A stretch of 37,732 bases of DNA from a virus. The stretch lies in the IMG/VR virus record IMGVR_UViG_3300044994_000562, positions 1-37,732 of that record. One strand, given 5' to 3'. Under the pieces are notes generated by a model. It did no database searches and was not told the origin of the DNA. It worked only from the letters and a program-made list of their open reading frames with translations. The translations under genes and the position numbers were made by a program. This document shows positions 1-37,732 of this stretch, one piece after another. The stretch's first letter is position 1. Each line of letters starts with the position of its first letter.

Positions 1-777
1 TCACCAGTTTCGAATGATCAGCTCCCCCTTGCGGTTCTTGCTGCGGCCGCCACCGCCGACCTGGTAGAGGATGTCCACCTCGTCGATGGTCAAGCCGGCG
101 AACGCCTGGCGCATCTCGGGGATGTCGTTCACCGAGATCACCATGCGGCCCTTGATGGTCCTGGCCAGCTCAGCCATCCGGGCGTACTGCTCCAGCCCGA
201 ATTCCACGCCGTAGCCTTCCGTGCCCCAGTAGGGCGGGTCGCAGTAGAACAGCGTGTGCTCGCGGTCGTACTTGGCGATGCACTCAGCCCAGTTCAGGTG
301 TTCGATGTAGGTCCGGGAGAGCCGCAGGTGGGCGGCGCTGAGGTCTTCTTCCAGCCGCAGCAGGTTGAGCTTGGGCGCGCTGGTGGTCGAGGTGCCGAAG
401 GTGCGGCCCTCCACCTTGGCGCCGAAGGCCATACGCTGGAGATAGTAGAACCTGGCGGCGCGCTGTATGTCCGTCAGGGTTTCCTCGGGTGTCAGCTGTA
501 GCCAGCGGAAGATCTGGCGCGAGGAGAGCGCCCATTTGAACTGTCGGACGAACTCTTCCAGGTGGTGCTTGACGACGCGGTAGAGATTCACGAGGTCGCC
601 ATTCACGTCGTTCAGCACCTCGACCTTCACCGGGTCTTTGAGGAAGTACAGCGCCGCGGCGCCGCAGAACGGCTCGACATAGCAGACGTGTTCGGGGAAC
701 TGCGGCAGGATGTGCTTGGCCAGACGGCGCTTGCCGCCGATCCAGGGGATGATGGGTGTTGCTGCTTGTGCTTCCAT
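1..777 (-). CDS. Phage DNA adenine-N6 methyltransferase (D12/Dam class)
   Basis: Predicted 258-residue enzyme that methylates adenine in DNA, probably to protect phage DNA from host restriction. Visible class motifs are PWIGGKRR near residues 11-18, VEPFCGA at 34-40 (AdoMet binding) and catalytic DPPYWG at 180-185. It is the last late gene before the unseen left end, where Mu carries its own DNA-modification gene mom. I chose ATG 777, which has AAGGG upstream and leads straight into the family start. An in-frame ATG at 933 overlaps the upstream stop as ATGA and would add 52 residues, but that stretch has poorer codon bias and no family resemblance. The function call is firm; the start is less so. 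Confidence 0.9.
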   Translation of the reverse strand: MEAQAATPIIPWIGGKRRLAKHILPQFPEHVCYVEPFCGAAALYFLKDPVKVEVLNDVNGDLVNLYRVVKHHLEEFVRQFKWALSSRQIFRWLQLTPEETLTDIQRAARFYYLQRMAFGAKVEGRTFGTSTTSAPKLNLLRLEEDLSAAHLRLSRTYIEHLNWAECIAKYDREHTLFYCDPPYWGTEGYGVEFGLEQYARMAELARTIKGRMVISVNDIPEMRQAFAGLTIDEVDILYQVGGGGRSKNRKGELIIRNW

Positions 778-929
778 TCCGTGTAAGCCCTTTCTAATTG
801 TTGCAAACGTTGGTAGGCTTTCGGCCGCCGTGTGCACGGTAAGGGGGCCTTGGCCAAGGCTCACAGGTTCGTTCTGTGGGTTGCGGTGGCGGCCGAGGTG
901 TTCCCGCACCACGGCCGTCGCCCTCTTCT

Positions 930-1403
930 TCATGCCGGTTGGAGCAGATCCGGCTCCTCGATCAAGCGCACCTCGTAGGGCAGCATCCAGAGATGCTGCG
1001 GGGTGATCCGATGCAGCGCGTCCGCCCGGAACAGCGGCTGCCCCGTTTCCTGAAACGCCCAGGCCGCCATCTCGCTGCAGAACCAGCGGTCGGCTTCCTG
1101 CCAGTCCCGATGCAGGCCCAACCCGGCCACGCCCATCCAGTCGTAAGGCTTCCCGATCTGGGATGCCGCAGCCGCGATGACGGCAGCCGCATCCGCGCAA
1201 GGGATGGTCATGACGGCCGCACGGCTGGCGTTGGCCAGGCGTGTGGCCAGCAACTCGCGCTCGACGCCGTGGAAGGCCACCGCACCGATGACCGAGGGGC
1301 CGTCGATCAGATCCACGTGGGACCAGGCCGACCAGGTGGCCACGCGGATCAGGGCGCTGCCGGGGTGGCGGCGCCGGGTGAAAAGGAGTTGGACGGCGGA
1401 CAT
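930..1403 (-). CDS. Permuted papain-fold (YiiX/NlpC-P60-like) hydrolase
   Basis: 157-residue protein with His29 in a WSHVDLI context and Cys109 in WFCSEMAAWAF. That order, His before Cys, is typical of circularly permuted papain-fold amidases (YiiX/YebB type). Members cleave amide or ester bonds in peptidoglycan or lipids. No signal peptide is visible. It lies after the tail fibre and DUF4376 genes and before the methylase, so it could be a virion-associated enzyme or an accessory gene acting in the infected cell. The substrate cannot be read from sequence. Start is ATG 1403, immediately after the DUF4376 gene stop. Confidence 0.7.
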   Translation of the reverse strand: MSAVQLLFTRRRHPGSALIRVATWSAWSHVDLIDGPSVIGAVAFHGVERELLATRLANASRAAVMTIPCADAAAVIAAAASQIGKPYDWMGVAGLGLHRDWQEADRWFCSEMAAWAFQETGQPLFRADALHRITPQHLWMLPYEVRLIEEPDLLQPA

Positions 1404-1407
1404 AGTC

Positions 1408-1908
1408 TCAGGCTCCGAAGGTCGCCGGCCAGCCGGTGGAGAAGTCGTAGGAGGCCGGGTCGGGCGCTGCCTCCATAGCGGCCCGGTGGGTCTCAGCGGC
1501 GGCGAAGGTGGCGGCATCCAGATCGGTTACGGCCGCGAAGATGTCCTCCGCAAGCTTCGCCGTGAGATAAATGAACGAGCCGTCCATCGTCTTCCACCTG
1601 ATGTCCTGTCCAAGCGCCTGTAGCCGCGTCGTGTCGGTGCCGCCGGCGGCGCGAGCCGCCTTGGCCTTCTCCAGCAGGCCGAGGTGCTGGATACGCGACT
1701 CGGTATCTGTGTGGTACCACTTGGTGCCGACCTTCACGCCGCCTGCCTTGATAGCGTCGCGCTTGGCCTTGATCCTCTCCCACAACTGCATCTTGAGGTC
1801 TTCTAGAGTGGGCTCGGGGATGGTCTCGCTGAAGGTCTCGTCCGGTGAGCACTCCTCGGGACCGCCAACACACCGGAACTCGCGGAAGCTCTTTACTGCG
1901 TACCCCAT
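1408..1908 (-). CDS. DUF4376-like tail-fibre-associated protein
   Basis: 166 residues. The start at 1908 has a clear AGGAGA site. The C-terminal two thirds resemble the DUF4376 family: a Lys/Glu-rich helix, then RWKTMDGSFIYLTAKLAEDI and an Ala-rich end. Such proteins are common just downstream of tail fibre genes in Mu- and P2-like phages and are thought to be fibre assembly or tip proteins. The role here is inferred from position. Base composition is less G+C-rich than in the baseplate genes, like the adjoining end of the fibre gene, which suggests both exchange as a host-range module. Confidence 0.65.
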   Translation of the reverse strand: MGYAVKSFREFRCVGGPEECSPDETFSETIPEPTLEDLKMQLWERIKAKRDAIKAGGVKVGTKWYHTDTESRIQHLGLLEKAKAARAAGGTDTTRLQALGQDIRWKTMDGSFIYLTAKLAEDIFAAVTDLDAATFAAAETHRAAMEAAPDPASYDFSTGWPATFGA

Positions 1909-1922
1909 GCTTGTCTCCTTCT

Positions 1923-3896
1923 TTAGTTGCCGCCGACGATGAGCCGGAAGCCGTTGATGTAGATGCCGAGCGTCCCGCCCGTCTGGCTGTAATAGATGAT
2001 TGGCGAATACTCCGGCCATTCGAGCATCAACTCCCCGTTACTGCGCCCGCCCTGGGGCGAGCCGCCGGAGTAGGCTAGGACCGTGAGGGTGGCTGCCCCT
2101 GCAGACGGTCCAGCGTGTACGCTGCCTAACCATTCCCCCATCCCACCGCTGTTCTTGGCGAGCATCAACATAACGGACCGGGCAATGGTCACCGGAACGA
2201 GAGATGAGATGTTGAGTGCTGTCACCGCGGTGGCGGAACTGCCGCTAAGAGCGATCTGTTGCGTCTTGTACTGCCACAGGTCGCCGCGCTGGTGGAACTG
2301 GAGCAGGTTGCCAGACGCATCGGTCCGAGCGATACCTACCAGGGCAGCGAATGTGTAGCCGGCAGGCAGTGTTGGGGCAGTGCTGCTGAGGCTAGCCAGG
2401 CCGGCCACATTCACGCCGTTCGAGATGATGAACAAGTGGTACCAGGTACTCGCCGCTCGTGCCCCGGTGTCCAGACCTCCCGCCCCGTTTGCGGTCATAT
2501 CGATCGTGCCGGCAAACCCGGTCACTGCCAGCAGCAGGCCGTTCACATCCGAGAGAACGATATCGTCGAGCGAGACATCGATCTTGGTGTTGGGCGCCAC
2601 CCAATTCGAGTGAATGTCCAGATTCTTGAAGGCGCCGCGGGGTGGTGGTGCAATGGACCGCCAGGGCTCCCAGCTTGCGGCGCCCCCGTTGTAGGCACGG
2701 TGGAAGAGGTTCCCTTTGGAGACCCCGGCCGGCGCGTTGTACTGCTTGACGATTTGCAAGGCGCCGTAGTCTCCCCCGATCGACATACCTTGAAAGGAGA
2801 TGCCGGAAGCGGGCTTGTTTGCGCCCTGGGTGTCGTTCGACGACAGCGCCTGCAGCCCAAGCCGGTAGGCGTTGAAATCCACGGTCGCGTGGGTCGTGGA
2901 CTTGAGCCTAATAGGGTCGTTACCGGCGCCCGTCATGTCGAGCGGACCGCTCATAGCGTCGCCGCCCTTGTTGACGCCATCGGTGATCCCGTAGCCAGCC
3001 AAGGTTGTCGGGTTCGTCCCGCCCGTCACCCGGCCGCGCTGATCGACCGTCACCTGCCGATAGGTGCCGGCTGTGATCCCAGCCTTGCCGCTCACCATCT
3101 CCCAGGCCAGCGCCGTGGTGCCGAGCGTGATCGGCGCATCGGTCACCAGCTGCCAGAGCGAGTCGGCGTTCGCCGTGCCCTGCTCAACGGCGACGAACAG
3201 GCCCGGCGTTACCTCGATGGCCGCGTCGGCATCGGCCGCCCGCGCCCAGGCGCCCGCGGCCGCGATGTAGATGCCGTTCTCGAGAGCCGCCGCCTGATCC
3301 TTCACCAGCACCCGGTCGCCGCCGACCAGCACCACGCCGTCGATCGTCTGCAGGCCGTTGAGCGCGATCGCGCCGGTGGTGGCCACGCGCACCGACTGCT
3401 TGCCGTCCAGCTTATTGATCTCGTCGGTCACCTTCTGATCGACGTACTGGCGCGTGGCGAGCACCACGCTCGGATCGACTAGGAGCGTGACGGTGCTGGT
3501 GTTGCTCACCTCCAGGATCATGCGCACGTAGAGCTGCTTGTTGGAGCCGGAGGGTAGCGTCGGCTTGTAGGACTCGGGGAACTTGCCCACGGCGATCAGG
3601 GCGCCGGCGGCATCGAACAGGCCGACCTCGCGGATGTAGAAGCCGCCCACGGTGTCGGGGATCACCAGCTCGGCGACGATCCAGTTGGGATTCTGGGGAT
3701 CGACGTAGAGGCTGTTGATCGCGCCGCGCCAGACCTCGTGCTTGAGCGTGGTCTGGGCTTCCGAGGGCAGGTAGTAGGCGCCGTTCTCGCCGTCGCCCAC
3801 GGCCATGTGGGTGAGGCTGACCGGCACGCCGGTAACCTGGGCGTTGGCCAGCTTGGCGCGGCCGGTCGAAGTCAGGATGGTGTAGAAATCTGCCAT
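1923..3896 (-). CDS. Tail fibre protein (P2 gpH-like N-terminus)
   Basis: 657-residue receptor-binding fibre. The N-terminal ~160 residues (MADFYTILTSTGRAKLANAQ, then HMAVGDGENGAYY and FYIREVGLFDAAGALIAVGK) match the baseplate-attachment domain of P2 gpH-type tail-collar fibres. A middle region has short repeats of the VRVATTGAIALNGLQTIDG type seen in fibre shafts. The distal third (positions about 1923-2650) has no recognisable family and is visibly lower in G+C, as expected for an exchanged receptor-binding tip. It follows the gpI gene after a short spacer and precedes the DUF4376 gene, the usual fibre/assembly-protein order. Confidence 0.88.
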   Translation of the reverse strand: MADFYTILTSTGRAKLANAQVTGVPVSLTHMAVGDGENGAYYLPSEAQTTLKHEVWRGAINSLYVDPQNPNWIVAELVIPDTVGGFYIREVGLFDAAGALIAVGKFPESYKPTLPSGSNKQLYVRMILEVSNTSTVTLLVDPSVVLATRQYVDQKVTDEINKLDGKQSVRVATTGAIALNGLQTIDGVVLVGGDRVLVKDQAAALENGIYIAAAGAWARAADADAAIEVTPGLFVAVEQGTANADSLWQLVTDAPITLGTTALAWEMVSGKAGITAGTYRQVTVDQRGRVTGGTNPTTLAGYGITDGVNKGGDAMSGPLDMTGAGNDPIRLKSTTHATVDFNAYRLGLQALSSNDTQGANKPASGISFQGMSIGGDYGALQIVKQYNAPAGVSKGNLFHRAYNGGAASWEPWRSIAPPPRGAFKNLDIHSNWVAPNTKIDVSLDDIVLSDVNGLLLAVTGFAGTIDMTANGAGGLDTGARAASTWYHLFIISNGVNVAGLASLSSTAPTLPAGYTFAALVGIARTDASGNLLQFHQRGDLWQYKTQQIALSGSSATAVTALNISSLVPVTIARSVMLMLAKNSGGMGEWLGSVHAGPSAGAATLTVLAYSGGSPQGGRSNGELMLEWPEYSPIIYYSQTGGTLGIYINGFRLIVGGN

Positions 3897-3906
3897 AGCA
3901 TCTCCA

Positions 3907-4545
3907 TCAGGGGGTTGCTGGATAGACGGTCACGGTCTCGACGCTCCAGTGGCCGACGCCGAAGCGCGGCACCGTGCTCACCTGGTTGAGTTCCGTGAGT
4001 TCGTAGGGATAGACGGTGGCCACCTCGCCGCAGAGCATCGCGCAGGCATAGGCCGGTACCTGGCTGACGTTCGAGAGCGACAGCGTCAGAAGATCGAGGT
4101 GGGAGCGGACGTTCTTGTACTCGGCCACCAAGGCCACCATGGCGTCGAAGGTGGTCTCGTCGATGCCGCGCGTGGCGAGGTCGATGTTGATTCGGAAATA
4201 GCCGGGATCGCCGCCGTACTCGAACCACTCGGTGATGGTGCCGACGAGCTGCAGCGTCTCCAGCACCTGCTGCAGCGCCCACTTGGTGCCCTTGTGGCGG
4301 TGCAGCTCGATGGAGCGCTTGATGAGCCGGCGCCGCTCGGCGTCGTCGCGAGCGAACTGCCAGCCCTCATAGCCCATGATGTGGAACTGCTCGGCCAGGT
4401 GCGGCAGCGCCGACGCGCTCACGGTGTCCACCAGATAGACCAGCAGCGCCGAGAGGTCGAGGCCGTTGAGCCGGGCGGCGAGCTGCCCCAGGGCCTGGAA
4501 GCGTTCGTCGCCGGCGAGCGGCGGCTGCAGCAGGGGGTCAGCCAT
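3907..4545 (-). CDS. I: Baseplate protein I (P2 gpI family)
   Basis: 212-residue member of the P2 gpI tail family, a peripheral baseplate protein linking the wedge to the tail fibre. Family features are the N-terminal LLQPPLAGDERFQALGQLAA segment and HRHKGTKWALQQVLETL near residues 80-97, followed by WFEYGGDPGYFRI. The start overlaps the end of the gpJ gene by 8 bases, which suggests coupled translation. The fibre gene follows directly. Confidence 0.88.
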   Translation of the reverse strand: MADPLLQPPLAGDERFQALGQLAARLNGLDLSALLVYLVDTVSASALPHLAEQFHIMGYEGWQFARDDAERRRLIKRSIELHRHKGTKWALQQVLETLQLVGTITEWFEYGGDPGYFRINIDLATRGIDETTFDAMVALVAEYKNVRSHLDLLTLSLSNVSQVPAYACAMLCGEVATVYPYELTELNQVSTVPRFGVGHWSVETVTVYPATP

Positions 4546-5647
4546 TCACGGCCCCCGCCAGGGTCAGGTTGATCGCCGTGCAATGCGCCCACTCGTTCTC
4601 ACCCACCGCGATCAGGGCGGCCGGCGACGTGAGGGCGACCTGGTAGCAGCCGGCGACCTGGAGCGCCGCGATGATCTGGCTCGGCACGATGTCCCGGCCG
4701 AGGCCGGCGGCGCGGTCCGCCTTGTAGGCTGCCGCCGCCTCGTTTGCCTTGGCCAGGACGCTGGCGGCGTCGGCCGAGGTGTAAGGGGTGAGCTGGGCGG
4801 TGATGGCGTAATCGACCTGGGTCGGCGCCAGCGCCTGCACCTGGTCGGTCAGCGGCCGCACCTTCTCGGCCGAGCAGGTGGCCTCCACCTGGGTCAGCAG
4901 GCTGGCGTCCGGCAGGCCGGTCTGCGTCAGGGGGTAGAGCTTGACCACCACCGGCGCTGGCGAGAGCACGGCGACATCCACGATGCTCTGATGAGCCCGC
5001 ATGGCGTGGAAGCGATAGGCCAGACGGCTGCCGGCGGTGGAGAACGCCTCCGGCGCCAGGCGGATGCTCTCGCGCAGGCGCTCGTCGTCTTCCTCGGCGA
5101 TGCCGCCGCTGCTGGCCGTGAGGTTGGTGACGGTGAAGTCGGCCTCGACGAACTCATCGACCAGGACGTTGATCTGCCCCGGCTGCCAGCCGTTGCCGTC
5201 CGTACCCGGCTCGACGGCCGTGACGGCGATGTCGATACTGGTCTGGCCGGCGACGAGCGTGGCGTCGGCGTCGGTGGCGAATACGGCCCGGCCGTCGCCG
5301 CTCTCGACGCGGGTGCCCGCCGGGATGAGGACGTTGGTGGCCAGCGCCGCGGCGATGGAGAAGCGCTCCGTCGTCTTGGCCGGCTGCGCCGGTAGGCGCG
5401 TGACGCCCACCAGCTCGCCCAGGTAGTCGAGCATCGGGGCGCGGGCGTAGGCGACCAGGCACTGCTTGGCCGCCTCCTGGATGCCGACGCGCACCAGGGT
5501 CTCGCGGTAGGCGATGACGTCGATCAGCAGCCGCTCGACCTGGGCGGGATAGAGCGTCTTGCCGGTGAGCGCCTCGTACTGCGCCACCAGTTCGGCGGTG
5601 ATGGCCTGCGGGTCGCGGTCGATGAAGTTCGGTTCGGGCAGGCTCAC
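4538..5647 (-). CDS. J: Baseplate protein J (P2 gpJ family)
   Basis: 369-residue wedge component of the contractile-tail baseplate. The start MSLPEPNFIDRDPQAITAEL and the central VEPGTDGNGWQPGQINVL and EEDDERLRESIRLAPEAFSTAGSRLAYRF segments are typical of baseplate J. Translation starts at GTG 5647 with a GAGGAGG site. The GTG overlaps the TGA of the 33-codon reading frame upstream (GTGA). In most relatives J follows W directly; here the small frame is interposed. Confidence 0.9.
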   Translation of the reverse strand: MSLPEPNFIDRDPQAITAELVAQYEALTGKTLYPAQVERLLIDVIAYRETLVRVGIQEAAKQCLVAYARAPMLDYLGELVGVTRLPAQPAKTTERFSIAAALATNVLIPAGTRVESGDGRAVFATDADATLVAGQTSIDIAVTAVEPGTDGNGWQPGQINVLVDEFVEADFTVTNLTASSGGIAEEDDERLRESIRLAPEAFSTAGSRLAYRFHAMRAHQSIVDVAVLSPAPVVVKLYPLTQTGLPDASLLTQVEATCSAEKVRPLTDQVQALAPTQVDYAITAQLTPYTSADAASVLAKANEAAAAYKADRAAGLGRDIVPSQIIAALQVAGCYQVALTSPAALIAVGENEWAHCTAINLTLAGAVNG

Positions 5648-5745
5648 AGCGCCGCCTCCTCACGCGTGTCGGAGATGCAGATGCCGGGGTGTCGGCGGCC
5701 GGCGCCATTCGCGGGCGCTCGCACGTGCCGAGGCTCGCTGCTCAT
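5644..5745 (-). CDS. 33-residue leader peptide between W and J
   Basis: Short reading frame encoding 33 residues starting MSSEPRHVRAPA. Its ATG overlaps the gpW stop (ATGA), a strong GGAGGT site lies just upstream, and its TGA overlaps the gpJ GTG. It is therefore positioned for coupled translation from W to J. The first 55 bases match the start of the terminase gene (22840-22894) at 51 of 55 positions. I do not recognise a protein family. It may be a translated repeat that preserves coupling and supplies a ribosome site rather than a functional peptide. Confidence 0.5.
   Translation of the reverse strand: MSSEPRHVRAPANGAGRRHPGICISDTREEAAL
5647..5745 (-). repeat. Leader cassette copy 1 (between W and J)
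   Basis: 99 bases from the W/leader ATGA junction to the gpJ GTG. The 55 bases at 5691-5745 match 22840-22894 with four mismatches. The rest diverges except for the terminal ribosome site. Here the frame ends at a TGA overlapping the gpJ start. Confidence 0.75.
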
Positions 5746-6098
5746 AGCGCCACCTCCGTCTCACGCTGCACGCCGTCCGCCAGGCGCCACACGACCCGCA
5801 GCGTGACATGAGCTTGGTCGATCGCAGGGGTCACCTTCACCAGCTCGCAGCGCGGCTCCCATTTGCGGATGGCCTCGACCGATTCGCGCACCAGGTGCGG
5901 AATGGCCTGATCGACCGGATAGTCGATGTAGCGGTGCAGGTCGGAGCCGAAGTCAGGGCGGTGCGGATCGGCGCCCTTCGGCGTGGCCAGGATGATGCGG
6001 ATCGCCTGGTCGATGTCGGACACGCCCTCGACGACTTCGCCGGTGGCGCGAAGCGCGGGCTGCCAGTGGATGGAGGAAATGTCGGATAGCCGGGTCAT
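5742..6098 (-). CDS. W: Baseplate protein W (gpW/gp25 family)
   Basis: 118-residue lysozyme-like baseplate wedge subunit of the gpW/gp25 family. Recognisable parts are IHWQPALRATGEVVEGVSDI and the conserved GADPHRPDFGSDLHRYID core near residues 41-58, the signature of this family. It is the first gene of the fourth late block. The ATG at 6098 has no Shine-Dalgarno sequence and falls exactly at the predicted first transcribed base of the promoter at 6098-6147, so the message may be leaderless. Confidence 0.92.
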   Translation of the reverse strand: MTRLSDISSIHWQPALRATGEVVEGVSDIDQAIRIILATPKGADPHRPDFGSDLHRYIDYPVDQAIPHLVRESVEAIRKWEPRCELVKVTPAIDQAHVTLRVVWRLADGVQRETEVAL

Positions 6099-6147
6099 GG
6101 GTCGATGATGCCGACCCGCCCGGCCAGACGATATTAAAGGGGTTTAA
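6098..6147 (-). promoter_or_regulatory. Late promoter for the W-J-I-fibre block
   Basis: Reading leftward: dyad TTAA-ACCCCT-TTAA (6134-6147), centred 33 bp from the centre of a -10-like CATCAT (6105-6110), then six bases and the gpW ATG at 6098. Dyad geometry and spacing match the promoters at 25916-25965 and 18275-18324. Mu C/Mor sites are similar dyads (TTAT-N6-ATAA) centred near -43. Activation by the Mor-type protein of this phage is inferred. Confidence 0.6.
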
Positions 6148-6151
6148 GGCT

Positions 6152-6769
6152 TCAGTGGCTGTGGTGGTTCGAGTTACCGCCGGCGTCCATGATCGTGCCG
6201 GCGGCGTCGATGTTGCCGTCCACTTGCACGTTGCCGGTGATGGCGGCCGCTGCGCCGGCGCCGCCCGAAATGGCCATTCCACCGGCAACGGTCAGTTTCT
6301 TCTGAACGGTCACGTCGCCGGTGAAGTCCGCGGCAGGTGTGTCGACCGTCACGCGGGCAGCCGCCTTGAGCAGGATCTCGGCGCCGACCTCGACCACCAC
6401 CTTCTGGATGCCGCCCCGCACCGTGAGCTGGTGACTCGCCCGGTCGTATTCCATCTCGGCGCCATCGTCGAAGCGCACGTGGCGCTTGTCGCCGCTCTCC
6501 ACTGGCGGGGTATCGGCGCCGGAATAGACCGCGCCCAGCACCACGCCGTCCTCGCCGCGGCCGTCCAGCAGCACCACCACATGCTCGCCGACGTCGGGCA
6601 GGTGGTAGTGCTTGTCGCGCAGGGTCTTCCACTGCATCACCGGCAGCCAGGCAGTGCGCAGGTTGTCGAAGTCTGGCAGGCGCACGCGCACCTTGCAGGC
6701 GGCCGGATCGACCGCCGACACGGTGCCGAATTTGAACGTCGCGCCGAACTCGTCGAGGGTCTCGCTCAT
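6152..6769 (-). CDS. V: Baseplate spike protein V (gp45-like)
   Basis: 205-residue baseplate assembly/spike protein. An N-terminal OB-fold carries FGTVSAVDPAACKVRVRLPDFDNLRTAWLPV split over residues ~13-44 and GEHVVVLLDGRGEDGVVLGAVYS. A repetitive C-terminus (AAADFTGDVTVQKKLTVAGG-like strands, then GNVQVDGNIDAAG) would form a beta-helix, and a His-rich end (NSNHHSH) could bind a metal at the needle tip. The start overlaps the gpD stop as ATGA. It is the last gene of the third late block. Confidence 0.9.
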   Translation of the reverse strand: MSETLDEFGATFKFGTVSAVDPAACKVRVRLPDFDNLRTAWLPVMQWKTLRDKHYHLPDVGEHVVVLLDGRGEDGVVLGAVYSGADTPPVESGDKRHVRFDDGAEMEYDRASHQLTVRGGIQKVVVEVGAEILLKAAARVTVDTPAADFTGDVTVQKKLTVAGGMAISGGAGAAAAITGNVQVDGNIDAAGTIMDAGGNSNHHSH

Positions 6770-7953
6770 TTCTTCTTGCTCGCTTGGGTTTCGCCGACGA
6801 CGGTGGTCTGGCCGTCCTTGATGCCATAGACCTTGAGGGTCTTGCCCTTGGACGGCGTCTTCTTCGGCGCGGCGCCCGCGGCGGCCGCAGGCAGGGCGAC
6901 GCGCTTCACTTCCAGCTCGGTGCTGTAGCCGCCGCCGCGTTCCAAGCGGTGCCTGGCCGAGTCGATGAAGAACTTGCCCGACAGCTTGCCGAAGCCGGCC
7001 AGCTCGAAGTTCACGCCGGCGACGAGCTTGGGGTTTCCGATGATCGTCAGGCCGCCTCCGGTCTGCTGCAGGTTCGCGGCCTCCAGCGCCGCCTGGGCCT
7101 TGGCTTGGGCGGCTGCCTTCGAGCCCGCCCGCGAGGCGAGCTTCAGGGTGTCGCCGCTGGTCGGCTGGCCGGATGTCTTGTTCCCCTTGGCAGCCGTCTG
7201 GGTCTCGCCCACCACGCCGACCTGGTCGCCCTTGACGCCATAGACCACGAGCTTCTTGGTCTTCGGGTCGTGGTACTTGACCTTCGCCTCCTGGTAGATG
7301 TCCTTGATCTTGTCCCGCAGGCTGTGGCTCACCAGGTCGGTGGGCTTGAGCACCACCACGGCCTTGCCGTCGCGCAGGTCGGCCAGTTCGGTGAAGACGA
7401 GCTTGGCGCCGACGATCTTGAAGGCATAGCCGTACTCGTTGGCCAGGCGCGTGAGGAACTCCACGTCGCGCTCCTGGTACTGGGTCACACGGTCGATGCG
7501 GATGTCGCGGATCTTGCCGACCAGGGTCAGCTTGTTGCGCTTGGCGATGCGCGCCGCGATCCCGGCCAGGGTAGTGTTCTCGTAGGCCCGCCCGACACGG
7601 GTGCGCACCGATTTCTTGATTCCAGTCGAGAGCGCCCGGATCGACACGGTCGAAGGCGGACCGCGGAACTCGATCTCGTCGATCTCGAAGCTGCCACAGC
7701 TGAGTAGCGGCGCGTCGGCGTAGCCGATCTTGAGGGCGAGCTGGTCACCCTTGCCCGGATACCAGGCATCGCGCCAGCGGCCGTCCGCGTCCTCCAGCTC
7801 CACCTCCAGCTCATCGGACTCGCCGCTCACGTGGTCGATGTAGGTCACCGCCAGCACGTAGGGCGTGATGTCGGCCGTGATGTTCTTCTGCTCGTAGATC
7901 AGGACGAACACCGGGTGCGCCACGGCCGCCAGTGCGTCGATCACCTCAGCCAC
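6766..7953 (-). CDS. D: Tail hub protein D (P2 gpD / VgrG-like)
   Basis: 395-residue tail hub of the P2 gpD ('late control D') family. The family core is HVSGESDELEVELEDADG and WYPGKGDQLALKIGY near residues 40-80, and YQERDVEFLTRLANEYGYAF near residues 155-175. Start is GTG 7953, overlapping the gpX gene by 13 bases. An unusual feature is an internal duplication: LVVYGVKGDQVGVVGETQ near residue 235 recurs as LKVYGIKDGQTTVVGETQ at the extreme C-terminus (residues ~372-389). The spacer between copies is Lys/Ala-rich. Confidence 0.9.
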   Translation of the reverse strand: MAEVIDALAAVAHPVFVLIYEQKNITADITPYVLAVTYIDHVSGESDELEVELEDADGRWRDAWYPGKGDQLALKIGYADAPLLSCGSFEIDEIEFRGPPSTVSIRALSTGIKKSVRTRVGRAYENTTLAGIAARIAKRNKLTLVGKIRDIRIDRVTQYQERDVEFLTRLANEYGYAFKIVGAKLVFTELADLRDGKAVVVLKPTDLVSHSLRDKIKDIYQEAKVKYHDPKTKKLVVYGVKGDQVGVVGETQTAAKGNKTSGQPTSGDTLKLASRAGSKAAAQAKAQAALEAANLQQTGGGLTIIGNPKLVAGVNFELAGFGKLSGKFFIDSARHRLERGGGYSTELEVKRVALPAAAAGAAPKKTPSKGKTLKVYGIKDGQTTVVGETQASKKK

Positions 7954-8147
7954 GGCGGAAGATCCTCGGACAGGTCGGTCTGCTCGATCACCGGCACCGA
8001 CAGGGTGAGCCCGGCCGGCAGGGTCGCGGTGAGCGGTGCGTGCGGATTGGCGGCGACGATCCGCTCATACTGGAAGGGATCGCCGTAGTACCGCACCGAA
8101 AGCTGGTCCCAGCGCTCGCCCTCGGTGGTGATGTGGGTCAGGTACAT
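7941..8147 (-). CDS. X: Tail protein X (LysM-like, P2 gpX family)
   Basis: 68-residue protein with the gpX/LysM pattern: ITTEGERWDQLSVRYYGDP, then ERIVAANPHA and TLPAGLTLSVPVI. P2 gpX is an essential small tail protein thought to contact the hub or tape. Start is ATG 8147, preceded by a GGAGG site. Its first base overlaps the gpU stop, and its end overlaps the gpD gene. The U-X-D order is that of P2-like tails. Confidence 0.9.
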   Translation of the reverse strand: MYLTHITTEGERWDQLSVRYYGDPFQYERIVAANPHAPLTATLPAGLTLSVPVIEQTDLSEDLPPWLR

Positions 8148-9058
8148 CAGATCCTCCTCGTGACGACGTTGCCGGCGAGCTTGCTGATCTGAGGTGCGGC
8201 CGCTTCCATTGAGGTGCCGGCAGCTGCCAAGCGGTTGCCGACGTAGTCCAGGCGCCCGACCACGTTGCCGGCCTCGACGCCGGCGAGCATGGTCTGGGCG
8301 TCGCGCACGGCGCCTAGCGCGCTCGTCGAGGAGCGGATGATGCCGGCGGCCTCCGGCACCTGGCTGGTGATGTTGGAAAGCACCGGGCTCATGCCCGCCA
8401 GGGGGCCGGCGGCACGGGACAGGCCGGACAGGACGGACGGCACGCGGGAGAGCGCGGCCAGCGGGTTGTCGCGCATGCGCCGGGCGATCTGCACCGCGTC
8501 GCCCACGACTCGCAGCGCCGACTGCGCCTGGTTGGCCAGTGTCACCGCCTCCCGGATGTTCTGACGCACGGCACTGGCGCCTACCGCCGGCGCCGTGGAC
8601 CGCAGCCCGCTGGTCGGGATGCTCTTGGCTTCGGCCGGCGGGGTGGCGGGCTGTACTGCCGGGCGCGGTCGCGGCTTGGCCTTGTCGCCCACGTACTCGC
8701 GCAGGACCATGCGCGCATCGAGCGCGATCAGGGTGCCGGCCTTGTCGGTGTGGCGGCTGGTGGCCTGCACCTCGGTCAGCACGAACCAGCCCTTGTAGTC
8801 GCCGTTGCCCAGCACCAGCGCCATCGCCTCGTGGGCGGCGAGTGCCTTCTTGAGCTTGGCCAGCTCGGCTTCCGGGTCGCAGTAGTGCACGTGGAAGGCG
8901 AGGTCGATGCGGATCTCTTCGAGGTTGTCGCCGATCCACTGCAGGCGCGGCTTGCCCTCGATCAGCGCGTGCTCGGCGAAGTTGGCGCCGAACTGCGATT
9001 CGAAGCCGTCGAAGTAGGTGATGAGGTCGAACTGGATGTCGCCCAGGAGCGCGAACAT
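8147..9058 (-). CDS. U: Tail terminator-like protein U (P2 gpU family), extended
   Basis: 303 residues. The first ~130 match P2 gpU (MFALLGDIQFDLITYFDGFE, HVHYCDPEAELAKLKKALAA, LVLGNGDYKGWFVLTEV). P2 gpU is about half this length. Here a Pro-rich linker (KPRPRPAVQPATPP, residues ~128-142) leads to an Ala-rich helical region to the C-terminus. Similar long forms occur in other Mu-like phages. The extension may act in tail completion or DNA circularisation, but nothing in it is diagnostic. Confidence 0.85.
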   Translation of the reverse strand: MFALLGDIQFDLITYFDGFESQFGANFAEHALIEGKPRLQWIGDNLEEIRIDLAFHVHYCDPEAELAKLKKALAAHEAMALVLGNGDYKGWFVLTEVQATSRHTDKAGTLIALDARMVLREYVGDKAKPRPRPAVQPATPPAEAKSIPTSGLRSTAPAVGASAVRQNIREAVTLANQAQSALRVVGDAVQIARRMRDNPLAALSRVPSVLSGLSRAAGPLAGMSPVLSNITSQVPEAAGIIRSSTSALGAVRDAQTMLAGVEAGNVVGRLDYVGNRLAAAGTSMEAAAPQISKLAGNVVTRRI

Positions 9059-9059
9059 A

Positions 9060-11441
9060 TCAGCCTCCCGCGTAGGAACGGCGCGCCTGCTGGGCCATGA
9101 CGCGCTTGATCATCTGTTCCAGCTCGTGCAGCGACATCTGCATCGCCTGCTGCACTTGGCCCTTGACGCTTTCCGCGCCGCCGCCCTGGACGTGGATGAC
9201 CGGATTGAAGTGGATGCTGACCCCGCCGCCGGCAGTCGCCATCCCGGCGCCGGTGCGCTGGGCATTGGCGGCCGCGGCGGTCTGCGCCGCCATGTTGCCG
9301 GCCGCCCTGGAGGCCACGCCGCTCGAGCGCGAGATGCCGATCGCGGCGCCCTGGGCGACGTTGTCGCCGAAGCCCATGAAGACGCGCGACGGCGACTTGA
9401 TGCCCAGGGTGTTGGTAAACCAGCCCTTGATGTCATTGCCGAAGCCGACGATGGCATCCTTGGCCGCGCCGAGCTTGGCCTTGATGCCGCCGATCAGCCC
9501 GGCGATTAGATCAGATCCGGCCTGCCAGAAGCGGCTGGATAGTCCCTTGAGCCAGTTCCAGCCGGCGAGGACCGCGGCCTTGATGGTGTCCCAGTGCTTC
9601 CACACCAGGTAGGCGGCCACGCCGATCGCGGTCACCGCAAATCCAATCGGGTTCAACTGGATGGCTCGGCCCAGCCACAGTACTGCCTGGCCGGCCAGGC
9701 GCAGGCCGGTCAGCAAGCCGCCCGCCAGCGTCTTGCCCAGCGACAGCGCCCAGCCGCCCAGCTTGCCGAACCAGCCGGCGAGCTTCGCGGCGCGCTCGGC
9801 GCCCATGCCGAAGAACTGCAGCAGCAGGGAAAAGCGGGACGAGCCGCCGAGCACCAGGGCGCGGAAGATGGCGTAGCGGCTGGTCAGCACGCCCCAGGCT
9901 GTCATCACTGAGTTGGCCGGCGCCAGGAACAGGAAGTTGCCGAGGAACTTGAGGCCGAAGGCGGCGGTGCGCATGGCGATCATGCCGCCCACCAAGCCGA
10001 CGATGCCGCGCAGCACGCCGGGATTAGCCTTGGCCCAGTCGCCGAAGGCGCGCACCGCCGGAGCGAGTCCGTCGAGCATGTCCGAGATCGCCGGCAGGAA
10101 GGCGTTGCCCACGGTGATCGCCGCATCGGTGACCTGATTGGTGAACCGCTCCCACGCCTTCTGCATGGTCTGCGCCCGCTTGATGTAGTCCTCGTCGATG
10201 GTGCCCAGCGCCTGCTGGCTGCCCATCTCCTTCTTGTTCTGTTGGTACTTGTCCCATCCCTGGCGCATGGCCAACAGATGGTTGATGGTCTGGATGTCCT
10301 GAAAGACCTCATTCAGTCCGAAGCTCTCCATGAGCTTGCGCTGAGCTTCCTCGTCGCCCTTCTTTCCTGCTTCGGCCCACGCCTTCGAGAAGGCTTCGCC
10401 TTTGCCGGCGATGAACTTCTGCGCGATCACCAGGCTTGCCTCGTAGCTGGAATAGCCGTCAGCCACGAGGTTCTGCATGGACTTCTTGTAATCCACGCCG
10501 GCCTTCTCGTACTGCGCGACGGTGTGCCCCGAGTTCATATGTGAAAGCCAGTTGCGCAGGTTGGTAACGGCTTCCGCCCCAGAACCCGATGCCGCACGGC
10601 CGACTTCCAGGCTGGCGACGATCTGGGTCAGCGCCTCCTGGCCCTTGATCCCCTTGGCGGCGAAAGCAGCGGCCATTTCCGGCAACGCGCCGGCCATGTC
10701 CTTCAGCTCGAACTGGCCGAGCTTCGCCCCGTAGGCGGCGCGGTTGAGCGCCTCCTTGAGCTGCTTCTCGCCCTTGATGTCGAGGGTTTCGGAGAGCGAG
10801 AACATCATCTTGGCCAGGTCGTTCATGTCGGCATTGGTGGCGGTCGCAGCCTTGCCGAGCAGCGAGGCGTACTTGCCGGCCTCGCTTGCATTCATGCCCT
10901 GGGCGACCAGCGTATTGACGCCGCGCATGATCGCCTCGTGCCCCTGGTTGGTGTTCAGGGCCGCCTGGCGCAGCGTTTCCCCAAGGGCGATCTCCTCCTT
11001 GGCCGTGAGGTTGCCGGTGATGGCAATGTCGCGCAGGCCGGCCTCGAATTTCGCCGCCTGCTTGACCGAGGCGAGAAAGGGCGCGCCGACGGCCACGGCC
11101 GTGGCCGCGCTCTCCTTCATGCCGGCCCAGTGTTCCTGACGAGCAGCCTTGAGTTCCGCGCCCTTGGCTAGGCTCGCCGCCAGCGCCTCCTGTTTCTGGC
11201 GCAGGGCGTCGATGGTTCGCCCCAGCTTCTCGTAGTCGCGGTTGATGGCCGCCAGCGTGCCGCCGGAGAGCTTGCCCATTGCGCGCTGCATGGCCTCGCC
11301 CATCTGGTCATGCTGCTTCTTGAGCTTGTCGGCGGTGGCGCCCAACGTGTCCAGCGTGCGCTTGGCGTTGCCGAATGCCGCCAGGTAGGAGCCTTGCAGC
11401 ACCGCGCCGATGGCAACACTGACTAGCAATTCTTTCGCCAT
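9060..11441 (-). CDS. Tail tape measure protein
   Basis: 793-residue TP901-type tape measure protein setting tail length. An N-terminal coiled coil (DTLGATADKLKKQHDQMGEAM) is followed by the TP901 core around residues 110-330 (GLRDIAITGNLTAKEEIALG, ALGETLRQAALNTNQGHEA). Hydrophobic segments lie near residues 465-540 and 590-630. The C-terminal IGGIKAKLGAAKDAI and IKSPSRVFMGFGDNVAQG motif is typical of Mu-like tape measures. An antisense membrane-protein gene occupies the spacer between this start and the chaperone frame. Confidence 0.92.
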   Translation of the reverse strand: MAKELLVSVAIGAVLQGSYLAAFGNAKRTLDTLGATADKLKKQHDQMGEAMQRAMGKLSGGTLAAINRDYEKLGRTIDALRQKQEALAASLAKGAELKAARQEHWAGMKESAATAVAVGAPFLASVKQAAKFEAGLRDIAITGNLTAKEEIALGETLRQAALNTNQGHEAIMRGVNTLVAQGMNASEAGKYASLLGKAATATNADMNDLAKMMFSLSETLDIKGEKQLKEALNRAAYGAKLGQFELKDMAGALPEMAAAFAAKGIKGQEALTQIVASLEVGRAASGSGAEAVTNLRNWLSHMNSGHTVAQYEKAGVDYKKSMQNLVADGYSSYEASLVIAQKFIAGKGEAFSKAWAEAGKKGDEEAQRKLMESFGLNEVFQDIQTINHLLAMRQGWDKYQQNKKEMGSQQALGTIDEDYIKRAQTMQKAWERFTNQVTDAAITVGNAFLPAISDMLDGLAPAVRAFGDWAKANPGVLRGIVGLVGGMIAMRTAAFGLKFLGNFLFLAPANSVMTAWGVLTSRYAIFRALVLGGSSRFSLLLQFFGMGAERAAKLAGWFGKLGGWALSLGKTLAGGLLTGLRLAGQAVLWLGRAIQLNPIGFAVTAIGVAAYLVWKHWDTIKAAVLAGWNWLKGLSSRFWQAGSDLIAGLIGGIKAKLGAAKDAIVGFGNDIKGWFTNTLGIKSPSRVFMGFGDNVAQGAAIGISRSSGVASRAAGNMAAQTAAAANAQRTGAGMATAGGGVSIHFNPVIHVQGGGAESVKGQVQQAMQMSLHELEQMIKRVMAQQARRSYAGG

Positions 11442-11457
11442 CAGAAACTCCTTTCGC

Positions 11458-11470
11458 TATACTGCAATTC
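11458..11470 (+). promoter_or_regulatory. Candidate promoter for antisense membrane gene
   Basis: TATACT at 11458-11463 matches five of six positions of the sigma70 -10 (TATAAT) and is correctly spaced for a start at about 11470, two bases before the ATG at 11472. The -35 region is poor, so this is a weak call. Confidence 0.35.
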
Positions 11471-11471
11471 C

Positions 11472-11735
11472 ATGAACGCCGCCCCCGAAGACATCGCCGG
11501 AACCGTCGCCGCCGTAGTGCAGGCCATCGGCGCTGCCGTCGCCTGCCTCATGCTGGCTGGCTGGGCATGGGGCCTCGCCGCTGGCAGCATCTTCGGTTTC
11601 GTCCTGCTGTTCCTGCTCGGCATGCTTTTCGTCGCGCCTATCGTGGCGTGGGGCTTGCCCGCCGTGGCGATGGCGACCGGCCTGGTTGCGCAACTAGTGG
11701 TCTCCCTCATCCGCTGGCGCCGTTCTCGCGCCTGA
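11472..11735 (+). CDS. Antisense small membrane protein in tail operon
   Basis: 87-residue protein on the strand opposite the tail operon, filling the spacer between the tail chaperone frameshift product and the tape measure start. Two to three hydrophobic segments span residues ~10-33, 38-57 and 60-80, with a basic end (RWRRSRA). Codon choice is strongly biased to GCC, CTG, GTC and GGC, which supports real coding. A TATACT -10 lies eight bases before the ATG (11458-11463) with only a weak -35, and there is no Shine-Dalgarno sequence, so translation may be leaderless. It overlaps the end of the frameshift product by 29 bases. The function is unknown; it could be a lysogenic-conversion (moron) gene. 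Confidence 0.55.
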   Translation: MNAAPEDIAGTVAAVVQAIGAAVACLMLAGWAWGLAAGSIFGFVLLFLLGMLFVAPIVAWGLPAVAMATGLVAQLVVSLIRWRRSRA

Positions 11736-12100
11736 TCTGCGCGTTCGCTTCCTCGACCCAGCGGACGAACTCAGCCACCGTCAGCCGGTCGATCTCACTG
11801 GGCTGGAACCGGAACCATCTGGCCAGCAGTGTCGCTCCCGCCCACAGTGTTTCCGGTGATACCCAGCACGTCGAGAAATCGGTCCTTCAGCACCTGGTAG
11901 TCGGCGGCATCCATTTCCTCCAGGTCTTCCGGGATGAGGTTCGCCATGCGGGCCACGCCCAGCAGTTCGAGCTGTGCCGGCTTGCCGTCGGCCTGTTCGC
12001 TGATGGCCTTGATGTCGCGCACCTTCAGACGGCGAATCGTGACGGCCTCGATCTTCTGGCCGCTGGCGGTGGTGAAGGGGTATTTGAGCTTGATTTCCAT
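11707..12100 (-). CDS. E': Tail chaperone E-E' frameshift product
   Basis: Beyond the end of gpE another frame stays open and encodes a typical E' tail: RWFRFQPSEIDRLTVAEF then VRWVEEANAQIRRENGASG, stop at 11707. Joining it to gpE needs a +1 or -2 shift before the gpE stop at 11795. From memory, phage Mu uses a -2 programmed shift at this place, while P2 and lambda use -1. The G-rich stretch GTGGGCGGGAGC near 11840 is a candidate slip site, not proven. The long form normally links the chaperone to the tape measure protein. Confidence 0.65.
11795..12100 (-). CDS. E: Tail assembly chaperone E (zero-frame product)
   Basis: 101-residue short form of the tail assembly chaperone, family of Mu gp41 / P2 gpE. 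Recognisable parts are LKYPFTTASGQKIEAVTIRR, LKVRDIKAISEQA, and IPEDLEEMDAADYQVLKDRFLD split around residues 56-77. It coats the tape measure during tail assembly. Start is ATG 12100 with GGAG six bases upstream. It is the first gene of the third late block. A longer form by ribosomal frameshift is annotated separately. Confidence 0.85.
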   Translation of the reverse strand: MEIKLKYPFTTASGQKIEAVTIRRLKVRDIKAISEQADGKPAQLELLGVARMANLIPEDLEEMDAADYQVLKDRFLDVLGITGNTVGGSDTAGQMVPVPAQ

Positions 12101-12121
12101 GACGGGCTCCGTGGTTGATTG

Positions 12122-12171
12122 AGCCCGTATCGTCGCAGGGGCGGCGAAAAGCGTCTTTTAACGTCGGCGAA
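12122..12171 (-). promoter_or_regulatory. Late promoter for the tail chaperone block
   Basis: Reading leftward, a partial activator dyad (TTCG-N6-TTAA, 12158-12171; the TTAAAAGAC half is identical to the other late promoters) is centred 33 bp from a -10-like GACGAT (12129-12134). The predicted start is 12122, giving a 22-base leader with GGAG before the gpE ATG at 12100. The upstream half site is poor, so this may be the weakest of the four. Confidence 0.5.
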
Positions 12172-12196
12172 AAAAAGCCCGCCGGGGAGGCGGGCC
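12170..12196 (-). terminator. Rho-independent terminator after tail tube gene
   Basis: On the minus strand, GCCCGCC-TCCCC-GGCGGGC is followed by seven T residues (stem arms 12177-12183 and 12189-12195). It ends transcription of the sheath/tube block just upstream of the next late promoter. Confidence 0.88.
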
Positions 12197-12237
12197 ATGA
12201 AGCGCGGGTGGCGCCGGGCTTACGGAGGAGAGGTTCG

Positions 12238-12762
12238 TCAGCCGCCGATGTTGTTCCGGTAGTCGGCCAGGATGTCCTCCCCGCCGACCCGGAAGATGTT
12301 GGCCAGGTAGTCCAGCTCCAGAATCTCCTCGCCGTCGACCACCTGCTTGATGTAGGTCGCCGAGAAGGCGCTGGGGAATTCGGCGTTGTCGTGCTGCTTG
12401 TAGGTGCCGAGCGGGTTTTTCTTGAACATCACCGTGAGGAAAGTGACCAGGCTCACCTCCTGGATGCGCCCCTGGGAGCCGTAGGTCTCGATGCTGGAGC
12501 GGCACTGCAGCTGCACTGCCTTAAAGGGGTTGGCCGCGGCCTTGAAGGCTTCCCGGTAGAAGCTGTTCCACTTGATCTCGCCTTCGAGCTTGTCGAAGCC
12601 GGCCGGCAGCTCGATCTTGCCGACCATGCCGAGCGCCTTGTGCTCCTGCATGATGGCCGTCACGTCGGGCAGCTTGATCTCCTCGGCGCGGCCGAGCAGC
12701 GAGTTGCCGTTCAGGTAGATGTTGGCGTTGGTGATGCGGTTGATCTCGATCTTGCCGGCCAT
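12238..12762 (-). CDS. FII: Major tail tube protein (P2 FII family)
   Basis: 174-residue tube subunit of the contractile tail, P2 gpFII family. Diagnostic stretches are NANIYLNGNSLLGRAEEIKL near residues 13-32, KLEGEIKWNSFYREAF, and GTYKQHDNAEFPSAFSATYI. It follows the sheath gene after two bases and is closed by a strong terminator. Confidence 0.93.
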   Translation of the reverse strand: MAGKIEINRITNANIYLNGNSLLGRAEEIKLPDVTAIMQEHKALGMVGKIELPAGFDKLEGEIKWNSFYREAFKAAANPFKAVQLQCRSSIETYGSQGRIQEVSLVTFLTVMFKKNPLGTYKQHDNAEFPSAFSATYIKQVVDGEEILELDYLANIFRVGGEDILADYRNNIGG

Positions 12763-12764
12763 GA

Positions 12765-14195
12765 TCAGTTACCTCCCTTCAGGGTCAGCAGGTACTCCGA
12801 GGTGATCTCGGTCTCGAAGGTGAGCCGCTCCAGCGGGGGCGGCGGCGTGTACTTGTAGTTGAGCAGCAGGTGCCCGGCCGACAGCTCGGTCTCCGGGTTG
12901 CGCGCCGGGTCATACCAGCAGGCGAAGCCCAGCAGCGCCCCGTCGCCGATCAGCTTCCGGCCGTAGGCGTTTACCGACTCCACCAGGGCGTCGATCGTCG
13001 CCTGGTTGAGCGGCATGTCGATGAACTGCTGGCTGAAGTAGCGGATCGACTCGTTGATCACGTCACCGGTGCGGCGCACGTTCTCGAAGTTGCGCATGTG
13101 GCTGACGGTCGGCCAGGCGGCCGTGCGGTTTCCCCACAAGCGATAGCCCGAGCCGTAGCTGGAGAACACGGTGGTGATGCCCTGCTCGTTGAGGAGATTC
13201 ACCTCGGACTGCGGATCGTCGATCATCGCCGAGAGCTGGCGCTCGACGCCGATCACGCCGGCCAGCTCCTGATTGGAGCTGGACCACCAGAAGCCCTTGT
13301 CCAGATCCACCTTGGCGCGCAGCCCGGCAGCGCGGGCCGACAGCGGCTCCAGGCGCTCGGCGTTCAACACCGGGTCGTACACCTTCACGTGCGGGTAGCA
13401 CAGGCGCGCCCGGTCGCTGGAGGTGTTGAAGTTGATGGTACCGGCCGGGCCGCGGCCGCTGATGGCCTGGGCGTAGGTGGTGCCGATCGGTGCGTCGATG
13501 TAGGTGATGGCGTCCAGCTGGTCGGCCATCGCGATCAGTTCGGTGGCCACCGAGTTCTGGGTGCAGAAGCCGGGGGCGATGAGGATCTTGGCGAAGAAGC
13601 CGAACAGGTTGTAGGTGTCCTTGAGCGCCTTGAGGCCGGTGCGCACGCCTGCCGCATTGACGGTGCCGATGATGTCGGCCGCGGTGACCTTGGTCGGGTC
13701 GGCGTAGTCGTAGCTCGCTTTGCCGCTCGCCCCGGCGGCGAGGTTGCCGCCCTTGACCCGCACCAGCTCGCCGGTGACCAGATCCACCGTGTAGTCGGTG
13801 CCGACCACGTAGGTGACGGTGCCGTCGTTGTTCTTCAGCACCAGGTTGGCCACGGCGCCGTGGGCGAGCTTCACCCGGTCGGTGGAGGCGTCGAAGGTGA
13901 TGGCCTCGTTGGCGACCGCCGTCTTGTGGATCGCCGGGTCGAGCACGTTGATCACGATCACCGTGCCGGCGCCGTGGTCGTAGATCGCGTCCAGCGCCTG
14001 GGGGATGGTGAAGCCGGGCAGCTGCGGACCGAAGGCGGCCGCGTCCTTCTCGGACAGGGACAGCGTGGCGACGTTGACCGCGCCGATCGGGGCGGCGCCG
14101 ATCAGGCCAATCACCGCGCTCTTGACGGTGCGCACCGGGCGCGGGCCGCGCTCGATCTCGATGGTTTCGACGCCGTGCAAGTAGTTAGCGGGCAT
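12765..14195 (-). CDS. FI: Tail sheath protein (P2 FI family)
   Basis: 476-residue contractile sheath subunit. N-terminal YLHGVETIEIERGPRPVRTV followed by VIGLIGAAP is the classical sheath start. The central GSGYRLWGNRTAAWPTVSHM and the C-terminal handshake region (FINMPL-type IDMPLNQATIDALVESV) also match. An inserted strand-rich domain (residues ~110-180) is typical of myophage sheaths. Its start overlaps the gp38-like gene by 11 bases. Confidence 0.93.
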   Translation of the reverse strand: MPANYLHGVETIEIERGPRPVRTVKSAVIGLIGAAPIGAVNVATLSLSEKDAAAFGPQLPGFTIPQALDAIYDHGAGTVIVINVLDPAIHKTAVANEAITFDASTDRVKLAHGAVANLVLKNNDGTVTYVVGTDYTVDLVTGELVRVKGGNLAAGASGKASYDYADPTKVTAADIIGTVNAAGVRTGLKALKDTYNLFGFFAKILIAPGFCTQNSVATELIAMADQLDAITYIDAPIGTTYAQAISGRGPAGTINFNTSSDRARLCYPHVKVYDPVLNAERLEPLSARAAGLRAKVDLDKGFWWSSSNQELAGVIGVERQLSAMIDDPQSEVNLLNEQGITTVFSSYGSGYRLWGNRTAAWPTVSHMRNFENVRRTGDVINESIRYFSQQFIDMPLNQATIDALVESVNAYGRKLIGDGALLGFACWYDPARNPETELSAGHLLLNYKYTPPPPLERLTFETEITSEYLLTLKGGN

Positions 14196-14382
14196 CGGCT
14201 TCTCCTTTCTTCGCCTTGGGTTGCGTGACCGGGGTCAGATAGCCCAGGGCCTGCAGGGTTTGAACGTACTCATGCGCTTCCGGCAGCTCGACTTCCGAGC
14301 CGGGGAACAGCATGACCTCTTGCGACTTCTCGCCCTCGACGAGCGTGACACCGCTCACCGGGCCGGAATACCTGTACTTCAT
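14185..14382 (-). CDS. Small conserved protein, Mu gp38-like position
   Basis: 65 residues, MKYRYSGPVSGVTLVEGE onward, with a basic tail (PKAKKGEADAR). Start is ATG 14382 with GGAG upstream, overlapping the gp37 gene by four bases. It occupies the place of Mu gp38 (DUF2635) between gp37 and the sheath gene. The sequence itself is too short for a firm family call, and no function is known. Confidence 0.65.
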   Translation of the reverse strand: MKYRYSGPVSGVTLVEGEKSQEVMLFPGSEVELPEAHEYVQTLQALGYLTPVTQPKAKKGEADAR

Positions 14383-14846
14383 GGGGTCTCCTCGTGATTG
14401 ACCAGGGTTAAGAGAGGCGCGTCGCCGACCGTGGCGTCTTCGACCTGCATTGCCTCGGTGGCCACGTCGACCGCGTACTGCCAAAGCCCGGCGGATTCGC
14501 CCAGAAACTTCTCGGAGAGCGCCCGGATCTTCTTGCGGCAGTGGGGTGGCTTGAAGCCGACCAGCGCCAGGCGCACCGAGTCGAGCACGTCGATGGCGCC
14601 GCTCTTGCCGTTGAGCTGGCGCAGCACCACCGTGACGGTGAGCTTGACGGTGCGGTCCTGGACGATGAACTCGGTATCGACGGTCTCACCGAACTGGCCG
14701 CCGAGGTAGCTCACCAGGAGCGCGCCCTTGGGGTGGTTGAGCCGGTACTCGTCCGGCCGCTCCGGGAAATACTCGACCGCCAGCCCCGGCAGCAGGGTGG
14801 CGAGCCGCGCCTTGACGGCGTCGATGATCTGCAGGGTGATGCCCAT
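14379..14846 (-). CDS. Mu gp37-like tail completion protein
   Basis: 155 residues matching the Mu gp37 family: LPGLAVEYFPERPDEYRLNH near residues 19-38, GALLVSYLGGQFGE, and the repeated VTVVLRQLNGKSGAIDVLDS region. Its position between gp36 and the sheath gene is the standard order, and it is likely a tail terminator or head-tail joining component. The start overlaps the gp36 stop. Confidence 0.85.
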   Translation of the reverse strand: MGITLQIIDAVKARLATLLPGLAVEYFPERPDEYRLNHPKGALLVSYLGGQFGETVDTEFIVQDRTVKLTVTVVLRQLNGKSGAIDVLDSVRLALVGFKPPHCRKKIRALSEKFLGESAGLWQYAVDVATEAMQVEDATVGDAPLLTLVNHEETP

Positions 14847-15280
14847 CAGTAGCGCTCCAGCAGATCCGAACCGAAGCGCCGCGGCCGCGCCCGCACCTTC
14901 ATCTCGCCCGGCTCCTGGGCGGCTTCGCCGGTGGGCGCGCCGATGGTCAGCTTGCCGTCGCGGATGGCCTCCAGCATCTGGAGCGAGGATTTGTAGGTGC
15001 GGGTGACCGCGTCGGGCAGCTCGCTGCCTTCCGGCCGGCGGGCGTACAGCCAGTGCCGGGCCAGATTGACCGTGATGTCCTTGACCACGGTCGGCACCGG
15101 CGTGAGCGGCAGGTTGTAGCGGCCGCGCAGGTGCGCATCGACCAGCTCCTCAGCCTGGCGGACGGCTTCATCGACCACCGCCGCGTTCATGGCGGTGGCC
15201 GACTCGTCGTCGCACGATAGCCAGATGAGGGTCTGGGCCGGGATCGCCAGCTGCAGGTCGGCGAGCGAGCAATAGCGCAT
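14846..15280 (-). CDS. Mu gp36-like neck protein (DUF1320)
   Basis: 144 residues of the DUF1320 / Mu gp36 family: N-terminal MRYCSLADLQLAIPAQTLIW, then EELVDAHLRGRYNLPLTPVP near residues 45-64, and LARHWLYARRPE. The family resembles head-tail connector proteins. Start is ATG 15280. It follows the Acb2-like gene after a 9-base gap. Confidence 0.88.
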   Translation of the reverse strand: MRYCSLADLQLAIPAQTLIWLSCDDESATAMNAAVVDEAVRQAEELVDAHLRGRYNLPLTPVPTVVKDITVNLARHWLYARRPEGSELPDAVTRTYKSSLQMLEAIRDGKLTIGAPTGEAAQEPGEMKVRARPRRFGSDLLERY

Positions 15281-15289
15281 GGGGTCGCC

Positions 15290-15583
15290 TTAGAACGTCG
15301 TCGGCCGGGCTACGGCGCTGGTGAGCGCCATGAAGCCCTGCTGCAGGTGGTCCTGGCCGATGGTCAGCCAGCGGTCGGCCTCGAAGGACTCGAAGCCCAC
15401 GGCCAGCAGGGTTTCGCCGCCCACCTGGACGGGCTCGGCCTCGACCGCGGGGAGCAGCTTCTCGCGCAACTTCTCGACGAGCTGCCCGACCTCCTCGGCC
15501 TTGGCCTTCACCTCGTTCATGAGGGCGATCTCCTCAGCCGTCAGGTCGCGGTAGCCCTTGATGTGCTGGTGCTGGTTGTCCAT
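15290..15583 (-). CDS. Acb2/Tad1-hairpin-like protein, candidate anti-CBASS sponge
   Basis: 97 residues with N-terminal HIKGYRDLTAEEIALMNEVK, a helical middle and C-terminal WLTIGQDHLQQGFMALTSAV followed by ARPTTF. This two-ended pattern is that of Acb2, a phage protein that binds cyclic di- and trinucleotides and so blocks CBASS defence. From memory, Acb2 genes lie beside capsid genes in Mu-like phages of Pseudomonas, and this gene lies in the same setting (capsid, decoration, this gene, gp36). Between the two conserved ends sits an unusual Val/Glu-rich insert (EAEPVQVGGETLLAVGFESF, residues ~48-67). Ligand binding is inferred, not shown. Confidence 0.7.
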   Translation of the reverse strand: MDNQHQHIKGYRDLTAEEIALMNEVKAKAEEVGQLVEKLREKLLPAVEAEPVQVGGETLLAVGFESFEADRWLTIGQDHLQQGFMALTSAVARPTTF

Positions 15584-15585
15584 CG

Positions 15586-15918
15586 TTAGATGCCCCGGAC
15601 GATGCGGATCACGTCGCCGGCCGCGGCCGCGGCGTCGAGCGCGAAGCCGTTGGAGACGCCGGCGGCCTTGGTGATCGCTTGGCCGGCGGCGTTGGACTCG
15701 ACCTCGGCGCCGGCGGCGATCGCGGCGCCGGCCTCCACCAGCAGGATGCCGTGGGTGTTCACCGGGGCCTGTTCGCCGGCGTCGGCGCCGGCCTCGACCA
15801 CGCCCAGGGCCTTGCTCCCCGCGGCGCAGACGTTCCCGTCAAAACCGGCGAAGCGGAAGCGGCTCAGGGCAGCCGCGGCGAGGACCGTGGTGGTCAGGAT
15901 GACTTGTTGCGTCTTCAC
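15586..15918 (-). CDS. Capsid decoration protein (DUF2190-like)
   Basis: 110-residue Ala/Gly-rich beta protein: ALGVVEAGADAGEQAPVNTH, ILLVEAGAAIAAGAEVES, then GFALDAAAAAGDVIRIVRGI. These are the hallmarks of DUF2190-type head decoration/stabilisation proteins. Start is GTG 15918, overlapping the upstream stop (GTGA). It is encoded two genes after the major capsid. Confidence 0.8.
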   Translation of the reverse strand: MKTQQVILTTTVLAAAALSRFRFAGFDGNVCAAGSKALGVVEAGADAGEQAPVNTHGILLVEAGAAIAAGAEVESNAAGQAITKAAGVSNGFALDAAAAAGDVIRIVRGI

Positions 15919-16103
15919 GCTTTACCTCCTTTCTTGGGGGTCTTGGTGTCGTCGCCGTTGCCGGCGGCAGTGGCGATCGGGATGACGTGGTCGCCGAGGC
16001 CGGCCGCTTCCTTGTCGGTGAGCAGGATCTCGGCGCCTTCGTCGTAGCGCTCGCCGTCGTGGAGGATCGGCGTGGTGCCGACCTGGTAGGGTTTCTTCTC
16101 CAT
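15915..16103 (-). CDS. Small head-region protein of unknown function
   Basis: 62 residues: MEKKPYQVGTTPILHDGERY, then LTDKEAAGLGDHVIPI and a Lys-rich tail. Short proteins of this pattern recur between capsid and decoration genes in Mu-like phages, but no role is known. Start is ATG 16103. The stop overlaps the next GTG start, so it is probably translationally coupled. Confidence 0.7.
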   Translation of the reverse strand: MEKKPYQVGTTPILHDGERYDEGAEILLTDKEAAGLGDHVIPIATAAGNGDDTKTPKKGGKA

Positions 16104-16117
16104 CAGATCGGCTCCCG

Positions 16118-17044
16118 TCAGGCGTTGGTGTCGGCGATCAGGTAGCCGGCCTCGGCACCCAGCAGATACGGACGGAACACGTCGGTATTGCGGATGAGTT
16201 CGAGCTTGCCGTCTTCGGTCCGCGTGTCGATCTGCGGCATGCCCTTCTTGCGCAGGGTGTAGCCGAAGGACGGCTCGTAGGGGGTGCGCTCGGCGCCCTG
16301 GCGCTGCGGCGCGACGTAGGCGAGCACGATGTTGTCGCCCCAGATGTCGCCGAACGTGCCCAGGTCGTTGGAGTAGACGCTGTTGCCGATCACGATGCGC
16401 TCGATCTCCAGGATCTCCTTCAGCAGCTCGACGGTCAGCACGCCTTTCATGGAGTACTTGATGCGCTCCAGGAATTGCGGGTGCTGCTTGATCGCCTTCC
16501 AAGAGGCGGCGCCGATGACGGCAGTGTTCGGGCGCTTGCCGATCTTGCCGCGCACCGCTTCCTTGCCATCCTCGAAGACGCCGATCGGGTCGGAGTTGGC
16601 CTTGTCGGTGAAGCGGCTGGTGCCGGCGAGGACGATCTTGTTGCTGGCGGCGTAATTGGCCGGGTTCTGCGCCAGGTCGGCCACCTTCTTCTCGTGGCGC
16701 AGGCGGATGCCCTCGGTCACCACGTGGGTGCCGTGAGCTTCGAGGGGGAAGGCGGATTCGTCGCTCTCGCGGTAGTCGATCGGGTATTCCAGATCGTGCT
16801 CGTCGAGGTTGACGTCGACCGAGTCGATGTCCTCCGGGTTAATGCGGTTGGACTTCGCCCGCAGCGCGCGTTCGGTGTTGTAGATCTTGAACGCTTCCTT
16901 GCCGAACTTCGGGATCTTGCCGCCTTCCTTGTCGACGGGGACGAAGGGGAAGAGGACATCGCCCACCAGTTCGGCGTTGCTGTAGCCGATGGCGAGGTTG
17001 GTCAGAACCGGGTCAACGACCCGCAGGTTGGATAAACGGCCCAT
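16118..17044 (-). CDS. Major capsid protein
   Basis: 308-residue major head subunit. N-terminal MGRLSNLRVVDPVLTNLAIG, AELVGDVLFPFVPVDKEGGK and C-terminal TRTEDGKLELIRNTDVFRPY match the capsid family of BcepMu-type and related transposable phages (HK97-fold, E-like branch). It lies directly after the protease/scaffold gene with a 19-base gap. The sequence is complete. Confidence 0.88.
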   Translation of the reverse strand: MGRLSNLRVVDPVLTNLAIGYSNAELVGDVLFPFVPVDKEGGKIPKFGKEAFKIYNTERALRAKSNRINPEDIDSVDVNLDEHDLEYPIDYRESDESAFPLEAHGTHVVTEGIRLRHEKKVADLAQNPANYAASNKIVLAGTSRFTDKANSDPIGVFEDGKEAVRGKIGKRPNTAVIGAASWKAIKQHPQFLERIKYSMKGVLTVELLKEILEIERIVIGNSVYSNDLGTFGDIWGDNIVLAYVAPQRQGAERTPYEPSFGYTLRKKGMPQIDTRTEDGKLELIRNTDVFRPYLLGAEAGYLIADTNA

Positions 17045-17063
17045 CGATTTCTCCTGGGTTGGG

Positions 17064-17534
17064 TTACTTGATCACGCAGGCGGCCGCGGTGGCGTAATCC
17101 ACCTGGTGCTCCTGCATGTGCTGACGGATCTTGCGGTCCAGGGCGAGGCGGTCCTGGTCGACGTTCTCGCCGTAGTCCACCGAGTCGCCGCCGGACTGCT
17201 GCCCGGCCTTGCGCTTGGTGGCGGTCTCGCCGAACTCGACCACCTTGGGCAGGTCGCCCAGGAAGGACTTGAACGCGCCGGCCAAGGGCTGCTTGGCATC
17301 GCCCTCGCCGAACTCCAGCGGCGCGTCGCCGTCCGCGAAGTCGAGGAAGGCCACCACGGCGTCCTTGTGCTTGGGCGCGAGCTTGCCATCGGCCACCAGC
17401 TGCTCGGCGTAGGCTAGGTGATCGCCGTGGCGCTTGGCCGCCGCGGCCGCCTTCTCGCGTGCGTCGGCTTCCGCCAGGCGCTGTTTCAGCTGGGCGTTTT
17501 CGGCCTCCAGCGCGGCCTTTTCCTCGGGGGTCAC
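17064..17534 (-). CDS. Candidate internally initiated scaffold protein (Mu Z-like)
   Basis: An in-frame GTG at 17534, nine bases after a GAGGAG site, would give a 156-residue protein consisting only of the coiled-coil scaffold part of the protease gene. Mu makes a separate scaffold (Z) from an internal start in its protease gene I. The start is inferred from the ribosome site and from falling exactly at the domain boundary. Confidence 0.45.
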   Translation of the reverse strand: MTPEEKAALEAENAQLKQRLAEADAREKAAAAAKRHGDHLAYAEQLVADGKLAPKHKDAVVAFLDFADGDAPLEFGEGDAKQPLAGAFKSFLGDLPKVVEFGETATKRKAGQQSGGDSVDYGENVDQDRLALDRKIRQHMQEHQVDYATAAACVIK

Positions 17535-18275
17535 TGCATTGCTCTCCTCGTGGGTGGGTTCGGCGGGGGAAGCGCCCGCCGGCGCATGAAATTGAGCCCC
17601 CACGCTCGCCTGTGGCTCGCTGCCCCCCGAGGGGGCGCCTGCCGCCTCGGGGCGGCCCAGCGGCGGCAGGGGGTCGGCGAAGGCCGGACGGGAATCGTCC
17701 TCGCGCCGCGCCTCGTCTTCGAGGGCCGTGATGTCCCAGTCGGGAAGCACCTTGTCGGCTTCCTCCAGGCCGTCGCGGCCGATGATCCATTCGCGCAGGC
17801 GGCGCAGCAGGCGCGCCACCAGGGCGTCGCTCCAGTCGGCGAACTCGACCAGGTCGCCATCGGCGTCGGCGAACTCGACGGCCTTGAGCCCCTTCACCGC
17901 CGGCGGCTGGGCGCCAAGGAAGCCGACGTGGCGCAGGTAATAGACGCCGGGGACCGGGTTGTTCGGGGAGTCGGGCTTGTAGAAGGAGGCGCTGACCTTC
18001 TTGAAGCGCCCGGCGCCGACCATTTCGGCGAAGGCCGGATCGACCTGGTGCGGCACCGCCTCCATGAAGTCGCCGGTCGCCGAGAGCGCCTGCACCCAGC
18101 CGTAGGCCGGGGCATCGTGCTTGGGATGGCCGATGACCAGCGGCGCCTCGTGCAGCTTCGGGTCGTAGGCCCGGACGGACGCCTCAAGGTCGGATTCGGA
18201 AAAGGACAGGACTTCGCCGCTCATCGCGGCGTGCTTGCCCGCCTTGAAAATCTGGATGGGTTTGGTCGCGTTCAT
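17064..18275 (-). CDS. Head maturation protease with C-terminal scaffold (Mu gpI-like)
   Basis: 403 residues from ATG 18275 (an ATG at 18296 would add seven). The N-terminal half is Mu gpI-like: LVIGHPKHDAPAYGWVQAL, RFKKVSASFY (probable catalytic Ser) and YYLRHVGFLGAQPPAVKG. The C-terminal ~155 residues are a coiled-coil scaffold starting TPEEKAALEAENAQLKQRL. The linker (residues ~205-240) is Pro/Gly/Ser-rich and encoded by a G+C-rich palindromic repeat (17596-17669). ATG 18275 lacks a ribosome site and coincides with the predicted first base of the late promoter. It is the first gene of the head block, as I is in Mu. Confidence 0.87.
   Translation of the reverse strand: MNATKPIQIFKAGKHAAMSGEVLSFSESDLEASVRAYDPKLHEAPLVIGHPKHDAPAYGWVQALSATGDFMEAVPHQVDPAFAEMVGAGRFKKVSASFYKPDSPNNPVPGVYYLRHVGFLGAQPPAVKGLKAVEFADADGDLVEFADWSDALVARLLRRLREWIIGRDGLEEADKVLPDWDITALEDEARREDDSRPAFADPLPPLGRPEAAGAPSGGSEPQASVGAQFHAPAGASPAEPTHEESNAVTPEEKAALEAENAQLKQRLAEADAREKAAAAAKRHGDHLAYAEQLVADGKLAPKHKDAVVAFLDFADGDAPLEFGEGDAKQPLAGAFKSFLGDLPKVVEFGETATKRKAGQQSGGDSVDYGENVDQDRLALDRKIRQHMQEHQVDYATAAACVIK
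17596..17669. repeat. Palindromic G+C-rich repeat inside protease/scaffold linker
   Basis: Contains two perfect inverted repeats: GCCCCC-CGA-GGGGGC near 17621-17636, and CTGCCGCC (17639-17646) with GGCGGCAG (17662-17669). From memory this type of palindrome is dispersed in many Burkholderiales genomes. Read on the minus strand it encodes GRPEAAGAPSGGSEPQAS. The core GCAGCGAGCC...GCGAGCG is shared with the two leader cassettes in this window. Confidence 0.6.
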
Positions 18276-18324
18276 GCCGCCATGATCGGGCGGCATGGGA
18301 GGGCGGTCTTTTAATCGACTTTAC
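18275..18324 (-). promoter_or_regulatory. Late promoter for protease/capsid block
   Basis: Leftward order: dyad GTAA-AGTCGA-TTAA (18311-18324), then TTAAAAGACC, then an inverted repeat CATGCCGCC/GGCGGCATG (18273-18297) whose loop carries the -10-like GATCAT (18282-18287), six bases, and ATG 18275. Dyad centre to -10 centre is 33 bp. It corresponds in position to the PI promoter of Mu. Confidence 0.62.
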
Positions 18325-18478
18325 AATTCGGCGGGGGTCAAGCGGGCCGGGATGGGAAACGCGCAGGAGATGCCGGCAAAGTTGCGCGCTGAAAACCGTT
18401 TATGAATTTCAACGAGCCCGCAATCCCATCGCCGGACTACCGTTGGGCGTCTCGCGGTCGGCAAACGCGCCACGGCCG

Positions 18479-18964
18479 TTATACGCCGGCTGCCCGTTTG
18501 AGATGGTCGAGCACGATGTCGAGGACGGCTTCCTCGGCCTCCGGCTGCAGCTTGCCCCTTCCCGAGTCCGGTTCGCCGGTGAAGGGTAGAAACGGCCGGG
18601 GGGCGATGTGCACCTTGCGACCACGGCCGGCGTCGCCGCCCAGCTGATGGATAGCGCCGTACTTCTTGTCGGAACCGACACGCACGAAGGTGGCGCCGAC
18701 CTCGGTCGACACAGAGGCCGCCAGGCCGCCGGCCGATACCTGCAGGATCTTGCCGGGCCACGTGCCGCGCTTCTGGCGCTGGGCGATGGTTGCCGGTTTG
18801 AGGGCGTCCCACCTGGGGCGCCCCTGGGCGGCGAAGTTCGCCTCTGTCTGGGAGACAAGTTCCGCTGCAATGGCGTTGAGTGCCGGACGCAGATCGCCGG
18901 TCGCGTGCTCGACGCGAGACAGCGCCTCCTGCACCCGCCCCGTATCGATGCTGATCTTGATCAT
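18479..18964 (-). CDS. Virion morphogenesis protein (Mu gpG-like)
   Basis: 161-residue member of the phage virion morphogenesis family (Mu gpG / P2 gpS-like). Typical stretches are ANFAAQGRPRWDALKPATIA near residues 42-61, VGSDKKYGAIHQLGGDAGRG, and IAPRPFLPFT near residues 120-129. It acts in head or tail completion. The start overlaps the gpF stop as ATGA. It is the last gene of the first late block; 18297-18478 downstream holds no gene or hairpin I could recognise apart from the next promoter. Confidence 0.9.
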   Translation of the reverse strand: MIKISIDTGRVQEALSRVEHATGDLRPALNAIAAELVSQTEANFAAQGRPRWDALKPATIAQRQKRGTWPGKILQVSAGGLAASVSTEVGATFVRVGSDKKYGAIHQLGGDAGRGRKVHIAPRPFLPFTGEPDSGRGKLQPEAEEAVLDIVLDHLKRAAGV

Positions 18965-19785
18965 TTGCGGCTGACCCGTTGCTGGAAGGCTGCCAGGCGC
19001 TGCTGGCGCATCTGTTCGAGGAACTTCGTCGCCTCGGCCGGCGAGTGGGCGAAGCCGGGGTCGGTCGCCACGAACTGACCGGGCGCCGTCTCGAAGCGCG
19101 CCACCTTGGCCGGGCGGGCAGCGTCGCCCCGGCCCACCTCGACCTCGATCTGCGACAGGCGTCCCTCCGAGCTGGATAGCGCGATGCCCTCGCGCTTTAC
19201 CGCCCCTTCGGACATCGGGCGCGCCCGGCAGCGGCAGTTGTAGCCCAGCGGCGGGTAGAAGCCCGCCGACCAGATCGGATCGTCATGGCGGAAGGTGCGG
19301 CCGTTCAATGCCCGGTGGGCGGGTCGGGTGCGGCTGTCCATGATCGCCACGTACTGCCAGTAAGGATGGCTCTCGACGGTCTCTTTCATCTGCGCATAAC
19401 GCCCGGCCATGTAGGCCGACTGCAGGTTGGTCTGGTAGATGGTGCGCAGCCGCCAAGGGGAGAGCGTCTTCAGTTCCCCGGTCTCGGGATTGACGAGCTT
19501 GTGCCGGCCCAGCAGTCCCCGTTTTTCCAGCTCGGGGCCGATGGTCTTGACCCAGTCCTGGTAGGTCATACCCTCTTCGAGCGCCCGCACCAAGCTCTCC
19601 CGGATGGCTTCCAGGGCATCCACCTTGAGGATACCGGCCGCGGTGAAGGCGCGCTGATGGGCGGCATCCAGCATTTCCCGGAAATCCCAGGTGACGGCGA
19701 TGCCCTTTGCCTTGAGGTAGGCGACGGCGTCCGCCGGCGGCAGGCGGAATATCGCCTTGAGGTCGGCGGAATCGAGCTTGCTCAT
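18961..19785 (-). CDS. Head morphogenesis protein (Mu gpF / SPP1 gp7-like)
   Basis: 274 residues with the family signature AIMDSRTRPAHRALNGRTF near residues 147-165, followed by GFYPPLGYNCRCRARP near residues 175-190. SPP1 gp7-type proteins enter procapsids in few copies and help DNA ejection. The start overlaps the portal gene stop as ATGA, and the end overlaps the gpG start. Confidence 0.92.
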   Translation of the reverse strand: MSKLDSADLKAIFRLPPADAVAYLKAKGIAVTWDFREMLDAAHQRAFTAAGILKVDALEAIRESLVRALEEGMTYQDWVKTIGPELEKRGLLGRHKLVNPETGELKTLSPWRLRTIYQTNLQSAYMAGRYAQMKETVESHPYWQYVAIMDSRTRPAHRALNGRTFRHDDPIWSAGFYPPLGYNCRCRARPMSEGAVKREGIALSSSEGRLSQIEVEVGRGDAARPAKVARFETAPGQFVATDPGFAHSPAEATKFLEQMRQQRLAAFQQRVSRK

Positions 19786-21275
19786 TGCTCGGTTTCCCCG
19801 GCGGCGCTCACCCGGCCCAGCAGCTCGGCGGCGAACAGCAACTGCGTCAGCCGTTCCTCGATCAGGCTGCTATCCAGCTTGGGGTACGCCTCGGAGAGGA
19901 GCGCAAGCGCCGCGTCCTCGTCGCGGGCGGCAAGCAGATCATCCAGGAGCGGCCGCAGGATGGCGCCGGTCTCCTCGTCGAGGGCCTCGGCCGACAGCGT
20001 GGCCACGATCTCGTCCAATGCCTGCTGATCCGGAAATGCATTTTCACCTTCTGCAAAGTCGGCGGCGGGCGGCTCGGCCGGAGCGCCGGCCTCGACCAGG
20101 TCGCCGTCCTGGAAGCCATAGGCGCGCTTGAAGTAGGAGGGAGTGAACTTGGCGCCGGCGCCGACCAAGGTCTTGTCCCGCTCGGCCTGGATCTTGTCGA
20201 CCTCTTTCTGCTCCCACATGGAGAACACCGGCCGGGCGCCGTCGCCGAAGTTCAGCTCGCAGATCCAGCGGATGAGGGTGTTGAAGGCGGCGCCGACCAC
20301 GGCGGCGTCGCCGTCGCGGATGTCGCGGGTCACTTCCAGGCCGGCCGTCGCCGAGGCGCGGTTCGAGTTGGCCTCGGTGGTCTGGTTCTGGCCGAGCAGC
20401 GCGATCGAGACCTCGGAGCGGCAGAAGTGCAGCAGGCGCTCATACACGTCGGCGCTGCCGGTCTTGCCGGCGGCTTCCTTGATCTCGACGCTGGAGTCGT
20501 CGGGGATGACGGCCACCGCGTCCTGGACCATGTCCTCCAGGCGGTCGAGCAGATCGTTGGCTTCCTTGTCGCCGGTGCCACGCGGGTGCTTGCCGATCAC
20601 CCAGGGGGCGCCGTACTTCTCGGTGAACTGCACCCAGAACTTCAAGCCGCCCTTCTTGAAGGTGGTCGGCCAGAACACCATCGACAGGTCCGGGAAGCCG
20701 TATGGGTTGTCGTAGCTCGCGTCCTGGCGCGGCACGATGAACTTGCGGGGCGGCAGCTCCTCGCCCTGCAGCAGCGCCTGGCGGGAGCGGAAGCGCAGCT
20801 CGTTCTCCGGGGAGTAGATGAACCACTCGGCCGGCTTGCCGACGATGTCAGCCGGCACCAGGTAGCTGCCGCGCTTCTCCCACATCACTTCCATCGGCTG
20901 GTAGCCGTAGAACACGGCGTCCAGCATCTCGGTGATGATGCGCTCCATGTCGAGGTCGGCGAAGATGGCCTCGACGTTCTTGGCCACGCGGCTCTTGGCC
21001 TTGTCCCGGTCGAGCCCCCATTCCAGGGCCTTGACCGCGCTCTTGCGGCGGCGGATGCAGCCGCCTACGTGGGCGTCGGCGCGCAGCTCCCGATAGACCT
21101 TGATGTCCTTGCCCAGGGCTTTCAGCACCGGGTCCGGGTTGGGCAGGTACATGCCCAGCCCGTAGAAGTCGATCGAGCGGCCGCGGGTGGCGATCTGCTC
21201 GGTCAGGGTCTTGGCCGGCTCGGCGAAGCGGACGAACTCGTTGGGGCTGACCCACAGTCCTTTGGTCTTCATCAT
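19782..21275 (-). CDS. Portal protein (DUF935, Mu gp29-like)
   Basis: 497-residue portal of the DUF935 family. Diagnostic segments are VHVGGCIRRRKSAV-like AHVGGCIRRRKSAVKALEWG near residues 88-107, GYQPMEVMWEKRGSYLV, and TEKYGAPWVIGKHPRG near residues 218-233. It forms the DNA entry vertex on which the terminase docks. Two adjacent ATGs open the frame; the first (21275) overlaps the terminase stop as ATGA. Confidence 0.93.
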   Translation of the reverse strand: MMKTKGLWVSPNEFVRFAEPAKTLTEQIATRGRSIDFYGLGMYLPNPDPVLKALGKDIKVYRELRADAHVGGCIRRRKSAVKALEWGLDRDKAKSRVAKNVEAIFADLDMERIITEMLDAVFYGYQPMEVMWEKRGSYLVPADIVGKPAEWFIYSPENELRFRSRQALLQGEELPPRKFIVPRQDASYDNPYGFPDLSMVFWPTTFKKGGLKFWVQFTEKYGAPWVIGKHPRGTGDKEANDLLDRLEDMVQDAVAVIPDDSSVEIKEAAGKTGSADVYERLLHFCRSEVSIALLGQNQTTEANSNRASATAGLEVTRDIRDGDAAVVGAAFNTLIRWICELNFGDGARPVFSMWEQKEVDKIQAERDKTLVGAGAKFTPSYFKRAYGFQDGDLVEAGAPAEPPAADFAEGENAFPDQQALDEIVATLSAEALDEETGAILRPLLDDLLAARDEDAALALLSEAYPKLDSSLIEERLTQLLFAAELLGRVSAAGETEQ

Positions 21276-22894
21276 GCGTACCCTTGGGTGATTCTGGTCC
21301 CGGTGCGGCGGCGTCTGGACTTCACCGTGACCGGGCCTTTGTTGATCTCGCGGCTGGCGAAATAGGCCAGCGCCAGCGCCACGGCGGCGTCGCCGTGCCG
21401 CTTCCCTTTGTCCTCGCCGGTGGTGCGGGTGTCCGGAATGCGCGGCACGCCCTTGATCACCTGGACGGCGCGCAGATCCGCCAGTACGTCGGCGTCCTTC
21501 GGCAGGTCGGTCAGCGTGCCGTCCTCGAGCGCGGCCTTCACCGGAGGCATGTGCTCGCGGTACCAGGACTCGGAGAGCATCACCTGCTGGATGCGGCTGG
21601 GTCCGTAGCGCTGCATGGCCACTTCGGCCAGGTACTGGCCGTTGCCGCGCGCGTCGAAAGCCCCGCCCATGAAGCCCGGCAGGCGATCGAGCAGGTAGAA
21701 GGCGATCTGTTCCTGCTGGCGGAACGGCACGTTCCTCAGCTCGACCAGGAAGGGCACCCGCCGCACCAGGTTCTGCGCCTGGATGAGCGGGGCGTGGATG
21801 GACAGGTCACCGCTGCGGCCGAAGTCTTCCCCGTCGAAGGAGATGGCGTCGGCCGGCAGCGCGGACAGCAGCGGCGCCAGGGTGGCATCCAGCCAGTCGC
21901 GCGCCTCGGCGGCACGGATATGATCGGCGAGCAGCTCGAAGCCGGGCTTGCATTCCCAGCGCAGCACCGGCGTGTCGGCGGTCATGCGCGACTCGATCAG
22001 GGCGCGGGAGAGCCAGGCACCGCCCGAGTTGGCCGGGATGCAGTCCAGCTCCTCCTCGGCGCCAGCCCCATAGAACGCGTAGACGTCGGCCATCCAGGCG
22101 GCCTCTTCCTCGGCCGTCCATTCCTTGGAGAGGCGCAGGCAGACGCGCCGGTACAGGCCATCGGCCACGGCCTCCTGGAAGGTGACCCGATGCACCGCGC
22201 CCTTGCGCCGGCCGGCGCGGATGTCCTCGACCAGTTCGTTGAACGGGTTCTCGACGCCGTTGTGGGTCGAGATCACGCGCACCCGGCCGCCCCAGATCAG
22301 CATGGCCAGCGCCGCCTTGAGCAGCTCGCCGAGCTGGTCGTGGAAGGCGGCCTCGTCGATCACGATGGTGCCCTGACGGCCGCGCAGGTTGGACGGGCGG
22401 CTGGTGAGCGCCACGATGCGGAAACCCGAGGCCGGGAAGCGGATGGTGAAGGTCTTGATGTTCTTGTCGTCCTCGTCGCCGTCCCAGAAGCCCTCCTCGA
22501 TCTCGCTGGCCGCGTGGTTGAACACCCGCGCCCACATTGCGCACGCCTGGATGTACTCGATGGTCATGTCCTGGTTGTACGCGATGTAGTAGACGTTCTG
22601 GCCGCCGGCGGACGCCTTGGAGGCGGCAGTCAACACGTCGTCGGCGGCTTCCGCCCAGGTGAGGCCGGTCCGGCGGCTCTTCTCGATCACCTTGAGCGGC
22701 GAGGTGTCGGCCACCCAGCGCTGCTGATAGCCCATCAGCGCCGCCGGGATGGGGGAGAGCGCCGTGTTCGGGATCTCGACGGGGACGGCGCTCATGCGCG
22801 CCGCCTCCGTGCCGCTTTCCGGGGCCGGCACGCCGTCGCGTCGGCGGCCAGCGGCACTCGCGGGCGCTCGCACGTTCCGAGGCTCGCTGCTCAT
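21272..22894 (-). CDS. Terminase large subunit (Mu gp28-like) with repeat-derived leader
   Basis: 540 residues. The ATPase Walker A-like EKSRRTGLTW is at residues 71-80 and the Walker B-like GTIVIDEAAF is about 110 residues later. Nuclease acids lie in ISFDGEDFGRSGDLS and GAFDARGNGQYLAE. The conserved family start is the internal Met34 (MSAVPVEIPNT, ATG 22795), with its own GGAGG site. The first 33 residues (MSSEPRNVRAPASAAGRRRD onward) come from a repeat also found between W and J. ATG 22894 overlaps the gp27 stop (ATGA). Which start is used is undecided. Confidence 0.92.
   Translation of the reverse strand: MSSEPRNVRAPASAAGRRRDGVPAPESGTEAARMSAVPVEIPNTALSPIPAALMGYQQRWVADTSPLKVIEKSRRTGLTWAEAADDVLTAASKASAGGQNVYYIAYNQDMTIEYIQACAMWARVFNHAASEIEEGFWDGDEDDKNIKTFTIRFPASGFRIVALTSRPSNLRGRQGTIVIDEAAFHDQLGELLKAALAMLIWGGRVRVISTHNGVENPFNELVEDIRAGRRKGAVHRVTFQEAVADGLYRRVCLRLSKEWTAEEEAAWMADVYAFYGAGAEEELDCIPANSGGAWLSRALIESRMTADTPVLRWECKPGFELLADHIRAAEARDWLDATLAPLLSALPADAISFDGEDFGRSGDLSIHAPLIQAQNLVRRVPFLVELRNVPFRQQEQIAFYLLDRLPGFMGGAFDARGNGQYLAEVAMQRYGPSRIQQVMLSESWYREHMPPVKAALEDGTLTDLPKDADVLADLRAVQVIKGVPRIPDTRTTGEDKGKRHGDAAVALALAYFASREINKGPVTVKSRRRRTGTRITQGYA
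22795..22894 (-). repeat. Leader cassette copy 2 (in-frame with terminase)
   Basis: 100 bases from an ATGA gene junction to the normal terminase start. The first 55 bases match copy 1 at 51 of 55 positions. Both copies end in a GAGGCGGCGC-type ribosome site just before the next real start. Here the frame continues into the terminase. Confidence 0.75.
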
Positions 22895-23415
22895 GCCGCT
22901 ATCCCGAGGATTTCGCGGCGCAGCTGCTCAACCGACTCGGCCGAGAGCCCGCCCTTCTTGGCGATCTTCTCGACGTTGGCGGCCGCCGCTTCGGCGCGGG
23001 CGCGCACTTCCGCCTGCCACTTCTTCTGATTCACCGTGGCGCGGGACAGCTCGGCCACGGCCTTGGCGGCGCTGGCGATGTTGAGGGGCTTGCTGGGATC
23101 GACCTGGAAGTCGAGCATCACCTGGAAGAGCTTCTCCTGCACCAGGCGCATCAGGGCTTCGGAGACGGCGCCCTCGTCGTCGGGGGCCGTCTCGACGATG
23201 GCCTTGGCCTGCTCGCTGGCGAGCTTCAGCGTCTGCAAACGCTTTTCAAAGTCCTGCCCGTAGCGGTGGATGGCGCTCTTCGAGATCTGGCAGCCGCGCG
23301 CCTTCAGCTCGGCTTCCAGCGCCTGGTAGCCCGAGAAGTTGCCCTCGACCAGGGCGCGGTCGAGCCATTCCTTGAACGCCTTGGGCAGGGCGTCGATGCT
23401 GCTCTTGCGCGGCAT
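22891..23415 (-). CDS. DUF3486 protein, Mu gp27-like small terminase candidate
   Basis: 174 residues: SSIDALPKAFKEWLDRALVE, FSGYQALEAELKARGCQISK and SAIHRYGQDFEKRL form the DUF3486 N-terminal HTH. The C-terminal half is helical. It lies directly upstream of the large terminase and is probably the DNA-recognising small subunit. The stop overlaps the terminase ATG at 22894. Confidence 0.9.
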   Translation of the reverse strand: MPRKSSIDALPKAFKEWLDRALVEGNFSGYQALEAELKARGCQISKSAIHRYGQDFEKRLQTLKLASEQAKAIVETAPDDEGAVSEALMRLVQEKLFQVMLDFQVDPSKPLNIASAAKAVAELSRATVNQKKWQAEVRARAEAAAANVEKIAKKGGLSAESVEQLRREILGIAA

Positions 23416-23421
23416 GGCGGC

Positions 23422-23727
23422 TTACCAGTACTTCTGCGGGCGGGCGATGCCGGGATCGCAATCGACCGTGTATTCGGCCACGTCGACGCCGTAGCGGGTG
23501 ATGTCGGCGAACCAGCGGCCGGAGGGCTCGCGCTTCACCTCGACCAGCTTGCGGTCGCCCAGGTAGTCGAGTTCGCGGCGCAGCTCCTGGGGCGTGGCGT
23601 CCGGGTAGATGCCCTGGATGGTGGTGAGCACCACTTCCTCGTAGGCGCCTTCGGGCCGGGCGTTGTTGAGCGTAAGCAGGATGTACCAGCGGATGGATTC
23701 GCGCCGGATCTTGGCGGTGTCAAGCAT
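23422..23727 (-). CDS. Mu gp26-like winged-helix protein
   Basis: 101 residues with a winged-helix pattern: RRESIRWYILLTLNNARPEG, then PQELRRELDYLGDRKLVEVK and SGRWFADITRYGVDVAEYTV. It resembles the VpaChn25_0724-type phage proteins found beside gp27 genes. A role in packaging or regulation is possible but unproven. The start overlaps the DUF2730 gene by 8 bases. Confidence 0.8.
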   Translation of the reverse strand: MLDTAKIRRESIRWYILLTLNNARPEGAYEEVVLTTIQGIYPDATPQELRRELDYLGDRKLVEVKREPSGRWFADITRYGVDVAEYTVDCDPGIARPQKYW

Positions 23728-24109
23728 GGGTGGCTCCCCTGAGTTGGAGGTTTTCGATCTTGAGGGCGACGGCGTCGAGCTTGGCCTCGATCACCGTCTG
23801 GTTGCGGACGTAGTCCTCGCGGCGCACGTACTGCACCGGCAGGTCGGCCTTGAGGGAGAGCAGCTCGCGCTCGATGCGCTGCCACTGATTGGCTTCCTCC
23901 CGGCCGTCCCGCTCGATGGCGGCGAACTTGGTGTCCCAGTGCTTCTGGGCCTCGATGCGGGACTTCTCCTGGGCGGCGAAGCGCTCGTCCAGGCGCTTCT
24001 CCACCTGGCCGAGCAGGATCTTGCCGCCGCCGAAGACGGCGCCAAGGAAGGTGATGAGCAGGCCGACCAGGAAGGTCAGCAGCGCCCAGAGTTCGATTTG
24101 GATGGTCAA
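23720..24109 (-). CDS. DUF2730 membrane/coiled-coil protein (Mu gp25-like)
   Basis: 129 residues. One N-terminal transmembrane segment (LWALLTFLVGLLITFLGAVF, residues 7-26) is followed by a long coiled coil to residue ~120. This is the DUF2730 layout found between the lysis and terminase genes of Mu-like phages. Start is TTG 24109 with AGGGGA upstream, overlapping the zinc-finger gene stop. The function is unknown. Confidence 0.82.
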   Translation of the reverse strand: MTIQIELWALLTFLVGLLITFLGAVFGGGKILLGQVEKRLDERFAAQEKSRIEAQKHWDTKFAAIERDGREEANQWQRIERELLSLKADLPVQYVRREDYVRNQTVIEAKLDAVALKIENLQLRGATHA

Positions 24110-24327
24110 AGATTTCCCCTTTTCTCAATGCGCGTCTGGCAATCGACGCAAAACTTGACGCCCGGCATCGCCAGCCGCCGGCCTTCCGGGATGTCGGTGC
24201 CGCAGTCCGAGCAGTGCTCGGCGGACTCGCCCTGCGGCAAAGCCGCCCGTGCCCGTGCGATGCCGGCGTCGCGGTCGGACTGCTCCAATTCGCCGGCCCG
24301 CTCGATCATTCGCTCACTCAGATCCAC
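24106..24327 (-). CDS. DksA/TraR-type C4 zinc-finger protein
   Basis: 73 residues with Cys39-x2-Cys42 and Cys60-x2-Cys63, the four-cysteine finger of TraR/DksA proteins, preceded by a helix containing RDAGIARARAAL. Full TraR binds the RNA polymerase secondary channel, with acidic residues at its N-terminal tip; this protein is close to TraR size. It may adjust host or late-gene transcription. Start is GTG 24327 with a GAGGG site; ATG 24309 is an alternative. It overlaps the Rz gene by 14 bases. Confidence 0.85.
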   Translation of the reverse strand: MDLSERMIERAGELEQSDRDAGIARARAALPQGESAEHCSDCGTDIPEGRRLAMPGVKFCVDCQTRIEKRGNL

Positions 24328-24919
24328 CGGCGCCCTCGACGTAGTCGATCAGCCCGTTCACCTGGGCTTCGAGCCCTCGGCAGCGTTCGCCGTAGTCGGC
24401 GATGTGGCCGAGGATGTCGGCCTGGTGGAGGCCGGATTCGAGTAGCCCGGCGTCAGCGGCGCCGCTGGCCGGGGCCGTTCCTTCAGCGCCGCCGGTACCG
24501 GCGGCCGGGTCGGCTCCGGGCAGGCCGAGGGCGGCGTTGTACTGGCGCAGGAAGCCAGCAGTGAAGATGCAGCGAGGCAGAGGGCGAAGGCCCTCGCCCG
24601 CGGCCGGGCGGTACAGCGTGGTGACATCGGCGATCCTCCGTTGCAGTTGGCGTTTTTCCTCGGCGAACTGGCGCTGCGAGGCCAGGAGCGCCGCTTCCAG
24701 CCGGTTGCCGCGCTCGGCCTCGGCTTCAAACTGGCGCCGGGCGGAGGCTACGGCCTGGGCGAGCTGCTCGGCCTGGTCGGCCTTGAGCTTGGCGGCTGCA
24801 GCCGCGGCGCGGTCCTGTTCCTGCTCGCGGCCGGTCTGCCAGCCGGCAATGCCGACGAGCAGCGTCCAGGCGAGGAAGGCGAAGGCGAGCCAGCCGCGGC
24901 TGATGGTTTGCGGGTTCAT
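24314..24919 (-). CDS. Rz: Rz-like inner-membrane spanin
   Basis: 201 residues. An N-terminal anchor (LAFAFLAWTLLVGIAGWQ, residues ~11-28) is followed by an Ala/Gln-rich coiled coil to residue ~97, the i-spanin plan. The C-terminal half is longer than usual and Gly/Ala-rich. With Rz1, nested inside it, it would fuse the inner and outer membranes in the last step of lysis. The start overlaps the endolysin stop as ATGA. Confidence 0.85.
   Translation of the reverse strand: MNPQTISRGWLAFAFLAWTLLVGIAGWQTGREQEQDRAAAAAAKLKADQAEQLAQAVASARRQFEAEAERGNRLEAALLASQRQFAEEKRQLQRRIADVTTLYRPAAGEGLRPLPRCIFTAGFLRQYNAALGLPGADPAAGTGGAEGTAPASGAADAGLLESGLHQADILGHIADYGERCRGLEAQVNGLIDYVEGAGGSE
24358..24627 (-). CDS. 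Rz1: Rz1-like outer-membrane spanin lipoprotein (nested in Rz)
   Basis: 89 residues entirely inside the Rz gene in another frame. A basic start and hydrophobic segment lead to the lipobox LLASC with Cys27 as lipidation site, then a Pro-rich stretch (TPPSACPEPTRPPVPAAL), as in Rz1 proteins. ATG 24627 has a GGAGG site seven bases upstream. The tail beyond residue ~60 is longer than usual for Rz1. Confidence 0.82.
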   Translation of the reverse strand: MSPRCTARPRARAFALCLAASSLLASCASTTPPSACPEPTRPPVPAALKERPRPAAPLTPGYSNPASTRPTSSATSPTTANAAEGSKPR

Positions 24920-25557
24920 GTGCAGCTCCCTTGCCCCCAGCCGGCGGCGATGTAGCGCGGCTCATGGGCCGTGAGGATCAGGCGGGGGTAGTCGCGGTTT
25001 TCCCGGAAGGCGGCGGCCGAGCGGCCGGCGTTGAAGCGCTCGACCTGGCCGAACCAGCGGGCGCTGTCGGCCCCTTGCGCGGCGGCCAGCTTCTGGTCGC
25101 GCCAGACCCAGCCCAAGCCCCCGTTGTAGGCCGAAAGCGTCATGGCCATGCGCTCGCAGGCGCCGGCCGCCCGGATGCGTTCCCAGAGGTGGCGGTCGTA
25201 GGTGACCAGGGCGCGCAGTGCCCAGACGGGATTGAAAGGCTGGCCGCCGGAAAGCTGCGGGTAGGCGCCGGAGATCCATTTGGCGGTGGCGGGCATGAAT
25301 TGCGCGAGCCCCAAGGCGCCCACCGGGCTCTCCGCGTTCGCGCGCCAGCGGCTCTCCTGGTGGATCTGGGCGGCGAAAGTGGCCACCGGGGCCGACAACC
25401 CCCACACCTGGCGGGCGTTGCGGGTGAGGTCGCGCTGGTAGCGGGCTGCCTCGCGCGGGATCTCGACCGCCCATGCAGGTAGGCAGGCGAGCCCGATGAC
25501 GAGGATTAGCAGGTAGCCGAGCCAGAACCAGCCGGCGGCGGTAAGTCGCGCGCGCAC
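24916..25557 (-). CDS. Endolysin, soluble lytic transglycosylase-like
   Basis: 213 residues. An N-terminal hydrophobic segment (residues 8-26) ends in PAWA before VEIP, fitting either signal peptidase cleavage after residue 30 or a signal-arrest anchor. The lytic transglycosylase domain has catalytic Glu68 in IHQESRW, then PVGALGLAQFMPATAKWI and MTLSAYNGGLGWV. It cuts peptidoglycan with anhydro-muropeptide release. Start is GTG 25557; the gene abuts the holin stop. The export signal means it may not depend on the holin for export. Confidence 0.9.
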   Translation of the reverse strand: MRARLTAAGWFWLGYLLILVIGLACLPAWAVEIPREAARYQRDLTRNARQVWGLSAPVATFAAQIHQESRWRANAESPVGALGLAQFMPATAKWISGAYPQLSGGQPFNPVWALRALVTYDRHLWERIRAAGACERMAMTLSAYNGGLGWVWRDQKLAAAQGADSARWFGQVERFNAGRSAAAFRENRDYPRLILTAHEPRYIAAGWGQGSCT

Positions 25558-25559
25558 GG

Positions 25560-25895
25560 TCAGGCCCCCAGGGCGACGCCGATCATGGCGGCCGCGATGA
25601 TCAGCGCCCGGCGCAGCTGCGCCAGGCCGAAGGCGATCTGCAGCTCCGGCTTGATCGCCTTCTCCGGGCAGTAGGGAGCGCCGACCGAGAAGGGCTGCGC
25701 CAGGAAGGCGTCAGGTCGGGCGTAGGGGAACAGCGAGCGGTCGATCCAGTACGCCACCCAGGCGGCGCTGGTGATGAGGGACAGCTTGTAGAGCGAGACC
25801 GGGAGCTGCTGCGGCGCGGTGACGGCGATCGCCACCGTGAGGACGAGGCTGACGAGCAGCCAGCCCGCCATGCGGGCGCGAATGAAGCGTTGCAT
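25560..25895 (-). CDS. Holin-like membrane protein
   Basis: 111 residues with hydrophobic segments at about 9-28 (GWLLVSLVLTVAIAV), 35-52 (SLITSAAWVAYWI) and 93-111 (ALIIAAAMIGVALGA), similar to the putative holins of Mu-like phages. First gene of the lysis block, directly before the endolysin. I chose ATG 25895 for its GGAGGG site. An upstream in-frame ATG at 25916 lies at the predicted promoter start and would add MFLSEGL. Confidence 0.8.
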   Translation of the reverse strand: MQRFIRARMAGWLLVSLVLTVAIAVTAPQQLPVSLYKLSLITSAAWVAYWIDRSLFPYARPDAFLAQPFSVGAPYCPEKAIKPELQIAFGLAQLRRALIIAAAMIGVALGA

Positions 25896-25915
25896 GAGAC
25901 CCTCCGAAAGAAACA

Positions 25916-25965
25916 TGCCGCCATGATCGGCGGCATGCGGGGGAGGGTCTTTTAATCTGGTTTAA
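25916..25965 (-). promoter_or_regulatory. Late promoter for the lysis/packaging block
   Basis: Leftward: dyad TTAA-ACCAGA-TTAA (25952-25965), TTAAAAGACC, then inverted repeat CATGCCGCC/GGCGGCATG (25914-25937) with loop GATCAT as -10 (25923-25928), predicted start 25916. Dyad to -10 centre distance is 33 bp. The inverted repeat is identical in both arms to that of the protease promoter. Confidence 0.62.
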
Positions 25966-25976
25966 GGAGAGCAGCC

Positions 25977-26687
25977 CTACTTCGCAGGCTCAACACCAAA
26001 GACGTTACCCATCACGTCACTACGCAGGTGGTACATCTTCACACCGTTGAGGGTACGCTCAGCCTGGTGCTTCTCGTCGGCATCCGCGATCTTCATGAGC
26101 TGCATAACCTCGGGGCCGATCTGCTTGCGGTCGAGATCTGGGAATGCGGCGGCAATGGTGGCAACGGCAACCGTCACGATATCCAGACCTGATTTCATGG
26201 TGCCATCGCCGGTGCCCATCAGCATGACTCCGCTGACTTTTCCGGAGCCCTTCGCCACGGAACCGACGATGGCGATCTTGTCATTGAGCTGTACCGAGAA
26301 AGTGTCGTTCACTTCGCCGCGCTCGACCTTCGGTTTCATTCTGAAGGGCTGACCGAGTTCCTTCATGCTGGCGTTGAAATGCTCGGCGTATTGAGCGGGG
26401 GTGATCCCGAGATCCTTTTCCGCTGCCTGCGGGGCTGCCGCACTTGCTGCAGGCTTTTCCGCCTGGGTCGGTGTCGCGGCTCCAGGCGATTCTGATGAAG
26501 GTGCAATGGCTCCGGCAATGACGAAAGCGATCCCTGCTGCGGCTACGCCTCCCGCAAGGAAGTGCGAGCGCTTGGGAACCTCTCCCGTCTTCTTGTCTTT
26601 GAAGACGGACGGGGCGATCAATCCGACAATCGCCACCAGCAGGAACAGAAAACCGATGAGGCCAATGAGTCCGGCAAGAATCGACAT
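25977..26687 (-). CDS. Membrane-anchored accessory protein, possible moron
   Basis: 236 residues. Two transmembrane segments (ILAGLIGLIGFLFLLVAIVG, residues 3-22, and FLAGGVAAAGIAFVIAGAIA, residues ~43-62), a Pro/Ala-rich linker, then a ~150-residue domain starting near LGITPAQYAEHFNASMKELG. I recognise no family. Visibly lower in G+C than its neighbours. It has its own AAAAAGGAGAAAAAGG ribosome site and follows the lysogeny genes after a 66-base spacer with a long hairpin, so it may be expressed in the lysogen. Superinfection exclusion or host-trait modification is a guess from position only. Confidence 0.75.
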   Translation of the reverse strand: MSILAGLIGLIGFLFLLVAIVGLIAPSVFKDKKTGEVPKRSHFLAGGVAAAGIAFVIAGAIAPSSESPGAATPTQAEKPAASAAAPQAAEKDLGITPAQYAEHFNASMKELGQPFRMKPKVERGEVNDTFSVQLNDKIAIVGSVAKGSGKVSGVMLMGTGDGTMKSGLDIVTVAVATIAAAFPDLDRKQIGPEVMQLMKIADADEKHQAERTLNGVKMYHLRSDVMGNVFGVEPAK

Positions 26688-26707
26688 CCTTTTTCTCCTT
26701 TTTCTGA

Positions 26708-26748
26708 CCCCAGGGCGGCAGGGGCTTGCGCCCCTACACCCTGCGGGG
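26708..26748 (-). terminator. Long GNRA-capped hairpin downstream of lysogeny genes
   Basis: Nested inverted repeat on the minus strand: CCCC, CAGGG, AGGGGC-GCAA-GCCCCT, CCCTG, GGGG, with small bulges. There is no T run, so it may be a weak terminator, attenuator or RNA-stability element between the partner gene and the membrane gene. Confidence 0.45.
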
Positions 26749-26753
26749 CTGAA

Positions 26754-27386
26754 TTAGATGGCGCCCTTCCGGCGCGCCTGTTTCTTCCACTCCGCGACAA
26801 CCCGATAGACCGCTTCCAGCTCGAGGTCCGACAGGTCTTTCAGGGAGCGGCCGCTGTAGCGTTCGGCCAGCAGTACGGGAATATCGTCGATCCGGCCGAT
26901 TTCCTTCGCCGCGGCGTGGATGTACCGGTATCGGCTGTTGCGCCAGTTCGGGTCTTTCGTGGGGGCACTTTTGGCCGAGCGCAGGCGCGCACACCACGTC
27001 TGCAGATACGCCTCGGCCCGCTCGAAGGCGGATGCCGGGATGAGGTGGTAGCTGGTCACCTTCAACTTGCCGGTCAGGGCCGACCATACGGCGGCGTGGC
27101 GCTTCGGGGCGCGCTTGACGGCCGTTTCCAGTTCGACCACCTCATTCACCAGCTCGCGCAGCCTGACCTTCTGCGCCTCGCTGATGTGATCCGGGCCGGG
27201 CTGAATGACCACCCTGACCTTCGGCCGGGCAGCCATCTGGAGATGGATGTCCCCTTTGTGGCCGATGATGTTCTGGCCGCCTTGAATGGCGCCGATGCTG
27301 ATAACCGGCGCCCTTGGTGCTTCATTGACTATGTCACCGCCGGCGAGCTGACCGGCGAAATCTCCTTGCACTTCTTGCTTGGTCAC
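26754..27386 (-). CDS. Repressor-partner protein with ORF6C-like region
   Basis: 210 residues. Residues 7-30 (GDFAGQLAGGDIVNEAPRA and VIS) closely match the C-terminal tail of the repressor gene upstream; a second Gly-rich stretch (GAIQGGQNIIGHKGD) follows. Residues ~70-135, with HAAVWSALTGKLKVTSYHLI and FERAEAYLQTW, resemble the ORF6C/KilA-C region of phage antirepressors. Start is GTG 27386, overlapping the repressor stop (GTGA), so the two are co-translated. A role as antirepressor or co-repressor is inferred. Confidence 0.72.
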   Translation of the reverse strand: MTKQEVQGDFAGQLAGGDIVNEAPRAPVISIGAIQGGQNIIGHKGDIHLQMAARPKVRVVIQPGPDHISEAQKVRLRELVNEVVELETAVKRAPKRHAAVWSALTGKLKVTSYHLIPASAFERAEAYLQTWCARLRSAKSAPTKDPNWRNSRYRYIHAAAKEIGRIDDIPVLLAERYSGRSLKDLSDLELEAVYRVVAEWKKQARRKGAI

Positions 27387-27808
27387 TTTTTCTCCCTACG
27401 TCTGTTGCTGATCTTGACCGGACCCTTATTCACCAGCCCGCCCTCCACCACCTGGCCGGTGACGTTGCCGTGAACCACCTGCTTTGAGCCAGAACTCAGC
27501 GCCCCTTGCAGGGCGCCTACGGCCGCCATCTTTCCGGTGAGCGGCGCCGACCGGAACAGCGCCAAGAGTTGGCGCTCGTCTGGCGTCAGAGCCATGTCCG
27601 AGCGGATGCCGGTGACGATGTACTGGATGTCGGCCCCTATCTGGGCAATCGCGGCCAGATAGGCGGCATCCGGGAAACGCTCCGCGCCTTCGTAGAGCAT
27701 CTGCGTCTTCTTGGTCACGCCGCCCCTTTCGGCGAACGCCGTCTGGCTCATATCAAGCCTCTGCCGTTCCTCGCGCAGGCGCTCGCCGATGGATACCGTT
27801 TGTTCCAC
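27383..27808 (-). CDS. c: Phage repressor (XRE-type HTH)
   Basis: 141 residues from GTG 27808, which has AAGGGG upstream. HTH around residues 18-40 (LDMSQTAFAERGGVTKKTQM), then a helical region and a Gly-rich tail VVHGNVTGQVVEGGLVNKGP (residues 111-130). There is no LexA/S24 peptidase part, so RecA-triggered self-cleavage is not expected. It is divergent from the Ner-like gene across the operator at 27826-27841. A second imperfect operator-like sequence (27791-27806) lies at its own start, suggesting autoregulation. An ATG at 27844 would place coding across the promoter and is unlikely. Confidence 0.88.
   Translation of the reverse strand: MEQTVSIGERLREERQRLDMSQTAFAERGGVTKKTQMLYEGAERFPDAAYLAAIAQIGADIQYIVTGIRSDMALTPDERQLLALFRSAPLTGKMAAVGALQGALSSGSKQVVHGNVTGQVVEGGLVNKGPVKISNRRREKK
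27791..27806. promoter_or_regulatory. Imperfect second operator-like site
   Basis: GGATACCGTTTGTTCC resembles the perfect operator on the other strand (GGAACCGTTTGGTTCC) with one inserted and one missing base. It lies just inside the repressor start and could mediate repression of the repressor gene. Confidence 0.4.
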
Positions 27809-27817
27809 AAAAACCCC

Positions 27818-27847
27818 TTGACAAAGGAACCAAACGGTTCCCATAAT
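27818..27847 (+). promoter_or_regulatory. Early promoter with embedded operator
   Basis: A consensus -35 TTGACA (27818-27823) and -10 CATAAT (27842-27847) are separated by 18 bp. The spacer contains the perfect inverted repeat GGAACC-AAAC-GGTTCC (27826-27841). A repressor bound there would block polymerase directly. It drives the Ner-like gene (GGAG at 27897-27900, ATG 27907) and probably the rest of the early operon. Confidence 0.85.
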
Positions 27848-27906
27848 TCACATCACATCACACAACCACGCACCGCAACACAGCGAACCGCACAACGGAG
27901 ACCGCC

Positions 27907-28110
27907 ATGAGCAAAGCGCAATCCAACCAGATCAAGCACCGCCTGCGTCAGCAGGGTTACACCCTCAAAGCCTGGGCCGAAGCCAACGGCTTCAAGTACC
28001 GCGACGTTTCCGACGTGGTGCGGGGCGTCCGCCGCGGCAACTACGGCGTCGGCCGCGACATCTGCCTGAAGCTCGGCCTCAACCCCGACAACGAGCAACT
28101 CGCCGCGTAA
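27907..28110 (+). CDS. ner: Ner-like early regulator
   Basis: 67-residue DNA-binding protein with the Ner/Nlp layout: IKHRLRQQGYTLKAWAEANG, then VSDVVRGVRRGNYGVGRDIC. In Mu, Ner turns down the repressor and early promoters after lytic growth begins. It is the first gene right of the operator, with a GGAG site. The CATCACATCACA repeats at 27851-27862 in the leader could be its binding sites. Confidence 0.85.
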   Translation: MSKAQSNQIKHRLRQQGYTLKAWAEANGFKYRDVSDVVRGVRRGNYGVGRDICLKLGLNPDNEQLAA

Positions 28111-28117
28111 GCGCCAT

Positions 28118-28354
28118 CTAGTTCATGGCCACGCCAGCAACCATGTCTGCCCAGGCACGAACCTCGCGGTCAACCGTGTCGGCCACGCCGTCCGGCACCC
28201 ACTCTGCCCTTGGCGCTTCGACGTACCGGCCCAATCGGGCCACCAGCTTTCCCCCATCCAGAATCCCGGCGCCCACACAGGCGTCGAGCAACGCTTCGAT
28301 GATGAGATTTTGGGCTGTGATCTGGGCCTGCAGCTTCACTTCCAAGTCGGTCAT
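28118..28354 (-). CDS. Antisense small protein in early region
   Basis: 78 residues on the strand opposite the early operon: MTDLEVKLQAQITAQNLIIE, ALLDACVGAGILDGGKLVAR, and a Trp-containing acidic/helical end. I know no family. It has an AAGGA ribosome site and its own promoter-like sequence upstream. It lies eight bases from the Ner-like gene end, tail to tail, so early transcripts must read through it in antisense to reach the transposase. Confidence 0.65.
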   Translation of the reverse strand: MTDLEVKLQAQITAQNLIIEALLDACVGAGILDGGKLVARLGRYVEAPRAEWVPDGVADTVDREVRAWADMVAGVAMN

Positions 28355-28373
28355 AGCCGTCTTCCTTATGCGA

Positions 28374-28403
28374 ATTATCCGCTTTTCATCGTATCTGCTG
28401 CAA
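28374..28403 (-). promoter_or_regulatory. Promoter of antisense early-region gene
   Basis: On the minus strand, TTGCAG (28398-28403) and GATAAT (28374-28379) are separated by 18 bp, about 20 bases upstream of ATG 28354. The -35 overlaps one copy of a GCTGCAAA direct repeat (28397-28404 and 28417-28424, 20 bp apart), a possible operator. Confidence 0.55.
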
Positions 28404-28465
28404 ACGGCTTTCGATAGCTGCAAAACCGGGATTTGTTTGGAAAGCGCCGCCAGGAGGGCTTTCCA

Positions 28466-28948
28466 ATGACCCGCCGCAATTGGAAGCGCATCCAGCCGAC
28501 GAGCCTGCGCAACGCCCTGGAGCTGTGCAAGGACTACGCGCGCGAGCGGAAGAACCTGTCGGTCGAACGTATTGCCGACCAGATGGGGCTCTCCGACCAC
28601 TGGACCATCTACAAGTGGCTGCAGAACGGTCGCATCCCCGCCAACCTGATCCGCCCATTCGAGGCGGCATGCGGCATCGACTACGTGACCCGCTGGCTGG
28701 CGGCCAGCGCCGGCCGGCTGCTGATCGACATCCCCACCGGGCGCGGCGTGACCGCCGAGGACATCTTGAGCCTGCATTCGGTGATGAATGCGGCTGCCAC
28801 CCAGATCCTCGACTTCTACGAGAAGACCCCCAGACCGGACGCGAACGACGTGCTGGCGGCCATCCAGGGGGCGATGCAGACGCTCGCCTGGCACCGCTGC
28901 AACGTGGAGAAGCACCTTCAACCCGAATTGGACTTTCAGGAGGACTGA
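28466..28948 (+). CDS. Early HTH regulatory protein
   Basis: 160 residues from ATG 28466 with an AGGAGG site. N-terminal region LRNALELCKDYARERKNLSV then ERIADQMGLSDHWTIYKWLQ looks like a helix-turn-helix of the phage regulator type. The C-terminal part (ILSLHSVMNAAATQILDFYE) is helical. Likely an early transcriptional regulator. No precise family could be named. Confidence 0.75.
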   Translation: MTRRNWKRIQPTSLRNALELCKDYARERKNLSVERIADQMGLSDHWTIYKWLQNGRIPANLIRPFEAACGIDYVTRWLAASAGRLLIDIPTGRGVTAEDILSLHSVMNAAATQILDFYEKTPRPDANDVLAAIQGAMQTLAWHRCNVEKHLQPELDFQED

Positions 28949-28950
28949 CC

Positions 28951-29238
28951 ATGACAGACGTCTCTCAACGCTTTGAGGCTATCAAGGCTCGCCGGGTGCC
29001 CGGCGGCGCCGTGGTGACGGTGATCCGCGCCGATGGGCGCATGCATCGGCACCGGGTGGGACTGCGCCGCTACAACCGGCTGGCCGACACCCTGGTGTCC
29101 CACTTCGGCCTGTACGGCGGTTCCTTCACCCGGAACGGTTTCGAGTGCCGGCTGCGCGAGGTTCAGGGATTGGCCGATGCGCGGCGTTGGGCCGCCCGCA
29201 ACAGTTCGCGTCGCGCCAAGCACTGGAGGGAGGGCTGA
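28951..29238 (+). CDS. Small basic early protein
   Basis: 95 residues, strongly basic (GRMHRHRVGLRRYNRL and NSSRRAKHWREG). It follows the previous gene by two bases with AGGAGG upstream of ATG 28951. Probably nucleic-acid binding by composition. Family and role are not recognised. Confidence 0.7.
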   Translation: MTDVSQRFEAIKARRVPGGAVVTVIRADGRMHRHRVGLRRYNRLADTLVSHFGLYGGSFTRNGFECRLREVQGLADARRWAARNSSRRAKHWREG

Positions 29239-29240
29239 GC

Positions 29241-29540
29241 ATGGGCGCGACCAACCAATCCGCCGACAAGGTTCTTTCGGTCCTCAACGTTCTGCTGGGG
29301 CATTTTGCCCACGGCCTCACGCCCACGGACCTGGTCAAGGCGACCGGGCTGTCCGCGTCGAACATCACGCGCTATGTCGCCACCCTGGAGGCCGCCGGCT
29401 TTGCCGAGCGCATCCCCGAGACCGGGCGCATCCGCCCCTCGGCGCGGCTTGCCAAGCACGCCGTGAGCATCCTGCGATCACTCGATTCCGCCAGGCAGCG
29501 GATCGACGAAATGACCAACCGCCTGACCACTGAACTGTAA
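29241..29540 (+). CDS. IclR-type winged-helix DNA-binding protein
   Basis: 99 residues: SADKVLSVLNVLLGHFAHGL, TPTDLVKATGLSASNITRYV and ATLEAAGFAERIPETGRIRP form an IclR-type N-terminal winged helix (residues ~7-70). The ligand-binding IclR domain is absent, so this is a stand-alone DNA-binding domain. Positioned two genes before the transposase, as in other BcepMu-like phages. It may tune the early operon. Confidence 0.8.
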   Translation: MGATNQSADKVLSVLNVLLGHFAHGLTPTDLVKATGLSASNITRYVATLEAAGFAERIPETGRIRPSARLAKHAVSILRSLDSARQRIDEMTNRLTTEL

Positions 29541-29554
29541 GGGAGGACTACACG

Positions 29555-30526
29555 ATGGCCCGAAAGCCACTCAAGACCGAAACCGAAAGCCACGCCATGG
29601 CAGACGCGGATATGCCCGGCCTGCCTGCCGCGATGGAGAACCTTGCCCTCAGCGCTGATCTTGAAAAGGACGAAATTCTGAACGCGGGCATCGATCTCGG
29701 CCGACTCGATGCGATGGCGTTTATTGCGACGATCGCAGACTCTGCCGTGCTGTCGATCTACGAAAACGTCAAGAAAACAAAGGCGTGGCGCTACCTCAAG
29801 AGTTGCGACGGTCGCAATTTCGAGAGCTTGGAGCAGTTCTGCACCGAGAAGCTGGGTCGGTCGTACCGGCGGCTGCAAGAGGTCAGTGCCAACCGCAACA
29901 CCCTCGGACAGGAAGCGTTTGAAGCGGCAGAACGCATTGGGCTTCGCCAAGCCGATTACAACCTCCTGAAGGCGCTGCCAGCCCCGAAGCAGGAAATCAT
30001 TAAGGAGGCCCTGTCCGAAGGGGCGACCAAGGAGGAGCTGCAGAAGGCCATCCGGGAACTCGCTGCCGCCGATCAGAAGGAAATCGAGGCCCTCTCGAAG
30101 GAAAAGGCCGAAATCCAGGCCGACTACGAGGCCCAGGCGCAGGTGCTCGCCGACAAGAATGCCAAGCTCGACGAGCTGGCGGCCAAGCTGGAGAAAGTGC
30201 GCAAGGCCCCCCGCAACGAGCAGGCCGCCCAGGCTCTCGCGCAGGAGAAGGAGCTGCTCGACCGCCTGATGGTCTCCAGCCAGAAGCTGCTCGGCGAGAT
30301 TCACGAGTTCGCCCAGGTGGTGGCCGACACGCTCGCCGACCCGACCGAGGCCCGCATGACCGCCGCCGAGACGACGGTGCAGTGGCTGTTCCAGCGCATC
30401 AACGAGGTGGCGATCGCCCACCAGATCCCGGTGGACTTTGCCGAGATGGTGAATCCGTCCTGGGCGCAGGACGTCCTCGACAAGGTCAAGGCCGGCGCGG
30501 ACGAGGCCGAGACCCAGGGAGCCTGA
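29555..30526 (+). CDS. Early coiled-coil protein upstream of transposase
   Basis: 323 residues. The N-terminal ~140 contain SCDGRNFESLEQFCTEKLGR and SYRRLQEVSANRNTLG, an HTH-like region; residues ~170-235 form a long Lys/Glu/Ala coiled coil. The end (TTVQWLFQRINEVAIAHQIP) is helical. The first ~400 bases are less G+C-rich than the rest, suggesting a mosaic join within the gene. GGAGG lies upstream of ATG 29555, and it ends three bases before the transposase ATG. Function unknown; it could assist the transpososome or partition. Confidence 0.75.
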   Translation: MARKPLKTETESHAMADADMPGLPAAMENLALSADLEKDEILNAGIDLGRLDAMAFIATIADSAVLSIYENVKKTKAWRYLKSCDGRNFESLEQFCTEKLGRSYRRLQEVSANRNTLGQEAFEAAERIGLRQADYNLLKALPAPKQEIIKEALSEGATKEELQKAIRELAAADQKEIEALSKEKAEIQADYEAQAQVLADKNAKLDELAAKLEKVRKAPRNEQAAQALAQEKELLDRLMVSSQKLLGEIHEFAQVVADTLADPTEARMTAAETTVQWLFQRINEVAIAHQIPVDFAEMVNPSWAQDVLDKVKAGADEAETQGA

Positions 30527-30529
30527 GCC

Positions 30530-32320
30530 ATGAGCGCGCTTCTCGGGGAACTCGACTACCTGCGCGGCCTGGCCGGCAAGCTCGCCACGGCCAAGCATGG
30601 CGAAAAGGGCTCGCTCATCCAGGCGGCGTCCGAGTTCCTGCGCTGCTCGCCGCAGGAGGTCTATCGCCGCCTGGAGGACGTGGGTTTCAAGAGCGGCCGC
30701 AAGCCCCGCGCCGATCGCGGCAAGACGGCGGTGACCGAGGAGCTGGCCCGCAAGGCCGCCGGCATGGTGCATGTGGCCATGCGCGCCAACGGCAAGAAGA
30801 CGCTGGCGATCAAGGACGCGCTGGAGATCCTCAAGGAGGACGGCCACGGCGAAGTGGATACCGAAACCGGCGAGATTAAGCCGATCGACGTGTCCGCCAG
30901 CACCCTGTCGCGCGCGATGCGCCGCTACAACTGCCACCCGGAGCAGCTGCGCACCCCCACGGCCCACGTGAGCATGCGCAGCCTGCACCCCAACCACGTG
31001 TGGCAGATCGACGCCTCGGTGTGCGTGCTCTTCTACCTGCCCCGCGGCGGCCTGGCTGTGATGGAGGAGAAGGAGTTCTACAAGAACAAGCCGCAGAACA
31101 TCAAGCGCATCGAGAACGACCGGGTGATCCGCTACGCGGTCACCGACCACTTCAGCAGCGACTTCTACCTGGAATATGTTCTGGGGGCGGAGACCGCCGA
31201 GAACCTCACGCGGGTGTTCCTCAATGCCATCCAGGCGCGCGCCACCGACGATCCCCTCTGCGGCGTGCCCTTCAACCTGATGATGGACCCCGGAAGCGCC
31301 AACACCTCGGGCCTGTTCATGAACCTGCTCGAGCGGCTCAAGGTGAATCCGATCGTGCACCTGCCCGGCGCCGCGCGGGTGACCGGCCAGGTCGAGAAGA
31401 CACACGACATCATCGAGTGCAAGTTCGAGTCGCGCCTGGCTTTCCATCGCGTAGCCGACCTGGCGGAACTCAACGCCCGCGCCACCCAGTGGCGCAAGGT
31501 GTTCAACGCCACGGCCCGTCATAGCCGCCACGGCCTGACCCGAAACGCCATGTGGCTGACGATCAAGGAGGAGCAGCTGCGCAAGGCGCCGCCGCTGGAG
31601 CTGTGCCGCGACCTGGTCACCACCCGGCCGGTGGAGGTCACCGTGCGCGGCGATCTCAAGGTCTCCTACGCCATCAAGGGCTACGGCAGCAACGAGTACG
31701 ACGTGCGCTACATCCCCGGCGTGGTGCCCAAGGCCAAGCTCACCGTGGTGGTCAATCCCTACCGGGCGCCGGCGATCGACGTGCTGGTGCTCGATCAGGA
31801 GGGCAAGGAAGTGGCCTACACGGTGGAGCCGGTGAAGAAGACGGACGGCGCCTTCGACGCGGCTGCTCCGATCATCGGCGCCACCTACCACGCCATGCCG
31901 CAGAGCGTGGTGGACGATGCCCGCAAGGCCGTCATCAAGGACGCCTACGGCGCCGAGAACGAGCGCGAGGTGGACGCCAAGCGCAAGGCCAAGACGCCGG
32001 CCTACGAGGGGCAGATCAACGTCTTCGCCGACGTCGAGAACGCGACCGTGCCGACGTACATGCCCAAGCGCGGCCGGGATCTCGGCATCGACGGCCGCGG
32101 CCGGGAGATCGTGCCGCTCAACCACGTCGACGCCGCCAAGCTGCTCAAGGCCAAGCTGGGCGACGCCTGGACCGCAGACCGCTTCCAGTGGCTGGCACAG
32201 CGCTTCCCCGAGGGCGTTCCCCAAGACCAGCTCGACGCGATCGCCGCCGAGCTTTCCGGCCCCCGCGCGGGCCTCTCAAAGCCGCTCACGCTGGTGCGGG
32301 CGGCGTCAGGAGGTGAGTGA
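30530..32320 (+). CDS. tnpA: DDE transposase A (Mu A / BcepMu TnpA-like)
   Basis: 596 residues. N-terminal DNA-binding region to ~residue 140 (FLRCSPQEVYRRLEDVGFKS), then an integrase core: Asp161 in HVWQIDAS, Asp253 in LMMDPGSAN and Glu289 in TGQVEKTH. Asp253 and Glu289 are separated by 35 residues, the classical DD(35)E spacing. The C-terminal region is basic beta-barrel-like (VEVTVRGDLKVSYAIKGYGS). It catalyses strand transfer for integration and replicative transposition. Shorter than Mu A, closer to the Tn552/TniA-like transposases of BcepMu relatives. It overlaps the ATPase start by one base. Confidence 0.95.
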   Translation: MSALLGELDYLRGLAGKLATAKHGEKGSLIQAASEFLRCSPQEVYRRLEDVGFKSGRKPRADRGKTAVTEELARKAAGMVHVAMRANGKKTLAIKDALEILKEDGHGEVDTETGEIKPIDVSASTLSRAMRRYNCHPEQLRTPTAHVSMRSLHPNHVWQIDASVCVLFYLPRGGLAVMEEKEFYKNKPQNIKRIENDRVIRYAVTDHFSSDFYLEYVLGAETAENLTRVFLNAIQARATDDPLCGVPFNLMMDPGSANTSGLFMNLLERLKVNPIVHLPGAARVTGQVEKTHDIIECKFESRLAFHRVADLAELNARATQWRKVFNATARHSRHGLTRNAMWLTIKEEQLRKAPPLELCRDLVTTRPVEVTVRGDLKVSYAIKGYGSNEYDVRYIPGVVPKAKLTVVVNPYRAPAIDVLVLDQEGKEVAYTVEPVKKTDGAFDAAAPIIGATYHAMPQSVVDDARKAVIKDAYGAENEREVDAKRKAKTPAYEGQINVFADVENATVPTYMPKRGRDLGIDGRGREIVPLNHVDAAKLLKAKLGDAWTADRFQWLAQRFPEGVPQDQLDAIAAELSGPRAGLSKPLTLVRAASGGE

Positions 32321-33639
32321 TGCTGAAACTGAAGAATGTCCTCAAGAGGCTCGGCTGCAAGCAAGCCGACCTGGCCAAGGCGCTCAAGGTGTCGCCGGCC
32401 ACGGTGGCGCAATTGGTCAACCACAGCGAGTGGCCGCTGAGTCTCGACCGCAGCGCGCTGGAGGAGGGTATTCGCGCCTTTCTCACGGCGGCCGGCGCCG
32501 AGGAGGCCGAACTGGCCACGGCCTTCGAGGAAGTCGATCAGATGGATCTGCGGGAGCGCGTGCGCGCATTTCTCGCGGACATCGGTGCCACGCCGGCCGA
32601 TCTGGCCGGCGTTCTTGAAGAAGTGAGCGAGCCGCGCGCCAACGCAGCCCGCTCGGTCTCCCCGTCGAAAACGAGCGCCAGCGAAGTTTCGGCGTCAGCC
32701 AAAACTCAACCCGATCTCAACCAGGAGGACTCCATGCTACTCCGTAAGCAGACCCTGTTTCCAGCCGCCCGCAAGCACTTCGGCCTGTTCCGCGACCCGT
32801 TCGCCGAGGACGCCATCCAGTCCCACGAGGACATGTACGTGAGCCCCGACATCCGCTACGTGCGGGAGGCGATGCTCCAGACCGCCAAGTTCGGCGGACT
32901 GCTCGCCGTGGTGGCCGAGTCCGGCGCCGGCAAGACGACGCTGATGCGCGACCTGGAAGACCGCATCGTGCGCGAGAACCAGCAGATCGTGCTGATCAAG
33001 CCCTACGTGCTCGGCATGGAGGACAACGATCAGAAGGGCAAGACCCTCAAGGCCACCCACATCGCCGAGGCGATCATGGCCACCGTCGCGCCCCTGGAGC
33101 GCCCGAAGAGCAGCCCCGAGGCGCGCTTCCGCCAACTGCACCAGGTGCTGCGCGAGTCTCACGCTGCCGGCTACCGCCACTGCCTGGTGATCGACGAGGC
33201 CCACGCGCTGCCGATCCCGACGATCAAGCACCTCAAGCGCTTCTTCGAGCTGGAGATGGGCTTCAAGAAGCTGCTCTCGATCATCCTGATCGGCCAGCCG
33301 GAACTGAAGGCCAAGCTCTCCGAGCGCAACCAGGACGTGCGCGAGGTGGTGCAGCGCTGTGAGATGGTCGAGCTGGCGCCGCTCGACGGCGGTCGCCTGG
33401 AGGAGTACCTCAAGTTCAAGTTCGACCGCCTGGGCAAGCCGGTGGGCGAGGTGATCGATACCAGCGGCGTCGAGGCCCTGCGCGCCAAGCTGACCGTCGC
33501 TACCCCCCGCCGCGACCGGCCGGAAACGGTGTCGCTGCTGTATCCCCTGGCCGTGGGCAACCTGCTCACTGCCTGCATGAACCTCGCCGCCGAGATCGGC
33601 GTGCCGGTGGTGAATGCCGACGTGGTCAAAGGGGTGTGA
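32320..33639 (+). CDS. tnpB: Transposition AAA+ ATPase B (MuB / TniB-like) with N-terminal HTH
   Basis: 439 residues from ATG 32320 (AGGAGGT five bases upstream; a GTG at 32317 is less likely). Residues 1-45 form an HTH (GCKQADLAKALKVSPATVAQ). A linker precedes the AAA+ domain: Walker A ESGAGKTT near 200-207, Walker B LVIDEAHAL with Asp292-Glu293. It selects target DNA and activates the transposase. An internal in-frame ATG (32734, residue 139) with a near-perfect AGGAGGA site could yield a 301-residue ATPase lacking the HTH. Confidence 0.93.
   Translation: MLKLKNVLKRLGCKQADLAKALKVSPATVAQLVNHSEWPLSLDRSALEEGIRAFLTAAGAEEAELATAFEEVDQMDLRERVRAFLADIGATPADLAGVLEEVSEPRANAARSVSPSKTSASEVSASAKTQPDLNQEDSMLLRKQTLFPAARKHFGLFRDPFAEDAIQSHEDMYVSPDIRYVREAMLQTAKFGGLLAVVAESGAGKTTLMRDLEDRIVRENQQIVLIKPYVLGMEDNDQKGKTLKATHIAEAIMATVAPLERPKSSPEARFRQLHQVLRESHAAGYRHCLVIDEAHALPIPTIKHLKRFFELEMGFKKLLSIILIGQPELKAKLSERNQDVREVVQRCEMVELAPLDGGRLEEYLKFKFDRLGKPVGEVIDTSGVEALRAKLTVATPRRDRPETVSLLYPLAVGNLLTACMNLAAEIGVPVVNADVVKGV
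32722..32736 (+). promoter_or_regulatory. Internal ribosome binding site in ATPase gene
   Basis: AGGAGGA followed by ATG 32734 in the ATPase frame, at the join between the HTH/linker part and the AAA+ core. It is as strong as the site of the full-length start. Confidence 0.5.
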
Positions 33640-33640
33640 C

Positions 33641-33982
33641 ATGGGCGCCCTGCTGCAAATGATCAACCACGGCGCCGCGGCTCCCCAGGTCGCCCAGCAG
33701 GTGGCCGTGCAGCACGAGCCGCGCGTCTTCAACGCCTCGTTCCTGGAGCGCCTGGCGCAGCTCAACTCGGCCTCCCGCGAGCTGCGCCGCATGGGTCTGC
33801 ACGTGGTCTGGAGCCGCCTCGCCGGCCCGCGGCCGCAGGCCCACATCCAGCGCAACGCCAATGAGTCGCTGAAGTGCCTGCTGGACCGCATGGGGTCGCT
33901 CACCTTCCGCAAGCAGGACGGCTGCACCCTGGTGTCGGGCGTGTTCGAGGGCGTGACCGTGAGTTGGGTGGAGCCGGCATGA
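33641..33982 (+). CDS. Small early protein after ATPase
   Basis: 113 residues: ASFLERLAQLNSASRELRRM, GLHVVWSRLAGPRPQAHIQR and VSGVFEGVTVSWVEPA. I do not recognise the family. It starts two bases after the ATPase stop and overlaps the next gene by four. Early co-transcription suggests a replication or regulation accessory. Confidence 0.72.
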   Translation: MGALLQMINHGAAAPQVAQQVAVQHEPRVFNASFLERLAQLNSASRELRRMGLHVVWSRLAGPRPQAHIQRNANESLKCLLDRMGSLTFRKQDGCTLVSGVFEGVTVSWVEPA

Positions 33983-34263
33983 ACGGACCGACCATCACGA
34001 TGGCCCCGACGATGGCCAACCCGGAGGCGTTCGACAGCGTGCCCGAGCTGCGCGAGGAGTTGCACCGTGCCAACGGCCAGATCCTCAAGCTCTCCGAGCA
34101 GCTGCACCGACTCACTTGCGTCACCCAGGACGTGAGCGAGTGCCTCGCACGCCTGGTGGTGGCGCACATGGAAGGCAGGGGCGACGTTGTTGCGCGGGAG
34201 CTGGATACGATCGTCGCCCGCCACGTCGTGGTGACAGGCAAGCCGAAGGGAGGGATGCACTGA
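33979..34263 (+). CDS. Small coiled-coil early protein
   Basis: 94 residues with a central helix ELREELHRANGQILKLSEQL predicted to be a coiled coil. It overlaps both neighbours (ATGA upstream, one base downstream), indicating tight translational coupling. No family or function recognised. Confidence 0.68.
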   Translation: MNGPTITMAPTMANPEAFDSVPELREELHRANGQILKLSEQLHRLTCVTQDVSECLARLVVAHMEGRGDVVARELDTIVARHVVVTGKPKGGMH

Positions 34264-34742
34264 TGCGCACCCGCTGCCCGAGCTGCGGCGCCACGCTCTC
34301 CCTCGACGCGCTGATCGCCCACGATGCGGCGCGCGAGGCCCTGGCGGCCGTGTTCAAGCTCTCCGGCCCCCTCGGCGCGGCGGTGATCCGCTATCTGGCG
34401 CTGTTCCGGCCCGAGACGCGGGAGCTGACGATGGACCGGGTGGCGAAGCTGCTCAACGAGATCCTGCCCGACCTGCAGGCGTGCCGCATCAGCCGCAACG
34501 GCCAGGTGTGCGACGCGCCGGCCGAGGCGTGGATCTGGGCGATCGAGCAGGCCCTGCAGGCGCGCGACCACGGCCGCCTCACCCTGCCGCTCAAGTCCCA
34601 CGGCTGGCTCTACGAGGTGATCAGCAACTGGCGGCCGCAGGCCGGCCAGGTGGTGGCCGCCGGCGATGCCCGCCAGTCGCTGGCGAAGCCCTCAAAGACG
34701 CTGTCGGCGATCGCCGCCCTGGAGGAGCGGGCGCGTGGCTGA
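34263..34742 (+). CDS. Early zinc-ribbon-like protein
   Basis: 159 residues from ATG 34263. N-terminal CPSCGATLS is half of a zinc ribbon; a second cysteine pair (CRISRNGQVC, near residues 77-86) could complete it. The rest is helical and Trp-rich. It resembles small proteins in the early operon of BcepMu-like phages. A DNA-binding accessory role is plausible but unproven. Confidence 0.7.
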   Translation: MRTRCPSCGATLSLDALIAHDAAREALAAVFKLSGPLGAAVIRYLALFRPETRELTMDRVAKLLNEILPDLQACRISRNGQVCDAPAEAWIWAIEQALQARDHGRLTLPLKSHGWLYEVISNWRPQAGQVVAAGDARQSLAKPSKTLSAIAALEERARG

Positions 34743-35124
34743 GAAGTGGCTGGAACGGGAGATCGCCCGCGGGCTGCAGGGGCTGCTCGCACTGCGCCTG
34801 CTCGGCTCCCCGGCCGAGGACAGCATCGAGCTGACCCTTGACGTGTGGCTGGCGGCGCTGGAGGGCGCCTCGGTGGGCTGGGCCGAGCACCTGGACGCCG
34901 ACCGGGTACGCCAGGGCTTCCGCACCTTGTTCCGCATCTGCGATCGCTGGCCGGCGCCCCGCCAGCTGCTAGACAACCTGCCGGCCCGGCCCCAGCCGCC
35001 GCCGGCGCTTCCGCCGCCTCGGATCACGCCCGAGCAGCGGCAGAAGAACCTGGCCAGGCTGCGCGAAATCTCCGCAATGCTGGCCCGAAGCAAACGGATG
35101 TTCAACGAAGGAGGTGAAGCATGA
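34735..35124 (+). CDS. Early protein of unknown function
   Basis: 129 residues from GTG 34735, which has GGAGGAG seven bases upstream; no ATG near the conserved-looking start is in frame with such a site. AEKWLEREIARGLQGLLALR leads to a helical core, a Pro-rich stretch (ARPQPPPALPPPRITPEQRQ) and a basic helix. The layout resembles a primosome-helper or loader protein, but no family is identified. It overlaps the previous and next genes. Confidence 0.68.
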   Translation: MAEKWLEREIARGLQGLLALRLLGSPAEDSIELTLDVWLAALEGASVGWAEHLDADRVRQGFRTLFRICDRWPAPRQLLDNLPARPQPPPALPPPRITPEQRQKNLARLREISAMLARSKRMFNEGGEA

Positions 35125-35732
35125 GTGCAATACCACAAGGATTCTGGCAGGACGCGAAAGGCTGCCTGGTGCCGGAGTCCATGATCAAACCCATCGACCG
35201 CGCCCGCGACGAGCTGGTGCGCGACCTGGGCGACCGCGCCAAGCAGATGAGCAAGCTGCTGCGTGAGTTCAAGGACCGCGTGTTCCAGGACATCGACGCT
35301 TTTGTCGAGCTGTCGGCCGAGCAGTACGAGGTCAAGCTGGGCGGCAAGAAAGGCAACCTCACGCTGTACAGCTTCGACGGTGCGCTCAAAGTGCAGGTGG
35401 CGATCGCTGAGCACATGGTGTTCGACGAGCGCCTGCAAGCGGCCAAGCAGCTGATCGACGAGTGCATCCTAAAGTGGTCCGAGGGGAGCCGGGACGAGAT
35501 CAAGGTGCTGGTGCAGGCGGCTTTCCAGACCGACAAGGAAGGCAAGATCAACACCGGGCGAGTGCTGGCCCTGCGCCGTCTCGATATCCGCGACGAGAAG
35601 TGGCAGAAGGCCATGCAGGCGATCGGCGAGAGCCTGCAGGTGGTCGGCAGCAAAGAGTACGTGCGCTTCTACGAGCGCATCGGCGACTCCGATCAGTACC
35701 AGCCGATCAGCCTGGACATCGCGGCGGTGTGA
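35121..35732 (+). CDS. DUF3164 family protein
   Basis: 203-residue DUF3164 protein, a family common in the early operon of Mu-like phages. Signature pieces are GFWQDAKGCLVPESMIKPID at the N-terminus, VELSAEQYEVKLGGKKGNLT near residues 55-74 and KINTGRVLALRRLDIRDEKW near residues 141-160. Function unknown. The start overlaps the upstream stop with an AAGGAGG site. Confidence 0.92.
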   Translation: MSAIPQGFWQDAKGCLVPESMIKPIDRARDELVRDLGDRAKQMSKLLREFKDRVFQDIDAFVELSAEQYEVKLGGKKGNLTLYSFDGALKVQVAIAEHMVFDERLQAAKQLIDECILKWSEGSRDEIKVLVQAAFQTDKEGKINTGRVLALRRLDIRDEKWQKAMQAIGESLQVVGSKEYVRFYERIGDSDQYQPISLDIAAV

Positions 35733-35733
35733 C

Positions 35734-35946
35734 ATGGCCAAGACCACCGGAACCGTTACCGTGAAGCGCAGCCGCAATGGCACCACGATCCGCGCGACGG
35801 GGGCAGCTGCCCAGGCGCTCTTCGATGCGATGGTGAGGTCTGCCGAGCAGGCTGCGGCGCCACTCCGCAATGTGGCGCCGGCGCCGGCCGGCGACTCGCC
35901 CGCTACTACCGATTCCCAACCCGCTGCGGTTTCGCAGCACTCCTGA
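35734..35946 (+). CDS. Small early protein, low complexity
   Basis: 70 residues: a short basic beta-like start (TGTVTVKRSRNGTTIRATG), a helix, then an Ala/Pro-rich tail. It begins one base after the DUF3164 stop. Likely real by position and codon bias. Function unknown. Confidence 0.6.
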   Translation: MAKTTGTVTVKRSRNGTTIRATGAAAQALFDAMVRSAEQAAAPLRNVAPAPAGDSPATTDSQPAAVSQHS

Positions 35947-35957
35947 AAGGCAAAACG

Positions 35958-36233
35958 ATGACCAAGCAAGACCTGATCCGTCTGATGGCTGAAAACTCCG
36001 ACCTGAGCGTGAAGCAATGCGACCAGGCGCTCAATGCCCTGGGCAACGTAGTCCGCGACACGCTCAAGACCGGCGGCGAGGTATCCCTGCCGGACATCGG
36101 CAAGTTCTCGGTCGCCGGGCGTGCGGCCCGCGCCGGGCGCAACCCGAAGACCGGGGAAGCCATCCAGATCCCGGCGAAGCGCGTTCCGGCATTCAGCGCC
36201 GCCAAGGCTCTGAAGGACGTGGTGGCGGCCTAA
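35958..36233 (+). CDS. HU-family DNA-bending protein
   Basis: 91 residues, the normal HU/IHF length. Family features: MTKQDLIRLMAENSDLSVKQ, LPDIGKFSVAGRAARAGRNP (arm with GRNPKTGE), and IPAKRVPAFSAAKALKDVV. Mu transposition depends on host HU and IHF; this phage carries its own copy beside gemA. It could bend the phage ends or an enhancer for transpososome assembly. Confidence 0.93.
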   Translation: MTKQDLIRLMAENSDLSVKQCDQALNALGNVVRDTLKTGGEVSLPDIGKFSVAGRAARAGRNPKTGEAIQIPAKRVPAFSAAKALKDVVAA

Positions 36234-36244
36234 ACCACCGCCTC

Positions 36245-36268
36245 AAGCCGCTCGCGTGCGGGCGGCTT
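36245..36268. other. Short hairpin between HU and gemA
   Basis: AAGCCGC (36245-36251) and GCGGCTT (36262-36268) form a seven-base stem with a ten-base loop and no T run. It may modulate read-through or mRNA stability. Confidence 0.35.
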
Positions 36269-36295
36269 CGGGAGATGGTTTGACCAGGAGAATAC

Positions 36296-36922
36296 ATGCC
36301 GGCCCCGCATAAGAGCACCGACAACCGCCAGCACCTCATCCGCTTGATCCACGTGGCCAAGCGAGATTTGCGCATGGCCGAGGACGTCTATCGCGCCACC
36401 CTGCAGCGCATTGGAGGCAAGGAATCGGCCGCCGATCTGTCCATTCCAAAGCTGGAGGCGGTCTTGGAACACATGAAGCGGTGCGGCTTCAAGGTGCGTT
36501 CCAAGGCCAAGCCGGCGCCGGCCAAGGCGAAGCCTTCGCGGCCGCTGGCGCGCGACCCGGAGAGCAAGAAGATTCGGGCGCTGTGGCTGTTCCTTCACCA
36601 GCTCGGCGTGGTCAAGAACCCGTCAGAGGAGGCTCTGGCCGCCTACGTGAAGCGGCTCACCGGCGTGGATGCTCTCCAGTGGATCGACGGCGAGCAGGCC
36701 GAGAAGCTGATCGAGACCATGAAGAAGTGGGCCATGCGCTTCCTGCCCCAGGCCGTCGAGGATCTGGCGAAGGAGGCGGCGGCGCTGCCCCTGTCGGACC
36801 TGCAACGAGCCCAGCTCAATACGGTGCTGAGCCGGGCATTCCAGCGGCGCACTTTCGACCCGATGCAGTACGCCTGGGAGAGTCTGAACGAAGTAATCAA
36901 GAAAGCGAGGGGGGCACTATGA
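36296..36922 (+). CDS. gemA: GemA / gp16-like regulatory protein (DUF1018)
   Basis: 208 residues of the GemA family: IRLIHVAKRDLRMAEDVYRA near residues 13-32, LQRIGGKESAADLSIPKLEA, and KIRALWLFLHQLGVVKNPSE after a Lys/Pro/Ala linker. In Mu, GemA modulates host gene expression and DNA supercoiling. The CAGGAG site precedes ATG 36296, and the stop overlaps the Mor-type start (ATGA). Confidence 0.92.
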   Translation: MPAPHKSTDNRQHLIRLIHVAKRDLRMAEDVYRATLQRIGGKESAADLSIPKLEAVLEHMKRCGFKVRSKAKPAPAKAKPSRPLARDPESKKIRALWLFLHQLGVVKNPSEEALAAYVKRLTGVDALQWIDGEQAEKLIETMKKWAMRFLPQAVEDLAKEAAALPLSDLQRAQLNTVLSRAFQRRTFDPMQYAWESLNEVIKKARGAL

Positions 36923-37278
36923 GCAAGGAATTCCGCAGCAAGGGGCCGGAGCTGCTGCTCGATCTGGCCCAGCACATTGCCAATGCACTGACCGAACTGG
37001 CCGGCATGGACCAGGACCAGGCCGAGCAGCTCGGCCGCGAGATCGCCGACCGGATGGCTGCCCACTGGGGTGGCCAGAACATCTATTTCCCGATGGGACT
37101 CTCGTTCAGGCTGTCCCAGCGAGACCGGGCGATCTACCACGAGTTCAACGGCCACAACCACAGCGACCTGGCGCGCAAGTACCGGGTGTCGCTCCAGTGG
37201 ATCTACAAGATCGTCAAGGCCGTCCGCGCCGAGGAGATCGCCCAGCGCCAGGGCGACATGTTCGCCGCCGCCGAGTAG
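36919..37278 (+). CDS. mor: Mor-type middle/late transcription activator
   Basis: 119 residues of the Mor/C family. Helical dimerisation region to ~50, the conserved strand QNIYFPMG (53-60), then a HTH around residues 80-101 (NHSDLARKYRVSLQWIYKIV). Mor and C of Mu bind dyads near -43 and recruit polymerase to weak promoters. Only one such gene is present, so it probably acts directly on the four late promoters of this element. It is the last early gene and is followed by a terminator. Confidence 0.93.
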   Translation: MSKEFRSKGPELLLDLAQHIANALTELAGMDQDQAEQLGREIADRMAAHWGGQNIYFPMGLSFRLSQRDRAIYHEFNGHNHSDLARKYRVSLQWIYKIVKAVRAEEIAQRQGDMFAAAE

Positions 37279-37304
37279 AAACGGGCCGATCGTGGCCCGT
37301 TTCT
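37277..37304 (+). terminator. Terminator after mor
   Basis: Perfect 11-bp stem AGAAACGGGCC-GATCGT-GGCCCGTTTCT overlapping the mor stop, followed by a T-rich stretch (GATTTG). It closes the early operon before the phage end. Confidence 0.75.
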
Positions 37305-37419
37305 GATTTGCACCATTCGCAAGGGTCTTTCAATCGACCCTTCCCGTTTCCTCCCGTATCATCCCCGTTCATCCCGATTTATCTCGGTTCTCCTTGGGGA
37401 TTTATCTCTCTCGTCTTCA
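37305..37419. mobile_element. Right end of the Mu-like prophage
   Basis: Non-coding terminal region. Read inward from the host junction it begins TGAAGACGAGAGAGATAAAT, so the element ends in 5'-TG like other Mu-type elements. Two copies of GATTTATCTC (37376-37385 and 37399-37408) lie 23 bp apart, with further ATCCC(C/G)-type repeats inward (37358-37375). These are probable transposase binding sites. A 7-bp inverted repeat AAGGGTC/GACCCTT lies at 37321-37342. Confidence 0.8.
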
Positions 37420-37732
37420 GGCTGGGGCCTTCAGCGGCGCCCTTGTTGGCCGCCTCCATGATGCCAGGGCCACCGCCCGAAATGACGGCAAAGCCGGCTT
37501 CCGAGAACAGCCGCGCCACCTCGACCGTCAGCTCGTAGCGCGGATGTCCTGCCGGAATGCGCGCGCTGCCGAAGATGCTCACGGCGGGCCGAATCTGCGA
37601 GAGTTTCTCGGTGGCTTCGATAAACTCCGACATGATGCCTAGCACGTGCCAGGACTCGCGTGCCTTGGTGGCTGTGGCCCGCTCGATGCTCACCACATCG
37701 CGCAGGCCGGGTATCCGCTTGCTGTTGCCCAT
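37420..37732 (-). pseudogene. Host LOG-family phosphoribohydrolase gene, interrupted by prophage
   Basis: First ~104 codons of a TIGR00730/LOG-family gene: AVSIFGSARIPAGHPRYELT and VISGGGPGIMEAANKGAAEG. LOG enzymes cleave nucleotide 5'-monophosphates at the N-glycosidic bond. The catalytic PGGxGT motif, which should follow, is missing because the phage end begins after GPSL. The frame runs 12 more codons into phage DNA and stops at 37379. The 3' part should lie beyond the left end of the prophage, outside this window. Confidence 0.85.

Follow-up and report, generated by a model that had tools for sequence, protein, structure and literature searches.

The window, that is, the whole stretch of DNA that was analysed, is a viral contig from IMG/VR, 37,732 bases long, and encodes a Mu-like transposable phage. 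Besides the transposase, the AAA transposition protein and the tail sheath (Table 1), it also encodes terminase, portal, protease, capsid, tape measure and fibre proteins. The gene considered here is a minus-strand ORF of 97 aa with an ATG start and a TAA stop, which lies between a cement gene (2-base gap) and a gp36-like adaptor gene (9-base gap). The original prediction gave no strand for it, and the same interval (15290-15583) is also open when read on the plus strand. The two conserved family ends that had been claimed, the peptides IKGYRDLTAEEIALMNE and QQGFMALTSAVARPTTF, are present exactly in the 97-aa ORF. Pairwise dN/dS values against relatives 72-84% identical are about 0.18-0.31 (Nei-Gojobori), which shows that the gene is maintained under purifying selection. 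At the contig edge (window 1-1200, minus strand) there is a DNA methyltransferase gene (phrog_56), a possible counter-defence gene.

Table 1 Features of the locus. Positions refer to the window. Column Basis denotes the match, model or alignment behind each assignment.
Feature	Position	Strand	Basis
Tail sheath	12765-14195		
Downstream neighbour: Mu gp36-like head-tail adaptor	14846..15280	-	PF07030 E 1.4e-36, phrog_195
acb2-like gene, cyclic-oligonucleotide sponge candidate, 97 aa	15290..15583	-	PF24729, PDB p26/Acb2, AF2 fold
Ser89 codon AGC; Arg (CGC) in all other examined homologs	15317..15319	-	Alignment
Arg71 codon (position of Arg67 in PaMx33 Acb2)	15371..15373	-	Alignment
Central insert (residues 50-61), tip of the helical hairpin; beta-hairpin predicted	15401..15436	-	AF2 strands 50-54, 57-61
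Lys26 codon, pocket lysine	15506..15508	-	100/103 distinct aligned homologs keep Lys
Tyr11 codon (= Tyr8 of T4 Acb2)	15551..15553	-	Alignment
Upstream neighbour: phage cement / head scaffolding-type protein	15586..15918	-	PF09956 E 1.3e-13, phrog_673
Small ORF between cement and capsid genes, part of it DUF7210-like	15915..16169	-	PF23843 E 2.1e-6, 27.6 bits vs cut-off 27
Major capsid protein	16118..17044	-	phrog_1005 E 9.7e-114, PF03864
Transposase	30530-32320		
AAA transposition protein	32317-33639		

The Pfam profile PF24729 (Acb2_Tad1_hairpin) matches the ORF over its complete length (profile positions 1-58) with an E-value of 1.5e-15 and 57.6 bits, the curated cut-off being 27 bits. A phmmer search against PDB chains returned the p26/Acb2 protein of a Pseudomonas phage (E 4.4e-14, query 1-97) in the 8h2j and 8ixz sets, which are solved Acb2 structures, and no significant match beyond these two p26 Acb2 entries. 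The PaMx33 protein that we used for comparison is identical to PaP2 p26. Matches to the 97-aa protein were found by tblastn in 222 phage records. Such matches are well outside what chance would produce. PADLOC is without a model for an acb2-like gene. In Burkholderia aenigmatica, a second acb2-family gene that is JBD67-like (L140, G001:C28:21283-21573) stands beside the copy closest to that of the window.

The AlphaFold2 (AF2) prediction, a monomer modelled from an input of 34 sequences, has a pLDDT of 86, with helices at residues 4-7, 16-43 and 64-92 and a beta-hairpin at 50-61. The model is that of an Acb2 protomer, with a short N-terminal helix followed by a long antiparallel hairpin. The top Foldseek matches were 8h2j, 8h2x and T4 Vs.4 (7uq2), with E-values from 9e-5 to 1e-2 and a probability of 1.00, and the top three in VIA-align were 7uq2 (Z 9.8), 8h2j (Z 9.4) and 8h2x (Z 9.2) over 86-89 residues. 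Since Z values of 9-10 are common for helical hairpins, they are not strong alone and add to the sequence evidence. The comparison with Acb2 by structure prediction, which had been proposed as a check, thus gave a helical hairpin protomer with Acb2 and Vs.4 as the best folds, at the level of a monomer model.

According to the alignment, the dinucleotide-binding Tyr (Tyr11) and the pocket Lys (Lys26) are kept, and so is Arg71. Lys26 presumably contacts the dinucleotide phosphates, and we take the PaMx33 equivalent of Arg71 to serve the trinucleotide site. Changing Tyr8 of T4 Acb2 to Ala abolishes cyclic dinucleotide binding (PMC12657218, PMC12657230). Four genomes of the same order (L141-L144) have short, divergent PF24729 proteins whose start region contains ITGHKPLNAAQ; in these proteins, His replaces the binding Tyr and the ligand may be another one. 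For the gene of the window, the PF24729 score above cut-off, the full-length match to characterised Acb2, the fold, the ligand-site residues and the slot shared with JBD67 (see below) all agree with the Acb2-like identity originally assigned to it. It is a genuine member of the Acb2 family, ordinary apart from one amino-acid change.

The central insert, which had been described as unusual and as a possible cause of a different ligand preference, did not stand up to comparison. Homolog lengths of about 73 to 111 aa were seen, and nearly all of this variation is confined to the tip that joins the two long helices. Since the closest relatives have the same form (98-99 aa), the insert characterises a subfamily, at a loop whose length is free to vary. 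Judging from the order of secondary structure elements, it would be located at the end of the hairpin opposite Tyr11 and the C-terminus. Its tip position, the free variation in length and the predicted small beta-hairpin leave an effect on ligand preference without support; if anything alters binding in this copy, Ser89 is a better candidate than the insert.

The location beside capsid genes, as reported for acb2 in Mu-like Pseudomonas phages, was borne out both by the gene order and by JBD67, which carries acb2 in the same slot. The gene stands directly before a gp36-like gene in JBD67, vB_Pae-SS2019XII and Leptolyngbya phage Lsp-JY19, and in Komp_PAO1_1 the slot is empty, the cement and gp36-like genes adjoining directly. 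Among 75 distinct IMG/VR loci having both neighbours (a searched sample and not a frequency), there is no room for a gene in 59, acb2 is present in 10 and something else in 6. The 59 empty loci and the 10 with acb2 show that acb2 is a clean accessory cassette. It is documented as an optional cassette at one fixed position in Mu-like head operons of unrelated hosts. Over the 11 kb head and tail region, megablast found no phage record with similarity at the DNA level. No sigma-70-like promoter was found near acb2, and the most economical view is that the gene would be transcribed as part of the late operon; this promoter result and the gene order both fit such expression. In the Rhodobacter phage RcapMu, gp44 (L058 5545-5835) occupies the acb2 slot; annotated as a hypothetical protein with similarity to a cyclic-nucleotide binding domain, it aligns with Acb2 and has an extra C-terminal tail. 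Other ORFs lie between the cement and gp36 genes in three related phages (L269, L270 and L271), and the slot may therefore host other accessory genes as well; in L270 and L271 the products are about 140 aa long and their N-terminus is hydrophobic and signal-like.

The Pfam profile is named for both Acb2 and Tad1 and covers the hairpin that they share, which would also be consistent with a Tad1-type sponge acting on gcADPR against Thoeris. In the Tad1 fold, an N-terminal antiparallel beta-sheet (beta1-4) precedes two long helices (PMC12043709). This domain is absent here: the protein starts at the Acb2 N-terminus MDNQH, the AF2 model is without N-terminal strands, the full-length matches are to Acb2, and there is no Tad1 among the PDB sequence matches. 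We consider Tad1 membership very unlikely and rejected it. The gene could also be thought to encode a protein for head structure or assembly whose resemblance to Acb2 is incidental, since it is on the same strand as the cement and gp36 genes and separated from them by short gaps. However, the slot is empty in 59 of the 75 relatives with the same neighbours, so that acb2 is dispensable for assembly, and homologs are located elsewhere, beside a MazG-like gene in PaMx33 and among non-structural genes in T4-like phages. A structural role is accordingly hard to credit, and it was rejected because the slot is usually empty.

The remaining alternative concerns position 89, which is Ser in this copy and Arg in all 108 other distinct homologs examined (109 in total). 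Of these 108, 85 carry the N-terminal search pattern, and their retrieval is thus independent of position 89. The equivalent residue is also Arg in T4-type Acb2, in JBD67 and in RcapMu gp44. A single C to A change accounts for the Ser codon. The counterpart of T4 Phe82 in the alignment is Ala92, which lies one turn of the helix from Ser89. In T4 Acb2, Phe82 stacks on the bound nucleotide, and its replacement by Cys (F82C) reduces binding and allows escape from Panoptes (PMC12657218). Because of this proximity, binding by the present copy might be weaker or otherwise altered. These points favour a decayed or weakened Acb2 in which the change from Arg89 to Ser lowers cyclic nucleotide binding, either by drift or by escape from sponge-triggered systems such as Panoptes. 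We nevertheless regard such a loss as unlikely, since the gene is otherwise intact and under purifying selection with Tyr11, Lys26 and Arg71 kept, the accessible Acb2 literature gave no role for the conserved C-terminal Arg in binding, and a sequencing or assembly error in the metagenomic contig is a possible source of Ser89. It is a speculative and improbable suggestion that this allele, having Ser for the family-wide Arg together with a beta-hairpin tip, is a sponge of changed or narrowed ligand range, which might for example have lost dinucleotides but retained trinucleotides, and that selection perhaps favoured it because it evades defences that sense sponges, such as Panoptes. Ser89, which occurs naturally at a position that otherwise never varies, could serve for testing the contribution of the C-terminal Arg to ligand binding.

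The product of the gene is very probably an anti-CBASS sponge of the Acb2 family, and the gene itself is an accessory one within the late head operon of a Mu-like phage whose tail, given the sheath gene, is contractile. In the Acb2 hexamer, dinucleotides occupy three pockets between protomers, and trinucleotides sit at either end of a central channel (PMC12043709, PMC10419184), and further Acb2 biochemistry has been reported (PMC12657218). By homology, the protomers predicted here, each with a short N-terminal helix and an antiparallel helical hairpin, would assemble as a hexamer. Cyclic dinucleotides would be held between head-to-head protomers, with Tyr11 stacking on the bases and Lys26 placed on the phosphates, and cyclic trinucleotides would be bound at separate three-fold sites. 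The signals would then be sequestered without cleavage, and CBASS effectors would stay inactive during phage assembly. For this copy, hexamer formation, binding, protection from CBASS and late expression are expected by analogy with the characterised proteins. In five bacterial genomes carrying relatives of the gene, no SMODS-type CD-NTase was found, a search that covers one CBASS family only; a SAVED search of five relative-carrying genomes gave no match, and its control was equally silent. The conclusions on CBASS evasion are themselves already known.

Compared with known systems, the PaMx33/PaP2 Acb2 (8H2J, 8H2X, 8IXZ) is alike in its full-length alignment, with the MDNQH-IKGYRDL start and the C-terminal helix, in its predicted protomer fold and in the equivalents of Tyr11, Lys26 and Arg67. 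PaMx33 is among the phages reported to be naturally CBASS-resistant through acb2 (PMC12043709). The two proteins are about 39% identical and differ in length (97 aa here and 93 aa in PaMx33/PaP2), in the tip, which is a predicted beta-hairpin here, and in having Ser89 here for Arg85. The PaMx33 gene has primase- and MazG-like genes next to it, whereas that of the window is in the head operon. The Acb2 of JBD67 (Pseudomonas Beetrevirus; JX495043 22985-23311) belongs to the same family and has the same slot after the capsid region, directly before the gp36-like gene, although it is 37% identical over the alignment, has a longer tip and keeps the C-terminal Arg. T4 Acb2 (Vs.4, 7UQ2) resembles the protein in fold (VIA Z 9.8) and in the conserved Tyr8 and pocket Lys; it is, however, only about 23% identical, keeps its Arg (Arg79) and has Phe82 where Ala92 is found here.
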